Shown here piece by piece: positions 1 through 64,000 of a stretch of 64,000 nucleotides of DNA. The stretch is from Aurantiochytrium sp. KH105 (Eukaryota > Sar > Bigyra > Thraustochytrida > Thraustochytriidae): the NCBI GenBank assembly GCA_003116975.1, contig BGKB01000070.1, forward strand, positions 133,810 to 197,809, read 5' to 3'. Under the pieces are notes generated by a model, which did no database searches, was not told where the DNA came from, and was given only the letters and a program-made list of their open reading frames with translations. Numbering within the stretch: position 1 is the first letter of the stretch; the number at the start of each line of letters is the position of its first letter. Position numbers and translations under genes: made by a program.

Positions 1-15
1 TTCCCTTGGTCCTCC

Positions 16-46
16 CCTCGAGAAAGACTTTCTTTCTTTCTCGAGG
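16..46. repeat. Perfect 12-bp inverted repeat
   Basis: The arms are 16-27 and 35-46 (CCTCGAGAAAGA and its exact complement) with a 7-base loop. No T-run follows and no gene ends here, so a terminator role is not indicated. Confidence 0.8.
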
Positions 47-74
47 AGAAGAGAGTCTGACGGCGAGTCTGATG

Positions 75-113
75 GCGAGAATGAACGTCTTCTCGCAGGA
101 CGTTCATTCTCGC
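75..113. repeat. Perfect 15-bp inverted repeat
   Basis: The arms are 75-89 and 99-113 (GCGAGAATGAACGTC and its exact complement) with a 9-base loop. It lies 29 bases after the previous hairpin. Function unknown; it could be a structured RNA element or part of a mobile-element end cut by the window edge. Confidence 0.85.
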
Positions 114-280
114 AGACCCCGACCAAACCAGGATCAGCGGCGCCGACCCGGTCTCGAGCGGCGCGCGGCGCAGGCCGCACCGCGCTGCGACGCCGCCCGG
201 CGCCTCGCGAGGCGGGCAAGGCAGGCCAAGGCGAGGCGAGCAAGCAAGCGAGCGAGCAGCGGAAAACGGACGCTGCTGGC

Positions 281-301
281 GACGTGGTCGGCGACCACGT
301 C
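281..301. repeat. 21-base near-perfect palindrome
   Basis: GACGTGGTCG and its exact complement flank a single central G. A short-spaced dyad of this kind could bind a dimeric protein, but nothing else here supports that. Confidence 0.75.
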
Positions 302-662
302 AGTCGCGAGGCCGAGCAGAACGGCGGCCAAGACCCGGCACGAGAGCGCCGCGCGCGGGGGCACGGGCCGCGCAGACGCCGACGGAGACGACGACCCGCG
401 CGGCGCGGTCGACGGGACGCCGGCGGGCCGGCATCGCGGCGAGGCGCGCGGGCTCGACGCGGGAGCTCGGTTCGTCGACGGTGCCGAGGAAAGGCCGGCC
501 GGCCGGCCGGCCTCTCGCGCGGGCCCAAGCACGTCGGCCGGGCAGCCTCAGGCAGCAGACGGAGAAGATCCCTGAAAGACTCCCGAGGTCTCTTGCCGTC
601 GTGGACGCAGCAAGTTCTTGAAGTGTTCAGAAGCGTGTCTGCTCGCGGAGGAGCTTGTTCGC

Positions 663-663
<1 letters not shown>

Positions 664-693
<30 letters not shown>
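664..693 (+). repeat. (CAG)10 trinucleotide run
   Basis: Ten uninterrupted CAG triplets lie 70 bases before the ATG of the PrsW-like gene. The frame is open through the run and would encode polyglutamine, but no ATG lies upstream in that frame, so the run is most likely in the 5' leader unless an upstream exon joins it. Confidence 0.8.
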
Positions 694-694
<1 letters not shown>

Positions 695-762
695 CGCCAC
701 TGGCCAAGGTTCCACGCGCGGTTCCGCAAGGCGACGCCAGGTACAACCGAGGAAGAAAAGCC

Positions 763-2337
763 ATGCGCCGCCGCGATGACGATGGCGCCCTCGAGGGCGC
801 CTCGGAGCTCGGGTGGATGTTCGAGGCGAGCCCGGATGACTTGCAAGTTCCGGTGCCCGAAGTACCGACCGCGGGACGGTCGCAATGGCGCAAAGACTTT
901 GCGCGCAAGCTCGCGCAAAGCACGACTCTTGGGAACCTAAGAGGAGACGCTTGGACAGTCGCGAGAAAGAAAAAGCGCAAACGACAAAGAGTCCGCGGGT
1001 TTCGCGCTCTCGTCCCGGGCTATGACGTAGAAAATGCCTCGTTCATGTCCGTGGCGGCGTGGACTTCCCTCGTCGTTATCACGTGTATGCTCGCGCACGA
1101 GATTGTGACGAAATCCCTCTCGAACGGCATTGCGCTCTTTGTCTTGATGATCCCGCCTGTAACGGGACTGTACACGGCCGCGCAACGCTGGGAGCATAAA
1201 CGCGTCGAGGCTAGCGTGGTGAAGGAGCTTTTTCTCAAAGGTTTTGGGCCAGGATTTCTCCTCTTACTTTTTATTGAAATGTTCTGCGCCGTGACCATGT
1301 TGAGCTACTACTGCTACAAGGTGGACTGCTCCAACAACGATGGTCTTCGTGATATCTCCATGCTGCGTGACTTGCGACAGCTGGCCAGAATACTGTACCA
1401 GACCTCACCCATGCGGGGGCTCTTGGTGGCCGTCGTACTTTGCTTCTTCACCGCCGGCCTTTTGGAAGAGAGCACAAAGTTGTTTTTTGTCAGCAGCGCA
1501 ATCCGCTTCATGCCGCCGCCTCAGCATGCTCGGAGGCCGCCACCGCTCCGGTCGCCACCACCACTGGCCTCCCCTCCACTGCCGCCTGGCATGGCGCACA
1601 GACCTGCCTCGCTCATGGGAACCAACAGCAGCGTCTCTGCGGTAGTTCCTGATCCAGATCAACAGAGCCACTTTGGCAGTCCCACGACAGCTTCCTCGCC
1701 CACTGGTCTTTTTGGCGCTGCGGGCAATGGCGCCACGCCAATGGGTGCCAATCTTTCGAGTTTCGGCTATGGTGCAGACGTGGGTGTCACGGGTAGCGGA
1801 TTGATTCCAGACGCCGAGATGGCGGCTGCGTCGACTTCGAACGTCGAGGGCGGGCCCGCAGGGGTTGTGGATGTTGCATTATTGGAGCCTGAAGGCAAGC
1901 CGGATCCGGGCGTGACAAGTGGTCATGGGATCGTGGTGTACTTTCTCGCCTTCAGTGCTGGGCTGGCGACGAGCGAGAGCATGTTGTACTTAATTTGCCT
2001 TGCGAACACCCCGCCGGACGCCTTGCGCATGGCTCTGGCCCGCGTCTGTTTCTCTCTTCCCATGCACGCGGCATGTGGATGCTTTACGGGCCTTGGCCTG
2101 ATTGAGCGCTACTTCAAGTCTGGTCTGTCCTGGTTTCGGGTGCTTCTTCCGGCGGTCATTCTCCACGGTCTGTATGATTTCTTGCTGCTGCTCTTGCGTG
2201 TAACGCCGCTCATTGACTACCTCACCGAGGACCAGGTCGAGGCAGTCAAGTATGCTCTATCGCTCATCATTCTCATCGGAACCCTCAGTGCTTTGCGACG
2301 CAGGCTTCGCGTGTACTTTTTCTCCTCCGAACACTGA
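763..2337 (+). CDS. PrsW-like intramembrane protease / CAAX-protease-superfamily membrane protein
   Basis: A 524-residue multi-pass membrane protein. The four short motifs of PrsW-type glutamic intramembrane proteases are present in order: EESTK at about residues 235-239, a Ser-Glu at about 404-405 in a membrane helix, HAACG at about 435, and HGLYD at about 468-472. In bacteria PrsW cleaves anti-sigma factors within the membrane; the substrate here is unknown. A Pro/Ser/Ala-rich insert of roughly 140 residues (about 248-388) separates the first motif from the others and is probably a soluble loop. The N-terminus is basic and soluble. The start is the first ATG; the frame is open upstream through the CAG run but only with non-ATG codons. 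The family call rests on the motif set and hydrophobic segments; the activity is inferred. Confidence 0.75.
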   Translation: MRRRDDDGALEGASELGWMFEASPDDLQVPVPEVPTAGRSQWRKDFARKLAQSTTLGNLRGDAWTVARKKKRKRQRVRGFRALVPGYDVENASFMSVAAWTSLVVITCMLAHEIVTKSLSNGIALFVLMIPPVTGLYTAAQRWEHKRVEASVVKELFLKGFGPGFLLLLFIEMFCAVTMLSYYCYKVDCSNNDGLRDISMLRDLRQLARILYQTSPMRGLLVAVVLCFFTAGLLEESTKLFFVSSAIRFMPPPQHARRPPPLRSPPPLASPPLPPGMAHRPASLMGTNSSVSAVVPDPDQQSHFGSPTTASSPTGLFGAAGNGATPMGANLSSFGYGADVGVTGSGLIPDAEMAAASTSNVEGGPAGVVDVALLEPEGKPDPGVTSGHGIVVYFLAFSAGLATSESMLYLICLANTPPDALRMALARVCFSLPMHAACGCFTGLGLIERYFKSGLSWFRVLLPAVILHGLYDFLLLLLRVTPLIDYLTEDQVEAVKYALSLIILIGTLSALRRRLRVYFFSSEH

Positions 2338-2660
2338 CTCTATGTATTCATTGGCATCTTGCGCTCGTGGTGCGTGCGAACTGGCCATTCATTGAAATGT
2401 TTTTTGACGATTCTGAACATACCTCGACTTGGCTTGGCTTGGCTTGCTTTGACTTGGCGTGGCTTGACTTGATTTGCCAAAACCCTTCACGTTCTGCTTG
2501 CATTTGGGAAAGTTCATCCACGCCATAGGAGAGCTATTTCGTGATGTCATCCCGTCATCACTAGCAAAATCTTGGACCTCGCTGGCAGTTGATCGCTGTT
2601 CCCGGAACTCGACCACGGATGATGGACAGATTCATAAGTCTTCCCGTCGCCCTCATTACC
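2338..2660. other. Convergent 3' intergenic region
   Basis: Lies between two genes whose 3' ends face each other. It holds a degenerate CTTGG pentanucleotide array at about 2431-2470 and nothing gene-like. Confidence 0.5.
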
Positions 2661-4114
2661 TCACTGCATGATCAGACGCAGGTCGTCCGAAGTTGTGCCA
2701 AGCTCGCCTCGTCTTGTCCCTTCGATTTGTCTCGTCTTCGTACATTTCGCCATCTTCGTCCCCGAGTTGCCTTTTCTTGCTCGCCCACCGCTTCCATCCG
2801 TCTTCGTCCCTCCTTTCTTGTTGTTACATTTGTTAGTGCTGGATTCATGGTTTGGTACAAAAAATTCCGCCTCGTTCTGCTCCCGTGGAACCCGCCCTCG
2901 GCGCTTCCAGGTCCCGGAGGCGACGCGGCCCGACTTCACAAGCTCTGCGCTTCTCGCACGGCGGCCAGCTGCACCTGCTCCTGCACCTGCTGCACGCAGA
3001 CGCTCGCAGCTTTTGCGCAGCGCACGATGGGGTTCACTCCAAGCTGCACTTGCAGTTGGCTGCTGCTCGGAGGGTCGCGAAGTCGGCTTCTCGGTGGGTC
3101 GCGAGGTTGGCTGCGCGGTGGGTCGCGAGGTTGGCTGCTCGGTCGGCAGCGAGGCTGGCTGCTCGGACGGTAGCAAAGTTGGCTGCCCGGAGGAAATGGA
3201 TGTGGGCTTGTCCGTTGGCTCTTTCGTAGGTTGCGCAGAGGTTCCATTGTTGCTTTCAACGGAAGGCGAAGGTGTCGATGTGCTCGCGCTTGGTTGGGCA
3301 GTCGTTTGATGCGTGTCAGGTGAAGATGAAGGCGTATCTGTCGCAGGCGAAGGTGCTTCAGTCGATGAGGCTGCTGTCGTCGGTGCTATTGCTGCAGTTG
3401 GCGCCACGGAAGGTTGGTTCCCTAAATTCGACGTTGTTTGAGGGGTTGGCGACTCCGTAGGTGCAGGTGTAAGTGCGGTCTGGCAAGCCTCCATGTCGAT
3501 CACCCACCCGCTGCGATCCAGCACGTTTGCCCTTGTGCCGAGCAGCTCGACTGTGGGATACGTGTCGCTTTTCTCGTCTGGGCCAACACACGTCTGATCA
3601 TTGCAAAAGAAATGGTTCAAATTAGTATCAGATTCGTCGGTCTCAATCCAGATCGAGTTGCACACAAAAGACGCATTCGACAAAGTCTGGTTGATGCAGA
3701 ACTCGACGCAAACGCCATAGTAGTCATATTTCTTCGCGTTGTAACTCTCCTCCGACCGAATAACTTCCCCATCTGGACAAGCCAAATGGTTGTGTAGCTT
3801 CAAGTATGACGAACTGTCGTCTTGGAATAGACAGTCATGTCGTCGTAATTTAGGGACTTGAAGTCGCATTCTGACGATTGTGTGTACAGCTCGCTGGTGC
3901 TATAGGTCGCGTTCTCTCCGATGTAGGAAGAGTTACAATACGTGACGGGGTTCAACGCATTGGTCGAGCCTCCAAAGTAGATTTCCTCTCCATTCACGGT
4001 GCAATAGCCAGGCAGAGGGAAGGTCCGAGCAGCTTGGGCTAATCGTAAGGCAACTACTGCGACAAGAGTGTGTAGCAAGCCTTGTACACCCAAGGTAGGT
4101 GTTAAGGACGTCAT
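2661..4114 (-). CDS. Secreted Cys-rich protein with PTxxPTS repeats (probable 44-base intron)
   Basis: The N-terminus (ATG at 4114) has a good signal peptide of about 28 residues ending in Ala. A Cys- and N-glycosylation-rich ectodomain follows, then a Thr/Ser/Pro linker and degenerate PTEQPTSRP-type repeats typical of extracellular stramenopile proteins. Two frames are needed. Removing 3857-3814, which begins GT and ends AG, joins them cleanly: exon 1 is 4114-3858, exon 2 is 3813-2661, giving about 469 residues. The alternative is a real frameshift or a sequence error. The last 130 residues (2661-3050) change to basic, low-quality sequence, so the true 3' end may differ. No enzymatic domain was recognised; a cell-surface or scale/wall role is only inferred. 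The gene ends about 320 bases from the convergent PrsW-like gene. Confidence 0.6.
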
Positions 4115-4310
4115 GGGGAAGTTCGCACTCTCCTGTCCTCGGGATTCGCACGGTGATATATATGTATTCCCCCTATGGACACACTTTTTTTGTCATTCTC
4201 AGCACATATGGGACCGCGCGATTCAGGAAATGCGCAAACGAGCAGCAATCTGTTTACTTGTTGTTCTACTCCCTCGAAAGAGAAGACTTCTGTCCGTCTG
4301 AGGCTCGAGA

Positions 4311-6797
4311 CTAGGTCGAGCATGCGAGACAGATGTCATCATCGGTGTCTTCCTGAAGGCTTTCATCATTGCCACCCCCTCCCTCTGCGCGAACGGTACA
4401 CACGAGAGGAGGCGGGGCTTCGCTCGAGATGGGAATGTCTGCCTCCGCTGATGTCGCCAACACCGCCACGCGTTGGGCAGGGACGGAGAACTTGGCAGAC
4501 AAAGCCTTGGGTTGCATGCGAAGGTAGTAGACGATGGACTTGAGCCCCTTGTTAAACGCGTAGTAATACATTCTTGTAAGCGAACTGGCGGTCGGGTGTT
4601 TAAGAAAGAGGTTCATGGACTGGCTCTGACAAACCCAAGGGTGGCGCTCGGCGGCCATGTCAATGATGGCACGGTTGCTGATCTCCCACGCGGTGCGGTA
4701 CAGCGCTTTGGTTTCCGCAGGGACCCCTTCGATCTCACTAACGCTCCCATTGGCAGCAATGAGCTGCTGAGCGAGATCATTTGACCAGATGCCACGCTCG
4801 CAGAGGTCCTGCACGAGATACCGGTTGATGAGCACAAACTCGCCCGACAAGGTCTTGCGCAGGTACACATTTGCCGTGATGGGCTCGAAACACTCATTCA
4901 CGCCAAGCAAGGTTGAGCTTGAAGCCGTAGGCATGAGCGCGATGAGCAAGGAGTTGCGTGCGCCGAAAGCCGCGAGATCCCTGCGCAGGCCTTCCCAGTC
5001 AAAGTATTCGTGCATCTGAGGTTCGCTTCCCCAAAGGTCGCATGCCAGCGTGCCTTTCGAGAGCGGTGAGCCTTCGTAAGATGCGTAGGGCCCATTGCAT
5101 CTCGCCAGCTCGACGCTCATTTGCATGGCGCCAAAGTAGATGGCCTCAAAGACCTTCTTGTTGACCTCGCGCGCCCCTGCCGAGTCAAATGGCAGGCGGA
5201 GCTTGAAAAGCAGGTCTTGCAAGCCCGAGACGCCAAGGCCGAGGGGCTTGTGCCGCATGTTCGACCTCTCTGCACACGGCGTTGGGTAAATGGAGCGATC
5301 GATGACATTGTTGAGCGCCTCGATCGCGTATCCGGCGAATTCGGCAAGCTTGCGATAGTCCACGTCCCGCGTGGTCTCATCGAAGAAGCGGACGAGGCAA
5401 AGGCTCGCGAGATTGCACACGGCTGTCTCTTCAGGGCTCGAGTGCTGCACAATCTCATTGCAGAGCTTGCTGCTGATGACAGGACCAACATTGCGCTGGT
5501 TGGACATGCGGTTTCCCTGGTCCTTGTTCGTGATGTAGGGCACGCCGGACTCCATTTGAGCATCAAGAATGGCCTTCCAGAGGATCTGGGCTCGGATCCT
5601 GCGCACTGCGAGCCCCTCGCGCTCGTACCTTTCATACAGTTCAGTGCAGGGTTTATTGTCGACATCGTCAAAGGCCTCGTCGAGGCCCGGCGCGGTGGTG
5701 GGGTGGAAGAAGCTCCAGGTGCCGTTATCTTGCACGTGCTTGAAAAAGAGATCCGAGGCGTAGACGGCCGTGAAGAGATCCCTCGTCCGCGCTTCCTCTG
5801 CGCCCGCAGGCATCTTCAACTCGAGGAAGCTGAGCATGTCCAGGTGGTGCGGCTGGAGGAAGATGGCAAAGGAGCCCTTGCGGCGACCAGCCTGGTTCAC
5901 GTAGCGCGCAGTGTCGTTGTACAGCTTGAGCATGGGCACAATGCCGGTGCTGTACCCATTCGTGCCCTTGATGTAGGCCCCTTCGCCGCGAACCTTGCCG
6001 ATCGCAAGCCCGACTCCCCCCGCGACCCTCGAGATGTCTGCGCACTTGGACAGCGTCTCGAAGATGCCCTTGATGGAGTCCGAGACCGTGTCGACGAGGA
6101 AGCAGGACGCCAGTTGCGCACATTTCGTGCCTGCGTTGAAGAGGGTGGGCGACGAGTGGATGTACATACGCTCAGAGAGCATCCTGTACATACGCAGAGC
6201 CTTGTCAAGGTCCCCGAGAAAGACGGCGAGCGCCACGCGCATGAACATGTACTGCGGTGTCTCCACCAGCACCTTGTCCACGCGCAAAAGGTACGAGCGT
6301 GCCATGGTTATAATGGCAAAGACGTCGAAAACCATGTCGTTCGCGTGTTCAATCGATGCATTGATCACGTTTGCGTTTGCAAGGATGAACTCGAAGAGGT
6401 CGTCCGCGAGAATGTCGCCGGCGTGAAGCTTGCGAGCGGCTTCGACAAAGCTGGATGGGCAGGTCTTTTGCAGATTCGAAGCGCTAATGCGGCCTGCGAG
6501 GAGGTTGTGGTCAGGGTGCTGCGTTGCCATGTCGGCGGCAACTCGCGAGGCAAGCTCGTCAATCTCACTCGTCGGCATCCCATCGGTGATGCCGATGATG
6601 GTCTTTTGGGCGACTTTGTCGATGCTCACAAAGTTATGGTTGAGGCCTTCCCCGAGGGGTTCCAGGCGCGCAGTGACAGCGTTAAAGTCAACGTGCTTCA
6701 CTTCGCCGCTGCGCGTGATCACGCTGAAGAGCTTTGGCTGCGCCGGTTTGGATGCCCCCGCAGCCGACACGCCCATCGAAAGGCGAGCCTCAGACAT
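4311..6797 (-). CDS. Ribonucleoside-diphosphate reductase large subunit (class I R1)
   Basis: An 828-residue cytosolic enzyme that reduces ribonucleotides for DNA synthesis with a small R2 subunit, which is not in this window. An N-terminal ATP-cone covers about residues 20-110. The core carries the redox pair Cys232 (ASCFLV) and Cys461 (AVCNLAS), the radical Cys446 and Glu448, and the MPTAS substrate loop. A Tyr-Tyr pair (VYYLR) marks the radical-transfer route, and a C-terminal CLAC pair serves thioredoxin/glutaredoxin exchange. Residue 444 is Lys (AAG, 5466-5468) where the family has the catalytic Asn of the NLCxE motif. Length fits the eukaryotic family. The start is the first ATG; the open frame continues upstream to 6944 without another ATG. 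It is divergent from the metallophosphoesterase gene. Confidence 0.95.
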   Translation of the reverse strand: MSEARLSMGVSAAGASKPAQPKLFSVITRSGEVKHVDFNAVTARLEPLGEGLNHNFVSIDKVAQKTIIGITDGMPTSEIDELASRVAADMATQHPDHNLLAGRISASNLQKTCPSSFVEAARKLHAGDILADDLFEFILANANVINASIEHANDMVFDVFAIITMARSYLLRVDKVLVETPQYMFMRVALAVFLGDLDKALRMYRMLSERMYIHSSPTLFNAGTKCAQLASCFLVDTVSDSIKGIFETLSKCADISRVAGGVGLAIGKVRGEGAYIKGTNGYSTGIVPMLKLYNDTARYVNQAGRRKGSFAIFLQPHHLDMLSFLELKMPAGAEEARTRDLFTAVYASDLFFKHVQDNGTWSFFHPTTAPGLDEAFDDVDNKPCTELYERYEREGLAVRRIRAQILWKAILDAQMESGVPYITNKDQGNRMSNQRNVGPVISSKLCNEIVQHSSPEETAVCNLASLCLVRFFDETTRDVDYRKLAEFAGYAIEALNNVIDRSIYPTPCAERSNMRHKPLGLGVSGLQDLLFKLRLPFDSAGAREVNKKVFEAIYFGAMQMSVELARCNGPYASYEGSPLSKGTLACDLWGSEPQMHEYFDWEGLRRDLAAFGARNSLLIALMPTASSSTLLGVNECFEPITANVYLRKTLSGEFVLINRYLVQDLCERGIWSNDLAQQLIAANGSVSEIEGVPAETKALYRTAWEISNRAIIDMAAERHPWVCQSQSMNLFLKHPTASSLTRMYYYAFNKGLKSIVYYLRMQPKALSAKFSVPAQRVAVLATSAEADIPISSEAPPPLVCTVRAEGGGGNDESLQEDTDDDICLACST

Positions 6798-7027
6798 GTT
6801 CTCTGTTTGATTCCCTTCTCCTTTTTTTTGGTTGCGGGCAAGGACTGTTTGATTCCCTTCTCCCTTCTGGCTGGCTGTGTGGCTGTTTGGCGGTTTGGCT
6901 GTTCGGCTGTTTGGCTTTCCTTGCCTGCCCTGCTCTTGTCGCAAGGCACGAAGACAGTTTACCTCCTTGTCGAGCTGAATTTAGCTTGACGAGGCGCTGC
7001 TGAAGAGGATTTGCTTGACGGAATGAG
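6798..7027. promoter_or_regulatory. Divergent promoter region with direct repeats
   Basis: A 230-base spacer between the RNR large subunit (-) and the metallophosphoesterase (+), so it should hold both promoters. A 19-base element (CTGTTTGATTCCCTTCTCC) occurs twice, at 6803-6821 and 6845-6863. Next to it is a run of GGCTGTTTGGC-like units at about 6881-6920. No TATA box was recognised. Confidence 0.45.
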
Positions 7028-8041
7028 ATGAACGGTATGCACCACGCGTTGCTACTCCTACCAACGGTCTGTGCTTTGGCGTGTCACAACCAAGATAACG
7101 TGTCGATAACGATGGCCAGAGACCATGACAAGGAAGACAGGTCATATAGAGTCCCAACTGAATCTGACCCTCAAGGTCAAATTGACTTCCCTCCTGCTGC
7201 TCGAAGCGGACACAGTTCGCATATATGTAATGGGCGTGGCAACAAGCGTTTTCATTCCAAACCCCAATCATCGACCAAGATGCAACTCGTACTTTTGTCA
7301 GACACACATTGTCAACACCATAATCTTGGAGAGCTACCACATGGAGACGTTCTTGTTCATGCTGGCGACTTTTGTAGCAACGGTGGCATTGACGAAGCAT
7401 TGGGCTTCATCTCTTGGTTTGCCAAACAGCCACATAGACACAAAATTCTTGTTGCTGGAAATCATGACACCATCTTCGACCAAGACCACGCACATGCTCG
7501 AGAATACGCACGATACGGGAAGGTGGATTTTCGAAAGCAGCTCGTGGAGAATAAAGTACACTATTTGGAGAATGAAGAGGTTGTAATTGAGAATGTAAAG
7601 TTCTATGGCTCGCCATACGTGCAAGTGGCTCATCAACCAAGCCTGTGGGCATTTTCGATCAGATCTCAAGGTCATGCGCGTAGCATCTGGTCTCGAATTC
7701 CATCAGACGTCGACGTTCTTGTGACACATTCCCCACCATTCCGCATTTTAGATTTCGACCTCAATAAACGAAACATAGGATGCCCAGTCTTATTCGACGA
7801 AGTTGTAGAACGTGTGCGTCCAAAGCTGCATGTGTTTGGACACTGCCATACGCCAGGAAATCTGACGACACCGCACACAACGTTCATCAATGCAAGTTCT
7901 CCATCAAGATCCGTTGATGGCCAGATCGAAACATTCAAGAGAATCCTCGTAAACAATAACAAAGACAAAGAAGACACTAACACTACAGCTTGCAAGTGCA
8001 GAATCTGCTTTGCCAGCATTTGCCCTACCAGTGAGTTATAA
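7028..8041 (+). CDS. Calcineurin-like metallophosphoesterase (MPPED/UPF0046-like)
   Basis: A 337-residue protein whose domain begins near residue 85. Metal-binding motifs appear in order: SDTH, HAGDF, GNHD, VTHSPP and GHCHT, the set of the two-metal calcineurin-like phosphoesterase fold. Spacing and the short domain suit the MPPED1/MPPED2 group, small phosphodiesterases of uncertain physiological substrate. The ATG at 7028 gives an 84-residue leader with a hydrophobic stretch (MHHALLLLPTVCALA) that could be a signal peptide; a more conservative start is the ATG at 7280, just before the domain. The Cys-containing tail (about the last 25 residues) is unfamiliar. It is divergent from RNR and upstream of the NLR-like gene on the same strand. 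Confidence 0.85.
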   Translation: MNGMHHALLLLPTVCALACHNQDNVSITMARDHDKEDRSYRVPTESDPQGQIDFPPAARSGHSSHICNGRGNKRFHSKPQSSTKMQLVLLSDTHCQHHNLGELPHGDVLVHAGDFCSNGGIDEALGFISWFAKQPHRHKILVAGNHDTIFDQDHAHAREYARYGKVDFRKQLVENKVHYLENEEVVIENVKFYGSPYVQVAHQPSLWAFSIRSQGHARSIWSRIPSDVDVLVTHSPPFRILDFDLNKRNIGCPVLFDEVVERVRPKLHVFGHCHTPGNLTTPHTTFINASSPSRSVDGQIETFKRILVNNNKDKEDTNTTACKCRICFASICPTSEL

Positions 8042-9154
8042 CTGCTCTTCACTGGCTACTGGCAGCCAGTCGTTGCAACACTGCTATACACCCGACCCGC
8101 GGTCTGCGGAACGCAATATCCAAGTTTCCAGCGCGGGTTGTCTTCGGCCTGCTTCCACAGCTGGACTAGCTGCTTCACGCCTTTTGGGTTTACAGTTAGT
8201 ACTTTCTACCGAGATCATAAAGAGAAGAATCTGGCCGGCCGCAGCAGGCAGAGCACACATGGCGGGCGCGCGCCCGTTCCCGATAGACCGTTCGTTTGTT
8301 TGGTTGTTTGTTTGTTTGTCTGTCTATACAGTGTCGTCATCTGGCTGGGCTGGTTGGCTGATAGGCGCGTCAGCCGCATCGTGAAAGCGCTGGCAGGCTC
8401 GTTCGCCCGTTCAACGATTGGCTCAGCTGGCTCATTTGGCGACTCACTTTCGGCCGCCTGCTGCTGCTGCAGCCAGGCGCCTCTTTTCGAAAGGCAGGGA
8501 CAGCGTCCGCAACCGCAAGCACACACTTTCGTCCTTCACTCACATGTCCCTGTCATGCCATCCCTCTTTCCCCCTTCCCACTTCCAAGCCCGGCCCGCTT
8601 TCCTTTTCCTTCAGGCCCACCACCACTCGCGGATGCTGTGAGGGGGAAAGGCTGCGGACGGCACGGACGGGCTCGCGCGACGTGTGCACGCTGGACACGC
8701 CGGAGAACGGCCGCCAGCCATGCTTGGCGGCGGCCTGCGGCCAGCTGTCGTGCACACGCCACACACCCCGCCCCTCTGATTTTAGAGGAAGAGAAGAAGA
8801 AGGCCTTCGGAAAAAATGCGCAGCACGCGCGGCGAATAATTATAATTTAACCCCCCAGCAGCAGAATATCGTTTACACTCTGCATGATAAGAGGTGGTAT
8901 CAGGGGGTATTCTAGAACGTTCATGAAAATGACAATTTCCTCTCGCATGGAGCGAGGGCGGTATACTAGTAGGAGCAGCGCGCGAGCAGTAGAACCGGTT
9001 CGCCGCACGCGAACGGAGAGCGAGGTCGAGGACGCGCAGTCGCGGGGGCAAGGGAAAACCGCGCGCGAGAAGGGAAAAACGCGCGCGAGAAGGGAAAACC
9101 GCGCGCGAGAAGGGGCGCGCGGTCGAATCAAAGGACGGTGAGGCTACTTGCACC
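8042..9154. other. Intergenic region upstream of the NLR-like gene
   Basis: No convincing coding sequence on either strand. The last hundred bases are a GC-rich tandem repeat (listed separately) directly before the ATG, so promoter and leader of the NLR-like gene must lie here. A short AT-rich patch occurs at about 8836-8850. Confidence 0.45.
9051..9116 (+). repeat. 20-bp tandem repeat in the NLR-like leader
   Basis: Units of GCGCGCGAGAAGGGAAAAMC start at 9061, 9081 and 9101 (the last is cut short), with a half unit before them at 9051. The array ends 38 bases before the ATG of the TIR-NACHT-WD40 gene and is therefore probably in its 5' leader or core promoter. Confidence 0.8.
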
Positions 9155-12100
9155 ATGGAAAGATTGAGAAAAAGCATCTACGCCGTCTTCGGCAGAGGGC
9201 AAGGGAACGAAGGATCAAGCGTCGAGCGCGAGGTGAACGATGCCGCGCAGGCGGAGGCAGAGCTCCATACTGCCGCGTCTGAGCAGGCGGAGGCGCTTCT
9301 CGACCCCCCTGAGGTGCTCGCCGACGTCGCCGTCCTCGTCGTACACGATCCCGCCGACGAGTCCTTGGCCGAGCAGCTGGTTGACGCGATTCAGCCCCAC
9401 CTCAGCGTGCCCGTGCGCACCGCGAGCAAAGCCGCCGAGGCAGAAGAGGCGGCCAAGAATGCCTCGGTCGCTCTTCTGCTCGTGAGTATGGCACTCCAAG
9501 GCAACTGGATGCTCGTTGAGGCAGTGGCGAGGGTCCTCCCGAACGCGCTTGTACCCATCCTCATCGATAAAAAGATGGCCAATCCGAAGACTTGGGGTGG
9601 CGCAATCGCTTGGTATTTGCCCAATGATTTGTACGTCGAATTCTTCGAACCTGAAAAGGCCAACATTGCCTTCCTGGTTGGCCAAGTGAAAGCCGCTCGA
9701 ACGCGTGCTATAGAGGGAACAAGTGTCAAAAAGTTCCACGCATTTTTGTCCCACGAGTGGGGCAAAAAGGACAAATGGGGCAAAGAAGACAAATGGGTAC
9801 ACAAGATGGCCATCGAACTCGCGTTGCGACTCCGCGACCACGGCATCGAGACGTGGCTCGACGCGCAGCAAATGTCCGGTAGCACGGATCAAAGCATGGC
9901 TGATGGCATCGACTCGTCCACCGTATTTCTCGTCCTCGCGACCAAAGGATACATGGAAAAGATCAACACAGGTGATCGGTCAGACAACTGCCTCAAAGAG
10001 TTCCAATACGCTGGCAACAAGCGATTCGACCGCATCGTGGTCGCCGCGCTGGAAGAGGACATGACCAAGCACGCAACGGGGTGGACTGGGCGATTTCAGC
10101 TCGCGCTTACCAGGCAATCACCGGTGGATCTTTCCGATTGTTCGAATGGCAGTTTTCCGGACGAGGCGATCGAACGCCTTGCCAATGCCATTCAGACGCG
10201 CATCGATACGCCCGAGGCTTCATCGGACCTCACCCCTCTGATGCGCGACATTTATCCTCGCCTGAATCCGTGCAGCTCAGAGGCATGGGCCAAGGGCAAG
10301 GCGGAAAACTTTACCCTCGGCACGCGAAGCTGGATCATCGACGAGTTTTGCGACTGGTACAACAAGAAACAGAGTGCCGTCTTCATTCTTGTGGGCGACG
10401 GCGGCGTCGGCAAAAGCGTCATCATGGCCGAGCTTTGCCACCGCGGAGGCGCTCTGAAAACTGACGAAGATGTTGAAAAGAGCAAGGCTGATGAAAGCGC
10501 CGAGCCGCGCCGAAATTCGTCACGTGTACGTAGCCTGTGGCGTCGTAGCAAGAAAGAGCGCTCGCCTATATTTGTTGCGGCGTACCATTTCTTTCGGCAT
10601 GATCAAGTCACGGGCGCTGCGCCGAAAGAGGCTCTTGTGAGCATTGCATGGCAGCTCTGCCTGAGCGTGCCTGGCTTTGCCGATGTGCTCGACTCCGTGA
10701 GCTTTGGCGGTATTCGCGACAAGCCTCTGGCCGATGTATTTCAGACCATTCTCGTCGACCCTTTGAACAATCTCGGCTCAGACCAGACGCGACAAGTGGT
10801 CGTGCTCGACGCTCTCGACGAGTGCAGCAAAAGCGACGATGTCTTGACAAAGGTCATTCGTACGTGGAAGGATGTGATGCCCTCATGGCTCAGCTTGGTT
10901 GTGAGCACACGTCCCGAAGGCGAGATTCAACGCGGCATCACCAACAATAGCCTTGATTCGAAAGTGCTGGAGCTCAAGGACGAAGAGAACTTTCGCGACA
11001 TCGAAAAGCACATCGAGCATTTGCTGTGCGACATGAAAGATACCGTGGAGCAAAAAGATGTTGCTTCTTGCGCCAAGATTCTTTCCGAACGATCCGAAGG
11101 TCTCTTTCTCTGGGCGAGCTTCCTTCCCGAAACCCTGAACCGGATGCACGAGGAGAAACAAGGTGGACTGCTGACCTCGCAGGACATCTTGCACGAAGAC
11201 GCCATCCCCAATGGGCTTGGCGGCATGTTTCACGAATACTTTAAGCGCCTGCAAAAAAAAGTTGGCGGGGAGAAGACGTACAAGATGCTCCTGGCGCCAA
11301 TCGTAGCTGCTCGTGAACCGCTGAGTGTCGAGCAACTAAGCGCAGTTCTGCACTTGGAGCAAGATGATATGGATGATATTGTCGACGACGCGAGCAATCT
11401 CTTATATCGAGGCAGCGATGGTCGTGTGGCACTCATTCACAAGCGGATGGCAGACTGGCTTTCAGATATGAAGCAGAGCGGAAAAAAGCTCTGCGTGAAG
11501 AAAAAAGACGGGCATAAACAATTGGCCGACTACTGCAGCAACTCGCGGGACGACGTCTTTTCGCTCCGTCACGCCGTCTTTCACCTCGTCCAGAGCGGCG
11601 AGCACGCGAAGGCTTTCGAGCTCCTGAATGACTTTGCATGGGTACAGAGCGCCATCTCTGTCGGTGACGATGAAGCGCAAAGGCGCGCCACAATCGGAAA
11701 CCTCATTCGCGACTGCGCCGAACTCGGCATCTACTTTGCGCCCGAAAGTGATACGCCCCGCTTCCTGAGCAAAGCAGTGTATGCTCTCAGCTACGATCCC
11801 AACGAACTTGCGTCGCAAGTTCTGGCGCGTCTTGGTCACGACTCGAAAGATCCCTTGGCACGTAGTCTGCAAACACCTGATCAGCCATGGCTGGAGCCTA
11901 CTCGTGTCACCCTTGCTCATCCCCGCGACCCCTTGCTGCACGTGTTGAAGGGGCACTCTGATTCGGTCAGGAGCGTGGCGATACAGGGCGACACCATCGT
12001 CAGTGGGTCCGATGACAACACGGTGCGCATCTGGAACGCTACGTCGGGCGAGGAGCAGCACGTGTTGAAGGGGCACTCTGGTTGGGTCAGGAGCGTGGCG

Positions 12101-13504
12101 ATACAGGGCGACACCATCGTCAGTGGGTCAAGGGACAAGACGGTGCGCATCTGGAACGCTACGTCGGGCGAGGAGCAGCACGTGTTGAAGGGGCACTCGT
12201 CTCCGGTCAGGAGCGTGGCGATACAGGGCGACACCATCGTCAGTGGGTCCGGTGGGAGATGGTCCTATGACAACACGGTGCGCATCTGGAACGCTACGTC
12301 GGGCGAGGAGCAGCACGTGTTGAAGGGGCACTCTGGAACGGTCAGGAGCGTGGCGATACAGGGCGACACCATCGTCAGTGGGTCCTCGGACAACACGGTG
12401 CGCATCTGGAATGCTACGTCGGGCGAGGAGCAGCATGTATTGAAGGGGCACTCTGGAACGGTCTGGAGCGTGGCGATACAGGGCGACACCATCGTCAGTG
12501 CGTCCGGTGGGAGATGGTCCTATGACAACACGGTGCGCATCTGGAACGCTACGTCGGGCGAGGAGCAGCACGTGTTGAAGTCATATGGGGTCAGCAGCGT
12601 GGCGATACAGGGCGACACCATCGTCAGTGGGTCCTATGACGAGACGGTGCGCATCTGGAACGCTACGTCGGGCGAGGAGCAGCACGTGTTGAAGGGGCAC
12701 TCTGGTTGGGTCACAAGCGTGGCGATACAGGGCGACACCATCGTCAGTGGGTCCGGTGAGCAATATTCGAAGGACAAAACGGTGCGCATCTGGAACGCTA
12801 CGTCGGGCGAGGAGCAGCACGTGCTGAAGGGGCACTCTCGAGGGGTCACAAGCGTGGCGATACAGGGCGACACCATCGTCAGTGGGTCCTATAAGACGGT
12901 GCGCATCTGGAATGCTACATCGGGCGAGGAGCAGCACGTGTTGGAGGGGCACTCTGGTTGGGTCACAAGCGTGGCGATACAGGGCGACACCATCGTCAGT
13001 GGGTCTGATGACAACACGGTGCGCATCTGGAACGCTACGTCGGGCAAGGAGCACCGCGTGTTGAAGGGGCACTCTGGTACGGTCTACAGCGTGGCGATAC
13101 AGGGCGAAACCATCGTCAGTGGGTCCTTGGACAAGACGGTGCGCATCTGGAACGCTAATCCGGGCTTGGAGCAGCACGTGTTGAAGGGGCACTCTGGAAG
13201 GGTCAGGAGCGTGGCGATACAGGGCGACAGCATCGTATCACAATCACCCAATGAAACTCTTTACTGGAACGCTCGAACGGGCGAGGCACTCGACGCGGAT
13301 GAAGCGGAGGCATCGACCACACCTGGAAGAAACACGTTGGTGAACGTTGAGAACGGAACGCATGTAAAGCTTAGCGAAGGCGTAGGCTTTACGACGGATC
13401 ATGCAATCGATCGCACTGCTCGTCAAGGAAGTGTTTACGTTATTTGCGACATAAGCGGGAAGGTACACATCTTGCATGTCCAAGGAATCGAACCCAGGAC
13501 CTAA
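9155..13504 (+). CDS. TIR-TIR-NACHT-WD40 STAND receptor (NLR-like)
   Basis: A 1449-residue intracellular signalling ATPase in one exon, with ATG in a good context (CACCATGG). In order: a degenerate TIR-like alpha/beta domain (about 56-180); a fuller TIR domain (about 190-345) starting HAFLSHEW, with WLDAQQ and a CLKEF element whose Glu matches the catalytic Glu of TIR NADases; a NACHT NTPase with Walker A GDGGVGKS (414-421) and Walker B VVVLDALDEC (about 548-557); a helical segment; eleven WD40 repeats (about 930-1377); and a short tail. STAND proteins bind a ligand with the repeats, oligomerise through NACHT and trigger the N-terminal effector, so immune or self/non-self recognition is the likely role. 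The ligand and NADase activity are unproven. The repeats are nearly identical in DNA, showing recent amplification. Confidence 0.9.
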   Translation: MERLRKSIYAVFGRGQGNEGSSVEREVNDAAQAEAELHTAASEQAEALLDPPEVLADVAVLVVHDPADESLAEQLVDAIQPHLSVPVRTASKAAEAEEAAKNASVALLLVSMALQGNWMLVEAVARVLPNALVPILIDKKMANPKTWGGAIAWYLPNDLYVEFFEPEKANIAFLVGQVKAARTRAIEGTSVKKFHAFLSHEWGKKDKWGKEDKWVHKMAIELALRLRDHGIETWLDAQQMSGSTDQSMADGIDSSTVFLVLATKGYMEKINTGDRSDNCLKEFQYAGNKRFDRIVVAALEEDMTKHATGWTGRFQLALTRQSPVDLSDCSNGSFPDEAIERLANAIQTRIDTPEASSDLTPLMRDIYPRLNPCSSEAWAKGKAENFTLGTRSWIIDEFCDWYNKKQSAVFILVGDGGVGKSVIMAELCHRGGALKTDEDVEKSKADESAEPRRNSSRVRSLWRRSKKERSPIFVAAYHFFRHDQVTGAAPKEALVSIAWQLCLSVPGFADVLDSVSFGGIRDKPLADVFQTILVDPLNNLGSDQTRQVVVLDALDECSKSDDVLTKVIRTWKDVMPSWLSLVVSTRPEGEIQRGITNNSLDSKVLELKDEENFRDIEKHIEHLLCDMKDTVEQKDVASCAKILSERSEGLFLWASFLPETLNRMHEEKQGGLLTSQDILHEDAIPNGLGGMFHEYFKRLQKKVGGEKTYKMLLAPIVAAREPLSVEQLSAVLHLEQDDMDDIVDDASNLLYRGSDGRVALIHKRMADWLSDMKQSGKKLCVKKKDGHKQLADYCSNSRDDVFSLRHAVFHLVQSGEHAKAFELLNDFAWVQSAISVGDDEAQRRATIGNLIRDCAELGIYFAPESDTPRFLSKAVYALSYDPNELASQVLARLGHDSKDPLARSLQTPDQPWLEPTRVTLAHPRDPLLHVLKGHSDSVRSVAIQGDTIVSGSDDNTVRIWNATSGEEQHVLKGHSGWVRSVAIQGDTIVSGSRDKTVRIWNATSGEEQHVLKGHSSPVRSVAIQGDTIVSGSGGRWSYDNTVRIWNATSGEEQHVLKGHSGTVRSVAIQGDTIVSGSSDNTVRIWNATSGEEQHVLKGHSGTVWSVAIQGDTIVSASGGRWSYDNTVRIWNATSGEEQHVLKSYGVSSVAIQGDTIVSGSYDETVRIWNATSGEEQHVLKGHSGWVTSVAIQGDTIVSGSGEQYSKDKTVRIWNATSGEEQHVLKGHSRGVTSVAIQGDTIVSGSYKTVRIWNATSGEEQHVLEGHSGWVTSVAIQGDTIVSGSDDNTVRIWNATSGKEHRVLKGHSGTVYSVAIQGETIVSGSLDKTVRIWNANPGLEQHVLKGHSGRVRSVAIQGDSIVSQSPNETLYWNARTGEALDADEAEASTTPGRNTLVNVENGTHVKLSEGVGFTTDHAIDRTARQGSVYVICDISGKVHILHVQGIEPRT
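11941..13285 (+). repeat. Eleven near-identical WD40-coding repeats
   Basis: Units of about 120 bp begin at 11941, 12061, 12181, 12316, 12436, 12571, 12685, 12820, 12937, 13057 and 13177. The segments for SVAIQGDTIVSGS and TVRIWNATSGEEQHV are almost invariant, down to the codons. Differences cluster at two places in each unit: two or three residues after LKGHS, and the residues just before TVRIW. Units 3 and 5 share an in-frame 15-base insertion; unit 7 has a different insertion of the same size; units 6 and 8 are shortened. The array encodes the ligand-sensing half of the NLR-like protein. Confidence 0.95.
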
Positions 13505-13544
13505 TCGTGCGGTGCGGCTTTGCGCTACCGTGTGCCATGCCTGC
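13474..13544 (-). other. Degenerate tRNA-like element with a B-box
   Basis: Read on the minus strand, 13494-13484 is GGTTCGATTCC, a perfect RNA polymerase III B-box/T-arm. The 71-base span also has a D-arm-like TGGCACACGGTAGCGC, and its ends pair at four of seven acceptor positions. The anticodon stem does not pair and U33 is missing, so this is not a working tRNA. A decayed tRNA or a tRNA-derived SINE head are the options. It overlaps the last codons of the NLR-like gene. Confidence 0.3.
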
Positions 13545-13775
13545 GTGGGTGGTGCCGCCTGCGTGGGTGGGCGACCGACATTAACTGCTTGTGATCACTT
13601 ACTGCAACGCAGTAGTAATATCTCGCTTATAAACTTTTGCTTTACTTTTTTACCGTCTCGGTCTTTTTTATGGTTACGGGAGATGCGGCGGCGGCGTCAC
13701 AAATTGCAAGCAGAACGCACCTAATTGCAAGGAGATCGCACCTCAAGTACTGATGAGAAACTTTTCCAATTGATA

Positions 13776-13849
13776 CTGTCTCGAGGATGTTAGAGAGACT
13801 GACATCTCTTACCTGTCTCGAGGATGTTAGAGAGACTGACATCTCTTAC
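13776..13849. repeat. Two perfect 37-bp tandem copies
   Basis: The unit at 13776-13812 is repeated exactly at 13813-13849. Each copy contains interleaved dyads (GTCTC/GAGAC and GATGT/ACATC), so it can form small hairpins. Confidence 0.9.
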
Positions 13850-14960
13850 CTAGCCATGACAACAGTCGACAACAGTAGCAACTCAATCCTTCGTCTGCCC
13901 ACTTTTCGAGTGGTCATCGTCAAGTGTGCTTCGTCATCCAATCGGCGTTCCTTCCTTTTCTTCAAGAATGGGGTCGCAAAGCAGTTTTGTCTGGCATGAA
14001 AGAGCCGCGCAAGAACTTTCGCGGCATTATGACTCAAAATACAAATCTGGATACGACGCGCGGAGGCTAAATGGGGCCGACTGCGATTTGCTCTGAGCGC
14101 CTCGAATTTTCGGCTGAACTTGACCCATCTAGCCACGGCCAGCCTCAAGTTCCGTCCCTGTCGCGGTCCTGCCTCTCATTCCATCGCATCAACAGCAACT
14201 ACAACAAAAAGTGTCCTTGCCTTATCGTACCCGTAAGCGTGATATGGCTCAATGACACTTCGGCGCTGGCCTGAACAGTATCCCAGATTCGACACCGAGG
14301 CCGGCGCTCGTCTGCTACACACATTTTGCAACAAAATTACTTCGTCTTGGCGCTACTAATTTGTCTCAAATATGCCATAAAAGGCAGAGTAACATTGCAG
14401 GCGACAACAGGCTTGACGATGTGGCATTGGCCCAGCACGCACGCTTCAAAGGGCACAGTATGCATGTCCCAGCACATGACGGCGGTCCTCCTTGCAATGT
14501 TTTCTCGCTGTGCGTGGCCTTTCGCTCGCTACGCGTTTGACACCATAACTGTAAAGCGAGCGGTCGTGGCCGCATCGACTCATTGACCTGAACCCTGCTT
14601 GGCCGCCAGCATCGACTCAAACATCGACTTTCACAACATCTAAAGTTGCAGACAGCATGACTACGGGCTTGACGCGACGCGCACCCTAGGCGCGCTCGCA
14701 GCGTCCCGGACGCTGCGTTGGTCTTTCTTTCTTTCCTGCTTGCTTGCTGCTGTTCAATCCAAGACTCAAGTCGGTCATCTCGGAATGCGCATCTCCACCG
14801 ATACAGCCGCGTCCTGGCCTCCCCGCGCCTCGCCTCTCGTTGCTCGCGCCATCAGCACCCGCACGCATCTTCACTGATCTCCGAGCCTCCGCGCCGAGCA
14901 ATGTGATGAGCGCGCCCCTGCCCGAGTATGGGCACCGCAAGCTTGCGACACCGTCCACCA

Positions 14961-14993
14961 AGCACGCGCATCAGGGCTGCTGATGCGCGTGCT
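14961..14993. repeat. Perfect 14-bp hairpin with a 5-base loop
   Basis: The arms are 14961-14974 (AGCACGCGCATCAG) and 14980-14993, its exact complement, around a GGCTG loop. GC-rich and very stable on paper. No gene lies next to it. Confidence 0.85.
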
Positions 14994-15327
14994 GCCCACC
15001 CGCCTGCGCGGCGGCGTCTCCGCAAGACGATGATCATCTATCCGTTCGTCAAGCGACGTCAAGTCGAGTCCAGTGCTAGAAATGCACGTATTCGCACGTA
15101 TCCGACAGGCGTCCAGGGAAGCCTCCCTCTCGTCACTCTGCGCGGCGAGGCGGGGCGAGGCGTGCTGTGGCGCACGGCGGGCTGGCTGGTACAGACCGCG
15201 CGCCGGGCAATGCGACCCCGCTCATGTCTGAAGTGCGTTTTGGGCACTGATTTATTGCTCGGGTGACGAACTTCTTCCGTACGGTCGCGGCTCCATGTAC
15301 CAACCTTCTAAACATTCCAGCTGCCTT

Positions 15328-15662
15328 CTCGCCAGTTCACCAGTTTCAGATCAAGCTCGTCTGGCGATCATAATACAGACAACTTGCCACTTTGCCAGTT
15401 CACCCGTTTTCTAACTAGTACCTTGTTTTGCCCCCAAATAGTGTGTTGTTAGGGCCTTTGAACAGCATAGTATCGGTACTCCAATCGCAGTTTGTGTGAT
15501 CGTCATGATTTCGCACCTTTTTGATTGTCGGAAATGGAAATGGAAGTGTATATGCTCCTCGCCAGTTCGCCAGTTTTCTGACTGCCTTTGGTTTGCAAAA
15601 AAGTTGCCACCCCTTTTGGAGGCCAATGTACAGGCTGCTCGCCAGTTCGCCAGTTTTCTGAC
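15328..15662. repeat. Four copies of a GCCAGTTCGCCAGTTTTCTGA-like element
   Basis: Two identical 25-base copies are at 15558-15582 and 15638-15662 (80 bases apart). Two diverged copies are at 15328-15350 and 15394-15413. Each contains two GCCAGTT-like half-sites eight bases apart. Confidence 0.7.
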
Positions 15663-16432
15663 GACCTTGTTTCTGAAGTGCAAAAACTGGCGCAACAAGA
15701 GTGATAAATCGTGCCGGCGCGATCAATGCCCAAGTCGACCTTGCAGTAAATGTAACGGATCGCATACCTATCGTGAAGCATTCCAGGGTGCCTCGTGCAG
15801 TCGGCGTCATTCAAATGGACAAACCTGTTCGTGCTGGTGTGGGGCGGATAAGCGGAAATGTACTCGAAAGGACCGCTGTCCATCGAGGCCACTCGGCCAC
15901 CGTGCAGATGAGTGCTTACTGCGACTTGTTGTATCCTTGGGCACGTATGAGGAGGCCCAGGAGAGGGAAGACATCGACTCGCGGCCGTCGCCGACGCAGG
16001 CAGAAACGGCCGCTCCAGAGCGGCGAAAAGGAGGCCAGCATGGCAGTAGCGGCAGCGGTTGGCCGCAGCACGGCCTCGGCGCGGCGGGCTTCGCAGGCGC
16101 GCGCCTGCCGCGCGCGCTGGAAGCGGAGAGAACGGGGACGGGTGCACACCGTTTAAGCGCACACCGGGGTGCGCGGAGGAGCCCGTGGCGGTTTTACACC
16201 GTGATCGAGTGAGCGATGTGTTGATTGACCGGGCGCGACGGCAAGCTGCCTGCGCTTGGCCTGAGAGGAGCGAGAGCAGGCAGTTCACGAGCCGGGGTGC
16301 TGGGCCAGGCCGGAGCCAGCACACTGACGTGCGCGAGAGACACGCGAGGTGGTGTAGAGCAGAGGACCGCCGTCGCTCGCGCGGGAGTGGCTCAAGACAA
16401 ACAGCAAAAGAACCACACAGTGATTGTTCGCC

Positions 16433-19400
16433 ATGACGGACAACGAGCAAGAGCCCAGCGGAGCACGAGAGGAGCTCGCGGCGATGATGACGACGACGAG
16501 CACGGATGCGCGCGTGCTTCCCGTGCAAGTCGCTCTTCATGTGCGTCCTCTCCTTCCCCACGAAGAGGAACAAGGGTGCATCGGAAGCGTGCGGGCGAAC
16601 GAGAGCGAGCACACGGTCACGCTGCCCGGCGGCATGCGTCGATTCACCTTTGACCACGTGTTCGAGGCTGGCACAGAGCGCTGCAGCTCCGATCGCCTGT
16701 ACGAAGGATGCGTTCGGCCTCTACTCGATGGCTGTTTCGAGGGACTTAACGCCACAGTTCTGGCGTACGGACAGACGGGATCTGGCAAAACCTTCACCAT
16801 GGGGACGACGGGCGAAGACCGCGGTGTGATCCCGCGCGTCGCCTCCGACCTCTTTGACCGCATCGAGGCTCTTCGCTCCAAGAACCCGAGCGCTGGCGCA
16901 TGGGAGACGACCGTCTCATTTTTCGAGATTTACCGCGAGAGCACCTTTGACCTTCTCGCGGATGCAGGCGGACACGGCAAGGCGCCCGAACTCAGCATTC
17001 GCGAAGACTCTGGTCGAAATGTCTTTGTTGTGGGTCTCACCGAAATCCCTGTTCATGACAAAGCGAGTCTCCTTGCGCAGCTACAGCGAGGCGGCGAGCA
17101 CCGCGCCACGGCAAGCACCGAAATGAACAGTGTTTCAAGCCGATCACACGCAATCTTTACGATCTCAATGCGCAACGAGGACCCGGAGTCCGGCATGATT
17201 CGGTCCTCCAAATTTCACCTTGTCGACCTTGCAGGATCTGAGCGTGCCAAGCGGACCAAAGCTCACGGTGATCGCCTGCAAGAGGGCATCAACATCAATC
17301 GCGGCCTGCTTGCGCTCGGCAACGTCATCTCCGCCCTCGGCGATGACAAACGCAAGGTCGGCGGAAAGGTCGGTCATGTCCCGTATCGAGACTCCAAGTT
17401 GACGCGCATCCTTCAAGACTCACTTGGCGGTAACAGTCGTACTGTCATGGTCGCCTGCGTTTCTCCTGCGGACAGCAATGTAGAGGAAACGCTCAACACG
17501 CTCAAGTATGCCAATCGGGCACGCAATATTCAGAATAAGCCCACTGTCAATGATGAGGCCATGAATGAGCAGAACTCGACCCTCGTGGCTCAGCTCAAAC
17601 GCACCATTGCAGGTCTTCAGGACGAAGTCGCGGCGCTGCGCTCCGGCGCCGAACGCCCGCTCGAGGCGCATCGCGCAAAGACATCCACGCGTGAGACAAG
17701 TCAGCTCCTTCTCAAGCTCAGTGATCGTAATCTCAGTCTTGAGGCACGGCTCGAGCGCGTCGCAGACTTGATCGAGAGCGCCGCCACAGGGAGCGATGCA
17801 GCCTCCGCGCCAATCGACATCGACGCCCTGCGCAAGGCCATGGCAATGGACAGCAATACCCAAAATGATGGAGGAGAAGACACCTCCGTCGATGGCGCTC
17901 TAGATGTATCAGGTGAAGATGCAGAAGGCAAGGCAGCAAAATCGGAAAGCGGGGCTGACAGTAACACCAACTCGGAAGGCGACGAAGAGCAAGAGCAAGA
18001 GCACATGCAGCGCCAAGTCGCCTTACAACAAGAATTGCAAGTGATCAACGACGAACTTTCGTCCAAAGTCGAAGCCATGGCCCGCATGGAAAAGAGCGGC
18101 AGTCAATTTTCGCAGATCGAGCGTTCCTACGCCAAAGCGATCCAGGAAATGTGCGACGAGCTCGCTCTTCTTCAGAACGAGCGCGATGACCTCGTGAGCA
18201 AACTCAAAGAGGAACAGGCGAAAAAGTCCAAGCTTGGCGCCGGCGGGGCAGCTGCACCCATGAGCGGCCGTGAAAAAGCGCTCAAACAAAAGCTCGCCGA
18301 TCTCGAGACGAAACATCAAGGACTCCGCAAAAAGCAGGCCGAGCAGGAACGTCTTATTCGTATCCAAAAGCGAGACGTTTCTGGAATGGACCGCCTCAAG
18401 AACGAGATTCAGGGCCTCAAGCAGTCACGTGTCAAACTCATGCGCCGCATCAAGGAGGAAGGCGATGAGTTCCGCAAATGGAAACAAACCAAGGAGCGCG
18501 AGCTCAAGCAAATGAAGAAGCAAGAGACTAAGCAGCGCTACAAGTACATGGTGCTCGAACGTCAGCACGAGCGCCAACAGCGCTTTCTTCAACGCAAGCA
18601 GGAAGAGGCCTCGCTCGCACAAAAGCGCTTGCGTGATGTGTTGCAAAAGCAAAAGCAGGCGGCCTCCGCGCGATCCAACGCAGCAGCGACGGGGCTTGGC
18701 AAGTCTGCCGACGAACATCGTGCTGCCTTCAAGGAGTGGCTTTCGGATCAGCTTCAGGTCTCGCGCCATCTTCGCGGCGCGCGGAAGGCGCTACGAGCTG
18801 AAGTCGAGACGCGCAAGGAGCTGCCTCCGGGCAGCGATGATCCGGACGTGGTGGCCAGACGTCGGGCATGCACAGAGCGTATCGGTTCCCTACAGGCAGC
18901 AGTGCTTGAGGCCGAAGAGGCGGCGCAGTCGGAGCGTCGCTGGAGCGGGGCACGCACAACCCACATTGCTAAACAGTGGCTGCGTATCTTGTTCCAAGAG
19001 CTCACAGCCACGACCGAGAAACTGGACGCGGCTCTGGAGGAAAACGGGGACCTTCGTACGGACAACGACGATTTGCAAAAGATGTTTCTTGATCTCGAGC
19101 ACCAGCATGTGCTCGACAAGGCGCGCCTCGGCCGCGAATACGAGGACAAGCTTGTCTTTATGATGCAGCAACACAGCACGCAAGCTCTACCTGCAGAGGC
19201 AAGTGCTGGTGAAGCAAGCATACCAGCGGACGGCTCGGCTGGCACTGCTCCTTCGGCGAACAGCAATGAGGCCGCTTTGCTTGAAAAGCTGGATCAGCTC
19301 GGTGCAGACTACGACAAGCTGGTAACACTGCTAGAAGACAATACGCCAAGCAAGTCCAAAGCCGCCGCGGAAGCGCGCAGAAAGGCTGCCGCTGCGCGAA

Positions 19401-20344
19401 AGCAGCGCGCACAAGAGGCGGAGGACGAGAACGATTCGGACGAAGACGAGCCATTGTGGCTAAGCTCCGACTCAGAGTCGGAAAATGCCGAGCTGGACTC
19501 CGACGACGAAGACTGGACGGAGGACTCTCCTGCAAAGGCGAATCGAGCCACCCGCAAACGCGCTTCGGGTCCTTCACTCGACTCCCAGGCCTCCAAAAAG
19601 AGTTTGGCGCCCTCCACGGAAGATATCGAGGCGATGCGGCACTCCGCCGAGGATCAGCTTCCGCAAGATCTTATTGAGCGCATTGATGGCTTCAAGGTAA
19701 AGGAGCTCCAGGACGCTCTCTTTCATATTGGTCTCTCCGTGACGGGTCGTAAGGATGTCTTGCGCGCACGACTTTTATGTGGACTCCTCGATCGCCAAGC
19801 CCAGCGCGAAAACAGCGCGCAGAGTCCGTCTGGCTCCGAAAATCCACTTCTTCCAGAGGTGGTCCCGTCTCGGCACGAGGTCAAGCAAGCCGAGGATTCT
19901 GACGATGCTCCCGTCGAGCCAAAGTCAGAGAAGAGCACACCGACTGCACCGAAGCAAGACGAAAGCAAGCCTGCTGTGCACAACAAGAAGGGTGACGCAA
20001 GCAAGGGGCAGCTGAGCCGTCTTTTGCCAAGCAAAGCACCCCGCGCGCCCGAGGACGTAAAGAAGGGTCTTGCAAAGAGTGCCATTACTGGCGCTCCACA
20101 CAGGACCTTGAGTCAACTTGCGGCGCCACGGAGACCGCCGAGCAGCACTCCCAATACTGGTCCTGAAGCGGTTTCAGAGACAAAATCGAGCGACACAAAG
20201 GAAAATTCGATGGAGGCGAGATTGGCACAGTGGCGGGCGCACAAAAAGGGTGGCAGCGGCGAAGCGGACGAGCCGCGCGCACCTTTGCATGCTCCCAACA
20301 AGCGGAAGGCTCTTGGCGTGCTTTCTCAGAATCACCAACAATAG
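16433..20344 (+). CDS. Kinesin-4-like motor with coiled coil and SAP-like segment
   Basis: A 1303-residue N-terminal kinesin. The motor (about 28-375) has P-loop GQTGSGKT (113-120), switch I SSRSHA (235-240), switch II DLAGSE (265-270) and a microtubule-binding HVPYRDSKLT. The sequence after the motor (LKYANRARNIQNKP) resembles kinesin-4/KIF4-KIF21. Long charged coiled-coil stretches run from about 380 to 960, followed by acidic Ser/Asp/Glu-rich sequence. A SAP-like helix-turn-helix (about 1072-1122, LIERIDGFKVKELQDAL) precedes a basic tail. A SAP segment suggests DNA or chromatin contact, so a chromokinesin role in spindle or chromosome positioning is inferred. The ATG at 16433 is the first in the frame. 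It is convergent with the ammonia-lyase gene. Motor identity is certain; the subfamily is less so. Confidence 0.92.
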   Translation: MTDNEQEPSGAREELAAMMTTTSTDARVLPVQVALHVRPLLPHEEEQGCIGSVRANESEHTVTLPGGMRRFTFDHVFEAGTERCSSDRLYEGCVRPLLDGCFEGLNATVLAYGQTGSGKTFTMGTTGEDRGVIPRVASDLFDRIEALRSKNPSAGAWETTVSFFEIYRESTFDLLADAGGHGKAPELSIREDSGRNVFVVGLTEIPVHDKASLLAQLQRGGEHRATASTEMNSVSSRSHAIFTISMRNEDPESGMIRSSKFHLVDLAGSERAKRTKAHGDRLQEGININRGLLALGNVISALGDDKRKVGGKVGHVPYRDSKLTRILQDSLGGNSRTVMVACVSPADSNVEETLNTLKYANRARNIQNKPTVNDEAMNEQNSTLVAQLKRTIAGLQDEVAALRSGAERPLEAHRAKTSTRETSQLLLKLSDRNLSLEARLERVADLIESAATGSDAASAPIDIDALRKAMAMDSNTQNDGGEDTSVDGALDVSGEDAEGKAAKSESGADSNTNSEGDEEQEQEHMQRQVALQQELQVINDELSSKVEAMARMEKSGSQFSQIERSYAKAIQEMCDELALLQNERDDLVSKLKEEQAKKSKLGAGGAAAPMSGREKALKQKLADLETKHQGLRKKQAEQERLIRIQKRDVSGMDRLKNEIQGLKQSRVKLMRRIKEEGDEFRKWKQTKERELKQMKKQETKQRYKYMVLERQHERQQRFLQRKQEEASLAQKRLRDVLQKQKQAASARSNAAATGLGKSADEHRAAFKEWLSDQLQVSRHLRGARKALRAEVETRKELPPGSDDPDVVARRRACTERIGSLQAAVLEAEEAAQSERRWSGARTTHIAKQWLRILFQELTATTEKLDAALEENGDLRTDNDDLQKMFLDLEHQHVLDKARLGREYEDKLVFMMQQHSTQALPAEASAGEASIPADGSAGTAPSANSNEAALLEKLDQLGADYDKLVTLLEDNTPSKSKAAAEARRKAAAARKQRAQEAEDENDSDEDEPLWLSSDSESENAELDSDDEDWTEDSPAKANRATRKRASGPSLDSQASKKSLAPSTEDIEAMRHSAEDQLPQDLIERIDGFKVKELQDALFHIGLSVTGRKDVLRARLLCGLLDRQAQRENSAQSPSGSENPLLPEVVPSRHEVKQAEDSDDAPVEPKSEKSTPTAPKQDESKPAVHNKKGDASKGQLSRLLPSKAPRAPEDVKKGLAKSAITGAPHRTLSQLAAPRRPPSSTPNTGPEAVSETKSSDTKENSMEARLAQWRAHKKGGSGEADEPRAPLHAPNKRKALGVLSQNHQQ

Positions 20345-20731
20345 TAAAATCTAGCGGCACCCGCAATCGCAGTGCTTCATTTGTTGAAAAGCGAGCACGA
20401 GGGTGAACCAGATCTGCTGAACGAAATTATCCATGACACGAAGAATAAATTTGATGTATTGTGCTTTGCTTCAAACCCAACACTATCCTCTGAGAGTGCT
20501 GCGAGGTGCTGCAGGCCCTGAGCTCGTCTGTTCCATTTCCAAGTAGTCTTGGCAGGCAATACACTTTCTTCGTTTCAACCTCATGGCACGGCACGGCACG
20601 AGATATTGAGCATGAGAGGAAAGTAATTGTAACTTCTTTCGCAAGACCTTCATCCTTTTCAAAAAAGAAACGAGTACATTGTAAAGGCTAAAATGAGCTT
20701 CGAATAAAATGAGAAATCTACCTGGATTCTG
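20345..20731. other. Convergent 3' region between kinesin and ammonia-lyase
   Basis: Comparatively AT-rich, with an AATAAA hexamer at 20444-20449, 100 bases after the kinesin stop, and a (GGCAC)3 run near 20585. No coding sequence seen. Confidence 0.5.
20444..20449 (+). promoter_or_regulatory. Possible polyadenylation signal of the kinesin gene
   Basis: An AATAAA hexamer in AT-rich sequence 100 bases after the stop codon. The use of this hexamer in this organism is not established. Confidence 0.3.
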
Positions 20732-22702
20732 TTAGTAGTCTTCGTCAATGCCAGTGCCCTCATATCCGCAAAAGTACGGGCGGAGCGCATTCCACAGCGC
20801 ACCAGACCGAATGAGAGTAGCAGCAGCGTTGATATCAGGACTCATGATGCGATCACGGTCCCAGCCTGGAACATGCTCACGCACAAGAGCAAAGAGTGCT
20901 TCGAGAGGTTCGGTCGTGCGAAGAGGACGATGAAACTCGAGAGCCTGACAGCTCGAGAGCAGCTCGATCGCAAGAACATGCTCAACATTCTCGACGACTT
21001 GAAGAGCCTTGCGCGCCGCATAGCCGCCCATGGACACGTGATCCTCCTTTGCAGCAGACGTGGAAATGGAATCAACACTTGCCGGATGGGAAAGAGCCTT
21101 GTTCTCCGAGACCAAGGCTGCGGCTGTGCAATGTGCAATCATGAAGCCCGAGTTGAGCCCACCGTCCTGAACGAGAAAAGCCGGAAGACCGCTGAGCGCA
21201 GGGTTGACGAGACGCTCGATGCGACGCTCGCTGATCGATGCGAGCTCGCTCGTGCCAATCGCAAGGTAGTCAAGAACCTTGGCGGGGTATTCTCCATGAA
21301 AGTTGCCTCCGGAAATGACGAAACCCTCTTGTGTCCCGTGATTGGTGTAAAACGTATCGCTCTGTCGCTTGGCACCAAGACTGTCGCCAGTTGCTGCTGG
21401 TCCAGGACCGTTCAGGGCCGATGCACTCGTTCCGGTGCCATCGACAAGAGCACGGAGACGGCGGATTTCCGCCTTTGCCTCATCGAGCGTCTCTGGTTCG
21501 GTCGGGCCGTCAGTGTCAAAAGCAGAGAGATTCTGGCCTGACCCCGTCCCCGTCAGACGCCGCTCGTTGCGCTGAGGCGGCCAGACACGGATGGTGTTGC
21601 CTTGCGCATCGACAGTAGTGACATCGGGCTTGCCGGTGAATACCATGGGGTTGTCTGTCGAGGAATTGAGTTCAATGTCGAGCACGGACTCAACAAAAGA
21701 AATCGTGTCGGCAACAATGCCGTGCACTTGCGGGGTACACCGTAGCGAGTAGGCGTCTTGAACCTTGCCAGAATAGTTGTGGCTTGAAAAGAGCTCGGAG
21801 GGGGTTCCGGGGTGAAGCAGCGCACGGAGTCGAGCAGCGACGACGCCTTGGCCTCTGTGGGCGCGGCGCTCGTGCACGCGTGGGTGGAATGCGCTGACTG
21901 TACCCTTGAGGACCTCGAGCGTAAGAGCTGCGATGACGTCGGCACAGTTTTGGGCGTTGCGCGCGCGCACGACGGCCTCAGCGCCAAGCGAAGCAATCAT
22001 TTGGGTTCCATTGATGAGTGCAAGACCTTCCTTGGCTCCGAGCTTGATTGGCTCGAGTCCATGATCTGCGAGAACTTCTGCGGCGCTGCGCTGGATGGCG
22101 ACGACACCGCGATCCGGTCTCACATCTGAAGTGAGCGCCGTCTCCTCGGGTACGAGTGCGAGGTTATTGAACTTGGCGCTGGCATCGAGCTGGGTGGTGT
22201 CCCACATGTGGCCGTAGCCAAGAAGGCCGAGTGCGAGATGCGAGAGAGGCGCAAGATCGCCGGAGGCTCCGACAGTACCTTGCGCAGGGACGACCGAAAT
22301 GCAGCCTGCGTTGAATGCGGCAACCATTTGCATGAGCGTACGCTCAGACACGCCCGAGTTGCCGCGGCAGAGGACATTGATGCGCAGCGCGAGCAGCATA
22401 CGCGTGCGCTCATAGGGAAGGGGTTCGCCTACGCCTGCCGAGTGGGACTTGATGAGATTTTCTTGCAATTTTTCGAGCTGTCCTTCGTCGATGACAACGT
22501 CCGAGAAGAGCCCAAAGCCCGTATTGATGCCGTAGGCAACCTCTCGCTTGGCCAGGAGCTGGTCAACGACGAGTCGGGACTCGCGAACGCGGTCCAGCGC
22601 GGCGTCGGCGAGGACGATGCTCGATCCGTGTCGAGAGAGCGCGAGAAGTTGCTCACAGTCGAGCGAGTCGCCATCCAGCGTGATCTGTACCGGTCCCTTC
22701 AT
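20732..22702 (-). CDS. Histidine ammonia-lyase with a ~100-residue insertion
   Basis: A 656-residue enzyme that deaminates L-histidine to urocanate, the first step of histidine breakdown. The MIO prosthetic group forms from Ala-Ser-Gly at 146-148 in GTVGASGDLAP. The active-site loop YGINTGFG (about 58-65), NGTQ and the C-terminal GGLNSGFM and STSAAKEDHVSMG segments are all conserved. Between NPMVF (about 352-356) and ISGGNFHGEY (about 463) there is an extra stretch of roughly 100 residues, rich in Gly/Ser/Thr with one predicted helix (ETLDEAKAEIRRLRALV). Family members known to me have only a few residues here. The start is the first ATG; the frame is open further upstream without an ATG. Other enzymes of the pathway are not in the window. 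Confidence 0.95.
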   Translation of the reverse strand: MKGPVQITLDGDSLDCEQLLALSRHGSSIVLADAALDRVRESRLVVDQLLAKREVAYGINTGFGLFSDVVIDEGQLEKLQENLIKSHSAGVGEPLPYERTRMLLALRINVLCRGNSGVSERTLMQMVAAFNAGCISVVPAQGTVGASGDLAPLSHLALGLLGYGHMWDTTQLDASAKFNNLALVPEETALTSDVRPDRGVVAIQRSAAEVLADHGLEPIKLGAKEGLALINGTQMIASLGAEAVVRARNAQNCADVIAALTLEVLKGTVSAFHPRVHERRAHRGQGVVAARLRALLHPGTPSELFSSHNYSGKVQDAYSLRCTPQVHGIVADTISFVESVLDIELNSSTDNPMVFTGKPDVTTVDAQGNTIRVWPPQRNERRLTGTGSGQNLSAFDTDGPTEPETLDEAKAEIRRLRALVDGTGTSASALNGPGPAATGDSLGAKRQSDTFYTNHGTQEGFVISGGNFHGEYPAKVLDYLAIGTSELASISERRIERLVNPALSGLPAFLVQDGGLNSGFMIAHCTAAALVSENKALSHPASVDSISTSAAKEDHVSMGGYAARKALQVVENVEHVLAIELLSSCQALEFHRPLRTTEPLEALFALVREHVPGWDRDRIMSPDINAAATLIRSGALWNALRPYFCGYEGTGIDEDY

Positions 22703-22772
22703 GGTGGCTTCCTGTTCACTTGGGTTGGTGTACTTGACTCGAATATGCTTGTGTTGTTTGTCGAGCACGACG

Positions 22773-22812
22773 CTTTTCTTCTTCTTCTTCTTCTTCTTCT
22801 TCTTCTTCTTTC
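22773..22812 (-). repeat. GAA/TTC trinucleotide run in the ammonia-lyase leader
   Basis: About a dozen GAA triplets on the sense strand of the ammonia-lyase gene, 70 to 110 bases before its ATG, followed further upstream by CAG triplets (22812-22836). Confidence 0.75.
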
Positions 22813-22910
22813 GCTGCTGCTTCTGCTGCTGCTGTTGGCGGTTTGCTTTGCTTCGATTTCGGTTTTGCTTTGGCCTTTGTGGTTTGATGGCTAGCCATGG
22901 TCGCCTTGCT

Positions 22911-22972
22911 TTGCTCTGCTTTGCTTTGCTCTGCTCTGCTCTGCTCTGCTCTGCTCTGCTTTGCTCTACGCC
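22911..22972. repeat. CTCTG/CTTTG pentanucleotide array
   Basis: About twelve five-base units (CTCTG with CTTTG variants) lie some 210 bases upstream of the ammonia-lyase ATG. Confidence 0.8.
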
Positions 22973-24315
22973 GTGCTGCCCTTTCCTTGCAGTGGCAGTG
23001 GGAAGCAGCAGACTGACTCGGTCGTAGACATTTTCGCTTCCTCACTTGGTCCCTCCCTCCCTGCCTCCCTGCCTCCCTGCTTCTCTCCCTCCCTCCCTCC
23101 CTCCTCCTCTGCACAGGCCCCAGAAGAAGGGGAGGCAACGTTTGGCGCGCGGCCTCTCTGGTGGCGGCCAGCCAGTCCCAGGGGGCTTTTTCCTGCTCCT
23201 TCCCCCCCTCTCTGCGTACACTGGCAGTAGAGGCCTGGCGCCCGTTCTGGCGCGTCTGCGGCGCTCTGCAGACCCTGCCGCCGCACGGGCGCATCTGCGG
23301 CGGGCGCCGCGCGCGCTGCACGCCCTGCGTCCCTCCCTCCCTCGCTCGCTCGCGCGCGCGCGGCGTCCGGCCGGACTCGGGTCGCGGCGGCGGCGCGCGG
23401 CATCGTGGCGCGGGCTTCCAGGCCCGTTGCGATTCTCGCTCCCTTCTGGGCGATGGCGCGTCTCGCACCGGGCCCGCCGCCCGCGCCGCGCCGCCGCCCG
23501 CCGCGCCGCCGCAGACCGCCGCCAGGNGCGCCGCGCTGGCGCCGCCCGCGCCGCCGCAGACCGCCGCCAGGCCGCCAGGCCACCGCCGCGACCCGCGCGA
23601 GGCCGCGGCAGGCCGCGCGGGGGCGCTCTCAGGCGCGTCCCAGCGCGTCCCAGCGTGCGAAGAGTCCGCTGCATTCCGGTCCCGTGTGACGATCGAGCGT
23701 CTTTCTTTCTTGTTTTCTTGCTTTCTTGTTATCTGTCTTGGATCCTTGCTTGTGCGCCCGCCCTCTGCAGCTAGCGCCAGAACCGCGGCGGCGATATTCG
23801 GAAGCTGCAGATGCAGATGCAGATGCGGATGCACTGCAGCGGCGGTGGACGACGCGTCAGGCTGAGCCCGACAGCGATGCGAGTGACGGGGAATGGACGA
23901 ACGCGGATGGATCAACATAGGTGAGCAGAGGACTTGGAAGGGATAGATAGGTTCACGGCCAATGGAGGGGGCAGATGGGCAGTGCCAGCAACGTCATCGT
24001 CGTGGCTTGCAGCAGGCCGTGATGAGCGCGCGTGATGATCTATCTGTCAAGGATGCCGACCGCGGCAAGGAGGCGCGGCGCGCTGCGAAGATTCCAAGTG
24101 AGTTTTGGGACCTGCGCCGCGAACGGCAGCGGACGCTCAAGAAGCTGACTGAATGAGAGAGAAGATCCAAGCGGCGCGGCCGACGCGGCTTCCTCCTGGC
24201 AAGACTTGAGGAAGGGGAGGGAAACAGCGAACGATGGTGCAGGCGCTCTCCTTGGACAAGCAAGAAGAAAAGAACACGTTGCTGTGTATAGATAGATTTG
24301 AGTAGGTATAGGTTA

Positions 24316-27078
24316 CTACATGTGCTGCCGTGAAGGCTGGTGGGCATGGGAATGGGCATGCTGGCCCTGGCCCTGGCCCTGACCTTGCCCCTGCGACTGA
24401 TGGTGATGATGATGGAGGTGATGGTGGTGATTCGAATGAGATTGTTGTTGTTGGTGGTGATGATGACCATGGCCGTGAGCCTGGTGATTGTGATGTTGTT
24501 GGTGGTGGTTGAACGCCTGCTGACCACCCGAATGATGCTGGTGGTGCTGATGCTGGTGGTGCTGATAGTGATGCGCCTGCGCTGCGCCACCACCGGCATT
24601 CTGAGGAGGCGCAGACTGATCCCACATGTTGAGAAAGTCGACAAGCTCATCATCTTGAAGCGGGACCTCGTCATCGTTCATAAAAGTCTCCTCGACCTCT
24701 TGCACAGTACGGAAGCCGGCGCCACTCACCCCTGCGCGGTCGAGACCTTGCATGGCCCCAGAACCGGAGCCAAAGCCAGGGCCAGACAGCTGGCCGCGAG
24801 AGTCACTGTGGTGAAGTCCAAAGAGATCCTGGTGGCTACCGCTCGCATGACTCCACGTGAACGAGGACGATCGTCGACCCTGCTGCAACTTGCTCTGAGT
24901 GAGCCCGCTCGCCAAGTCCTCAAAGCTATTGTGAGAATCGGAAAAGTTGCCGAGAATCGGATTGTGATGATCATGCCCATGTTGTCCAGAAGAAGAGGAC
25001 GATGTATTGCTGTACGGGAGTGCGTTCGAAGAAGACTTCCCAGCAAAGAGATCGAGGGCAGTGGCGGCGTCGAGATGAGCGTGTGAAGCGAAATCGTTGC
25101 TGCTACCATGGCGGTTATGAATGCCGTTGAGAATATCTGTCTGAGGATCGCGCTGCACCTTGGGGTTCATCTTCATGGAGCGGGGCTTGTGATTAGATGC
25201 AGCGCTGACCACCTTGGGAGGAGGCGCCCCAGGCGCGGCAAAGCCGGAACCTGGCCTCACTTTGTTGCTATTATTGCCGCTGCTGCTGTTACTGTGAACA
25301 CCATTGAAGCCGTGACCGTGCGACCCGGGGGCACTGTGAGGAGGGGCCGACGCAAAGCTCTTGCGCAGACCATCCCCGCCCGTTCCCTGGCCAAATTGTG
25401 GAAAGGAAGGCACGGGGGGAGGTGCTGCTGAAGAAGACGACGAGGATGAAGATGAGGAGGCTGCAGCAGAAGCCATGGCCGCCCGGAATTCGGGGCGACG
25501 AAGGATCTGATTTGGCGCGCCCGTTTGGGGAAGCTGAGACGTAATACCCTTGGAGAGCGCGCGATAGCGCGTCTTGATGGCATTCTTGCTCCGATTGGGT
25601 AGTTTTTCAGCAATGGCGTCCCAGCGGCTTCCGAGCTGCTGATGAAGACGCATGATGGTCTCGTCTTCCTCGGGCATCCATTCGCGCTTCTTGGCACGCA
25701 TGATGGATTTGAAACGGGTCTTGACGGCGTTTTCCGTGCGACCGGGTAGCATGGACGCAATCTTGGCCCACTTATTGCCAAGTTCGAGCTGCGATTTCAT
25801 GAGAACGCTATCCTCTTCGGGTTTCCAGGGCGTCTTGTTGATGGTCGGGTCGAGATTATAGCACCAGCGCTCGCGACACTGCTTGGCGCTACGTCCGGGA
25901 ATTAAAGAAGCAACTTCTCCCCAGTTGCGCTTCTCTACATTCTCAATAAGTCTACGGAGACGAGCATCCTCCTCAGAAGTCCAGGTTCCCTTTTTGAAGG
26001 GGGCCTTGGTCAGCTGGTCCCAGCGTTCTTTGCAGTCGTTCTCCGTCCTCTTGGAGATGCGCTCGGAAATAGAAGCCCACTCCTTGCCGAACTTTTCGAC
26101 GAGCTGTTTGAGTTGACTATCATCATCGAGAAGCCAGCCGTCCATTTCCGTGGAATCGTTGGCAGAACCCTGACCGGTGTCCATCCGGTTGATCATGGCA
26201 TCCATGTCGTCGTCTCCGTCCTCGTCGTCGTCATCATCGTCGTCATCATCTTCACCATTTTTACTGTCGAGCTGGGCACTCGCGTGGTGACCATGGTTGA
26301 TCTCGGTATTCATGGATCCAGAGGCTGGCTTGTTAATGATGTGATTATTGTGGCGCAGAGCGGCAGCATTAGAGCTGTTGCCCTGACCTTCTGAGGCCCG
26401 TGCATTGAAGGAAGAGACATCTGCGCGTCCGTTCTCCTCCATGTTCTTGCGGGAAATTTTATTGGTGCTATCGTTCATGGAAGCCATGGGGTTCTCGCGC
26501 CGCCCGAGCACAGAGTTCCTCTCTGGGCCGCCGGGCGCCTGGAAAAGGTTCTCATGTTGGCCGATGCCAGAGGATGATGAGGAGGAGGAAGCCCAGGGCG
26601 GGCTCGGAGGCGCAGCCGCTGCAGCCGCCACCGATGCCGAGGTGGACGTAGGCCCGACAGCAAAGCCAATGAGCTGCGAGATATCGTTGTCGCCCGGCGT
26701 ACTGGAAATACTGACTCGACGCGAAGCGAGACGCTGTGAGAGGTTGTCAATGTCGTCGAGAGAAGGGTCGTTATCGGGGTCGGCAGCGTGTGCGTTGCCC
26801 GCGTCCGAGCCGCGCAACTCTGCCTCGAGGTCGTCAACGCCCATGGACTTTGTGCGTTTAAGTTGGTTCGGGTCTCCGGGGGCAGCGAGATGCAGGGTGT
26901 CCAGGTTGGCAGCGTCGCCATGGCCGTCGGTGAGCGAGAACCCGCTCACATGACGTTTATGCGCTGGCCTCCTGGCGTCAGAACCGCGATGTGCATTCGG
27001 ACCTGCGTTGTAGACTCCGTTGTCGCCGTCGCTCTTGACGTGAGGCATGAGCGCGGGCGGCGCAATTGTGTTGGACAT
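24316..27078 (-). CDS. Four-repeat MYB DNA-binding protein
   Basis: A 920-residue nuclear regulator. Four consecutive MYB/SANT repeats sit in the middle: about 313-357 (degenerate, first Trp of WLLDDDSQL), 360-410 (GTWTSEEDARL, ending CRERWCYNL), 412-460 (TPWKPEEDSVL, ending VKTRFKSIM) and 463-508 (REWMPEEDETI, ending IKTRYRAL). The second and third repeats most resemble the R2R3 core of c-MYB, so a four-repeat MYB that binds specific DNA is likely; the targets are unknown. An acidic run of about 12 Asp/Glu (276-291) precedes the repeats. The rest is low complexity: Ser, Asn, Gly, then a C-terminal His/Gln-rich stretch. The ATG at 27078 is the first in the frame. It lies upstream of ammonia-lyase on the same strand, 1.6 kb away. 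Confidence 0.9.
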   Translation of the reverse strand: MSNTIAPPALMPHVKSDGDNGVYNAGPNAHRGSDARRPAHKRHVSGFSLTDGHGDAANLDTLHLAAPGDPNQLKRTKSMGVDDLEAELRGSDAGNAHAADPDNDPSLDDIDNLSQRLASRRVSISSTPGDNDISQLIGFAVGPTSTSASVAAAAAAPPSPPWASSSSSSSGIGQHENLFQAPGGPERNSVLGRRENPMASMNDSTNKISRKNMEENGRADVSSFNARASEGQGNSSNAAALRHNNHIINKPASGSMNTEINHGHHASAQLDSKNGEDDDDDDDDDEDGDDDMDAMINRMDTGQGSANDSTEMDGWLLDDDSQLKQLVEKFGKEWASISERISKRTENDCKERWDQLTKAPFKKGTWTSEEDARLRRLIENVEKRNWGEVASLIPGRSAKQCRERWCYNLDPTINKTPWKPEEDSVLMKSQLELGNKWAKIASMLPGRTENAVKTRFKSIMRAKKREWMPEEDETIMRLHQQLGSRWDAIAEKLPNRSKNAIKTRYRALSKGITSQLPQTGAPNQILRRPEFRAAMASAAASSSSSSSSSSAAPPPVPSFPQFGQGTGGDGLRKSFASAPPHSAPGSHGHGFNGVHSNSSSGNNSNKVRPGSGFAAPGAPPPKVVSAASNHKPRSMKMNPKVQRDPQTDILNGIHNRHGSSNDFASHAHLDAATALDLFAGKSSSNALPYSNTSSSSSGQHGHDHHNPILGNFSDSHNSFEDLASGLTQSKLQQGRRSSSFTWSHASGSHQDLFGLHHSDSRGQLSGPGFGSGSGAMQGLDRAGVSGAGFRTVQEVEETFMNDDEVPLQDDELVDFLNMWDQSAPPQNAGGGAAQAHHYQHHQHQHHQHHSGGQQAFNHHQQHHNHQAHGHGHHHHQQQQSHSNHHHHLHHHHHQSQGQGQGQGQGQHAHSHAHQPSRQHM

Positions 27079-27180
27079 GAGACGAGAGACGTCAGCGGCT
27101 TCCTCGCAGGTGAATCAGAGGAGTGGGGGAGAAAAGGAAAGAAAGAGGTGCGGACAGCACAGAATGTGGATTGAGTGCGG

Positions 27181-27259
27181 ACAGGACAGGACAGGACAGG
27201 ACAGGGCAGGGCAGGACAGGACACGATGCGGACGAGAGCTTTGCTTTGCTTTGCTTTCT
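27181..27259. repeat. ACAGG and CTTTG pentanucleotide arrays upstream of the MYB gene
   Basis: About eight ACAGG-type units (27181-27224), then four CTTTG units (about 27238-27259), 100 to 180 bases upstream of the MYB ATG. Confidence 0.8.
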
Positions 27260-28672
27260 TCTGTTCTGTTTTGGTTTGCGTGAAGGTGACCTAGCGAGCT
27301 CAGCGACCTTGTCGAATGTCGGCTAGCCGCGAATAGATAATAGATAAGATAGATACCTCGTGAAAAAGTAGCGAGCTCCACGGGTGTCTGCTACGCTTCC
27401 TCCGAACGAACAAACGAAGAAATAATCAGACAAACAAAGGCTCGTGCTCGATTTTCCTTGCGTCCAGAACGAGCTCGACTTAGTCGCGATTCGAGTCGAG
27501 CCCAGGCAAATAGAATAAAAAAAAAAGGAAAAAAAGGGAAAGGTGATCCCGGATAGTCTCGTGCCGTGCTGCCCTTCCTTTATGGCTTGGCCTTTCTCCC
27601 TTCCGAGTAGATCAGGACCGCCGACACTCCGTCGCTCTCGCGCGGGCGCGCGTCCCGTGCCACGACGCGAGGCGCACGGCGAAGCAAGCGTCACGGAGCG
27701 GAGCAAAGGGGGAGCGCAAGCGAGGAGAACGTGCCCGGCTCGGCGCCAGGCGCGGCCGCCTTCCTGCGGCTCCCGGCACGCCACGCGCGGGGCTGGCAGC
27801 GGCGAGTGCGAGCAGGGGCAAGCACGCGCTGCGTGCGGTAGGGCTCGCTGTACTGCGCTGCACCGAGCGCGGCGCGGCGCCTCGCCCTGCTGCGCTCAGC
27901 AAGCACGCGAGCAAGCAAGCAGGAGCGAAGCGAGGACGCCTATCTCTCTCTACGTCTCGCGATCGCCCGTGGACGCGCGCGGGGGGGGCGCCGCGCAGTG
28001 CCGGTCTGCGCCGGTCTGCGCCGCGCCGCGCTGCGCTGCGCACGCACGCTCGCTCGCACGCGCGCACGCTCGCGGCGGCCGCGGGGCGCGGGGTCCAATG
28101 GGGCTCGTGCGCGGCCTCTCGCTCGCTGCTCCAGCTCAAGCGAGCGACCACTTCAACTCATTCAATTCGCGATTTGAATTTTTCCTCCCTTTTCCCCCTT
28201 CTTTCCCGCCTTTCCTGGCCTCGGCTTTCTCTCCTCCATTGTGCCCTTTCTTTCTCTTTGATGCCCTTGCGGCCGCGCTTTGTTCCACTTTTCCTGTTTT
28301 TCATCATCCTTCCTTTTTATTCTTCTTTTGTAAAGGTAAATAAATAATTTTTTCCCGCTGCTACTGGCCGGGGTTCCCTGACTGGGTCATAGCTGATAGG
28401 TAGGGAGTCCTACCGGCTTGCCCGACAAACCCGAAGCCGCTCCGCAGCGCGCTCTGTGTCCACTGATTACCACATCTGACCACAGCTTCCCGCAAACCGT
28501 CACGGCGCGGGACGCGGAAGCCCGCGGGCGAAAGGAAGTATAGCGTGCTCGGAAGTGAAATAATACAAAAAAACCACTTGCGGCACCGCCGCAAAGGACG
28601 TCTGCAGAATGGGAACTTCGACTGCAATAGTAGTGAGGAATAGCAATAGTGCGGGAGCAACTTTCCACTGAC

Positions 28673-28700
28673 ACCACTGTAATCCAAGAATTACAGTGGT
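28673..28700. repeat. Perfect 11-bp hairpin
   Basis: ACCACTGTAAT (28673-28683) and its exact complement (28690-28700) enclose a CCAAGA loop. It sits in the AT-richer block with no gene beside it. Confidence 0.8.
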
Positions 28701-29761
28701 GAAGAGGGGATAATTAAACTACTGTGCGGTAAAAGTTAGCCAGCAGCGTACAGAGAGAGGGGAGGTCAGCTTCTCGCTGCGGGCCAAGCGATTCGCGGGT
28801 ACTCGCAGTCAAGTTGCTGCCGCTGCCCCTTCTCGGGGCACCTCGAAAGTGGATAATCCGGGCCGCACACTGCGCTATGCGTGGCCGCGCACTGTGCAAA
28901 GTCCCCAGAAAGCGAACGCCTGATGGTTATGCCGTCCCCCTAGACTTTCCTCTAACCCTTCACTAGGATCACCACCGCCCGAGGCCAGCCTAGCAGCCAG
29001 CCGCAAGAGAAACAGACAGCCCACAGATACTCCACACCTTACTGCTGCGGCGCGTCCACTGGCGAGAGCGATGGGGTGCCAAGCATGGCCGACGGTGTGA
29101 GAGGAAAGCAAACAAGCGTATCCTGGCTCCTAGACTTTGTGCTAGTCGGACCTACCTGCCTGCTCACAAGCCCTGCCCCTCCTCTGCACCGACCACCGAA
29201 TCCAAAGGTTTCCCCGAGAGACGCTGCACACGAAACTGCTGTAGGGCGCGTTGGCTCGAGATGTCCCGAGCATCGAGATCTCGGGGCTTGCATACCCCCT
29301 TTGTTGTCGACTATGATGCACTTGCGCGGGGCTTTCTAGAAGTCTTGAATGGACAGTGCACTGCCTACACTCGGCATTTTACAAAAGATAATACTAAAAT
29401 ACTCCCTCTTGCACCTACAGACGACGATCTCAGGTCGAAGCCGTGAACGCGGGGAACGCCTACATGGGGTATACTACAATTCTTTTTCTGGCGTTGCGCA
29501 TTCTCTGTGGGGCATCCGCTTTCCCGGGTTCAGATGGCTGGCGGGCCGAGCCGCCCCCACACCCCCTCTTGGCTTCTCTCGCACGCGTGGCCCACAGCCC
29601 CCCTTCCCTCTCCCTTTCCCCTCGTCCACAGCGTTCACCGCTGCGGGAAGGTAGCCCCGCCACGGCCTACCTGGGCGGCCGCGCGGGGTGTGGGGCCCTC
29701 AGTGCGCGCTGGGCTCGGGCGGGCGGGCGGCTTTTGGGCCGGCCATGTTCGAGCCAATGCA

Positions 29762-29822
29762 CCTTGGCCAAACCAAACCAAGCGACGCCAAGCCAAGCCA
29801 AGCCAAGCCAAGCGAAGCCAAG
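29762..29822. repeat. CCAAG/CCAAA pentanucleotide array
   Basis: About ten units of CCAAG with variants, not adjacent to a recognised gene. Confidence 0.75.
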
Positions 29823-30744
29823 CCCAGACCAGCGCGACCGGCCGACCGAGCACGAACTAGCCAGGCTCCATGCCAGAGCAGACCATCAGGAACCACATTA
29901 GAGCAACCTGCACCTGCGCGCCCGCGAGCCGTGGTCGCCGCTCCTCCTTCGCAAGATCTATCCGACCACCCTCCACTCTAAAATGATCTTCGGATTCTCC
30001 TTCGACCTCTATCTATACGTCGTCGACCTTCAGGTTGCGTTCTGCCACTCGTCCACGTTCCCGAGCGACCTTGGCTCGATCTTTCCGGGGCAGGCGGCCG
30101 GGGCAGGGCCCCCTCGCGCCGCCCGGGCGCGCGTCGGGGCGACGGCGGGGCTCCCGGCCGCCGCGGCGAGGCCTGGCGGCGCGCGTCCTTTTGTCGCGGT
30201 GGTTGGGAGCTAGGCCTAGCGCAGACCGCGGTTGTTTTTTGCATTGCTTGCTGGCTGGCGGGCTGGAATGGAAGATTGGCGCGTGTATTATTGGTCGCCG
30301 GTGGTTAGAATCCACGGAAGTCGTCACCATTTGTGGTCCTGTCGTGAAGAAAACCTCGCCCTATGGTCGCAACCATGCCGGCGCGGCAGCGGTTGCCGCC
30401 CGGGCTCGCGTCAATGGACGAATAACGTAACGAACGCACGCACGCGCGCGATATGCGTTTTCGCGCATGCGTCAAAGGCACGTGCCGACGCAGGGTGAGT
30501 GAGTGGGACCAGCCAGCGTCTGCATATACACTCGCTCGCGCTGACAGCTGCACTCGGTCACGCCCAGCGGAAGAAACTTGTTGCGCTCGTACGAGCTAGT
30601 AGGTCCTAGATGCGAGAGGAGGACCAGCGTCGAGGCCTCACTCGCCACGCTCGATCAATAGATCGCGAGACTCATGGCGCTCGAACTCGACGAAGCGACG
30701 TGGCGACACGGCAGGGATGGGCAGACGCAAACCCGCTTGATCTC

Positions 30745-30833
30745 TATTCCATTCCATTCCCATTCCATTCACAATCCATGTCATTTTATGCAATGTCATG
30801 TCATGTCATGTCATGTCATTTCATTCATGCATT
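30745..30833. repeat. ATTCC and GTCAT pentanucleotide arrays
   Basis: ATTCC-type units are followed by TCATG/TCATT units, all with a five-base period, in the gene-free interval. Confidence 0.75.
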
Positions 30834-31663
30834 CCGTTTCCTTTTTTGCGGGAAGACGCTTTCTGTGTGTGTAGACTCGGCGCGTGCGTCAACGTGCAGG
30901 CCGGAGAGGTCGCAGAATGTGCATCCATGTCGCGGCTTTTGTTGAGGCCTGCACAGATAACATGATGCGAATGAATGAACGCGCGCGCTTCGAGCGTCCC
31001 AGCCAGCCAGTCGCGAGCCAGTCGCGGCCAGCGAGCGAGCCAGGCGACTCGGAAAACGACCAGCACTCGTGCGTGCTGCTCTTCTCTGCGGGAAGATCGC
31101 GAGCCGTGCCAGCAGCAGCTGCAGCTGCAGGTTGCAGCTGCTGCAGGTCGGAGTGCGGGTCTGCCAATTCGCTCTCTCGCGCTCGCTCGGAACTCGTGCG
31201 CGGCTTCCCGTTCGATTCCGTTCGACTCCATTCGATTCCATCGCGACTCGTGGCTTCGTGCTCCTTCTCAAAGCGTCGAGCAGACGAGCGTCCGTCGATC
31301 TGCTGGTCGCGGCCGACCGGCGCCGCCTCGAAGCCGAGCGACTTCTGTGCCAACGGTTCCAGTGCTTTTCGCATCCTCCGACTCCGGCGAAAGCCTGCCG
31401 CCGCAGCCGAGCCGCTCCCAGCGGCAGCAGCAGCACGCTCCGCGCGCGGCGCGGACGAGGCCGGCCGGAAGGGGAAAGCTGGCCACCGCAGAAGTCGCGG
31501 GCGCGGGGCCGATAAGTAAAAATATAGACCACCCACCGCGTGCACGGAGTCGTGGCTTGCGCGATCCGCGCAGCAAGAAAAAAAAGATATTAATCGAAAA
31601 TGCTAATGATGTTGGCTAGCTAGCCTATACACAATGCTGCTAGATGAAGCAGACAGCGCTCAC

Positions 31664-34600
31664 TCACTTAAAGACGTCCTTGGCCTCAAAGAGCGAATCG
31701 CCAAAGTTTTCGCGGTTCGGTAGCACCTTGTTCAGGTTGGCGTTGCCGGTGACGCCCATCCACTGCGCCACGGCGTTCCAGACCGAGTCCCAGCCTGTCG
31801 TGGGCATCATGCGGCCGCGACCCTGGTTAATAGGCTTCGCCGTGAGATCGTAAGGGTACTCGCCGAGGATCTTGCCGCTCTTAAGACCGCCGCCGGCCAT
31901 AAAGTAGTTGCCGCCCCAGCCGTGGTCCGTACCTGCACCGTTGCTCGTGAGCGTACGCCCGAACTCGGAGGTAAAGACAATCACCACCTGGTCCCACATG
32001 CCCTGCGCCTTCATCTCCTTGGCAAAGACCTCCACCGCCGTGTCAATATTCTCGACATGCTTCTCCATCCTCGTCTTGGCATTGCTATGTGTGTCAAAGC
32101 TGCCAATCTTGGTGTAAAAGGCGCCCCGGTTCACTCCAAGCTTCTTACCGGCCTTGATGAGGCGCGCAACCTGAGCAAACTGCTTTGAAAGCCCACTGTT
32201 CGGGAACGACTGCGACAAAGATCCGCCTCCCAAAGCCTCGTCGAGCTCCTCGGTACGGTTCATTACGTACTCAAAGGTCTCCGCCCACGCCTCCGCAAAA
32301 AGATTCGTGTTGGCACGATTAAGCTGCTGCAGCGCAGGGTGCAGACGCGATGACTTCGGGCTGCTCGAGGCTAGCTTGGAGACGCCGCCGCGCTCGTTGA
32401 TAATGTCAGGTCGAGGCGACACGCCGTACGTGCCCTCGAGAACGTTGACATTGCCGGAAATCGAGGCCGCGTTCGTGTTGTAGCCCGCCAAGGTGAGCTC
32501 GTCCATCATGCGCCCCAAAACGCCCGTACCGTCCGTGTACTGAGGCAAGCTCGTCTGCACCGAACGCTCCTGGGTGTTGTGCGAGTACAGACCACGCGGA
32601 CGCTTGCCGTTACCCTTGGTGTGGAGCGGCTCCACCAAAACACCCGTGTTGGCCAAAAAGTTTACATCGCCAGCATTGTATAGCGAGCGAAGAGCCGTCA
32701 TCGATGGGTGCAGACCGAACTTGCTGCACGCCTGGGGACTGTTGGCGCTAATCTCCAACAGCGACGACTTCGAGTGCGCAAGCAAGCTGCCGCGAATACG
32801 TGCATACTGATCATAGAGGTCCACGTTCGCGCAGCCCGAAAGAGGCACCAAAAAGTTGTAAGAGTCTGCACCACCGCTCAGATCCACAAAGACCACAGCC
32901 TTGTACGGCTTGGAACCATTGTCTCCAGAAGGAAGCTTGGTCACCACGCGCTGCTTCGAGGCGTACGTGGTGCGGCCCAGCGTGTGGAACTGTGGCGTGC
33001 CCAGAAAGAGCTGCTGCGCAAAACGAACACCGCGATCGAGACCATTCTTTCGCTGCACCGTGTACTCCTCCTCGATGATGGCGCGCTCTTGGGCGCCGAG
33101 GCGACCACCCGTGAGAAGATTGTCCATCTCGTCCACCACAGCTACAGCGCCCGTCTTGCTCTTGTCCGTCGGCGTGAACTCGAGCGTTGCATGCGCGGAG
33201 CACCCATTTGAGCTGTCAGGGGGCAAACCAATACCATCAGAACAATCGGTAAGACCGCGCGTCACCAGGGAATAGAGCGAGTTCAAGAACCGCATCACCA
33301 GCGGAGGACTCAATACCTGGGCTTGCGGTGCTACAAGCGACGCATTGCGAAGCACGCCGCTCGGCGAGTAGCCCGGCTGGTAAAACGAGAACACGGTTGG
33401 GGCGTCGTGGGGTTCCATGCCCGTCGCCAGCAAGAGCTCCTGCAGCACGACCAAGGCCCGCTTTGGCTTGATTTCCATCGACCGCATAAAGTGAATCACC
33501 TTGGTCAGCGACTCACGATGTTGACCGTATGTTGGGTCGGCGTCGATAACAGACGAGCGCGCCTCGCGGTCCAGCAAAACGGCCGCCACGGTCGCCTTCA
33601 TGTCGCCAAACTTGCCCGTGCCCACACCGTCGTACTTGCCGCTGCGAAAGGCGTCAGCGACGGCGCCAACGTACCGCGGCGACGGGTTCGAGGTCACCAA
33701 GTGCTGAATCAGCTGGCGGGCAATAAAAGGAGCAGCGTTCGGGTGCGTCACGTACTGCTCGATGACGGCCTCGGTCTCATGCATGGCGTCGCGAGTCTTG
33801 ATCTCCGCCACATCGTGAAAGGTCGGCGGGTTGCGAAAGCTCGCCGAGGTACCCGGAATGTGCACAATGGACTCCACGTTGACAAAGTACCGGGTCGTAC
33901 CGCTCACTACCTCGACCTCAAAAACCGTCTCGTCGCTAAACGCCTTGCCACTCTTCTTGTGCCATGCCGTGACACCGTTCTTCGTTTCACCCTCCTTGAA
34001 GTCGTCCGAAAGGAGTTGCGGGGCCCCACTGCCGATGCGAAGCTTTTCGATCACTTCCTCGCGCGTGGGCATTGACGAAAAGACTGCCGACGTCTTGACC
34101 TCGGTAGGGCACAGGCAGCCTGCTTCAGTCTCCTCCGAAGACGCTTCGACGCGAGTGCACGCCGAGGGACAGTTCGGGAAGAACGGCTTTGTCCAAACCG
34201 CGCGGAACCAGTTTTGCGTGTCAGGGTCCAGACGAGACTTGCGGTACTTTTTGATGTTGTTGTGAGCGGCATTGGCGGCAACATCGTGCACAATGGCAAT
34301 CTTGCCCGAGTCGCTAATCTTGACCTGAAGGGGGCACGCTGCGTCGGACCAAATGTAGTCCGCGACCGTGGGGCACTTGGTGCCGACCTTTTTGAAGTTG
34401 CACGTTTCCTGAGCAGGGGACCACTGCGTGGCGCAACGTTTCTTTGCCGTGGCATACGATACGCGTTCAGCACCGTACTCGCAGCGCTGCGTTGCAGCTG
34501 CCTTGCGATCGCCCACTTTGCAGCAGGCTGGTGCAGCTGCAATGCTCTTCGGGTCGGCGCACATGGCGTCCCGTAGGTTGTGCGCCGAGATACGCTTTCC

Positions 34601-37600
34601 ATCATTGAAAAAGCTCAATTGCGTGCACGCGGGCCGCACGTACTCGTAAAAGATGCCCTTGTGCTCTTCGGGGTAGATGCGGCACGCTTGCGTAGGCACA
34701 GTCGAGTTGACGCACATGTACTTTTTGTACGAGTCAGTACCGACCGAGCAGCCCGTCGGGCATGTCCACGTCTTCTTGTTGTACGTGTCCCGGCAGAGGT
34801 CGCCCTTGGTGGCCTTGTTGTGGTAGGTTTCAAGCTTCTGGCCATCGGGGCACCGTCTCGCGGACTGAGGCAGCATGACAATGCGCACATCGTCCACCTT
34901 GCATTCCTTACCCTTGCAAGCTAGAGCCTTATCAAGACGCACCTGCGGCTTGAAAGTACACTTGGCCAAGTCCGTGGTCTTGGTATTCGGTCCATTGCAC
35001 AAAACATCAAAAAGTTCCGATGTCTCCGGGTCGAGCTCGACGCGCAGAGCCTCCTCGCCAATCTCATTTTGCGTTGGTTCATCCTGAAGTTCGGGCAATG
35101 GGTAGGCACCAATGAAGCGGTACTCGGCGCCTTCACTCAGAAAAGCACGAGTCGGCAGGTTCGAGCAAAGCGGATACCCATCACCAACGTAGGCACCGTC
35201 AAGGCCAAGCTTAGGAAAAGGGTCACGGTACTCGCCGATTAGCTTCATGGGGTCAATGTAGTTTCCGTTGCCCTCGTTGAAGTTCTCCGTATTGCCACGT
35301 GCAACTTGAAGGTCGAAGCCAGTCCATGCACGCGCAAACTCCATGATCTCATCATTGTCATACGTGGGGACCGGTTCTCCATCACTGTCGAGTACAGGGG
35401 TTCCGTCTGGGTTGAGCTTGACGAGACCAATGCTGAACAGCTGCATCACTTCGCGTGCGTAGTTCTCATCAGGATACTCGTACCGGCGGTAACGCTCCAG
35501 CGTGTACGGGGTAGACTTGGATCCGACAAAGGAAAGCATCGTGGCCATAAGAGGACTATAGCTGATCTCGCGAAGCAAGTCGTGAAAGTTGCCAAATGCC
35601 TGGCGAACAAAGATGTCGTAAAAGGCGAGGTACATTTCCGTGGCCGCAGTGCCCATCGTCATGGTGGCCGACACAACATAAATTTGCGAGAGAGCCCAAG
35701 CCACACGCTGGCGGAGCTGATCCGGCGCTGTCAATGCGACGTTGGTCCAGACCGCGCTTTGCACGAGTTCCTTGGGAACTGGCTCGTCAAAGCGACCAGG
35801 CTCCGGGTCAGCGTCCTCCTCGTCGAGGATCTGCACCCCAAATCGCGAACCCTTGAGCGGGTTCGAGGCTACCTCGCCGGGCGAACCGCACGACATGGCG
35901 ATGGACTCGACCGAGTTCGGGTCGCCCACTGGCACGTCGGCGCCGAATTCCTTGCCGAGCTCTACACTTTGCACGGTCGACGGCAGCTCACGAAAGTTGA
36001 CCGTGTCGTCAAGGCGGCCAAGCAGCGAAAATCCCTTCGAGTACTTCTTCCAGCGGCTGTACGGGTGCCACGAGGGAAACGAAAGTTTGGTCTCACCGGA
36101 TTGAGCAATCTTCTTGATCGGGTTGGCGCGTCCATTCTCCAGTGCAATAGCGTTACCAGGATGCGCTCCCACGATGCTCCAGTACGAAAAGTCGTAGACG
36201 TTGTACAGCTCAGGATGCACATGCTCAAAGCAGTAGGTCTTGGACTTGTACTTGACATCAACCTTGGCTGCCTTGGCTAGGCCCTTGTTGCACTTGCCCC
36301 GAATACGCGGAATGTCGCGCACGTGCGGGTTGCCATCATTCTCGAAACTGGCCTCGAGCAGAGGAATGAGGGACTCCTTGGTCCTGTTGTCCAGGTAGGT
36401 TGCGGCGGCTCCACAGCTTCCCTTGGAAAAAATCCAGCGCGAGATCGCCGAGCAGGGCGTCTTGGCTGCGTCCACGGTCAAGCCGTCAACGTAGTAGACA
36501 TACTTGTTGCCCAGCCTGTAGAACTTGCGTAGAGCTTCCTCGTTAAGTTCAAAGTAGGCGTCCGTGAAACGTGTCGGCACGCAGGCGCTCGAGCTCGTAA
36601 TACACGAGTCGACGTTCAAGAAGGTGCGTGGCACGTTGGGGCACGTGGACTCGAGCAGCATGCCGCTTGCAGGGGCTTCGATGGGGTTGTCCACAGTCAC
36701 GAGCCGAGCGGTGTGCTTGTAGACGTCGCCGCTCGTGGTGATGGCGAAGACAGTGCCGCCAACGGGGAGTGAGCAGTCCGACGGGACATCTGTGAGAATC
36801 TTGACGTCGCTAACGCTCGGCGTGAGGGAGCTCATGGCGTTGTCGCTCACATGCACGATGCGAAAAGGCTCGGGTTCTTCGAGGAACTTGATGATCGGGT
36901 TGTTAAGTTTCTCGTTGCAGTTGACGCCGAACTTGATGACTCCGCCCTCAGAGTCACCGACGGAGCAAATGGGCCAAGAGGCCACATCGGTGCCTGCCTT
37001 CCAGGTGGCAAGCTTGGTCTCGTGGTGCCGCACAATGTCGTCGACGCGGAGCTCGTAAAAGCCATCGCGATCGACCTTTGTGAGGATCTTGCCCACGTCT
37101 TCGGAGGATAGAGCGTACTTGTGCCAGCGCGACATGGCCTCGCAAGGCTGACGGGGACGGCCCACGTTCCCTGCAATGGAAATGGGCTGGTTCATGCGCT
37201 CGCGGTAGTATGCGCGATGCAGCGTGGGCTCGAGTGCGGCCTGGTCCTCGATCCATGTTTTGAAGCGCGAGCCGGAGCTGCCCATGGCATTGAGCTCGGA
37301 GCGCGTCGGGCCAAAGGTGGACTGCAGCAAGAAGCGCGCATTCTCTTTGACACTCGAGGAGTCTCCGGTCACCTGAAAGGAGAGGAGTGCGACGGAGCCA
37401 AGCTGTTTCGCTTGGTCCGAGACGGAAACTGTGCACTTGTTGGACGAGCAGGACACCTCCTTAGCTTGGAGGACTTCCCAGTCGTTGCCGGCGTAAGAGC
37501 GCGCCTGGGGCGCCCCCTTTTCGTCAATGAGAAGGAGCACCTCTTGATTCCCTGCGCGCGCCAAGTTTACATCACGGTTCTTCTTTACATTGTACTTGGT

Positions 37601-37789
37601 TGCTCCCTCGTCTGCGAAGAGCCCGATGAGCTTCCGCTCGGTGTTGTCTGCTGCCGACTCTGCGTCTGCGAGCCCGCCTCGGATGCCCGCGTGGTGGAGC
37701 GCGTTTTCTGCGTCGCCGTTGGCTCCACAGAGGATGGCCAAGACGCTGGCGAGCACGAGCCAGGCCGCGAGCCCTCTTCGTGCCGCCAT
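31664..37789 (-). CDS. Secreted DUF1800-DUF1501 fusion protein
   Basis: A 2041-residue protein with a signal peptide (about 1-26, LAAWLVLASVLAILCGANG). The DUF1800 region starts at about 155 (ARFLLQSTFGPT), continues with QLRQRVAWALSQI and YPDENYAREVMQLFSIG, and resumes at about 1240 to 1460 with HPNAAPFIARQLIQHLV. It is interrupted at about 925-1235 by a Cys-rich segment with repeated Cys pairs. The C-terminal DUF1501 region (about 1616-2041) begins VVFVDLSGGADSYNFLVP and includes FTSEFGRTL and GTDHGWGG. DUF1501 belongs to the sulfatase/alkaline-phosphatase-like group. In many bacteria the two families are adjacent genes, so the fusion supports joint action outside the cell. The biochemical function of the pair is not known to me. 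One long exon; the start is the first ATG after stops. Confidence 0.88.
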   Translation of the reverse strand: MAARRGLAAWLVLASVLAILCGANGDAENALHHAGIRGGLADAESAADNTERKLIGLFADEGATKYNVKKNRDVNLARAGNQEVLLLIDEKGAPQARSYAGNDWEVLQAKEVSCSSNKCTVSVSDQAKQLGSVALLSFQVTGDSSSVKENARFLLQSTFGPTRSELNAMGSSGSRFKTWIEDQAALEPTLHRAYYRERMNQPISIAGNVGRPRQPCEAMSRWHKYALSSEDVGKILTKVDRDGFYELRVDDIVRHHETKLATWKAGTDVASWPICSVGDSEGGVIKFGVNCNEKLNNPIIKFLEEPEPFRIVHVSDNAMSSLTPSVSDVKILTDVPSDCSLPVGGTVFAITTSGDVYKHTARLVTVDNPIEAPASGMLLESTCPNVPRTFLNVDSCITSSSACVPTRFTDAYFELNEEALRKFYRLGNKYVYYVDGLTVDAAKTPCSAISRWIFSKGSCGAAATYLDNRTKESLIPLLEASFENDGNPHVRDIPRIRGKCNKGLAKAAKVDVKYKSKTYCFEHVHPELYNVYDFSYWSIVGAHPGNAIALENGRANPIKKIAQSGETKLSFPSWHPYSRWKKYSKGFSLLGRLDDTVNFRELPSTVQSVELGKEFGADVPVGDPNSVESIAMSCGSPGEVASNPLKGSRFGVQILDEEDADPEPGRFDEPVPKELVQSAVWTNVALTAPDQLRQRVAWALSQIYVVSATMTMGTAATEMYLAFYDIFVRQAFGNFHDLLREISYSPLMATMLSFVGSKSTPYTLERYRRYEYPDENYAREVMQLFSIGLVKLNPDGTPVLDSDGEPVPTYDNDEIMEFARAWTGFDLQVARGNTENFNEGNGNYIDPMKLIGEYRDPFPKLGLDGAYVGDGYPLCSNLPTRAFLSEGAEYRFIGAYPLPELQDEPTQNEIGEEALRVELDPETSELFDVLCNGPNTKTTDLAKCTFKPQVRLDKALACKGKECKVDDVRIVMLPQSARRCPDGQKLETYHNKATKGDLCRDTYNKKTWTCPTGCSVGTDSYKKYMCVNSTVPTQACRIYPEEHKGIFYEYVRPACTQLSFFNDGKRISAHNLRDAMCADPKSIAAAPACCKVGDRKAAATQRCEYGAERVSYATAKKRCATQWSPAQETCNFKKVGTKCPTVADYIWSDAACPLQVKISDSGKIAIVHDVAANAAHNNIKKYRKSRLDPDTQNWFRAVWTKPFFPNCPSACTRVEASSEETEAGCLCPTEVKTSAVFSSMPTREEVIEKLRIGSGAPQLLSDDFKEGETKNGVTAWHKKSGKAFSDETVFEVEVVSGTTRYFVNVESIVHIPGTSASFRNPPTFHDVAEIKTRDAMHETEAVIEQYVTHPNAAPFIARQLIQHLVTSNPSPRYVGAVADAFRSGKYDGVGTGKFGDMKATVAAVLLDREARSSVIDADPTYGQHRESLTKVIHFMRSMEIKPKRALVVLQELLLATGMEPHDAPTVFSFYQPGYSPSGVLRNASLVAPQAQVLSPPLVMRFLNSLYSLVTRGLTDCSDGIGLPPDSSNGCSAHATLEFTPTDKSKTGAVAVVDEMDNLLTGGRLGAQERAIIEEEYTVQRKNGLDRGVRFAQQLFLGTPQFHTLGRTTYASKQRVVTKLPSGDNGSKPYKAVVFVDLSGGADSYNFLVPLSGCANVDLYDQYARIRGSLLAHSKSSLLEISANSPQACSKFGLHPSMTALRSLYNAGDVNFLANTGVLVEPLHTKGNGKRPRGLYSHNTQERSVQTSLPQYTDGTGVLGRMMDELTLAGYNTNAASISGNVNVLEGTYGVSPRPDIINERGGVSKLASSSPKSSRLHPALQQLNRANTNLFAEAWAETFEYVMNRTEELDEALGGGSLSQSFPNSGLSKQFAQVARLIKAGKKLGVNRGAFYTKIGSFDTHSNAKTRMEKHVENIDTAVEVFAKEMKAQGMWDQVVIVFTSEFGRTLTSNGAGTDHGWGGNYFMAGGGLKSGKILGEYPYDLTAKPINQGRGRMMPTTGWDSVWNAVAQWMGVTGNANLNKVLPNRENFGDSLFEAKDVFK

Positions 37790-40700
37790 CTTTCTACGTT
37801 TCTTTTGCCGGTCCGGCGTGGGATGGTGTTGTTTCGCTGCGCTCGCGCTTGGTCCCTGGGTTTGGGTTTTGCTTCGTTTCCGCTTCCGTTGTCGCCTTTT
37901 CTTTGGGGGGTCGGGGTGGGGGTTTGGGTGGTTGGTTGATTGATTGATTGATTGATAGCTTGGGGTGGTTACGAACTTGCTCTCTCGCCTAGGCCAGCCT
38001 AGGCAGAGCTAGGCCAGCCAGGTTTGTCTTCCCTGCTCTCCTCACTCTCTGGCTCATCCCGCAAAGCTAGCTAGCTTACTTTCTTTCCTGCCGAGACTCA
38101 ATTCGTCTCTCCGAGCCGAACCAAGCCGAGCTGCGCGCGCAGAAACAGTCATTCGTTTGGGCCCTCGGTCCGAGGCCGCCCTCCCAACCGATCCATGGCC
38201 GCGCGACAAGCTCTCGGCCGAGCCGCAGCCGCGCCGCGCGCACTGCGAGGAGCGCGCGAGGGAGGGCCAACGGGCGGGCGGGCGGGCGGGCGGGCGGGCG
38301 GGCGTCTGCGACTGCGACTGCGACTGCGAGGCACGCGGCAGCGACCGAGGCGGCGGGCGAGAGAGCCTTTTGGCGTGAAGATCGATCGACCGCTCGAGCA
38401 GGCGCACTCCCGCCGCGCGTTCACGGAGCCGGACCGGGTCCGCGCGCTGCGAGGAGCCCTGTGGCCTGGCCTGGCTGTGGCCTGGCCTGGCATGGCATGG
38501 CATGGCGGCCATCGCGATGCGAAGCGATGCGAAGCGACCAACCAGTGCAGCTGCGAGTGCGCAGCGCGTGCCGCGCTTCGGCAAGAAAGCAAGTTTCAAA
38601 GCTCCAAACTCCGCGGTGTCTTTCTTCCTCTTTTTTGGCTGTTAGTCAAACCTCCCGAGCTCCGACGCCCGCTCCGACAGCGACCGCGGCGACGGCAAGA
38701 CCTCTGTCCTGCGCGGCCTGGCCAGCCGCCGCTGCGCGCGGCGCGAGCGCGGGAAAGCGCAGGGCAGGGGTGGCAGCGGAGAGTGAGGCCGGGCGCGAGA
38801 GGAGAGGCGAGAAGAGGCGAGACGGACGGACGGTCGTTGGGTGGTCGTCCGCAAAGCTGCGCCCGCACACTCACACACACCCACAGCTCCGCGGTGCCAG
38901 CTCGCGCGACCAAGTACGCTGGCACTGCGCTTGTCTTCTCGCGAATCGGACTTCGCGAGCGCCGTGGTGGCATGCATGGACGCTGCGCCGGAAATGGCGG
39001 CGCAACAGACCGCGGTTGCGGCTCTCGTGCGCGCAGCTGAGCGTTCGTTCCGCGCTCACGCTCGCGCACGCGGGGCCGAGGCCGAGGCACGACGTGCGCC
39101 TGCGATCGCGCATTTCATATTTTTTTTTGGCCTTTTGGAGAAGAGCCGGGGCAACCGAGTACGGTAACGCACCGCGCACGTGCCTCGGCTCCGAGACTGG
39201 CGGCCGGCCATGCCAGGGGCAGGGCTGCGAAGACGTCCATCTTGCGATGTGCGAGCGCTGCCCTGCTGGCTGACAGTTCGCATGTCGTTCCGCGTGCGAA
39301 TCGCCCCGCGATTGCGTGCGTTTCGAGCGCGCGGCTGCAACTCTGTCACCGAGTCTACGTGTCGCCGTTTGCGAGACGATGCAGTGCGTCCGTTCATTCA
39401 TTCGTTCATTTATGCATACATACATGCATTGATCCATTCATGCAAGCATCTTTTCATGGCTTGACTGATATGAGCCCTCCTCCGTTCGCTTCATAGGGCC
39501 TGCTCGCTTCAAGAGACTCGTAGAGAGCAAGAAAGCTAGCGAGCAAGCAAGCTAGAATGACGTTACGTTTACGGCGAAATTGTGCAAGCTCCGCGGCCTG
39601 CAGCGCGATGCTGCGTGCGATGCGACCAGCATTGTGCAGCATGCCGCAGCTGCAGCTGAGGCTGGTCGGTGGCCCTGGGCGATTGATGCGACGGAGTTGG
39701 TTCACTAGCTGGCGAATTGGCGGCCCCTGTAGTACGATGGTCTTTGTTAGTGTGACACCATCCAGCAAGCATGGCAGTCCGAGGCCCAGGCCGCCTCGCA
39801 AGTGGCGGCGGTGCGGACGAGGAGAGAGAGAGAAAGAAAGTTGTCGCACCCAGGAGTCTGTTACGCCGTCGCGCGCAGCAGCATAGACCGCGGAAGATCA
39901 AAGGATGGATGGTCGGACGGCTGCGGATTGCTCGAGCCTTTTTCCTCAGAACTGCGAAACTCGCTCGGCCCGCGCGCGCAAGAGAGCGAGTCGCAGGTGC
40001 GCAGCCAGAGGCAGTCACCGTCGACAGAGAGAAGGCGATGCTCACGGCCAAGAGATCAAACGAGCGAACGAGCGAACGAGCGAATGAACAAACGGCATCA
40101 TGACAATTCTGCTCTCCAAAAACCAACGGTTCGAGGACCTAGATAGGCGTGTGTACGTACGTACGTTCGAGGACGAGGACAAATCCACGGCGCGACGACG
40201 CGTACGATTCGATGCCATGTAATGCAATGCAATGCAATGCGTGCAGCACAAAGAGCTCACAATGGAGACTAGAAGCGGAGAAAGAGCCTGCAGCAACAGC
40301 CTCCCCAGCTTGCGTCTGCTTCCTTCTGTGAAGCCGCGGTGCAAGCTGCGTGTGCATTCATGTTGTGAATGTACCTGCAGCTGGCCGCCTGACGTGGGAC
40401 TTTTTTCGCTTGCTTCACCAATTTTCCCGCCCTGACCTCCTCTCGCGCGTCCACGGCTTCGACCCGCGCGCTGCACTGCCATGGAGGCGCGACTTGTGCC
40501 AGCAAGCTGCCGAGCGGAGTCGGTTTGTTCGGCGAGAGAAGCCGTGAATGGCGAGAGGCATTTCGAGACACATCCCGCCCGGCCGTGCCGATGATGTCGA
40601 AGCCACCACCGCGCATGGCAAGCGACCGAGCGAGCCGCCGCTGCCGGCCGAGGAGCCGAGCTGCGGCGGCGGAGGCGCGGCCGCGCGGCAAAAAAGCCGG

Positions 40701-41684
40701 CCGCGCAGCACCCTGCGGAGCCCCCGCGTCCGCGCCTGCGTGGCCGGGGGAAACGGGCGACAGGTCTCGCGGACTTGAAAAATGGGGCCCCGCATGAAAG
40801 AAAAAAAAAAAGGCATTCCGAGGCGAGGCAGGCTGGGATTTGGAGAGGGAGCGCGCAGGAGCTACATGCCTTGCCGCCAAAGGGATCGATTGAGCTTGTA
40901 GTCGGGAAAGAAAGAAAGAAATGCAGCTGCAGCACGGTGTATAGATTATCGTGGAGTGAGAGCGCCGAAGATGGAATCTGACGGAATTGAGTGATGCAAG
41001 AAGAATGGGATTGTTACTGTGTTGGAGCTGCGAAGCTGTGATGGCGCGCGAGCTTGCAGTGCTTGCAGTGGCCGCCTCATCGTCAGGAGGATGGGCTGAG
41101 CTGAGTTTGGGAAAAGCAAGAAATACAAAGCGATGTTGGGGTGAAAGAGAGTGCCATCGTTCACGGACTCGTGCGGTTTCTGATTAGCTGCTTGAGCTAA
41201 AAACATCAGAGCTACGTTAACGTGTGTGCAGAAGCAGACTTGCCACCAAGGGAATCGATTGAGCTTGTCAAAGTGATGCACGTAGATCGAGAGAGAGTGC
41301 CACAGATTGACAATACGACAAAGTTGTGTTGAACCGAGGTTTGGCTAGCATCCACGGAAATACGTCTCTCTTTCTCAAAGGAGAGTATTCAAGGTCCATG
41401 ATTCTGCGCGCAAGATCCACGAACCAAGGATTTTGATTGATCTAGTTTAACCAATGTCTCCCTGATACGAGGGTGGCGCGTGCAAGAAAGCTCGCATAAT
41501 GCGACTCCAGTTCAGGCTCTCAAAATTCTAGTGCCTAAAAGAGTAGTCTAACCATCGTGGTTTGTTTCTTTGCAGAACCCACCATCCACCGTCGCAACGC
41601 GGGTTGCGTCGCGCAGAGCGCGAGAACAAACGGCGAAAGGCGCGCGAGGGAACGTGCGCCTTCGCCCGCTTCGTCGCAATCCTC
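37790..41684. other. 3.9-kb interval without a recognisable gene
   Basis: Begins with the promoter of the DUF1800-DUF1501 gene, where a GATT tetranucleotide run (37935-37957) and CTAGGCCAG repeats (about 37989-38023) occur. Later parts hold TGGCC/TGGCA pentamers (38461-38505), CATT tetramers near 39395, GTAC runs near 40150 and AATGC pentamers (40215-40243). The open frames are composition artefacts. Just before the next gene is a good 3' splice-site-like sequence, a T-rich tract ending TTTGCAG at 41576. Confidence 0.45.
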
Positions 41685-43883
41685 ATGCCGCCCAGGTTTT
41701 TTGATGGCGCGCGGGAGCAGCTCCGCGACCAAGATGCAGAGCGTCCTCCTGTGCCGATGAACGAGGGCAACAACTCTCGCGCCCCAAACTTTTATATGAC
41801 GTTGCCGTCTCAGGACGAGGAGGACGAGGACGAGCTAGAGGACATCGACGAGACCAGGAAACGTGAGGTCTCAAGCCCCAAGGCGCAGGCGCCGCCCCTT
41901 ACAACAACACAGCTTCAGTCTCAGGCTATCGACTTTGACGAGTTTGATGACGACCTCGAAGACGAGGATAAGGATCTGAACGGCCCAGAGAATAATGACA
42001 TCTACGAAGGCGCGACGAAGGAAGATCAAGGCGAAAAAGAAAGCGAAGCGCAGGTTGTGGTGAATGCGGGTGATGCACACATCACGTCGATCCTCGCGGG
42101 GACGAGCTCCCGTGCGCCCGGGGCCCTCGTACGATTCGCCGCCGCCGACCCCGCCGCTACCTTTGTTCCCGCTACCCAGGCCAGCGATCTACCAGAAGAT
42201 GAGGACCACATCGAACAAAACGAGGTCATTCCGGCCACCCTCGCCCCATCGCAATGTCTTCTCAACGCTGATGAAAAATTACATGAAAGCGAAGATGAAG
42301 ATCATGACGAAGACGAAGACGAAGACGCTTCACTGAGCAGATCCCAAACGACCACACAGTACACGACACAGGGCAAGAGCAGCCCTGCACAATCAGTCTC
42401 TGCAGATATGGACTTCGACGAGATAAATGGCACAGAAGCCGGCGCTCTCAGTCACGGCGACGACACCAATGAAGCTGATGATGACTCACAATGTTCTGCG
42501 AAACAGGCCAGCGCTGGGCCAAGCAAAGACGAGCGTCATCTCGATGAAGATAATGCGACGCAAGAAGCCAAAGACGACGGCGCCAAGCTATCGGCAACAC
42601 AGTGGCAAAGTCAGGAGCTCGACCTGGACTTTGACGAGGATCTCGACTCTGACGAAGAGGAAGCGCACGTACCTTCAACGCAAATGCAAGGCGAACCTCT
42701 GCAGACATCAAGTGCATCGCTCCCCGCTCACGTCAGCAAGGAGGAGCCTGATTTTGAGGATGCTTCGCAGTCATCAGATAAACCTTTGCACATGTCAATG
42801 GCGTCGCTCCCCGCACATGTTGAAAAACAAGAGGCCGAGCTTGCGGATCAGGAAGAGGATGCTACACAGCATGAATCCAACATCTCACGAGCTGCTACTC
42901 AGCAAGCTGCTGTAGGTCTTAGCAGGCCTCCTGACATTTTGCGCAAGACCGATGCCCCGAGCTCACGTATGGTTGACGACCCTCTCGCAAGCGACTCTGA
43001 AGATGAGGAAATCAATCGATTGCTCGAAGTCAACATGAATCCAATGCCCGCCACGAAAGAAGCCCGTGTAACCAGAGCCCTACCCAGGGTAAAGATAGAA
43101 TTCGCAGAAAAATCGCCGAAAAGCAAAGACTCGAATCGCATTACGCAAGGCGTCCGTGCGAATGATGCAAAGACTGTACATGCCAAGAATACGCTGACTT
43201 ATGGGAAAGAAAAAGAAGTAGAAAATAATGAGGACGACGAAGACGACGACGAGGACGAGGACGATGATGATTTTGAGGACATTCGGAAAAAGAGGCGACG
43301 AGTCCGGGGGAAACGCCCACGTGTAACATATCTCGACGAATCTACGTCCCCTTCGGCTACTGTCGATGAGCTCGAAATGTTCATGGTGCCCAAAAAGCCA
43401 AAGTGCAGCAAACGCATGCTCCAAAAGCGCGCCGAGGCCAACAAGGAAAATAGCGTCAAGAAACCCAAGAAAAAGCCAACGCGCAGGCCTCTTGAAACGA
43501 ATGAAACTTCGCAAGAGAGTGTGGTGCTTTTTTCATCAGACGAAGACGAAAACGAGGATGCTGGAAAAAAGGAAACCCGCGGAAAGAGACAACCAGGCAC
43601 CGAACTTCCGCGGCATCGTCGTCTTGCTCGGTCTAGATCCTTGCCAAGGCCAAGGACTGACGCTGTCGCCGATAGCGTACTCCGACGCAAGCGCGTAACT
43701 CCGCCTCTGAGAGTGGTCGAGGCAAGTGGCGCGCCCGTCGCGGAAAGTGCGTCTTTGCCAAAGGTCTCGCCACGTGGCAAGAGAAAGCCCAAGCAGGAGG
43801 ATAACTCTTCTCGCAAGATCACCGCCTACTTTAATCGTCAGCACGCAAAGAGCAGCTTCTCGCATGAACGAATCAATGAATGA
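41685..43883 (+). CDS. Acidic SQ/TQ-cluster protein with SUMO- and PCNA-binding-like motifs
   Basis: A 732-residue, mostly disordered, Asp/Glu-rich protein without a known domain. About 18 Ser-Gln or Thr-Gln dipeptides are spread through it, often as TQxQSQ, the signature of ATM/ATR substrate proteins. Related acidic motifs recur (IDFDEFDDDLED, LDLDFDEDLDSDEEE) and SLPAHV occurs twice. Near the C-terminus SVVLFSSDEDE looks like a SUMO-interacting motif. At about 709-716 SRKITAYF fits a PCNA-interacting box except that Gln is replaced by Ser. Basic patches with KKRRRVRGKRPR suggest nuclear location. A DNA-damage or replication adaptor is inferred. The start is the first ATG; a 3' splice-site-like TTTGCAG at 41570-41576 allows an upstream exon. 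AATAAA follows the stop by a few bases. Confidence 0.75.
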   Translation: MPPRFFDGAREQLRDQDAERPPVPMNEGNNSRAPNFYMTLPSQDEEDEDELEDIDETRKREVSSPKAQAPPLTTTQLQSQAIDFDEFDDDLEDEDKDLNGPENNDIYEGATKEDQGEKESEAQVVVNAGDAHITSILAGTSSRAPGALVRFAAADPAATFVPATQASDLPEDEDHIEQNEVIPATLAPSQCLLNADEKLHESEDEDHDEDEDEDASLSRSQTTTQYTTQGKSSPAQSVSADMDFDEINGTEAGALSHGDDTNEADDDSQCSAKQASAGPSKDERHLDEDNATQEAKDDGAKLSATQWQSQELDLDFDEDLDSDEEEAHVPSTQMQGEPLQTSSASLPAHVSKEEPDFEDASQSSDKPLHMSMASLPAHVEKQEAELADQEEDATQHESNISRAATQQAAVGLSRPPDILRKTDAPSSRMVDDPLASDSEDEEINRLLEVNMNPMPATKEARVTRALPRVKIEFAEKSPKSKDSNRITQGVRANDAKTVHAKNTLTYGKEKEVENNEDDEDDDEDEDDDDFEDIRKKRRRVRGKRPRVTYLDESTSPSATVDELEMFMVPKKPKCSKRMLQKRAEANKENSVKKPKKKPTRRPLETNETSQESVVLFSSDEDENEDAGKKETRGKRQPGTELPRHRRLARSRSLPRPRTDAVADSVLRRKRVTPPLRVVEASGAPVAESASLPKVSPRGKRKPKQEDNSSRKITAYFNRQHAKSSFSHERINE

Positions 43884-44165
43884 AGAAATAAAGGAAAAGT
43901 TGACTTCGAACAAAACATGATTTCGTTTTGTATTGCAACAAGACATTGCGGTGCAAAACATGAACTTGCCTCCCACCCAATGCTCTTGCGCAATAAGTAA
44001 AAAAAAAGACGGAGCATTACAAAGTTCCATTGCTGTCTGAATTAAAAGGACCCAAGAAGGGAAAACTTGTGCGAGAGCGAAACACCAACCCAAAAGGAGA
44101 GAATTCGCCGTAGACGCGAAGTTATGATTCGTCCGAAGCGCTATGCTGGCCGTCCGCGAACCATT

Positions 44166-44450
44166 CTACTGCTGTCCCTGCTGCTGCATCTCCATCTGCT
44201 GCTCCATGGAGACCTCAGCATAGCGCTGGCTGAGACGCTGCGACATGGCAAGAAACTTGGCAGTGCACGTATTGATACACTTGGACTCCTCACCCGTGAG
44301 GTTCTTGCTGTGAAAGGCCTTGACGCAGTCCTTAAAGCACGATTCGGTCACCTTGTTGTGCATCTGGAGGAAACCTTTGATCTGCATCTCCTCGATGGCC
44401 TGCAAGAACTCGCCATGGAGGTGCTCCGGAAGTCCTGCTGCGGCGTCCAT
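44166..44450 (-). CDS. Small Tim chaperone, Tim9-like
   Basis: A 94-residue protein with the twin CX3C motif of mitochondrial intermembrane-space small Tim proteins: CFKDC and, sixteen residues on, CINTC. Both pairs would be oxidised through Mia40/Erv1. In a hexamer with a Tim10-type partner it would escort hydrophobic carrier proteins across the intermembrane space. The spacing and the FLxMSQRLSQRY-like helix after the second pair fit Tim9 better than Tim8/10/13. The C-terminus ends in a Met/Gln-rich tail. It is convergent with the acidic SQ/TQ protein. Confidence 0.92.
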   Translation of the reverse strand: MDAAAGLPEHLHGEFLQAIEEMQIKGFLQMHNKVTESCFKDCVKAFHSKNLTGEESKCINTCTAKFLAMSQRLSQRYAEVSMEQQMEMQQQGQQ

Positions 44451-45951
44451 GGTGGCGGTGGTCTCTCCTTTTTCTAGCTTTTGCTAATCTGCGTGCGTGC
44501 TAAGTGGGTCGGTTCGTGCCTTGCAGAAATCGTGCGAGGGAGGGCTGGGAACGAGTCGCGGCGCTCACGAGCGCACGGACGACACTGCGGTGGCGCGGGC
44601 GAAGGGCAGCAACACCAGAGCACCAGCAAGATGTCAGATTGCCGGCGGCGTCGTGCTCCTTTCGCCAGTGCTTTGAGGAAAAGGTCTATTTTTTCTCTAT
44701 TAGGTCTCTTTTCTAAATTCTGAAGGAAAACATCGTGGAAAGATAGAACTTTGCTGCATCAAGCCCAAAGGGTTTAGAGCTAGCACCAGTCGCGCAAGTC
44801 ACAGTCAAAAAAGAAATACATAAGAACGTGTTAATTCGTAGGTATCGAAATGACGAACGTCTCCGAGACTCTGGAGTTGGTGGTGCTAAAATAAAATAAA
44901 ATAGAATAAAAGATGCAAGCAAAGTTCTCGCTTCATAATTGATCATTTTCAAACCCCGCTGCGAGAAAAGCTGTAGCTTTCGACGTTAAAAATCAAGGAG
45001 ATGAAGCGTTGACATAAGCTATACGACCTGATCAGCGAGCGACACGTTGCATCTTCATGCCGCTCGAGCAATCCTTTACAATAAGCCTTCGTCAAATGTT
45101 ATTACTTTGGCTGTTTTCTTTGAGCTATGATCAAGTCCTGACTTCGGAAATGATCGAATGCTACAAACAGCATTATTTTGCCCAAGTGACAGCGAGCGGG
45201 CGCCGATTTCTTTGTGATATTGGTGGCATCGTTTCATGCGAGAAGACGCGAGAGAAAAGATAAAGAATGGCCCGAGTGTCCCAATTCTTCAATGGGTCGT
45301 GACTCGACTCCTTTGTGTAACTTGTGCAGAGCAAAACTGGAGCTCGACTCGCGTGGTGTTGACTTACATGTTAGAACTTCATTTTTTTACCACTTCTTTT
45401 TTCTCTCTCCTCTCCTTTCTGTGAGTACCAGAGGAAATTCTCCGACAACAGAAGCGGCGATCGACGCTGGTCGCCGCTTTGGCCAGCCATCGAGCTATCT
45501 ACTTTATGCCTATATACCAGGTCGTCAGAAGAGAGCAGCCAGCACGACAGAGAGAGAGAGAGAGAGAGACAGAGAGAGAGAGCAAGCTTCAGTTTCGTCG
45601 CAACGCTCAACTCTACAAAATATGGCCGTTAGGAGGAGACAAGTAGTAGTTCTACTAGTATACTCTACTGACAAGTTCGGACCTTATGACTCTGGCATGG
45701 ACCTTGGCCCTGGGCCGCTCAGTTCTAAAAGCAGCCAGTGTGAGACGCGACAAACAAAGCCTTTCTTTGCTCAAGCTGCGTAGTAGAAAAACGAAACTAC
45801 CTTGCCGTCGAGGTCGCGGAGGAGGAGGCGAAGCGCGGGAAATCAATTTGCGCGCAAGACCTAGGCGTAGTGCACCTGGAGCGAGCGCGCCGCGAAGTCC
45901 GCACCTCTTCTGTTGTTGTTCTTGAAGGAGAAGAAATCGCGCAAGAGCAAA
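44451..45951. other. Divergent intergenic region
   Basis: Lies between Tim9-like (-) and the two-repeat protein (+), so both promoters should be here. It contains an AAAAT array (about 44888-44910) and a GA dinucleotide run (about 45549-45582) but no convincing gene. Confidence 0.5.
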
Positions 45952-48042
45952 ATGGACGAGTACTTTTGCATCTTTAAGCGCGACTCGGTGAACGAGCTCC
46001 AGCGCCGCGTCGTCGTGCAGCGCGTCAATGAAGTGTACTCGGGCTTGCTCAAGTTTGGAGATGAAGAGCTGACGGTGCGCGACGTGCAGTCAAGCTTAGC
46101 CAAGCTGCAGAGAAAGCGCAGCTCGCTCGCGCTCTGGTGCGCACGACGTGACCTTCCCAAGGACTCGCCCTTTCAAGAAGTGGCCGAGATGCTCGACGAC
46201 ACGGCGGCAGCTCTTCGCGACGAAATCACCGACTCGGCCGAGATCCTCGAGGAAATGAGCCAATACGGCATGACGGCCTGGATCGACGAGGAAGGAAACG
46301 AAAACAAGTCGTACTTTGAGCTGCAGGCTCAGCCAGACCACCTGAATGACGTCGAGCTTGCTTGCGCCAAGCTCTTTGTGGGCGATCTCAAGCTGCACGT
46401 CATCTTCCTCCAAGGATCATACTATTGCACAGTGGCAGACGCCACCGCCACGGAGCAGGACCTCGAGGACACCAAGTTCCCAGACATTTCCAGTCGCGGC
46501 TCAGGGTTCCAGATCAAGCATTACGAGTCTGGGCTCTACCGCAAGTTTGCCATTTGGCAGACTCTCGACGAGACCGCCCTCAACATGCGCAATATCCTCC
46601 GCGAGCGAGCGCGTCGCAGCGTCGAGGGCAAGGCCGAAGAAAAATCTGCGCCTGTAGAAGAACACGTGCATGACGAAGACGACGATGAAGAGGAGGGCCA
46701 CATGGAAGACGTCGAACATCGATCCTCGGAAAGTATCGCGCACATTGATGACGATTATCTTTGGGGCAAGAGCAAGGAAGCCTTTGGCGGCAGCTACACG
46801 CAAACCTATCTCATGCTCAAAGGCACGGACGGGTCGACGGCCCGACGCGCTCTCTTCCGCTACGGCAACTGGTGCTACGGTGGAGTTCTCCAAATGGATC
46901 AGGAGGTCACGCTGCATGAGATGCCGCACGTGCTGAGGAAGTTTCAACGACAGCAGGGGCTTCTTGCGTACTGGTTTGAGGTGCAGAAACTGCCAGATGG
47001 ACTCCCCTTTACGGCGCCCATGAAACACTTTGCCATGACAAGCGCCTTTCTGGAGGAGGAGCTGGCCAAGGCCGAAGGCACGCTCACCAAGATTACCGAG
47101 TACCACAAGTCAAAGGGCATCGAGCCCTGGGTTGACCAGGAAAATGGCCGCCAGTTCTTTGAGCTCGAAAGCACCGGCGACCAGCCCTTTTATGATGACG
47201 TCGAATTTATGGCAAGTAAAACCTACTACCATGGCGTCGTTGTCATTACCATCTACTTTCAAGGCTCATTCTACCTCACGCTGAGCCCAAGCGTCGGCGA
47301 CCAGCCTCTCTTGGACATGTCTTTTCCCGACGTCGAGTCGCGTGGTCGCGCCTTGCAGATTGCAACCTATTCTCATCACGAGTACAGCAAGCTTCTGTTG
47401 TGGGAGTCGCAGCGGTCGGTGTGGGAGACGGCGAATCGCGCCGTGCTCGAGCAGCGCCGCCAGGCTGCTCTGCAGAAACAAAAACAAAGACAACAAGAGG
47501 TTGCTGCTGCCTCGGAAGCCGCAGGCTCCGCGGCAACATCCGCAGAAAACAACAACGCCCATCGTGCGAGTGGTCGTGCTGACCGCTCCGAAGAGACTGC
47601 CGACACATACTCGACAATCGAATCCAACGACAGTGACGTTGAAGATGCAACGACCATGGGCAGTTCGCGCACCGCTTCGCAGGAACACTCCGAGGACACT
47701 GTGGTCGCCAATGATACCGAGCCCATCGTGGAGAGCAAGCTTTCGAATGAATCCAAGGAATCTCGCCTCGAGTCGGCCGCGGAGACGTCGTCGATCAGCA
47801 ACGACAAGCAGCGCTCCCGAAACTCCATGGGCAGCACCTCCCCTTCAGGCGGGGCGCTTCGCCGCGGCACGCTCGAGCAGAAAATGCAAGGGTCCGCTGC
47901 GCGCGCTCCTCATCATCTCAAGCCTCTCGGTTCTCATGGGGGCTCGTCAAAGCTTCCGGCTTTGGACCAAGATCTTGCTTTGGACGCCCCTTGGGACGCC
48001 TCGGGTCGCCCTAAGGAGCTCTTCAACGCACGTAAGAAGTAA
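45952..48042 (+). CDS. Protein of unknown family with two long internal repeats
   Basis: A 696-residue soluble protein that I do not recognise. Residues about 15-225 and 266-480 are diverged copies of one domain. Shared features in order are a FGDEELTVRDV / MDQEVTLHEM segment, a LALWCARRDLP / LAYWFEVQKLP segment, a W-[IV]-D-x-E element before FELxxx, a conserved FLQGSYYCTV / YFQGSFYLTL strand, and FPDISSRGSGFQI / FPDVESRGRALQI. An acidic linker with HDEDDDEEEGH joins them. The tail (about 480-696) is low complexity, Gln/Ala then Ser/Glu-rich, probably disordered. The ATG at 45952 is the first in the frame. No signal peptide or membrane segment is seen. The domain may be lineage-specific. Confidence 0.8.
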   Translation: MDEYFCIFKRDSVNELQRRVVVQRVNEVYSGLLKFGDEELTVRDVQSSLAKLQRKRSSLALWCARRDLPKDSPFQEVAEMLDDTAAALRDEITDSAEILEEMSQYGMTAWIDEEGNENKSYFELQAQPDHLNDVELACAKLFVGDLKLHVIFLQGSYYCTVADATATEQDLEDTKFPDISSRGSGFQIKHYESGLYRKFAIWQTLDETALNMRNILRERARRSVEGKAEEKSAPVEEHVHDEDDDEEEGHMEDVEHRSSESIAHIDDDYLWGKSKEAFGGSYTQTYLMLKGTDGSTARRALFRYGNWCYGGVLQMDQEVTLHEMPHVLRKFQRQQGLLAYWFEVQKLPDGLPFTAPMKHFAMTSAFLEEELAKAEGTLTKITEYHKSKGIEPWVDQENGRQFFELESTGDQPFYDDVEFMASKTYYHGVVVITIYFQGSFYLTLSPSVGDQPLLDMSFPDVESRGRALQIATYSHHEYSKLLLWESQRSVWETANRAVLEQRRQAALQKQKQRQQEVAAASEAAGSAATSAENNNAHRASGRADRSEETADTYSTIESNDSDVEDATTMGSSRTASQEHSEDTVVANDTEPIVESKLSNESKESRLESAAETSSISNDKQRSRNSMGSTSPSGGALRRGTLEQKMQGSAARAPHHLKPLGSHGGSSKLPALDQDLALDAPWDASGRPKELFNARKK

Positions 48043-48512
48043 GAGCGGCACAATCTCCTCCACCGTACAACTAAATTCCACAGCAGCATAAAAACTTCAA
48101 AGAGATTGCTTTTGGTGTAAAAAAGAAAGGCCCAAGAAACAGCTGGATTTCATCTCGCGTTACGAGACGCACAACAATACTCTCCCGCACCTTCCATTTA
48201 CTGGAGAGCGCCGCTTTCCCCTCCCTGTTATCATATCATATCGTATTGGCATCATCGTGCGAGCCTCCTCATCACATCCTCTTTCTCTCGACTTGTGCGA
48301 GTCCGCATGAGCGCAAGGTCCTTCGTCGAGGCAATTAGCTACGAGTTGGTTGTTGGTCTCGACCACGCCGCGAGACTCTTTCCATGCGGACGCAGAGGGA
48401 GGGAGTCGACCAAGTCCACGCTAAAAGGGCATTCAGTGAGCGCTCTCAGCGCGGCGGACATAGGGAACACAGAAAAGTGGACCACGAGACATGAAGCAGC
48501 AAACCCGCAAGC
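48043..48512. other. Intergenic region upstream of the flavin monooxygenase
   Basis: Same-strand spacer of 470 bases with a short ATATC array (about 48227-48245). Presumed promoter; no coding sequence seen. Confidence 0.45.
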
Positions 48513-49721
48513 ATGAAGCACGAACGGACGCGCGTAGCGGTAGTGGGCGGCGGCATCGGCGGCCTGTGTCTCGCGCGACTCCTGCAGCTCGCAGAGGCCG
48601 AGGTGGAGGTAACCGTCTATGAGGCAGAAGAAGGGCCCGATGCAAGACCCCAAGGCGGGTACCTCGACCTGCACAGCTACACGGGCCAGCGGGCCCTGCG
48701 CGAGGCCAGACTGTATGATGTTTTCATGGAAAGGATTGAGGTGAACCAGGATGCACTCACCATCATGGACCAGAATCTCGACGTGATCTACAAGGATGAA
48801 GGAGATGGGTCTCGGCCAGAAATCGACCGAGCCAAGCTGCGTCAGCTGCTGCTCGACGCAGTGGTCCCGAACACAATTCGCTGGGGAAGCAAGCTGCGCG
48901 CCGTCACGGGTCCTTCGCATAGCGACGGCCCAATCGAGCTGCAGTTTGCAGATGGTTCCGTGGACGTAGCTGACGTTGTGGTTGGAGCCGATGGAGCCTG
49001 GTCGAAAGTTCGGGCAGTGCTAACCGACGCCAAGCCCGAATACACGGGAGTCTCGTTCGTGGACGCGGTCTATCTCTGCAAGACTGTAGACACCTCCTTT
49101 TTGCGAAAGGGAACTCTGTTCGCACTTGACACCGAAGGACATGCAGCGCTTGGCCACATCGATGCCAAAAGCGCGCACATCTACTTTGCCCAAAAAATCC
49201 CCAAGGGAAGCTGTACTGTCGCGAGTGCGCAAACGATTGTTTCGAGCTGGGCGTTACCGATGCGCGCCTTGGCCTCATCGGAGCCGGCTTGCGCGACGGT
49301 CCGGCCAATTGACACCTTACCACCAGGCCTCACATGGACACGAGATGAACCTTGGAAGGCTCGCGTCGCGCTCATTGGCGACGCCGCTCATCTCATGACA
49401 CCTTTTGCTGGCGAAGGTGCAAATCTCGCTCTTGCCGACGCCACAGACCTTTCTCGCATTTTGATACGTGCAATTTCTCGCCATGAAGATCTTGGAAAGT
49501 CAATCTCAAACTTTGAAAAATACACGTTATGGCCCCGTAGCCACGAGGCCGCACGAGAGTCCAAGGCCAACTTGGAAACCTTTTTTTTCAAAGGAAATGA
49601 CGCCCATGACATTGCCAGGTGGATGCAGAGCATGTTTTCCTTGCGCTCCATGGTCTCTATGACTTTCTCATATATGCGTAATCTCCTGTGGTGGTGCTGG
49701 GGCTACGATTACTTTTATTGA
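48513..49721 (+). CDS. FAD-dependent monooxygenase, TetX/UbiH-like
   Basis: A 402-residue class A flavoprotein monooxygenase. The N-terminal FAD-binding GGGIGGLCLARLL (about 12-24), the DLHSYTGQRAL segment after the first strand pair, RPEIDRAKLRQLL, the VVGADGAWSKVR motif and the GDAAHLMTPFAGEGANLAL motif give the full family set. The order and spacing resemble bacterial TetX-type and zeaxanthin-epoxidase-like hydroxylases. It would hydroxylate or epoxidise an aromatic or polyene substrate using NAD(P)H and O2; the substrate is unknown. The last 25 residues are hydrophobic and Trp/Tyr-rich, perhaps a membrane anchor. Transfer from bacteria is possible. The start is an ATG 13 bases after another out-of-frame ATG. 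Confidence 0.88.
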   Translation: MKHERTRVAVVGGGIGGLCLARLLQLAEAEVEVTVYEAEEGPDARPQGGYLDLHSYTGQRALREARLYDVFMERIEVNQDALTIMDQNLDVIYKDEGDGSRPEIDRAKLRQLLLDAVVPNTIRWGSKLRAVTGPSHSDGPIELQFADGSVDVADVVVGADGAWSKVRAVLTDAKPEYTGVSFVDAVYLCKTVDTSFLRKGTLFALDTEGHAALGHIDAKSAHIYFAQKIPKGSCTVASAQTIVSSWALPMRALASSEPACATVRPIDTLPPGLTWTRDEPWKARVALIGDAAHLMTPFAGEGANLALADATDLSRILIRAISRHEDLGKSISNFEKYTLWPRSHEAARESKANLETFFFKGNDAHDIARWMQSMFSLRSMVSMTFSYMRNLLWWCWGYDYFY

Positions 49722-49992
49722 CAACGAAAAACTGCATCTTCATCCATCTATTGCAATGATTGGCGGATTCTCGCCTACTTTCGCAACCTCAACAGTCATG
49801 AATGCTCGTGCTGCTCGTGGCTGCTGGCCCTCACGCCGCGCTGCCAATACAATTCCATTTTGTCGCGGCCGCCGGCCCCCTCTTCTCGTCGCTTCTCGCA
49901 AGGAAAAACATCTTCTCGCAAAGCAAAGACAAAATGGCGAATGTCGGCACGCCGACGCGGACTCCTCTTGCACCCCAAAGTGAATCCACGCC

Positions 49993-51414
49993 ATGTTGGT
50001 GAGCGTACTAGGAGCGCGCGACGTGCGCGACGATGAGACCGAAGGTTGCCTCGTCCTGGCGCCTGAGCGCGTGCGGTGGGCGTCGGACGTGGTGCCCGAC
50101 GATGCTCATGTCGACAGCACCTTGGGCAGCCTCAACGAACTCGCTGCCGCACGTGCCGACCCGGAGCGCTTGGCGAGGAACTGGGCGCTCTGTGAGACGG
50201 TCGACGAGGCAGAGAACGAGCTTGCAGCAGCTACCGACCTTACAGCCAGCAAACTGGGGCGAAACCTTCTCATCTGCGAAGGTTCGCCGCCAGAAAGGCA
50301 TGCCGACCGCGAAGCCCTTGTGCAAGCGGCAACGCGTCTCGAGACGCGGGGTGGCGCTCTCATGGTGTTTGGCTCAGGGTGGGCGCGCCCTTCAAGAAGT
50401 CCCGCATCCTCTGGAACCTCTTCGCGAGAAGATCGCATTTCCATCTTGCGAGATCGCTTCATCGCAGACCTCGAAGGAACGCCCGCACAAAGCCCAAAAT
50501 GCGGATTCATTGGCGAAGTCGACATTGAATATGAGCAAGACCTCGACGATGTTGTTTGCGCAGCTGCTCGCGCACAGAGGCTCATCTCGCAGCGCCATGG
50601 CAATGGCCGTCCTCCTGTCGTGATTCGAATTTCGGGACTTGCTCGGACTCTTGCATCTCTTTGTAAAGATGGTGAGAACTTTGTTGGCTCGCACGCGGCG
50701 TTTGCAAGTCTTTTGGAGAGATGCGCACGCATGCTAGCCCTCTTTGAGCAGGAATCCGACTCTGGCGAGACTGCTCCCAACTCTCTCGTCATTGCTGGTC
50801 TTTTGGACGCGCTCCCACACGCATACCTTGGCCTCGAGCTGTTGTCTCAAGTCCTCGACTCCGTATCTTCTGCTCTTTTTCTCACACCAACAGTACAACT
50901 TTCGATTGAAGCCAATGCAGCAATGGGAACTCATCTCGTCGCATCGACGCTCGTCCATCTCTCGAAATGTGGTTTTGCAGATCGTCTCTGCGTTTGCTCT
51001 GGCGTACGCTTCAAGACCGACTTGCAAAAATGGGGTGGAGATGGCTATGCCATGGGTCTAGTTCGTCTTGCCGAGGTCTTCGCGCGAGCTGGCCTGCCCA
51101 CGGAATCTGTGACGAGGATACTGGGTGAAAATCTCTTTCGCACGCTCTTGTGGTACGCACCACCTGTTGCAGAAGCCCCCAAGCCGCGGCCTCGCTGGGC
51201 ATGCGATGGTCCTTGTGGCAAGACATATAGTGCCAAACGTGAGCCATTTACACGTCTCGAGTTTCGCTACTGCAGTATGGACTGCCTTCGTGCTCATCAG
51301 CGTGAACTCGACGCCGACAAGCCTGCCAAAGACGATGGCAACCGTCGTGGAGGCGGAGGTCGTCGCGGCGCTGGCAACGTCGGCAAGTGGGGTGTCACGG
51401 TCGGCTCGTCGTGA
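49993..51414 (+). CDS. Phosphotriesterase-fold (PTER-like) protein with Cys-rich tail, probably non-catalytic
   Basis: A 473-residue protein. The order of segments follows the phosphotriesterase-related (PTER) family: VLG at the start, NWALCETVDEAENEL, a GSGW element, FIGEVDIEYEQD followed by AAARAQR, and near the end VRFKTDLQKWGGDGYAMGL with LGENLFRTLLW. Residues that bind the two metals in active members seem lost. The N-terminal HxH is absent, the His of the fourth strand is Arg (PVVIRISG), and the Asp of the SHD motif is gone (CSGVRFK). A tail at about 402-435 carries CDGPC and YCSMDC followed by LRAHQRE, like a MYND or treble-clef zinc finger. A binding or scaffold role is inferred. The assignment comes from remembered family motifs. 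Confidence 0.65.
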   Translation: MLVSVLGARDVRDDETEGCLVLAPERVRWASDVVPDDAHVDSTLGSLNELAAARADPERLARNWALCETVDEAENELAAATDLTASKLGRNLLICEGSPPERHADREALVQAATRLETRGGALMVFGSGWARPSRSPASSGTSSREDRISILRDRFIADLEGTPAQSPKCGFIGEVDIEYEQDLDDVVCAAARAQRLISQRHGNGRPPVVIRISGLARTLASLCKDGENFVGSHAAFASLLERCARMLALFEQESDSGETAPNSLVIAGLLDALPHAYLGLELLSQVLDSVSSALFLTPTVQLSIEANAAMGTHLVASTLVHLSKCGFADRLCVCSGVRFKTDLQKWGGDGYAMGLVRLAEVFARAGLPTESVTRILGENLFRTLLWYAPPVAEAPKPRPRWACDGPCGKTYSAKREPFTRLEFRYCSMDCLRAHQRELDADKPAKDDGNRRGGGGRRGAGNVGKWGVTVGSS

Positions 51415-52170
51415 ATGTCAAGTCAATTTTATTCTCTCGTCCACAGGCACGTACCGTGGATCGTCGTTACGATATTTTTTGCACGTCGTTCTTTGCCCGC
51501 GCGCGACGCTGACTCCTTCGCTACGACCCTTCCTTTTTTTCAGTAAAAATCGTTCTGCTGTCAAACACAATTCGACCGACCGACTACTTGCGAGACACGT
51601 TCCCTCCAAGCTTTTTCCGGTTCTTTGCCCTCCATCCTTGCCAGTTCCCTACGCGCGCAAGACCCACTCCCGCGGTCACATTGTTGACGGTCAAGAACTG
51701 CTTCGCCTCGTGCCACATCTCAGCTCGCCGCGATGGCGGCTGTTCTTGTTCTCGTTTCATGCTTGCCTCTCTTCTTTCTTTTGTTTTGCCAAGCAAGATC
51801 GAATTTGGCCGGGACTTCTTCTTTTCTGGCGCAGCAGATCGTTTTCTTTTCGAGGAGGCACTCGGTGGCGAGACCCGCCACTTGCCTGGGCACACCCTGC
51901 GAGCCGCAGAGCTGCGGCCGGCCAGGCGAGGTTCTTCGACCGGCGGGTAGTCGCTGTTGCGACTCGGGGCATCGACGCCGAGCAGACGGCCGGTCACCAC
52001 TCCGATCTGCGCTGCTGTGCTCTGCTGAGCTCGAGTTTGTCGCTTGACGCTGCTCCAGTTCTGCTCTGCGCGCGAGGACGTACGCGCCAGCGCAGAAACT
52101 GCTTTGAGCGGCAGCTGGAGCAGCCGAGCGGCACGACGCCAGCTGCGTCGACGGGAGTAGCAACGGCAGA
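51415..52170. other. Intergenic region upstream of RME-8
   Basis: A 756-base spacer, presumed promoter and leader of the RME-8 gene. A pyrimidine tract ending CAG at about 51528-51543 resembles a 3' splice site and would suit an intron in the 5' leader. No convincing gene. Confidence 0.45.
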
Positions 52171-55100
52171 ATGGCGTCCAAGGACGGCGTCCCGGGACCT
52201 GTGACGCATAGATACGTCTCGGTCAAGCAGCACAAGCTCCGCGGCGAGTACCTGCGCGTCTTTGAGGTGGGCCTCAATGGATTCGCGAACGTGGACCCTG
52301 GATCTGCGCAAGTCACGAACCGCTGGCGCTTTAATCAGCTCGAGGAAATTATCCTCCCCGATCAAGGCGATGCCGCCGCTGAAGCCCAGGCTGCCCAACA
52401 CGGCATGGCCCAGCGGTACAACGCCAGCAGGACGAACCTTCTCACAAAAACAAACTCGCAGACAAGTGTCGAACGAGATGACAGCCCTGCCGAGGAACCA
52501 GCAACAGTTACTTCAGCAGGCAGATTCCAGCTCGTACTTAGCGGCGAGGGCGGCGCGCTCTCGTTCGGAAGCGGGAAGTCCACGATGACTTTTTGGAGTC
52601 CTTGCCGTAGCGAACTGCTTAGCACATTACATGCCAAAAAACTGGCAGGGAGGCAACATGTTTACAAGGTCCAGAAATTATCACGAAGATCGCCCGGGAA
52701 GTCGCGACCTTGTCTATTGGTTGCGGGCGAGAGCGGTGTGGTCGAGGTCACCGACGAGAACGCCACGAGAATTCTCCATGCATACCGCTATGTAGATATG
52801 GAAAGCATCCAAAGAGCCGAGGGCGAAGCCATTGTATTTTTGTCGGGCATGGACAGACGTCCGCGAGCATTTGCCACGGGACAGCACACCCATGCTATTA
52901 TCGCATCCATCTCGGCAAGTGTGCGTGCAAGCGCCATCTCTGTCGCTTTCATCGACCAAACGTTGACAAAAGAGGGATGGACTGCCGTGGCGCGCGCATA
53001 TGAGCGCAGCGCCGCTTCGGCGCAGACAGTGTGCGAATTCGCCGTAAATAGGCGTGTTGGACCTGGAAAACAGAGCGCAAGCAAACCGCTCGTGTTGCGA
53101 ATCACGACGCGTCACCTCGTGGAGCTGGATCGAAGCTCAAATCAAGTCCTGGCTGTGCACTCTCTTGCGCGAGTTTTTGCGCTCGTGCGCCCCTTTGACT
53201 TTGACGGCGATTTCGAAGTTCTTTTGCACAGCGAGGACCAGGACCTCGAGTATACGTTGGACGAAAAAGTCGAACAACAGACTTTGGCCGGAAATGAGCC
53301 CGAAGCCAAGGATGAGGCCGCTGCTGCATCGCAACGACGCTCCGTGCGAGATACGCTGCTTGCACACTTGCTCGACGCATGCGCTCGACGCAAGTCGCGC
53401 ATCTCGCTTTTGCCAACCAAGCCCCGTGCAGCCTTGCGTACAACGCCTCGCAACGTTATTCCGCCCAGCGACATCGAAGTGCTTTACTTCCGCCGCATTA
53501 CTTCGCTCGTTACATTACAGCCCATCAAAGAGGTGGGATCTCCAATGCACAATATGCATCTGCAACGCGTTTTGCAAGCTTGCGCAGATTTTACGGCGAA
53601 TAGCACATGGCCGATGCAAGCCTCTTCACTCGCGCAGCTTTCCTCGAATGGCGACCTGCATGGTGCTGGAGCAGTTGCCTTTATCTCTCTTGCAGCTGTT
53701 TTGGTACGTGCCGACCCCGAAAAGGTTCACCCGCGCGCCACGCTGCAAGCTCTCGAGGTGATTCTGCGCATGGTCGACCGACGTGACCTGAGTGGCCTTT
53801 TCAATGTGTCAGTAACGCAGACCTTTGAGCTCGCCTCGGTCTTGACGGTCGCACTTGAGGCTTCGAGCGACCTTATTGTTCACAAGGGTCTGGAAATTCT
53901 GAGTGCGCTCCTGGGACGCGGTGTACGGGACAAAGCTCGAGATCGTGCGGCAGAGAACGACAACAAGGTCGCTCTTTTGACCCCCGAGCTCGTCGACGCA
54001 CTTGCCGCAGTCTGGCGCCGTCATGCGGGAAGTGCGCTTCTCACAGCACGACTCACGTGCGTGTTTGAGCAGACGCTCGTTTCCGGCCGGGACTCGACCC
54101 CTGAAAACATTTATCATCGTATGCGCGAAACCTTATTGCGGCTTGGGGGCGAGCTCGTCAATAGTCTACGCTTCCGGACGCTCGAGACGCTGGAAAGCGC
54201 TGCATTGTTGCTCCGTGTTGCGCTCGAAGAACCAGGGACGGCTTCCTTGCTCGAATCAATTCAAGAAGAGGCGCTACGATCGGGCGCGCTCTTGCGCGAG
54301 CTCTACGAGGCCATCTTTGGCGACCTTGACGCGCGTAACTTTGCGAGCCAGTGCTTGGTGCATAATTTCACGGTTGGTAATAAAAAGGGAGGCGCGCTTC
54401 TGCGCCGCGTCCTTCCTGCAGGACTCATATCTGCCGGAAAGGCACACGTCGATGCCACTGCTCGAACGGTGGATGTCGACGGGGACCTTGCACAGGGCCT
54501 AGCGCCACCACCAGCGGCCGCGATTCGTCGGACTGCTCTCGAAAAGCGCCTCGATCTTGCGATTCACACTCTGCGGAGCGGACATATGCCCGGGCGCCCT
54601 CTCACCAAAGAGATAGCCAGCGGCGTAGCACACATGCGTCGTGCAGACCCTCTGGATGGCGTTTTCCACGTTGCGGCGCAAACGCACGAAACCCCCAATT
54701 TGATTTGGAACAAGGAGACGCGCACAGAGCTGCAAGAGGCGCTTCGCCAGGAGCTTTCTTTCGTCTCCGCGCCAGGAGCCGTGTCCTCCTTTAGCTGGAA
54801 CTATGAGGAGTTTGCGGTAAACTATGCGTCGCTTCGTCACGAGGTCATGGCAGGGCCCGCATACCTACGGCTACTTCTCGCATCCGATGAGGCTGCGCGA
54901 CAGCTTCGCGAACCTAAGGAAGTCTTTGGAGCCCTTTACAATCAATATCTCAAGAATGAGTCTCCAGAAGACAGTCTGCGTGCCATGGAGCTCGTGTATC
55001 GGTGCCATGCGCCGGTGATTGGTGAGTTTGCAGATGTCACTTACCTGGTGGATCGGCTCGCTCGAGTTGCCTCGAACGCCATTCGTCTATTACTTCTCTC

Positions 55101-58100
55101 TGTCGTGCGTGCGTGCGCTTCTTCCAAGGTAAACCTTGTGACCCTTGTTCTCCACCCGACAACAGTCGCTTCGCTCGTGGCCGCGATCTCTCCCGTCGTG
55201 GCAACGAGCGGTTCCCAATCAACTTCAAGTGGCCAGGAGGAGCAAGAAGAGGCCATTGCAGAAGACGCTTTGCGGGTTGCCGAGGCGGCCCTGGCCCTTT
55301 TGCAAGAGCTTGCCTCTTTGCAATCAACCACGGATGCTCATGGAAGGCTCTTGCGCCCTCCACCTCGTGCCATTCGACTCCTCTGTAGTGCTGACGTGTG
55401 GCCAGAGCTGTGCCGCGCTATGGAAACACCGACGCTGGCAGCCCCCGTGGCTGATCTCTTGTGCACGGTTATTAGCTTTGGCGCCGATCGTGAGGTGCTC
55501 AAACGCGTGCACAGGACAGGGCTTCTCGAGTCCGCTCTCCTCATTGACGACGCTAGCGCGCTTGTCAAGGTTGCCTGTCTCTTAGACGCTTTGCTGCCTT
55601 TCCAAAGGACGCAGCTTCTCAACTTTATTCCGGAAAGCCTTGTATGTGTTCTCGAACGCGACGGTCCGGAGCGCTTTGCCGAAGTCTATACGGGAAGCAA
55701 CGTGAGCGGCGCAGACGTGATTTGGACTTCGGCCATGCGTGAACAAGTGCGCACACATCTTACGCAGAACCGTGGCGGGCCCACACCTCCAGTCATCTTT
55801 GACGACCTCGAAGACGAGTACTTTTGCAACGGGTACTACTTGAACCGCTTGGCGCCCATGTCACCGGGAGAGCTTGACATTGACAACCCCGTCTCGCTGC
55901 TTGAGGGCATTTTGGAATTGTGGCGCACTGACGAGGATCGGCGCAAAGTAAACGGCGTCCCACAGCAAGAAGCAAGAGCAGCACTTGGCCTGGAAGCTGC
56001 AGAGACGAGCACGGAAGCAAAGAATGAGCCGGTGGATCGCGCGACGCTCGACGCTGCATTCCGCACACAGGCCGCAAAGGAGGATCTCGATGCCAAGACG
56101 CTGTCTCGCCTGCAAGCTGCGTATCGAACACTGGCATCTCGTTCGACGGGTGGGGGTGTTTCGAGCAAGTTGCTCTTGCAGACGCAAGCACTTCTCTATC
56201 AGCAGTACAAGAGTGAGCTGCACGGACTCGCGTACCCAGCATTGGACCTTCTCATGGAGACGCTGCGGAGCGAAGAAATGGAGCTGGGCCAGGCGGCGAT
56301 GCGTCTCGCTCACGCCTTGAGCGCCGCCTCGCCTCGGCACGCTGTCGACCTTGCGGAGCGAGGGGCGGTCGAGGTTGTGGTGAACACAGTTGACCCGGAG
56401 ACGCAGCTACCTCCCGCGGAGGGTCTGCGTTGCCTCGTTCTGTGGGCCTCGTTGGCAAAGTCAAAGGCCCGCGTGCGCGAAGCGTCAAATCTGGACAAGC
56501 TTCTAAAGCAGCTGCTTCATGTGCTCAGCGAAGCCCACGGGGCCGCTTCGCCTGCAACGGTGCAGAGCGCGCTTCAAGTTGTCGCTCGACTTGCCGATGA
56601 AGAGAGCGTGCAACAAGACATGTATTCGCGTGGATTCGTGTGGGTGATCATGCCGCTCCTCTTTGACGCAGCGGAGGCAGCAGTTTCGGCGAAACACGCT
56701 GCACGCGCGCTCGCTCGTCTTGGGGGTATGCTCGCTTCACGAGAGTTGGCGTCGCCCCGGAACGAGGCTGTCGTTGACGCTCTTCAAGCAGCACTAACCA
56801 TTCCTGTAGCGCGCTTACTGCGGGAATCGAATCCAAGCAAGCTTTTGGCCACACTGAACGCTGACTCTGTTGCGACGCCAACAGTGGTTTGGGACGCTGC
56901 GATGCGAGAGCAGTTGTTAGCGTTTCTTGTCACAAAGCCCGACGCGGAGTCGCTCCCGGAGCTTAAAGTTGCGGAGCGCTGCGTTGCAGGTCTCTATGTA
57001 CGACTTTTTGCGGAGTGCGAGGAAAAGGAAGCGGCGCTGCGAGAGCTCGAGAGCCCGGCGGGCACAGCGCTTGCGCTCTTGCGCGTGCACGAGTCCGATC
57101 CAGACAAGGAGAACCTTGTCGCTCTTGCAGGGATGATGCGCGCCGCGGACCAGGCAACGCTTGGCGCTATTGCAAACGCGCTCATCCTCGCGCAGCCGCC
57201 AGTCATCCCGTGTCTCATTGCCAACCTAGACGATTTGGACCTACGTGCGGATGCAGTCGCTGTGCTGGAGGCCTTTTGCGAACGACAACATTCGCTCTGC
57301 GATGCCGTGGGAAGCGCACTGCGCGACGCAGACCGTGTGCCTCGGTGCACCGCGGACGCAACGGAGCTTGACCTACGGCTGCTGGCCGTGCTGCCCTTTC
57401 AAGGCACTGCAGAGGACGTTCGAGACTTGCTCGCCATTGTTGTCGAGGATCCCGGCAAGGAAGCGTCTCCGGCGCGCACCGAGCTTGCGATGCGGGTTTT
57501 GCAAAAATGCCCCGACGTCTTGCTGTCGCTTTATCTTCCCGTGGGCGTCATTCGGAGTTTACGCAAGGGTACCTTGCGCAGAACGCTGCAGCAGGAAAAG
57601 GTCGAGGAGCCAGAGCTTATTTGGTCGGCAGACGCGCTCCAGCGCCTCCACGAGGCGGTGCATGTGCCGCACGAAGCGCCCGTGGTGCGTGTGGAGTATC
57701 CCGAAGTCGCGCGCGAGCTGTGCGTTGGAGGAGTCTTTGTGCGCCCCTTTTTGGAGGAGCACGAGCATGGAGAAGTGCGCTTAGAGGACGAGGCGGCGTT
57801 TTTGCGCAGCTTGCTCGAGGCATTTGCACAGCTGGCCAATCCACGAGCTCGAGCGACCAGCTCGCAAGCGGGAGGTGCGCCACCGCCGCGACCGCAGCGG
57901 CGTCCCTCGGGCCGTGGCGGTGCTCTGATTGGCAAGGGCGCGCCACCGCCCATTCCTTCCCGCAGCAGAAAGCCCTCGCAGACTGCTGAAGAGGGGGGTC
58001 TCAAGGCAGCGCGTCCACCTCCCCCAGTGCCATCGTCCTCGGCAAGAACGCCTTCGCCTTCGCCGCCTACCATTACAGATGAAGCGCCAGACGAAGCTGC

Positions 58101-58653
58101 ACGGCGGAACTTGCTCGCACGCGCTCTCATTGTCATGCTGAAACGGTGTCCCGACGAGGCCACGGCGCTCTCGACCGCAGGCCATGGCCCACGACTCGTG
58201 GAAGGTCTGGAACGTGCGGGCAATGGCAGCGAAGGCGCAGCGGCCATTGATGACTATCTTGATGTTCTGCTTGCGCTCGCGGACTTTGATAGCTGGGCAG
58301 AGCATTTGGCCGCCAACACAATGCTTGATGTAACGCTGGCGGAACTTTTGGTTGAGGAAGCTCGTCGTCTTGATCCTGCCGGGGGTCAGCAGGAGGGGCA
58401 AGAGAATGAGCAGCCGAGGGGGGAGGAACGCTCGTCGCGTATTTTGGATCTCTTTGACGCGATGGGAGCGCATTTACTTCGCGAGGAGCCTGTGCGCAAG
58501 CTGCTCGATCTCATCGAGCCAGACCGCGGCGCACTTCAGGGACACGCTGACGCTGTAGTTGACGCGCTGCAGAAGACGGTGCATCCGGGCGTGCGAAACA
58601 TGCTAGAACATGATGAGATCTGGCAACACTACGCAGTCGAGGAGCAGGTTTAA
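52171..58653 (+). CDS. RME-8 / DNAJC13 homologue with degenerate J-like segment
   Basis: A 2160-residue endosomal protein in one exon. RME-8 works on early endosomes with retromer/SNX and WASH, where its J domain recruits Hsc70 to remodel clathrin and sorting tubules. Supporting features: a PH-like N-terminal region, armadillo-type helical repeats throughout, and four IWN-type repeats (LIWNKETRTELQEAL at about 844, VIWTSAMREQV at about 1183, VVWDAAMREQLL at about 1572, LIWSADALQRLHEAV at about 1816). At the place of the J domain (about 1262-1323) the first and last helices can be traced (AFRTQAAK and SRLQAAYRTLAS), but the HPD tripeptide and most of helix II are missing. A Pro-rich stretch with several PxxP (about 1900-1975) near the C-terminus could bind SH3 domains. 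The start is ATG at 52171. Confidence 0.85.
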   Translation: MASKDGVPGPVTHRYVSVKQHKLRGEYLRVFEVGLNGFANVDPGSAQVTNRWRFNQLEEIILPDQGDAAAEAQAAQHGMAQRYNASRTNLLTKTNSQTSVERDDSPAEEPATVTSAGRFQLVLSGEGGALSFGSGKSTMTFWSPCRSELLSTLHAKKLAGRQHVYKVQKLSRRSPGKSRPCLLVAGESGVVEVTDENATRILHAYRYVDMESIQRAEGEAIVFLSGMDRRPRAFATGQHTHAIIASISASVRASAISVAFIDQTLTKEGWTAVARAYERSAASAQTVCEFAVNRRVGPGKQSASKPLVLRITTRHLVELDRSSNQVLAVHSLARVFALVRPFDFDGDFEVLLHSEDQDLEYTLDEKVEQQTLAGNEPEAKDEAAAASQRRSVRDTLLAHLLDACARRKSRISLLPTKPRAALRTTPRNVIPPSDIEVLYFRRITSLVTLQPIKEVGSPMHNMHLQRVLQACADFTANSTWPMQASSLAQLSSNGDLHGAGAVAFISLAAVLVRADPEKVHPRATLQALEVILRMVDRRDLSGLFNVSVTQTFELASVLTVALEASSDLIVHKGLEILSALLGRGVRDKARDRAAENDNKVALLTPELVDALAAVWRRHAGSALLTARLTCVFEQTLVSGRDSTPENIYHRMRETLLRLGGELVNSLRFRTLETLESAALLLRVALEEPGTASLLESIQEEALRSGALLRELYEAIFGDLDARNFASQCLVHNFTVGNKKGGALLRRVLPAGLISAGKAHVDATARTVDVDGDLAQGLAPPPAAAIRRTALEKRLDLAIHTLRSGHMPGRPLTKEIASGVAHMRRADPLDGVFHVAAQTHETPNLIWNKETRTELQEALRQELSFVSAPGAVSSFSWNYEEFAVNYASLRHEVMAGPAYLRLLLASDEAARQLREPKEVFGALYNQYLKNESPEDSLRAMELVYRCHAPVIGEFADVTYLVDRLARVASNAIRLLLLSVVRACASSKVNLVTLVLHPTTVASLVAAISPVVATSGSQSTSSGQEEQEEAIAEDALRVAEAALALLQELASLQSTTDAHGRLLRPPPRAIRLLCSADVWPELCRAMETPTLAAPVADLLCTVISFGADREVLKRVHRTGLLESALLIDDASALVKVACLLDALLPFQRTQLLNFIPESLVCVLERDGPERFAEVYTGSNVSGADVIWTSAMREQVRTHLTQNRGGPTPPVIFDDLEDEYFCNGYYLNRLAPMSPGELDIDNPVSLLEGILELWRTDEDRRKVNGVPQQEARAALGLEAAETSTEAKNEPVDRATLDAAFRTQAAKEDLDAKTLSRLQAAYRTLASRSTGGGVSSKLLLQTQALLYQQYKSELHGLAYPALDLLMETLRSEEMELGQAAMRLAHALSAASPRHAVDLAERGAVEVVVNTVDPETQLPPAEGLRCLVLWASLAKSKARVREASNLDKLLKQLLHVLSEAHGAASPATVQSALQVVARLADEESVQQDMYSRGFVWVIMPLLFDAAEAAVSAKHAARALARLGGMLASRELASPRNEAVVDALQAALTIPVARLLRESNPSKLLATLNADSVATPTVVWDAAMREQLLAFLVTKPDAESLPELKVAERCVAGLYVRLFAECEEKEAALRELESPAGTALALLRVHESDPDKENLVALAGMMRAADQATLGAIANALILAQPPVIPCLIANLDDLDLRADAVAVLEAFCERQHSLCDAVGSALRDADRVPRCTADATELDLRLLAVLPFQGTAEDVRDLLAIVVEDPGKEASPARTELAMRVLQKCPDVLLSLYLPVGVIRSLRKGTLRRTLQQEKVEEPELIWSADALQRLHEAVHVPHEAPVVRVEYPEVARELCVGGVFVRPFLEEHEHGEVRLEDEAAFLRSLLEAFAQLANPRARATSSQAGGAPPPRPQRRPSGRGGALIGKGAPPPIPSRSRKPSQTAEEGGLKAARPPPPVPSSSARTPSPSPPTITDEAPDEAARRNLLARALIVMLKRCPDEATALSTAGHGPRLVEGLERAGNGSEGAAAIDDYLDVLLALADFDSWAEHLAANTMLDVTLAELLVEEARRLDPAGGQQEGQENEQPRGEERSSRILDLFDAMGAHLLREEPVRKLLDLIEPDRGALQGHADAVVDALQKTVHPGVRNMLEHDEIWQHYAVEEQV

Positions 58654-58874
58654 TCCAGATATTATATACATGATGAAAGCGTGTCGTCGATGAACGCAAC
58701 CGACAAGGGAAAGCAGCATGAAGAAGAAGATGAAGAAGAAGAAGAAGAAGAGCCATCCAAGTATGGGAGCAAAGGTAGCGCATTCGTTTCTGAAATTCTG
58801 TATCAATGTCTTTCTGTTTGTTTTTTCAGGTTTTGCTTCATTTTTTCTTTTCTTTTTTTTTACTGTGATTACGA

Positions 58875-59438
58875 TTATTTGCGCTTGCCCTGGCCCTTTT
58901 TGGGAGGGCCCTTGCCGCGGCGCTTGAGCACGGTGAGTCGGTGTCTCCTCTGGATCTGAGCCGGGGTCCATCGGAAGACGGCAAGAAGCTCATTGATGGC
59001 GGCGAGGTCCTCCTCGGAGCCCTCAGCTTCGCGGAGCTTCTCGCGCTGGCGCTTGAGATCGAAGCGCACAGACTGCTTGAACTCCTCCAGCGTGGGTGGG
59101 TACCAGACGCGGTGTGCCTCGAGGCGCTTGACCCAGCGCTCCTCCTTCCTGTCCATATTCGCGCCCGAGTACGGATCGCGGTACCCGAAGAGCGCCTTTT
59201 GCGCGTCAAAGATGTCCTCTTGCCGCGAGACGGTGGCCGCGCCGGAGACGTCGCCGAGCAGCTGCCCCTCGCGCTTCATGCGCGTCTTGACGTGCCTCTT
59301 CACGGTGCCCGCCAGCGCGAAGTGGCGCACGGCCTGCAGCCGCGGCGCCGCCATCCGCATGCCATGCTGCTGCTGCTGCTGCACCGCCGCCGCCGCCGCC
59401 GGCGCCAGAGCCGCGCGCGCTCGCGACGCGGAGAGCAT
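58875..59438 (-). CDS. Small basic protein, probably mitochondrial
   Basis: A 187-residue protein when started at the ATG at 59438. The N-terminus is rich in Ala, Arg and Ser with no acidic residues (MLSASRARAALAP), then a short Gln run, then MRMAAPRLQAVRHFA, which looks like a mitochondrial targeting peptide. The body has many Arg/Lys/Glu, a DIFDAQKALFGYRDPYSG segment, RVWYPPTLEEFKQSVRFDLKRQ and a very basic tail (KRRGKGPPKKGQGKRK). Composition suits a mitochondrial ribosomal or RNA-binding protein, but I do not recognise the family. The frame is open upstream to an ATG at 59897; that extension is of poor coding quality. Convergent with RME-8, divergent from Cks1. Confidence 0.65.
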   Translation of the reverse strand: MLSASRARAALAPAAAAAVQQQQQHGMRMAAPRLQAVRHFALAGTVKRHVKTRMKREGQLLGDVSGAATVSRQEDIFDAQKALFGYRDPYSGANMDRKEERWVKRLEAHRVWYPPTLEEFKQSVRFDLKRQREKLREAEGSEEDLAAINELLAVFRWTPAQIQRRHRLTVLKRRGKGPPKKGQGKRK

Positions 59439-60360
59439 CCTCGCGCGCCGCGCCCGCGCCCGCCCGCTGCCGCCGCCCCTGCCGGGCTCGCTCGCGCTGC
59501 GCAAAAGGTCCTCGCGCTCGCGCTGCGCTCCAAGGTGTTTGTTTGTTTCTTTTATGGTGGCGCAGCGAGCCGCCAAAGAGGCCCAAGGGGCGCGGACGCG
59601 TCGCCGCGCGGGCGGATAGGCCGCTTCGCCGCCGCCGGAGGTGGAGCCGCTGGAGGGACGGATGTGGACGTGTACGTGTTCGAGTCTGCGATGGGAATGA
59701 TGCCGGAAGTCGAGAGCGAGCGAGCGAGCACGTTGTTTGCGGGGGATGCGAGAATCTCGAAGGCCGTGTTTCTCGTTTGACAGTGAGTTCTGATGAACAA
59801 GGTTGTCTGCAGCAAGTTGCGAAGAAGGGACGCGTGGGAAACTTGGGATGATGCAAGCAAGGCGAAACGACAAGCTGCCCAAACCAAAAGCAATCATTCT
59901 ACTCACTGTCTTTCAGCAACGCGCCGACGCCCAGATCCTTCCTCTGCCCTCCGTCAAGCCTCCCGACGCGCGCCCAAACCCCAGCGCCCGGCGCCTCCGC
60001 CTTACCCGTGCTTCTCCCACCGGACCCAGACCCTCCCTGCCTCTCCCCCTTTCCCCGAGGCGGGCCCTGCGTACCGGACGCCGCGCATCCTTCGAAACCT
60101 CCCTCGAAACGGGCGCCGCGCTGGGACGCGCCCTCGCGCATGCGGCCGAGCCCAGGCGCCGGCGCCTGCTGAACGCGCGAGAGAGCGCCGCCGCTGCGCG
60201 CCCGCGTGCGCCTCCGCCCGCGAGGCCCGGTCTGGCGCGTTTCCCCGCGCCGGAGCCGGGGCTGCGCGGGTCGTGGCGGCATGGCGTCGAGGCCCGAGAT
60301 CGCCGTGAACGCGGCCCCAATAGTATTAAGAGAGAGCGCATAAGCGAGAGATACTACACT

Positions 60361-60432
60361 AACATAACATAACATAACACAACATAACATAACATAACAT
60401 AACACAACACAACATAACACAACATAACATAA
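60361..60432. repeat. ACATA/ACACA pentanucleotide array
   Basis: About 14 units with a five-base period (AACAT with AACAC variants). Confidence 0.85.
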
Positions 60433-60857
60433 CCACGGCGAAGACAAGGGAGAGCGGAGCAGGCGAGCAGACCCGCAACGAGAGCGACGACAGCGCGCGC
60501 GCGAGCGAGTGAGTGACGCGCGGCGGGAGAGGGCGCGGGAGCGCGGCGCAGACGCCTCCGCGCCGCCCGCGCCCCGCGCGCCCGGCCGGCAGCAGGCCGC
60601 GGGAGCGAGCATGGGCGGGATGGGCGCAGGAGAATGGCCGACATTGGCGAAACGCACGCGGCAGGCAAGCGCTGCGCCGCGGCCGCTGGAGAGCGCGCAC
60701 GCGCGCGGGGAGGGGGAGAGCGGGCGGGGGAGAAGGCGTGCTGGGAAGATGGGTCGCGTCGGCGGGCGAGGTAGCTGGCGGGAGACTGACGGAGAAATGA
60801 GAGGATGTCGCAGACGCCGAAAGGGCTGCTAACTGCCGCCGTCCGTCACATCGCGTC

Positions 60858-60908
60858 ACAGCACAGCACAGCACAGCACAGCACAGCACAGCACAGCACA
60901 TCACATCA
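60858..60908. repeat. CACAG pentanucleotide array before Cks1
   Basis: About eight CACAG units followed by CACAT units. The array ends 13 bases before the Cks1 ATG and is therefore probably in its 5' leader. Confidence 0.85.
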
Positions 60909-60920
60909 CAGAATTGAAAG

Positions 60921-61465
60921 ATGCCTCACGACGTGGCCTCGCGCATCGAGTACAGCGACCGGTACACCGATGGTATCTGTACGTTTCTTGTTTATTTCAC
61001 CTGCGGACGTTGAGGAGCCTTGTGAAACTGACGCGTGGAGCGAACGTGGGCTGCTGAGATGTACACAGACAGCTACAGACATGTGATCTGCCCCAAGGAG
61101 ATCGCCAAGCATTTCCCCAAGGACCGTCTCTTGGAGGAGCACGAATGGCGTGGATACCACATTCAGCAGAGCGTAAGTATCGACGATGCCAGAAGTGAAT
61201 AAGATAAACCCATCGGCCCATCGAGAGCTAACAGCGCTACACGAAATCGCCTTGCTGGGCCATTCATGATGCATGCATGCATGCGCAGCGTGGCTGGAAG
61301 CACTATGCGATCCACAAGCCCGAGCAGCACATTCTTCTCTTCCGCCGACCCATTGGCACGGACCCGTCGACAGGTCTTGTAAACCCTGCGCTCGCCAAGG
61401 AGGAGCGCGAGGCATATGAGCGCGAGTTTGGTCCTGTGATGAGCGACGCCGAGGTTTCCGAGTAA
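60921..61465 (+). CDS. CKS1: Cyclin-dependent kinase regulatory subunit Cks1 (three exons)
   Basis: A small CDK-binding protein that reads phosphorylated sites and helps CDK-cyclin act on its substrates. Exons: 60921-60972, 61069-61172 and 61289-61465, giving about 110 residues. Exon 1 carries IEYSDRYTD. Exon 2 carries [16 protein letters not shown] and [11 protein letters not shown]. Exon 3 carries [20 protein letters not shown]. These match the family's phosphate-pocket and [13 protein letters not shown] segments. Intron 2 (61173-61288, GTAAGT to GCAG) is clear and falls between codons. Intron 1 (60973-61068) gives the best protein but joins two residues short of the usual loop, so its acceptor could differ. 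A 30-residue C-terminal extension ends in acidic sequence. The only clearly spliced gene in the window. Confidence 0.93.
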
Positions 61466-61506
61466 AAAGGAAAAAGAAGAAAACAAATCAAGCCAAGACA
61501 AAGTTT

Positions 61507-61537
<31 letters not shown>

Positions 61538-62050
61538 CAACAACAACAACAGTAACAACAACAACAACAACACAAGACCAGGATTAGATTCCCGAACCGA
61601 AAAACAGAAAGAACTCGTTGGCTGAAGCGATTGTCAACCATGCCAACGACGCTTTGGCCAGCATCGTGTATGCAAGCCGGAATGCAACGCAACGCGCCCG
61701 ACATTTGGGGCTCAACCGCATTATGCCCGTCTCTCTCTCTCTCTTTCTCTCGCTTTGTGTATGCCAGTCTACCTCACCAACTCAAGTAATCTCCATGCGC
61801 CTTTTCAAACAAAGCAAGTGTAGCTGGCTGCCAGACTTTCAAAGTATGTACGACCGGAACGCAAGCCCATTCTCTGATTGACTGCGAATCGCTGTTTATT
61901 TCGATAAAGATGATTTGCTCAATTGCGCGTTCGCGCGCGTTCTACTGCTATGTCTTCTCTTGTTCTGCATCTAGTTCTTTCTTCTTTTCTCCCTCTCTCT
62001 CTTTCACAAGACAAAACCGACCGATAGCTCAATGGATTCTGTGAAGAGTT
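61466..62050. other. Convergent 3' region with CAA repeats
   Basis: Between Cks1 (+) and the reductase gene (-). Holds CAC/CAA triplet runs (about 61507-61572) and pyrimidine runs (about 61725-61755 and 61985-62010). No gene seen. Confidence 0.5.
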
Positions 62051-64000
62051 TTATGCCGGGGCACCGCGCGGCTCAATGAGAACCTCGTTGATGCCAACGT
62101 GCGCAGGGGAGGACACCGCGAAGACCACAGCGCGCGCCACGTCCTCGGGATCAAGCCAGACGTCGCGGTCCTGCGAGCTCTGCGCAAACTCGGAACGAGC
62201 AGTCTCGTCGGTAGTGAGCGCAGGCAGCTCCGTCCTGCAGTCGCCAGGCTGAATCGTCGTCACCTTGATGCCCTTGTCGCAATTCTCGAGACGGAGCGCC
62301 TGGCAGAAACCCTCGACAAACATCTTTGACGCAGAGTAGACACCGAGGCCCGGAAAGACCTTGCGGCCGGCGTCCGAAGAGGTGGCCACAATGTGGCCCT
62401 TGCCGCGAGCCAACATGGAAGGGAGCGCTGCGGCGGTGCAGTTGAGAAGACCCTTGCAGTTGACGTCAACTTCCTTGTGCCACTGATCCTCCTTGAGATG
62501 CTCGATGCGCGTGTAGTGCATGACGCCGGCGTTGTTGACGAAAATGTCTGTGGGGCCGAGTTCGGCCTCACATGCCTTGAAAAAGCTGCCAACCTGTTCG
62601 CGGTTCGTGACGTCGACCTGGAAGGGAAACACCTGGCCGCCAGAGCTCGCCTTCATCTCGTCCGCGAGAGCCTGCAGGCGCTCGAGGCGACGACCACCAA
62701 TCCCGACCTTGGCGCCTGCCTTGCTGAGGGCACGCGCGATGGCAGCCCCGATACCCGACGAGGCGCCAGTGACCACAGCGACCTTGCCCGTGAGTGGGCG
62801 GCCGTAAAAGGTTTCAGGCTCGGACACAAGACCAGCCTTTTGCCACGCCTCCACGTACTCATGCATGAGAGTTGTCGTAATCTTGGGAATCACCATGCCG
62901 TATTGCTTGCAGTACTTGGCAAAGTTGCTGTTGTCGAATGTCGCAAGATCAGCGAGCGAGGCTTCCGTGTCGGCGGCGCCACCGAGCAGAGCGTTGCGCA
63001 GCTTCTCCGTGGTCGGGCTCGAGGAACGGAGCACCTTGGCACGCCACGACTCGAGAGAACAGGACTCAAGGCCGTAGCCTGTGTTACGCAGAGCGTCAAA
63101 GTAGGCATTGGCCTCGAGACAGTTGCCAAAGTTCGTCACGTGAAAGGTCTCGCCGAGGGACTCCTTGTCCTGAATGATCTTGACAATCGCCTGCGACGCA
63201 AAGTCGACAGGGGTCATCTCCATGCACCAACCAGGCACGTTGGGGGTGGCTCCGACCTCGATGCAGCCCGTAAGCACGAGAAAGTTAAGATCCGAGGGGT
63301 TCCACACCGATCCGACGCCGCCGAGGTTACCCGGACGGAAAACGATGGCGGGAAGACCACGGTCCATGGCACGGCGAACAAGCTTCTCTGCGACCCACTT
63401 GCTTTGCGCGTACCCATTGCCAAGCTTCTCGGTAAAAGAGTCGAGGTCGGCATCTTCCTTGCAGTCCTTCATGCCATCAGGAAAGACACCATCCGTGGAA
63501 ATGTACGCGAGCTTCTTGACCTTGCCATGCAGCGCGAACTCGATGACGTTGCGCGTGCCAATGACGTTGGCCGCGCGCAGACCCTCGTACGGGTAGACGA
63601 GGTTAACAATGGCGGCGCAATGGACGACAACGTCGACTCCAGTGCTGAGTACGGCATAGTCGTCGTCATCAAGGCCCATGTGATGCAGCGAGGCGTCACC
63701 GGCAAAAACCTGGATGCGGTCCCTGTCCTCCGGGTTCCACATGTCGCGGTCCTTGAGGGTCTTGATGACACGGTCCGCGCCCTCCTTTGGGGTCGCCGCG
63801 CGCACAACGCAGTATACGACGTCGATGTCGTCGTTGCGGAGCAGCTCGGCAAGGATAAAGCTGCCGAGAAAGCCCGTGACACCCGTGACTAGAACGGCGC
63901 GAGCGCGAACCTGGGCAAAGTGAGTCGAGCGCCAAAAGGCGCGCATGGCAATATCGTTGATGGCCTTGCTGGCGTCAAAGACGTCGACTTCTGCGTCAAG
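62051..64000 (-). CDS. NRPS-like tandem reductase (thioester reductase R1 + SDR R2), 5' part outside window
   Basis: The C-terminal 649 residues of a larger protein; the frame is open to the right edge, so the N-terminus is missing. First comes a thioester-reductase-type extended SDR domain: VLVTGVTGFLGSFILAELL for NADPH, STDGVFPDG, and the catalytic YAQSK. After about 380 residues a second, classical SDR follows: VVTGASSGIG, VNNAG, a Ser in ATSSDAG and catalytic YSASK. Tandem R1-R2 at the end of an adenylation-thiolation protein is the layout of fungal ATRR enzymes, which reduce a carboxylic acid through the aldehyde to the alcohol (glycine betaine to choline). The adenylation and carrier domains are predicted just beyond the edge; substrate unknown. 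Convergent with Cks1. Confidence 0.85.
   Translation of the reverse strand, partial: LDAEVDVFDASKAINDIAMRAFWRSTHFAQVRARAVLVTGVTGFLGSFILAELLRNDDIDVVYCVVRAATPKEGADRVIKTLKDRDMWNPEDRDRIQVFAGDASLHHMGLDDDDYAVLSTGVDVVVHCAAIVNLVYPYEGLRAANVIGTRNVIEFALHGKVKKLAYISTDGVFPDGMKDCKEDADLDSFTEKLGNGYAQSKWVAEKLVRRAMDRGLPAIVFRPGNLGGVGSVWNPSDLNFLVLTGCIEVGATPNVPGWCMEMTPVDFASQAIVKIIQDKESLGETFHVTNFGNCLEANAYFDALRNTGYGLESCSLESWRAKVLRSSSPTTEKLRNALLGGAADTEASLADLATFDNSNFAKYCKQYGMVIPKITTTLMHEYVEAWQKAGLVSEPETFYGRPLTGKVAVVTGASSGIGAAIARALSKAGAKVGIGGRRLERLQALADEMKASSGGQVFPFQVDVTNREQVGSFFKACEAELGPTDIFVNNAGVMHYTRIEHLKEDQWHKEVDVNCKGLLNCTAAALPSMLARGKGHIVATSSDAGRKVFPGLGVYSASKMFVEGFCQALRLENCDKGIKVTTIQPGDCRTELPALTTDETARSEFAQSSQDRDVWLDPEDVARAVVFAVSSPAHVGINEVLIEPRGAPA

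Follow-up and report, generated by a model that had tools for sequence, protein, structure and literature searches.

A large family of TIR-NLR receptors is present in the genome of the thraustochytrid Aurantiochytrium sp. KH105, and we propose, with a probability of roughly 0.78, that this family is diversifying and works in the manner of the fungal HNWD receptors, with a TIR domain taking the place of HET. The reference gene lies in a 64,000-nucleotide stretch of contig BGKB01000070.1 (the window). Its architecture, the size of its family, the conservation of its putative catalytic motifs and the hypervariability of five codons per repeat are established at the level of sequence. These observations support the interpretation of an earlier note on this DNA, that the gene encodes a candidate receptor of the recognition type. 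Among NLRs whose repeats diversify through exchange and through selection on a few surface residues, the fungal HNWD genes are a textbook case.

Domain architecture of the receptor

The receptor ORF extends over positions 9155..13504 on the forward strand; it is a single frame with an ATG start, open throughout and encoding 1449 amino acids, in keeping with the earlier note, which placed the repeats in one exon. A Pfam scan of the whole protein (E up to 1, best 25 of 39 matching families considered) identified a NACHT-type ATPase of the NPHP3_N family at residues 389-585 (10319..10909, +; E 1.7e-17), followed by a winged-helix (TANC1-like) domain at residues 711-801 (11285..11557, +). The Walker A motif GDGGVGKS (residues 414-421; 10394..10417, +) retains K420 and S421 in 32/32 compared copies, as does the Walker B motif LDALDE (residues 551-556; 10805..10822, +) all six of its residues, in agreement with the earlier reading of an intact NACHT ATPase. 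Together with this P-loop NTPase, Pfam and repeat anchoring placed an effector at the N terminus and a repeat sensor at the C terminus, which is the order of a STAND/NACHT NLR, and by its architecture the gene is a STAND/NLR receptor. When residues 1-932 were searched alone, no PDB chain matched at E up to 1. The conserved C-terminal tail (GFTTDH...VHILH; 13271..13504, +), modelled with low confidence, is possibly a degenerate last blade; it is recognisable in nearly all of the 32 frames and not in one with a gap in its array (L023).

The effector part contains one clear TIR domain, TIR2 (residues about 190-346; 9722..10192, +), which matches Pfam TIR_2 over residues 217-327 with an E-value of 1.3e-11, above the cut-off. 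A profile built from 21 family cores and searched against the PDB gave four matches, all in the TIR2 region: SEFIR 5y8f (E 5.9e-4) and 5y8e (7e-4), the CRISPR-associated TIR Cat1 (0.0074) and the TIR protein 7uxr (0.023). The apparent catalytic Glu noted previously in the sequence CLKEF is Glu282 (NCLKEF; codon 9998..10000, +), which from the familiar TIR motif we take to belong to the catalytic site. Among the 32 copies the position is Glu in 30, Asp in 1 and a gap in 1, and the residue is thus kept in 30/31 comparable copies.

Upstream of TIR2, a motif and a weakly predicted beta-alpha pattern are what suggests that an N-terminal module, TIR1 (residues about 52-178; 9308..9688, +), is TIR-like. 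The motif, W118-x3-E122, occurs in most of the 31 copies that have a residue there, 20 of them having W118 and 26 having E122; across all 32, position 122 is Glu in 26, Lys in 5 and a gap in 1. With residues 1-392 scanned alone at E up to 0.1, TIR1 had no Pfam match, TIR_2 being the only match there, and the TIR1 and TIR2 profiles displayed no similarity to each other (hhalign probability 0.3 and 0.2). The single-sequence structure model of TIR1 and TIR2 together had a pLDDT of 44, too low to verify a TIR fold, and the fold search made with it was uninformative. Of the two TIR domains originally described, TIR2 is upheld by its Pfam match, and TIR1 is a candidate TIR-like module. The initial part of TIR1 is also found, at 62% identity, fused to a long SAM-domain, RS-rich protein (L043:110-4117), and a similar match is located at C16:366836.

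The C terminus is occupied by an array of near-identical WD40 repeats (11939..13270, +), whose hypervariable unit positions are 8, 9, 11, 25 and 27. The Pfam WD40 family covers it in 10 stretches (E 8e-78), eleven units were anchored by script, and TRF scored the array (11938-13236 and sub-ranges) with 741, 1214 and 1817 (threshold 50), which bears out the count of eleven almost identical repeats given before. Repeats 3, 5, 7 and others have a b-c loop five residues longer (e.g. GGRWSYDN), and such long loops are also seen in several paralogues. The best of five models of the WD40 region (522 residues) reached a pLDDT of 82.7, the other four 34-46, and a pTM of 0.51. In this best model the variable residues are located around the d-a loop and the b-c turn, and Foldseek matched it best to beta-propeller proteins including Apaf-1, with modest TM-scores.

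A large receptor family in the genome

The assembly holding the window comprises 76.0 Mb in 367 contigs. Using residues 392-715 as a NACHT query, with 81/81 candidates scored, we obtained 78 matches, and nearby rows were merged into places. At 59 places the identity to the window gene is 63-100%, one of them (C219) having a stop inside the matched stretch; 11 further places show 28-38% identity, the two at 38% being C20 and C121. The paralogues anticipated for this receptor are hence found in its own assembly, and the gene belongs to a large family of TIR-NLR receptors. A TIR1-TIR2 query gave at least 109 matches (105/140 candidates scored). The TIR repertoire of this genome is very large and spread over more than one family (e.g. 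L041, L042); PF13676 (TIR_2) gave at least 150 matches, all over cut-off (150/258 candidates scored).

For detailed comparison we used 32 of the 59 places, the window copy included. All 32 have a long open frame of at least 1107 amino acids; L013 is interrupted upstream of the NACHT domain, and an N gap falls within the array of L023. A homologue of 37% identity (L044) has the same core order and only two stretches that score as WD40, which shows that a near-identical array is not shared by every homologue. Two further NACHT matches with long frames, C129:202931-203917 and C242:422566-423495, have no TIR match among the 105/140 TIR candidates scored and possibly carry other effector domains.

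Hypervariable codons in the WD40 repeats

Variability was counted in 268 standard units (those with a three-residue loop) from the 32 genes. Units whose loop is longer (e.g. GGRWSYDN) or whose tail is poor were left out, so that the window gene is represented by 6 of its 11 units. The entropies of unit positions 8, 9, 11, 25 and 27 are 2.87, 3.74, 3.33, 3.46 and 2.52 bits; no other position exceeds 1.76 bits, and the other loop residues are conserved. As many as 241 distinct five-residue types occur among the 268 units. Over 1151 within-array pairs, pN and pS are 0.571 and 0.513 at the variable codons and 0.103 and 0.294 at the remaining (frame) codons. Variable-codon pN is 1.95 times frame pS (1.56-2.77 when genes are bootstrapped), whereas the variable codons taken by themselves have a local pN/pS of just 1.11 (1.01-1.23), because their pS is itself high. 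In the window gene, with its 6 standard units, variable-codon pN is 0.538 against a frame pS of 0.072, and frame pN (0.089) exceeds frame pS. Between genes, variable-codon pN/pS is 0.27 for L017/L019, 0.43 for L028/L032, 0.90 for L020/L021, 1.05 for L024/L026, 1.09 for L036/L038, 1.24 for L022/L030 and 1.43 for the window gene and L011 (16 codons), and 0.80 for three collinear gene pairs pooled. Positive selection on the variable codons is supported by these comparisons, albeit not cleanly.

The loops are in general the least constrained parts of propellers, and it could be argued that this is an ordinary WD40 family, in which near-neutral, relaxed loop codons contrast with strong constraint or homogenisation elsewhere. 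The near-neutral local ratio of 1.11 and the values below 1 in 3/7 gene pairs are in line with such an argument. Purely relaxed codons, however, should stay at or below the level of neutral frame sites as long as their own mutation rate and age are no different, and overall the pN of the variable codons is roughly double frame pS, with a far larger excess in the window gene; moreover, the other loop residues of the unit are conserved. We therefore regard simple relaxation as very improbable.

The borders of the variable codons are sharp in nine arrays (64 units) that were chosen as the most homogeneous. There, 5.5% of comparisons at frame fourfold sites show a difference, as against 48-52% at each base of the variable codons. 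Codon 10 (Val10) is GTC in 58/64 units and codon 26 (Asp26) is GAC in 62/64, both being flanked by variable codons which differ about half the time. Fourfold third bases inside the variable codons differ in 24.8% of comparisons (0.248, n 113), compared with 0.055 in the frame. Such sharp borders and the diversity of third bases would be expected if the variable codons were made by a dedicated, codon-focused mechanism instead of by point mutation, repeat exchange and selection. Against this, the nine arrays were selected for their homogeneity, and over all 32 genes the pS of codon 26 is 0.646, so that the border is not sharp; the third bases also show position-specific preferences, codon 25 being mostly GAT/TAT and codon 11 mostly AAC/TAC in the same nine arrays, which fits stepwise substitution. 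Adenine-specific mutagenesis of the retroelement type is not favoured, as all three codon bases vary here. A codon-focused mechanism seems to us improbable. We consider it equally improbable that this protist possesses dozens of actively diversifying TIR-NLRs in which such a process changes five codons per blade on a frozen frame, in the manner of antigen receptors; if true, a system resembling antigen receptors would exist beyond the animals, plants and fungi.

Turnover of the arrays

Overall, frame pS is the same within and between arrays (0.294), and 25/32 arrays are more alike inside than they are to other arrays. One 99-nt frame is identical, base for base, in 29 units of 14 genes, and these units carry 25 five-residue types; 84 units of 22 genes, at most 2 bases away from this common frame, carry 79 codon sets. 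For 9.2% of units the nearest frame neighbour is another unit of that gene, compared with a mean of 3.3% and a maximum of 6.1% after shuffling, and one full WD40 unit is identical in L021 and L027. The same-gene neighbours, the identical unit and the frames common to 14 genes would fit either exchange or a recent common origin of the arrays. Core identity reaches at least 0.85 in 34/496 gene pairs, 32 of which have no five-residue type in common, the exceptions being L017/L019 (10 types) and L022/L030 (1 type); below 0.85, a type is shared by 5/462 pairs. The core and the putative specificity residues are thus demonstrably decoupled, at least in sequence. As L017 and L019 share 10 types, not every array turns over fast.

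Haplotypes and reliability of the assembly

Two haplotypes seem to be represented in the assembly. A ribonucleotide reductase gene that adjoins the receptor has a 97% copy on C17, and a neighbouring kinesin gene has a 98% copy on C274. On C17, a receptor copy (L011) adjoins the reductase copy at nearly equal spacing, about 2.2 kb, and its 5' flank is 91% identical to that of the window gene, of which it is probably the other allele. The comparison of repeat number and variable sites that had been suggested between strains was made here within one assembly, where this probable haplotype partner does differ, having 5 anchored units compared with 11 in the window gene and no five-residue type in common with it. 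The kinesin copy is not on the contig of L011, so a rearrangement or misjoin is present, and the contigs around the receptor are rearranged or misjoined. Beside the kinesin copy, C274 contains an 86% copy of window 123-778 (L045:773-1431) in changed order.

The genes are intron-poor, with long single frames, and the GC content is 50-65%. PfaA-type synthases mark thraustochytrids among eukaryotes, and parts of such a PUFA synthase are present in pairs in the assembly, the ketosynthase part scoring 930 bits. There was no match at the whole-protein cut-off, probably since the ACP tandem breaks contigs; weaker matches, below the cut-off, were also obtained in 11/14 control genomes. Taken with the scarcity of introns and the GC content, the synthase parts are indicative of a thraustochytrid host. 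Elsewhere in the window, a 2041-residue frame (31664-37789, -) joins DUF1800 and DUF1501, both of unknown function, and an aromatic amino acid lyase (E 9.5e-173) is encoded at 20732-22768 (-).

The 3' flank of the receptor (13600..15400, +) is duplicated together with many receptor copies, with at least 67 matches (40/61 candidates scored), many beside receptor genes. Some copies of this flank are at contig ends or have no listed receptor match nearby. Of the fetched receptor copies, 19/32 lie at most 20 kb from a contig end, where 9.2 would be expected for the contigs concerned; among the copies on contigs of 250 kb or more, 10/21 do so, with 1.7 expected. We do not claim a subtelomeric location, as the five contig ends checked had no TTAGGG-type repeats and the arrays seem to break contigs.

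The assembly breaks at tandem repeats, as indicated by the N gap in the L023 array and by contigs ending in the tandem ACP region of the PUFA synthase. Repeat number and order may therefore be wrong, and the array lengths are provisional. For Podospora arrays, the accessible parts of the literature likewise describe short-read assemblies as unreliable, since they omit or create repeats (PMC1805685, PMC2873952, PMC12222747). It could be suspected from these breaks, and from the synteny around the window gene, which differs between contigs, that most of the diversity among arrays is an artefact of an assembly that contains two haplotypes and is broken at repeats. Units can be shuffled by misassembly, yet 241 types restricted to five codons could hardly arise in that way, and we give this suspicion very little credence.

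Comparison with known systems

The likeness to the HNWD genes of Podospora (het-d, het-e, het-r) extends to individual residues. In the parts of the published work accessible to us, codons 7, 9, 25 and 27 of HET-D/E/R are reported to be under positive selection, the variable residues being placed at the d-a loop and the b-c turn (Paoletti et al. 2007), and a 2025 paper lists positions 10, 11, 12, 14, 30, 32 and 39 as having high dN/dS. With the published Podospora unit aligned to that of the family, family positions 9, 11, 25 and 27 coincide one for one with codons 7, 9, 25 and 27, and the seven listed positions include all five of the family (8, 9, 11, 25 and 27). This coincidence of variable sites sustains the view, put forward in the earlier note, that the gene is laid out like a fungal self/non-self recognition gene. 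Both systems combine a NACHT domain with a near-identical WD40 array, both have variable codons (7, 9, 25 and 27) around conserved codons 8 and 26, and in both specificity appears decoupled from the core. Reactive HNWD alleles have 10-12 repeats (PMC1805685, PMC2873952, PMC12222747, as far as accessible), compared with 11 in the window gene.

There are also differences. The family N terminus consists of a TIR-like module followed by TIR_2, and no HET domain was found in residues 1-392 (Pfam, E up to 0.1); the family therefore appears to work like HNWD but is not classed as a member of it. The WD40 unit has 40 residues compared with 42, position 8 is one more strongly variable position, and the host is a thraustochytrid protist instead of a fungus. 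The HNWD family of Podospora is small, compared with 59 places here. HET itself is described as remotely related to TIR in the accessible text of one study (PMC9815663), and HET homologues are reported in stramenopiles in that of another (PMC4986451).

Since the layout of variable sites matches that of known allorecognition genes, and since the array of L011 differs from that of the window gene, the receptors could serve mainly in allorecognition between strains, as in heterokaryon incompatibility, and not in immunity against pathogens. We regard this as possible, though doubtful; it would be a version of the HNWD-like explanation with another cue.

Other receptors share parts of this design. 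TIR domains occur in NLRs of plants, bacteria and Chytridiomycota, and TIR/SEFIR-like N termini in fungal NLRs (PMC9815663). The latter resemble the present family in carrying a TIR-clan effector on an NLR, whereas a large WD40 family with five hypervariable codons is not described in the parts of that article accessible to us. The metazoan DED-TRADD-N proteins, of which 13-129 per species are reported in the accessible text, are likewise numerous WD40-propeller proteins varying in repeat number, and recombination has been proposed for their diversification; they differ in their DED-TRADD-N effector and belong to another lineage (PMC8195603). Likeness to bacterial proteins is limited to weak profile matches, to the Avs-type STAND protein Avs1b (E 3.9e-7), to bSEFIR (E 5.2e-5) and to the Cat1 TIR (0.0074). 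Searches with two short peptides confirmed no relatives among 35 pattern matches in prokaryote genomes and none among 73 in viral contigs. Within the open-licence literature, as far as accessible, we found no report of this TIR-NACHT-WD40 family in this lineage.

Proposed mechanism and implications

We propose a series of steps for the HNWD-like, TIR-linked receptors. The WD40 array would fold into beta-propellers, and the five variable residues of each blade would line the top face, the presumed binding face, and set specificity. Repeats would be gained by duplication and lost again, and would probably also be exchanged, both inside one member of the family and among members, a process that may keep the frame homogeneous, and selection would keep the five face residues diverse. 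Binding of a ligand, the cue for which may be a pathogen or a non-self conspecific, would cause the NACHT ATPase to oligomerise and bring the TIR2 domains together. TIR2 may then cleave NAD+, and the cell would be killed or a signal given. The domain architecture and the conserved residues are compatible with such a ligand-triggered oligomerisation and with NAD+ cleavage as the putative output.

The presence of the same hypervariable residues in a larger, TIR-linked family of a protist suggests that this solution is either convergent or far older than fungi. It also provides a system in which protist recognition of viruses or of other strains can be studied.
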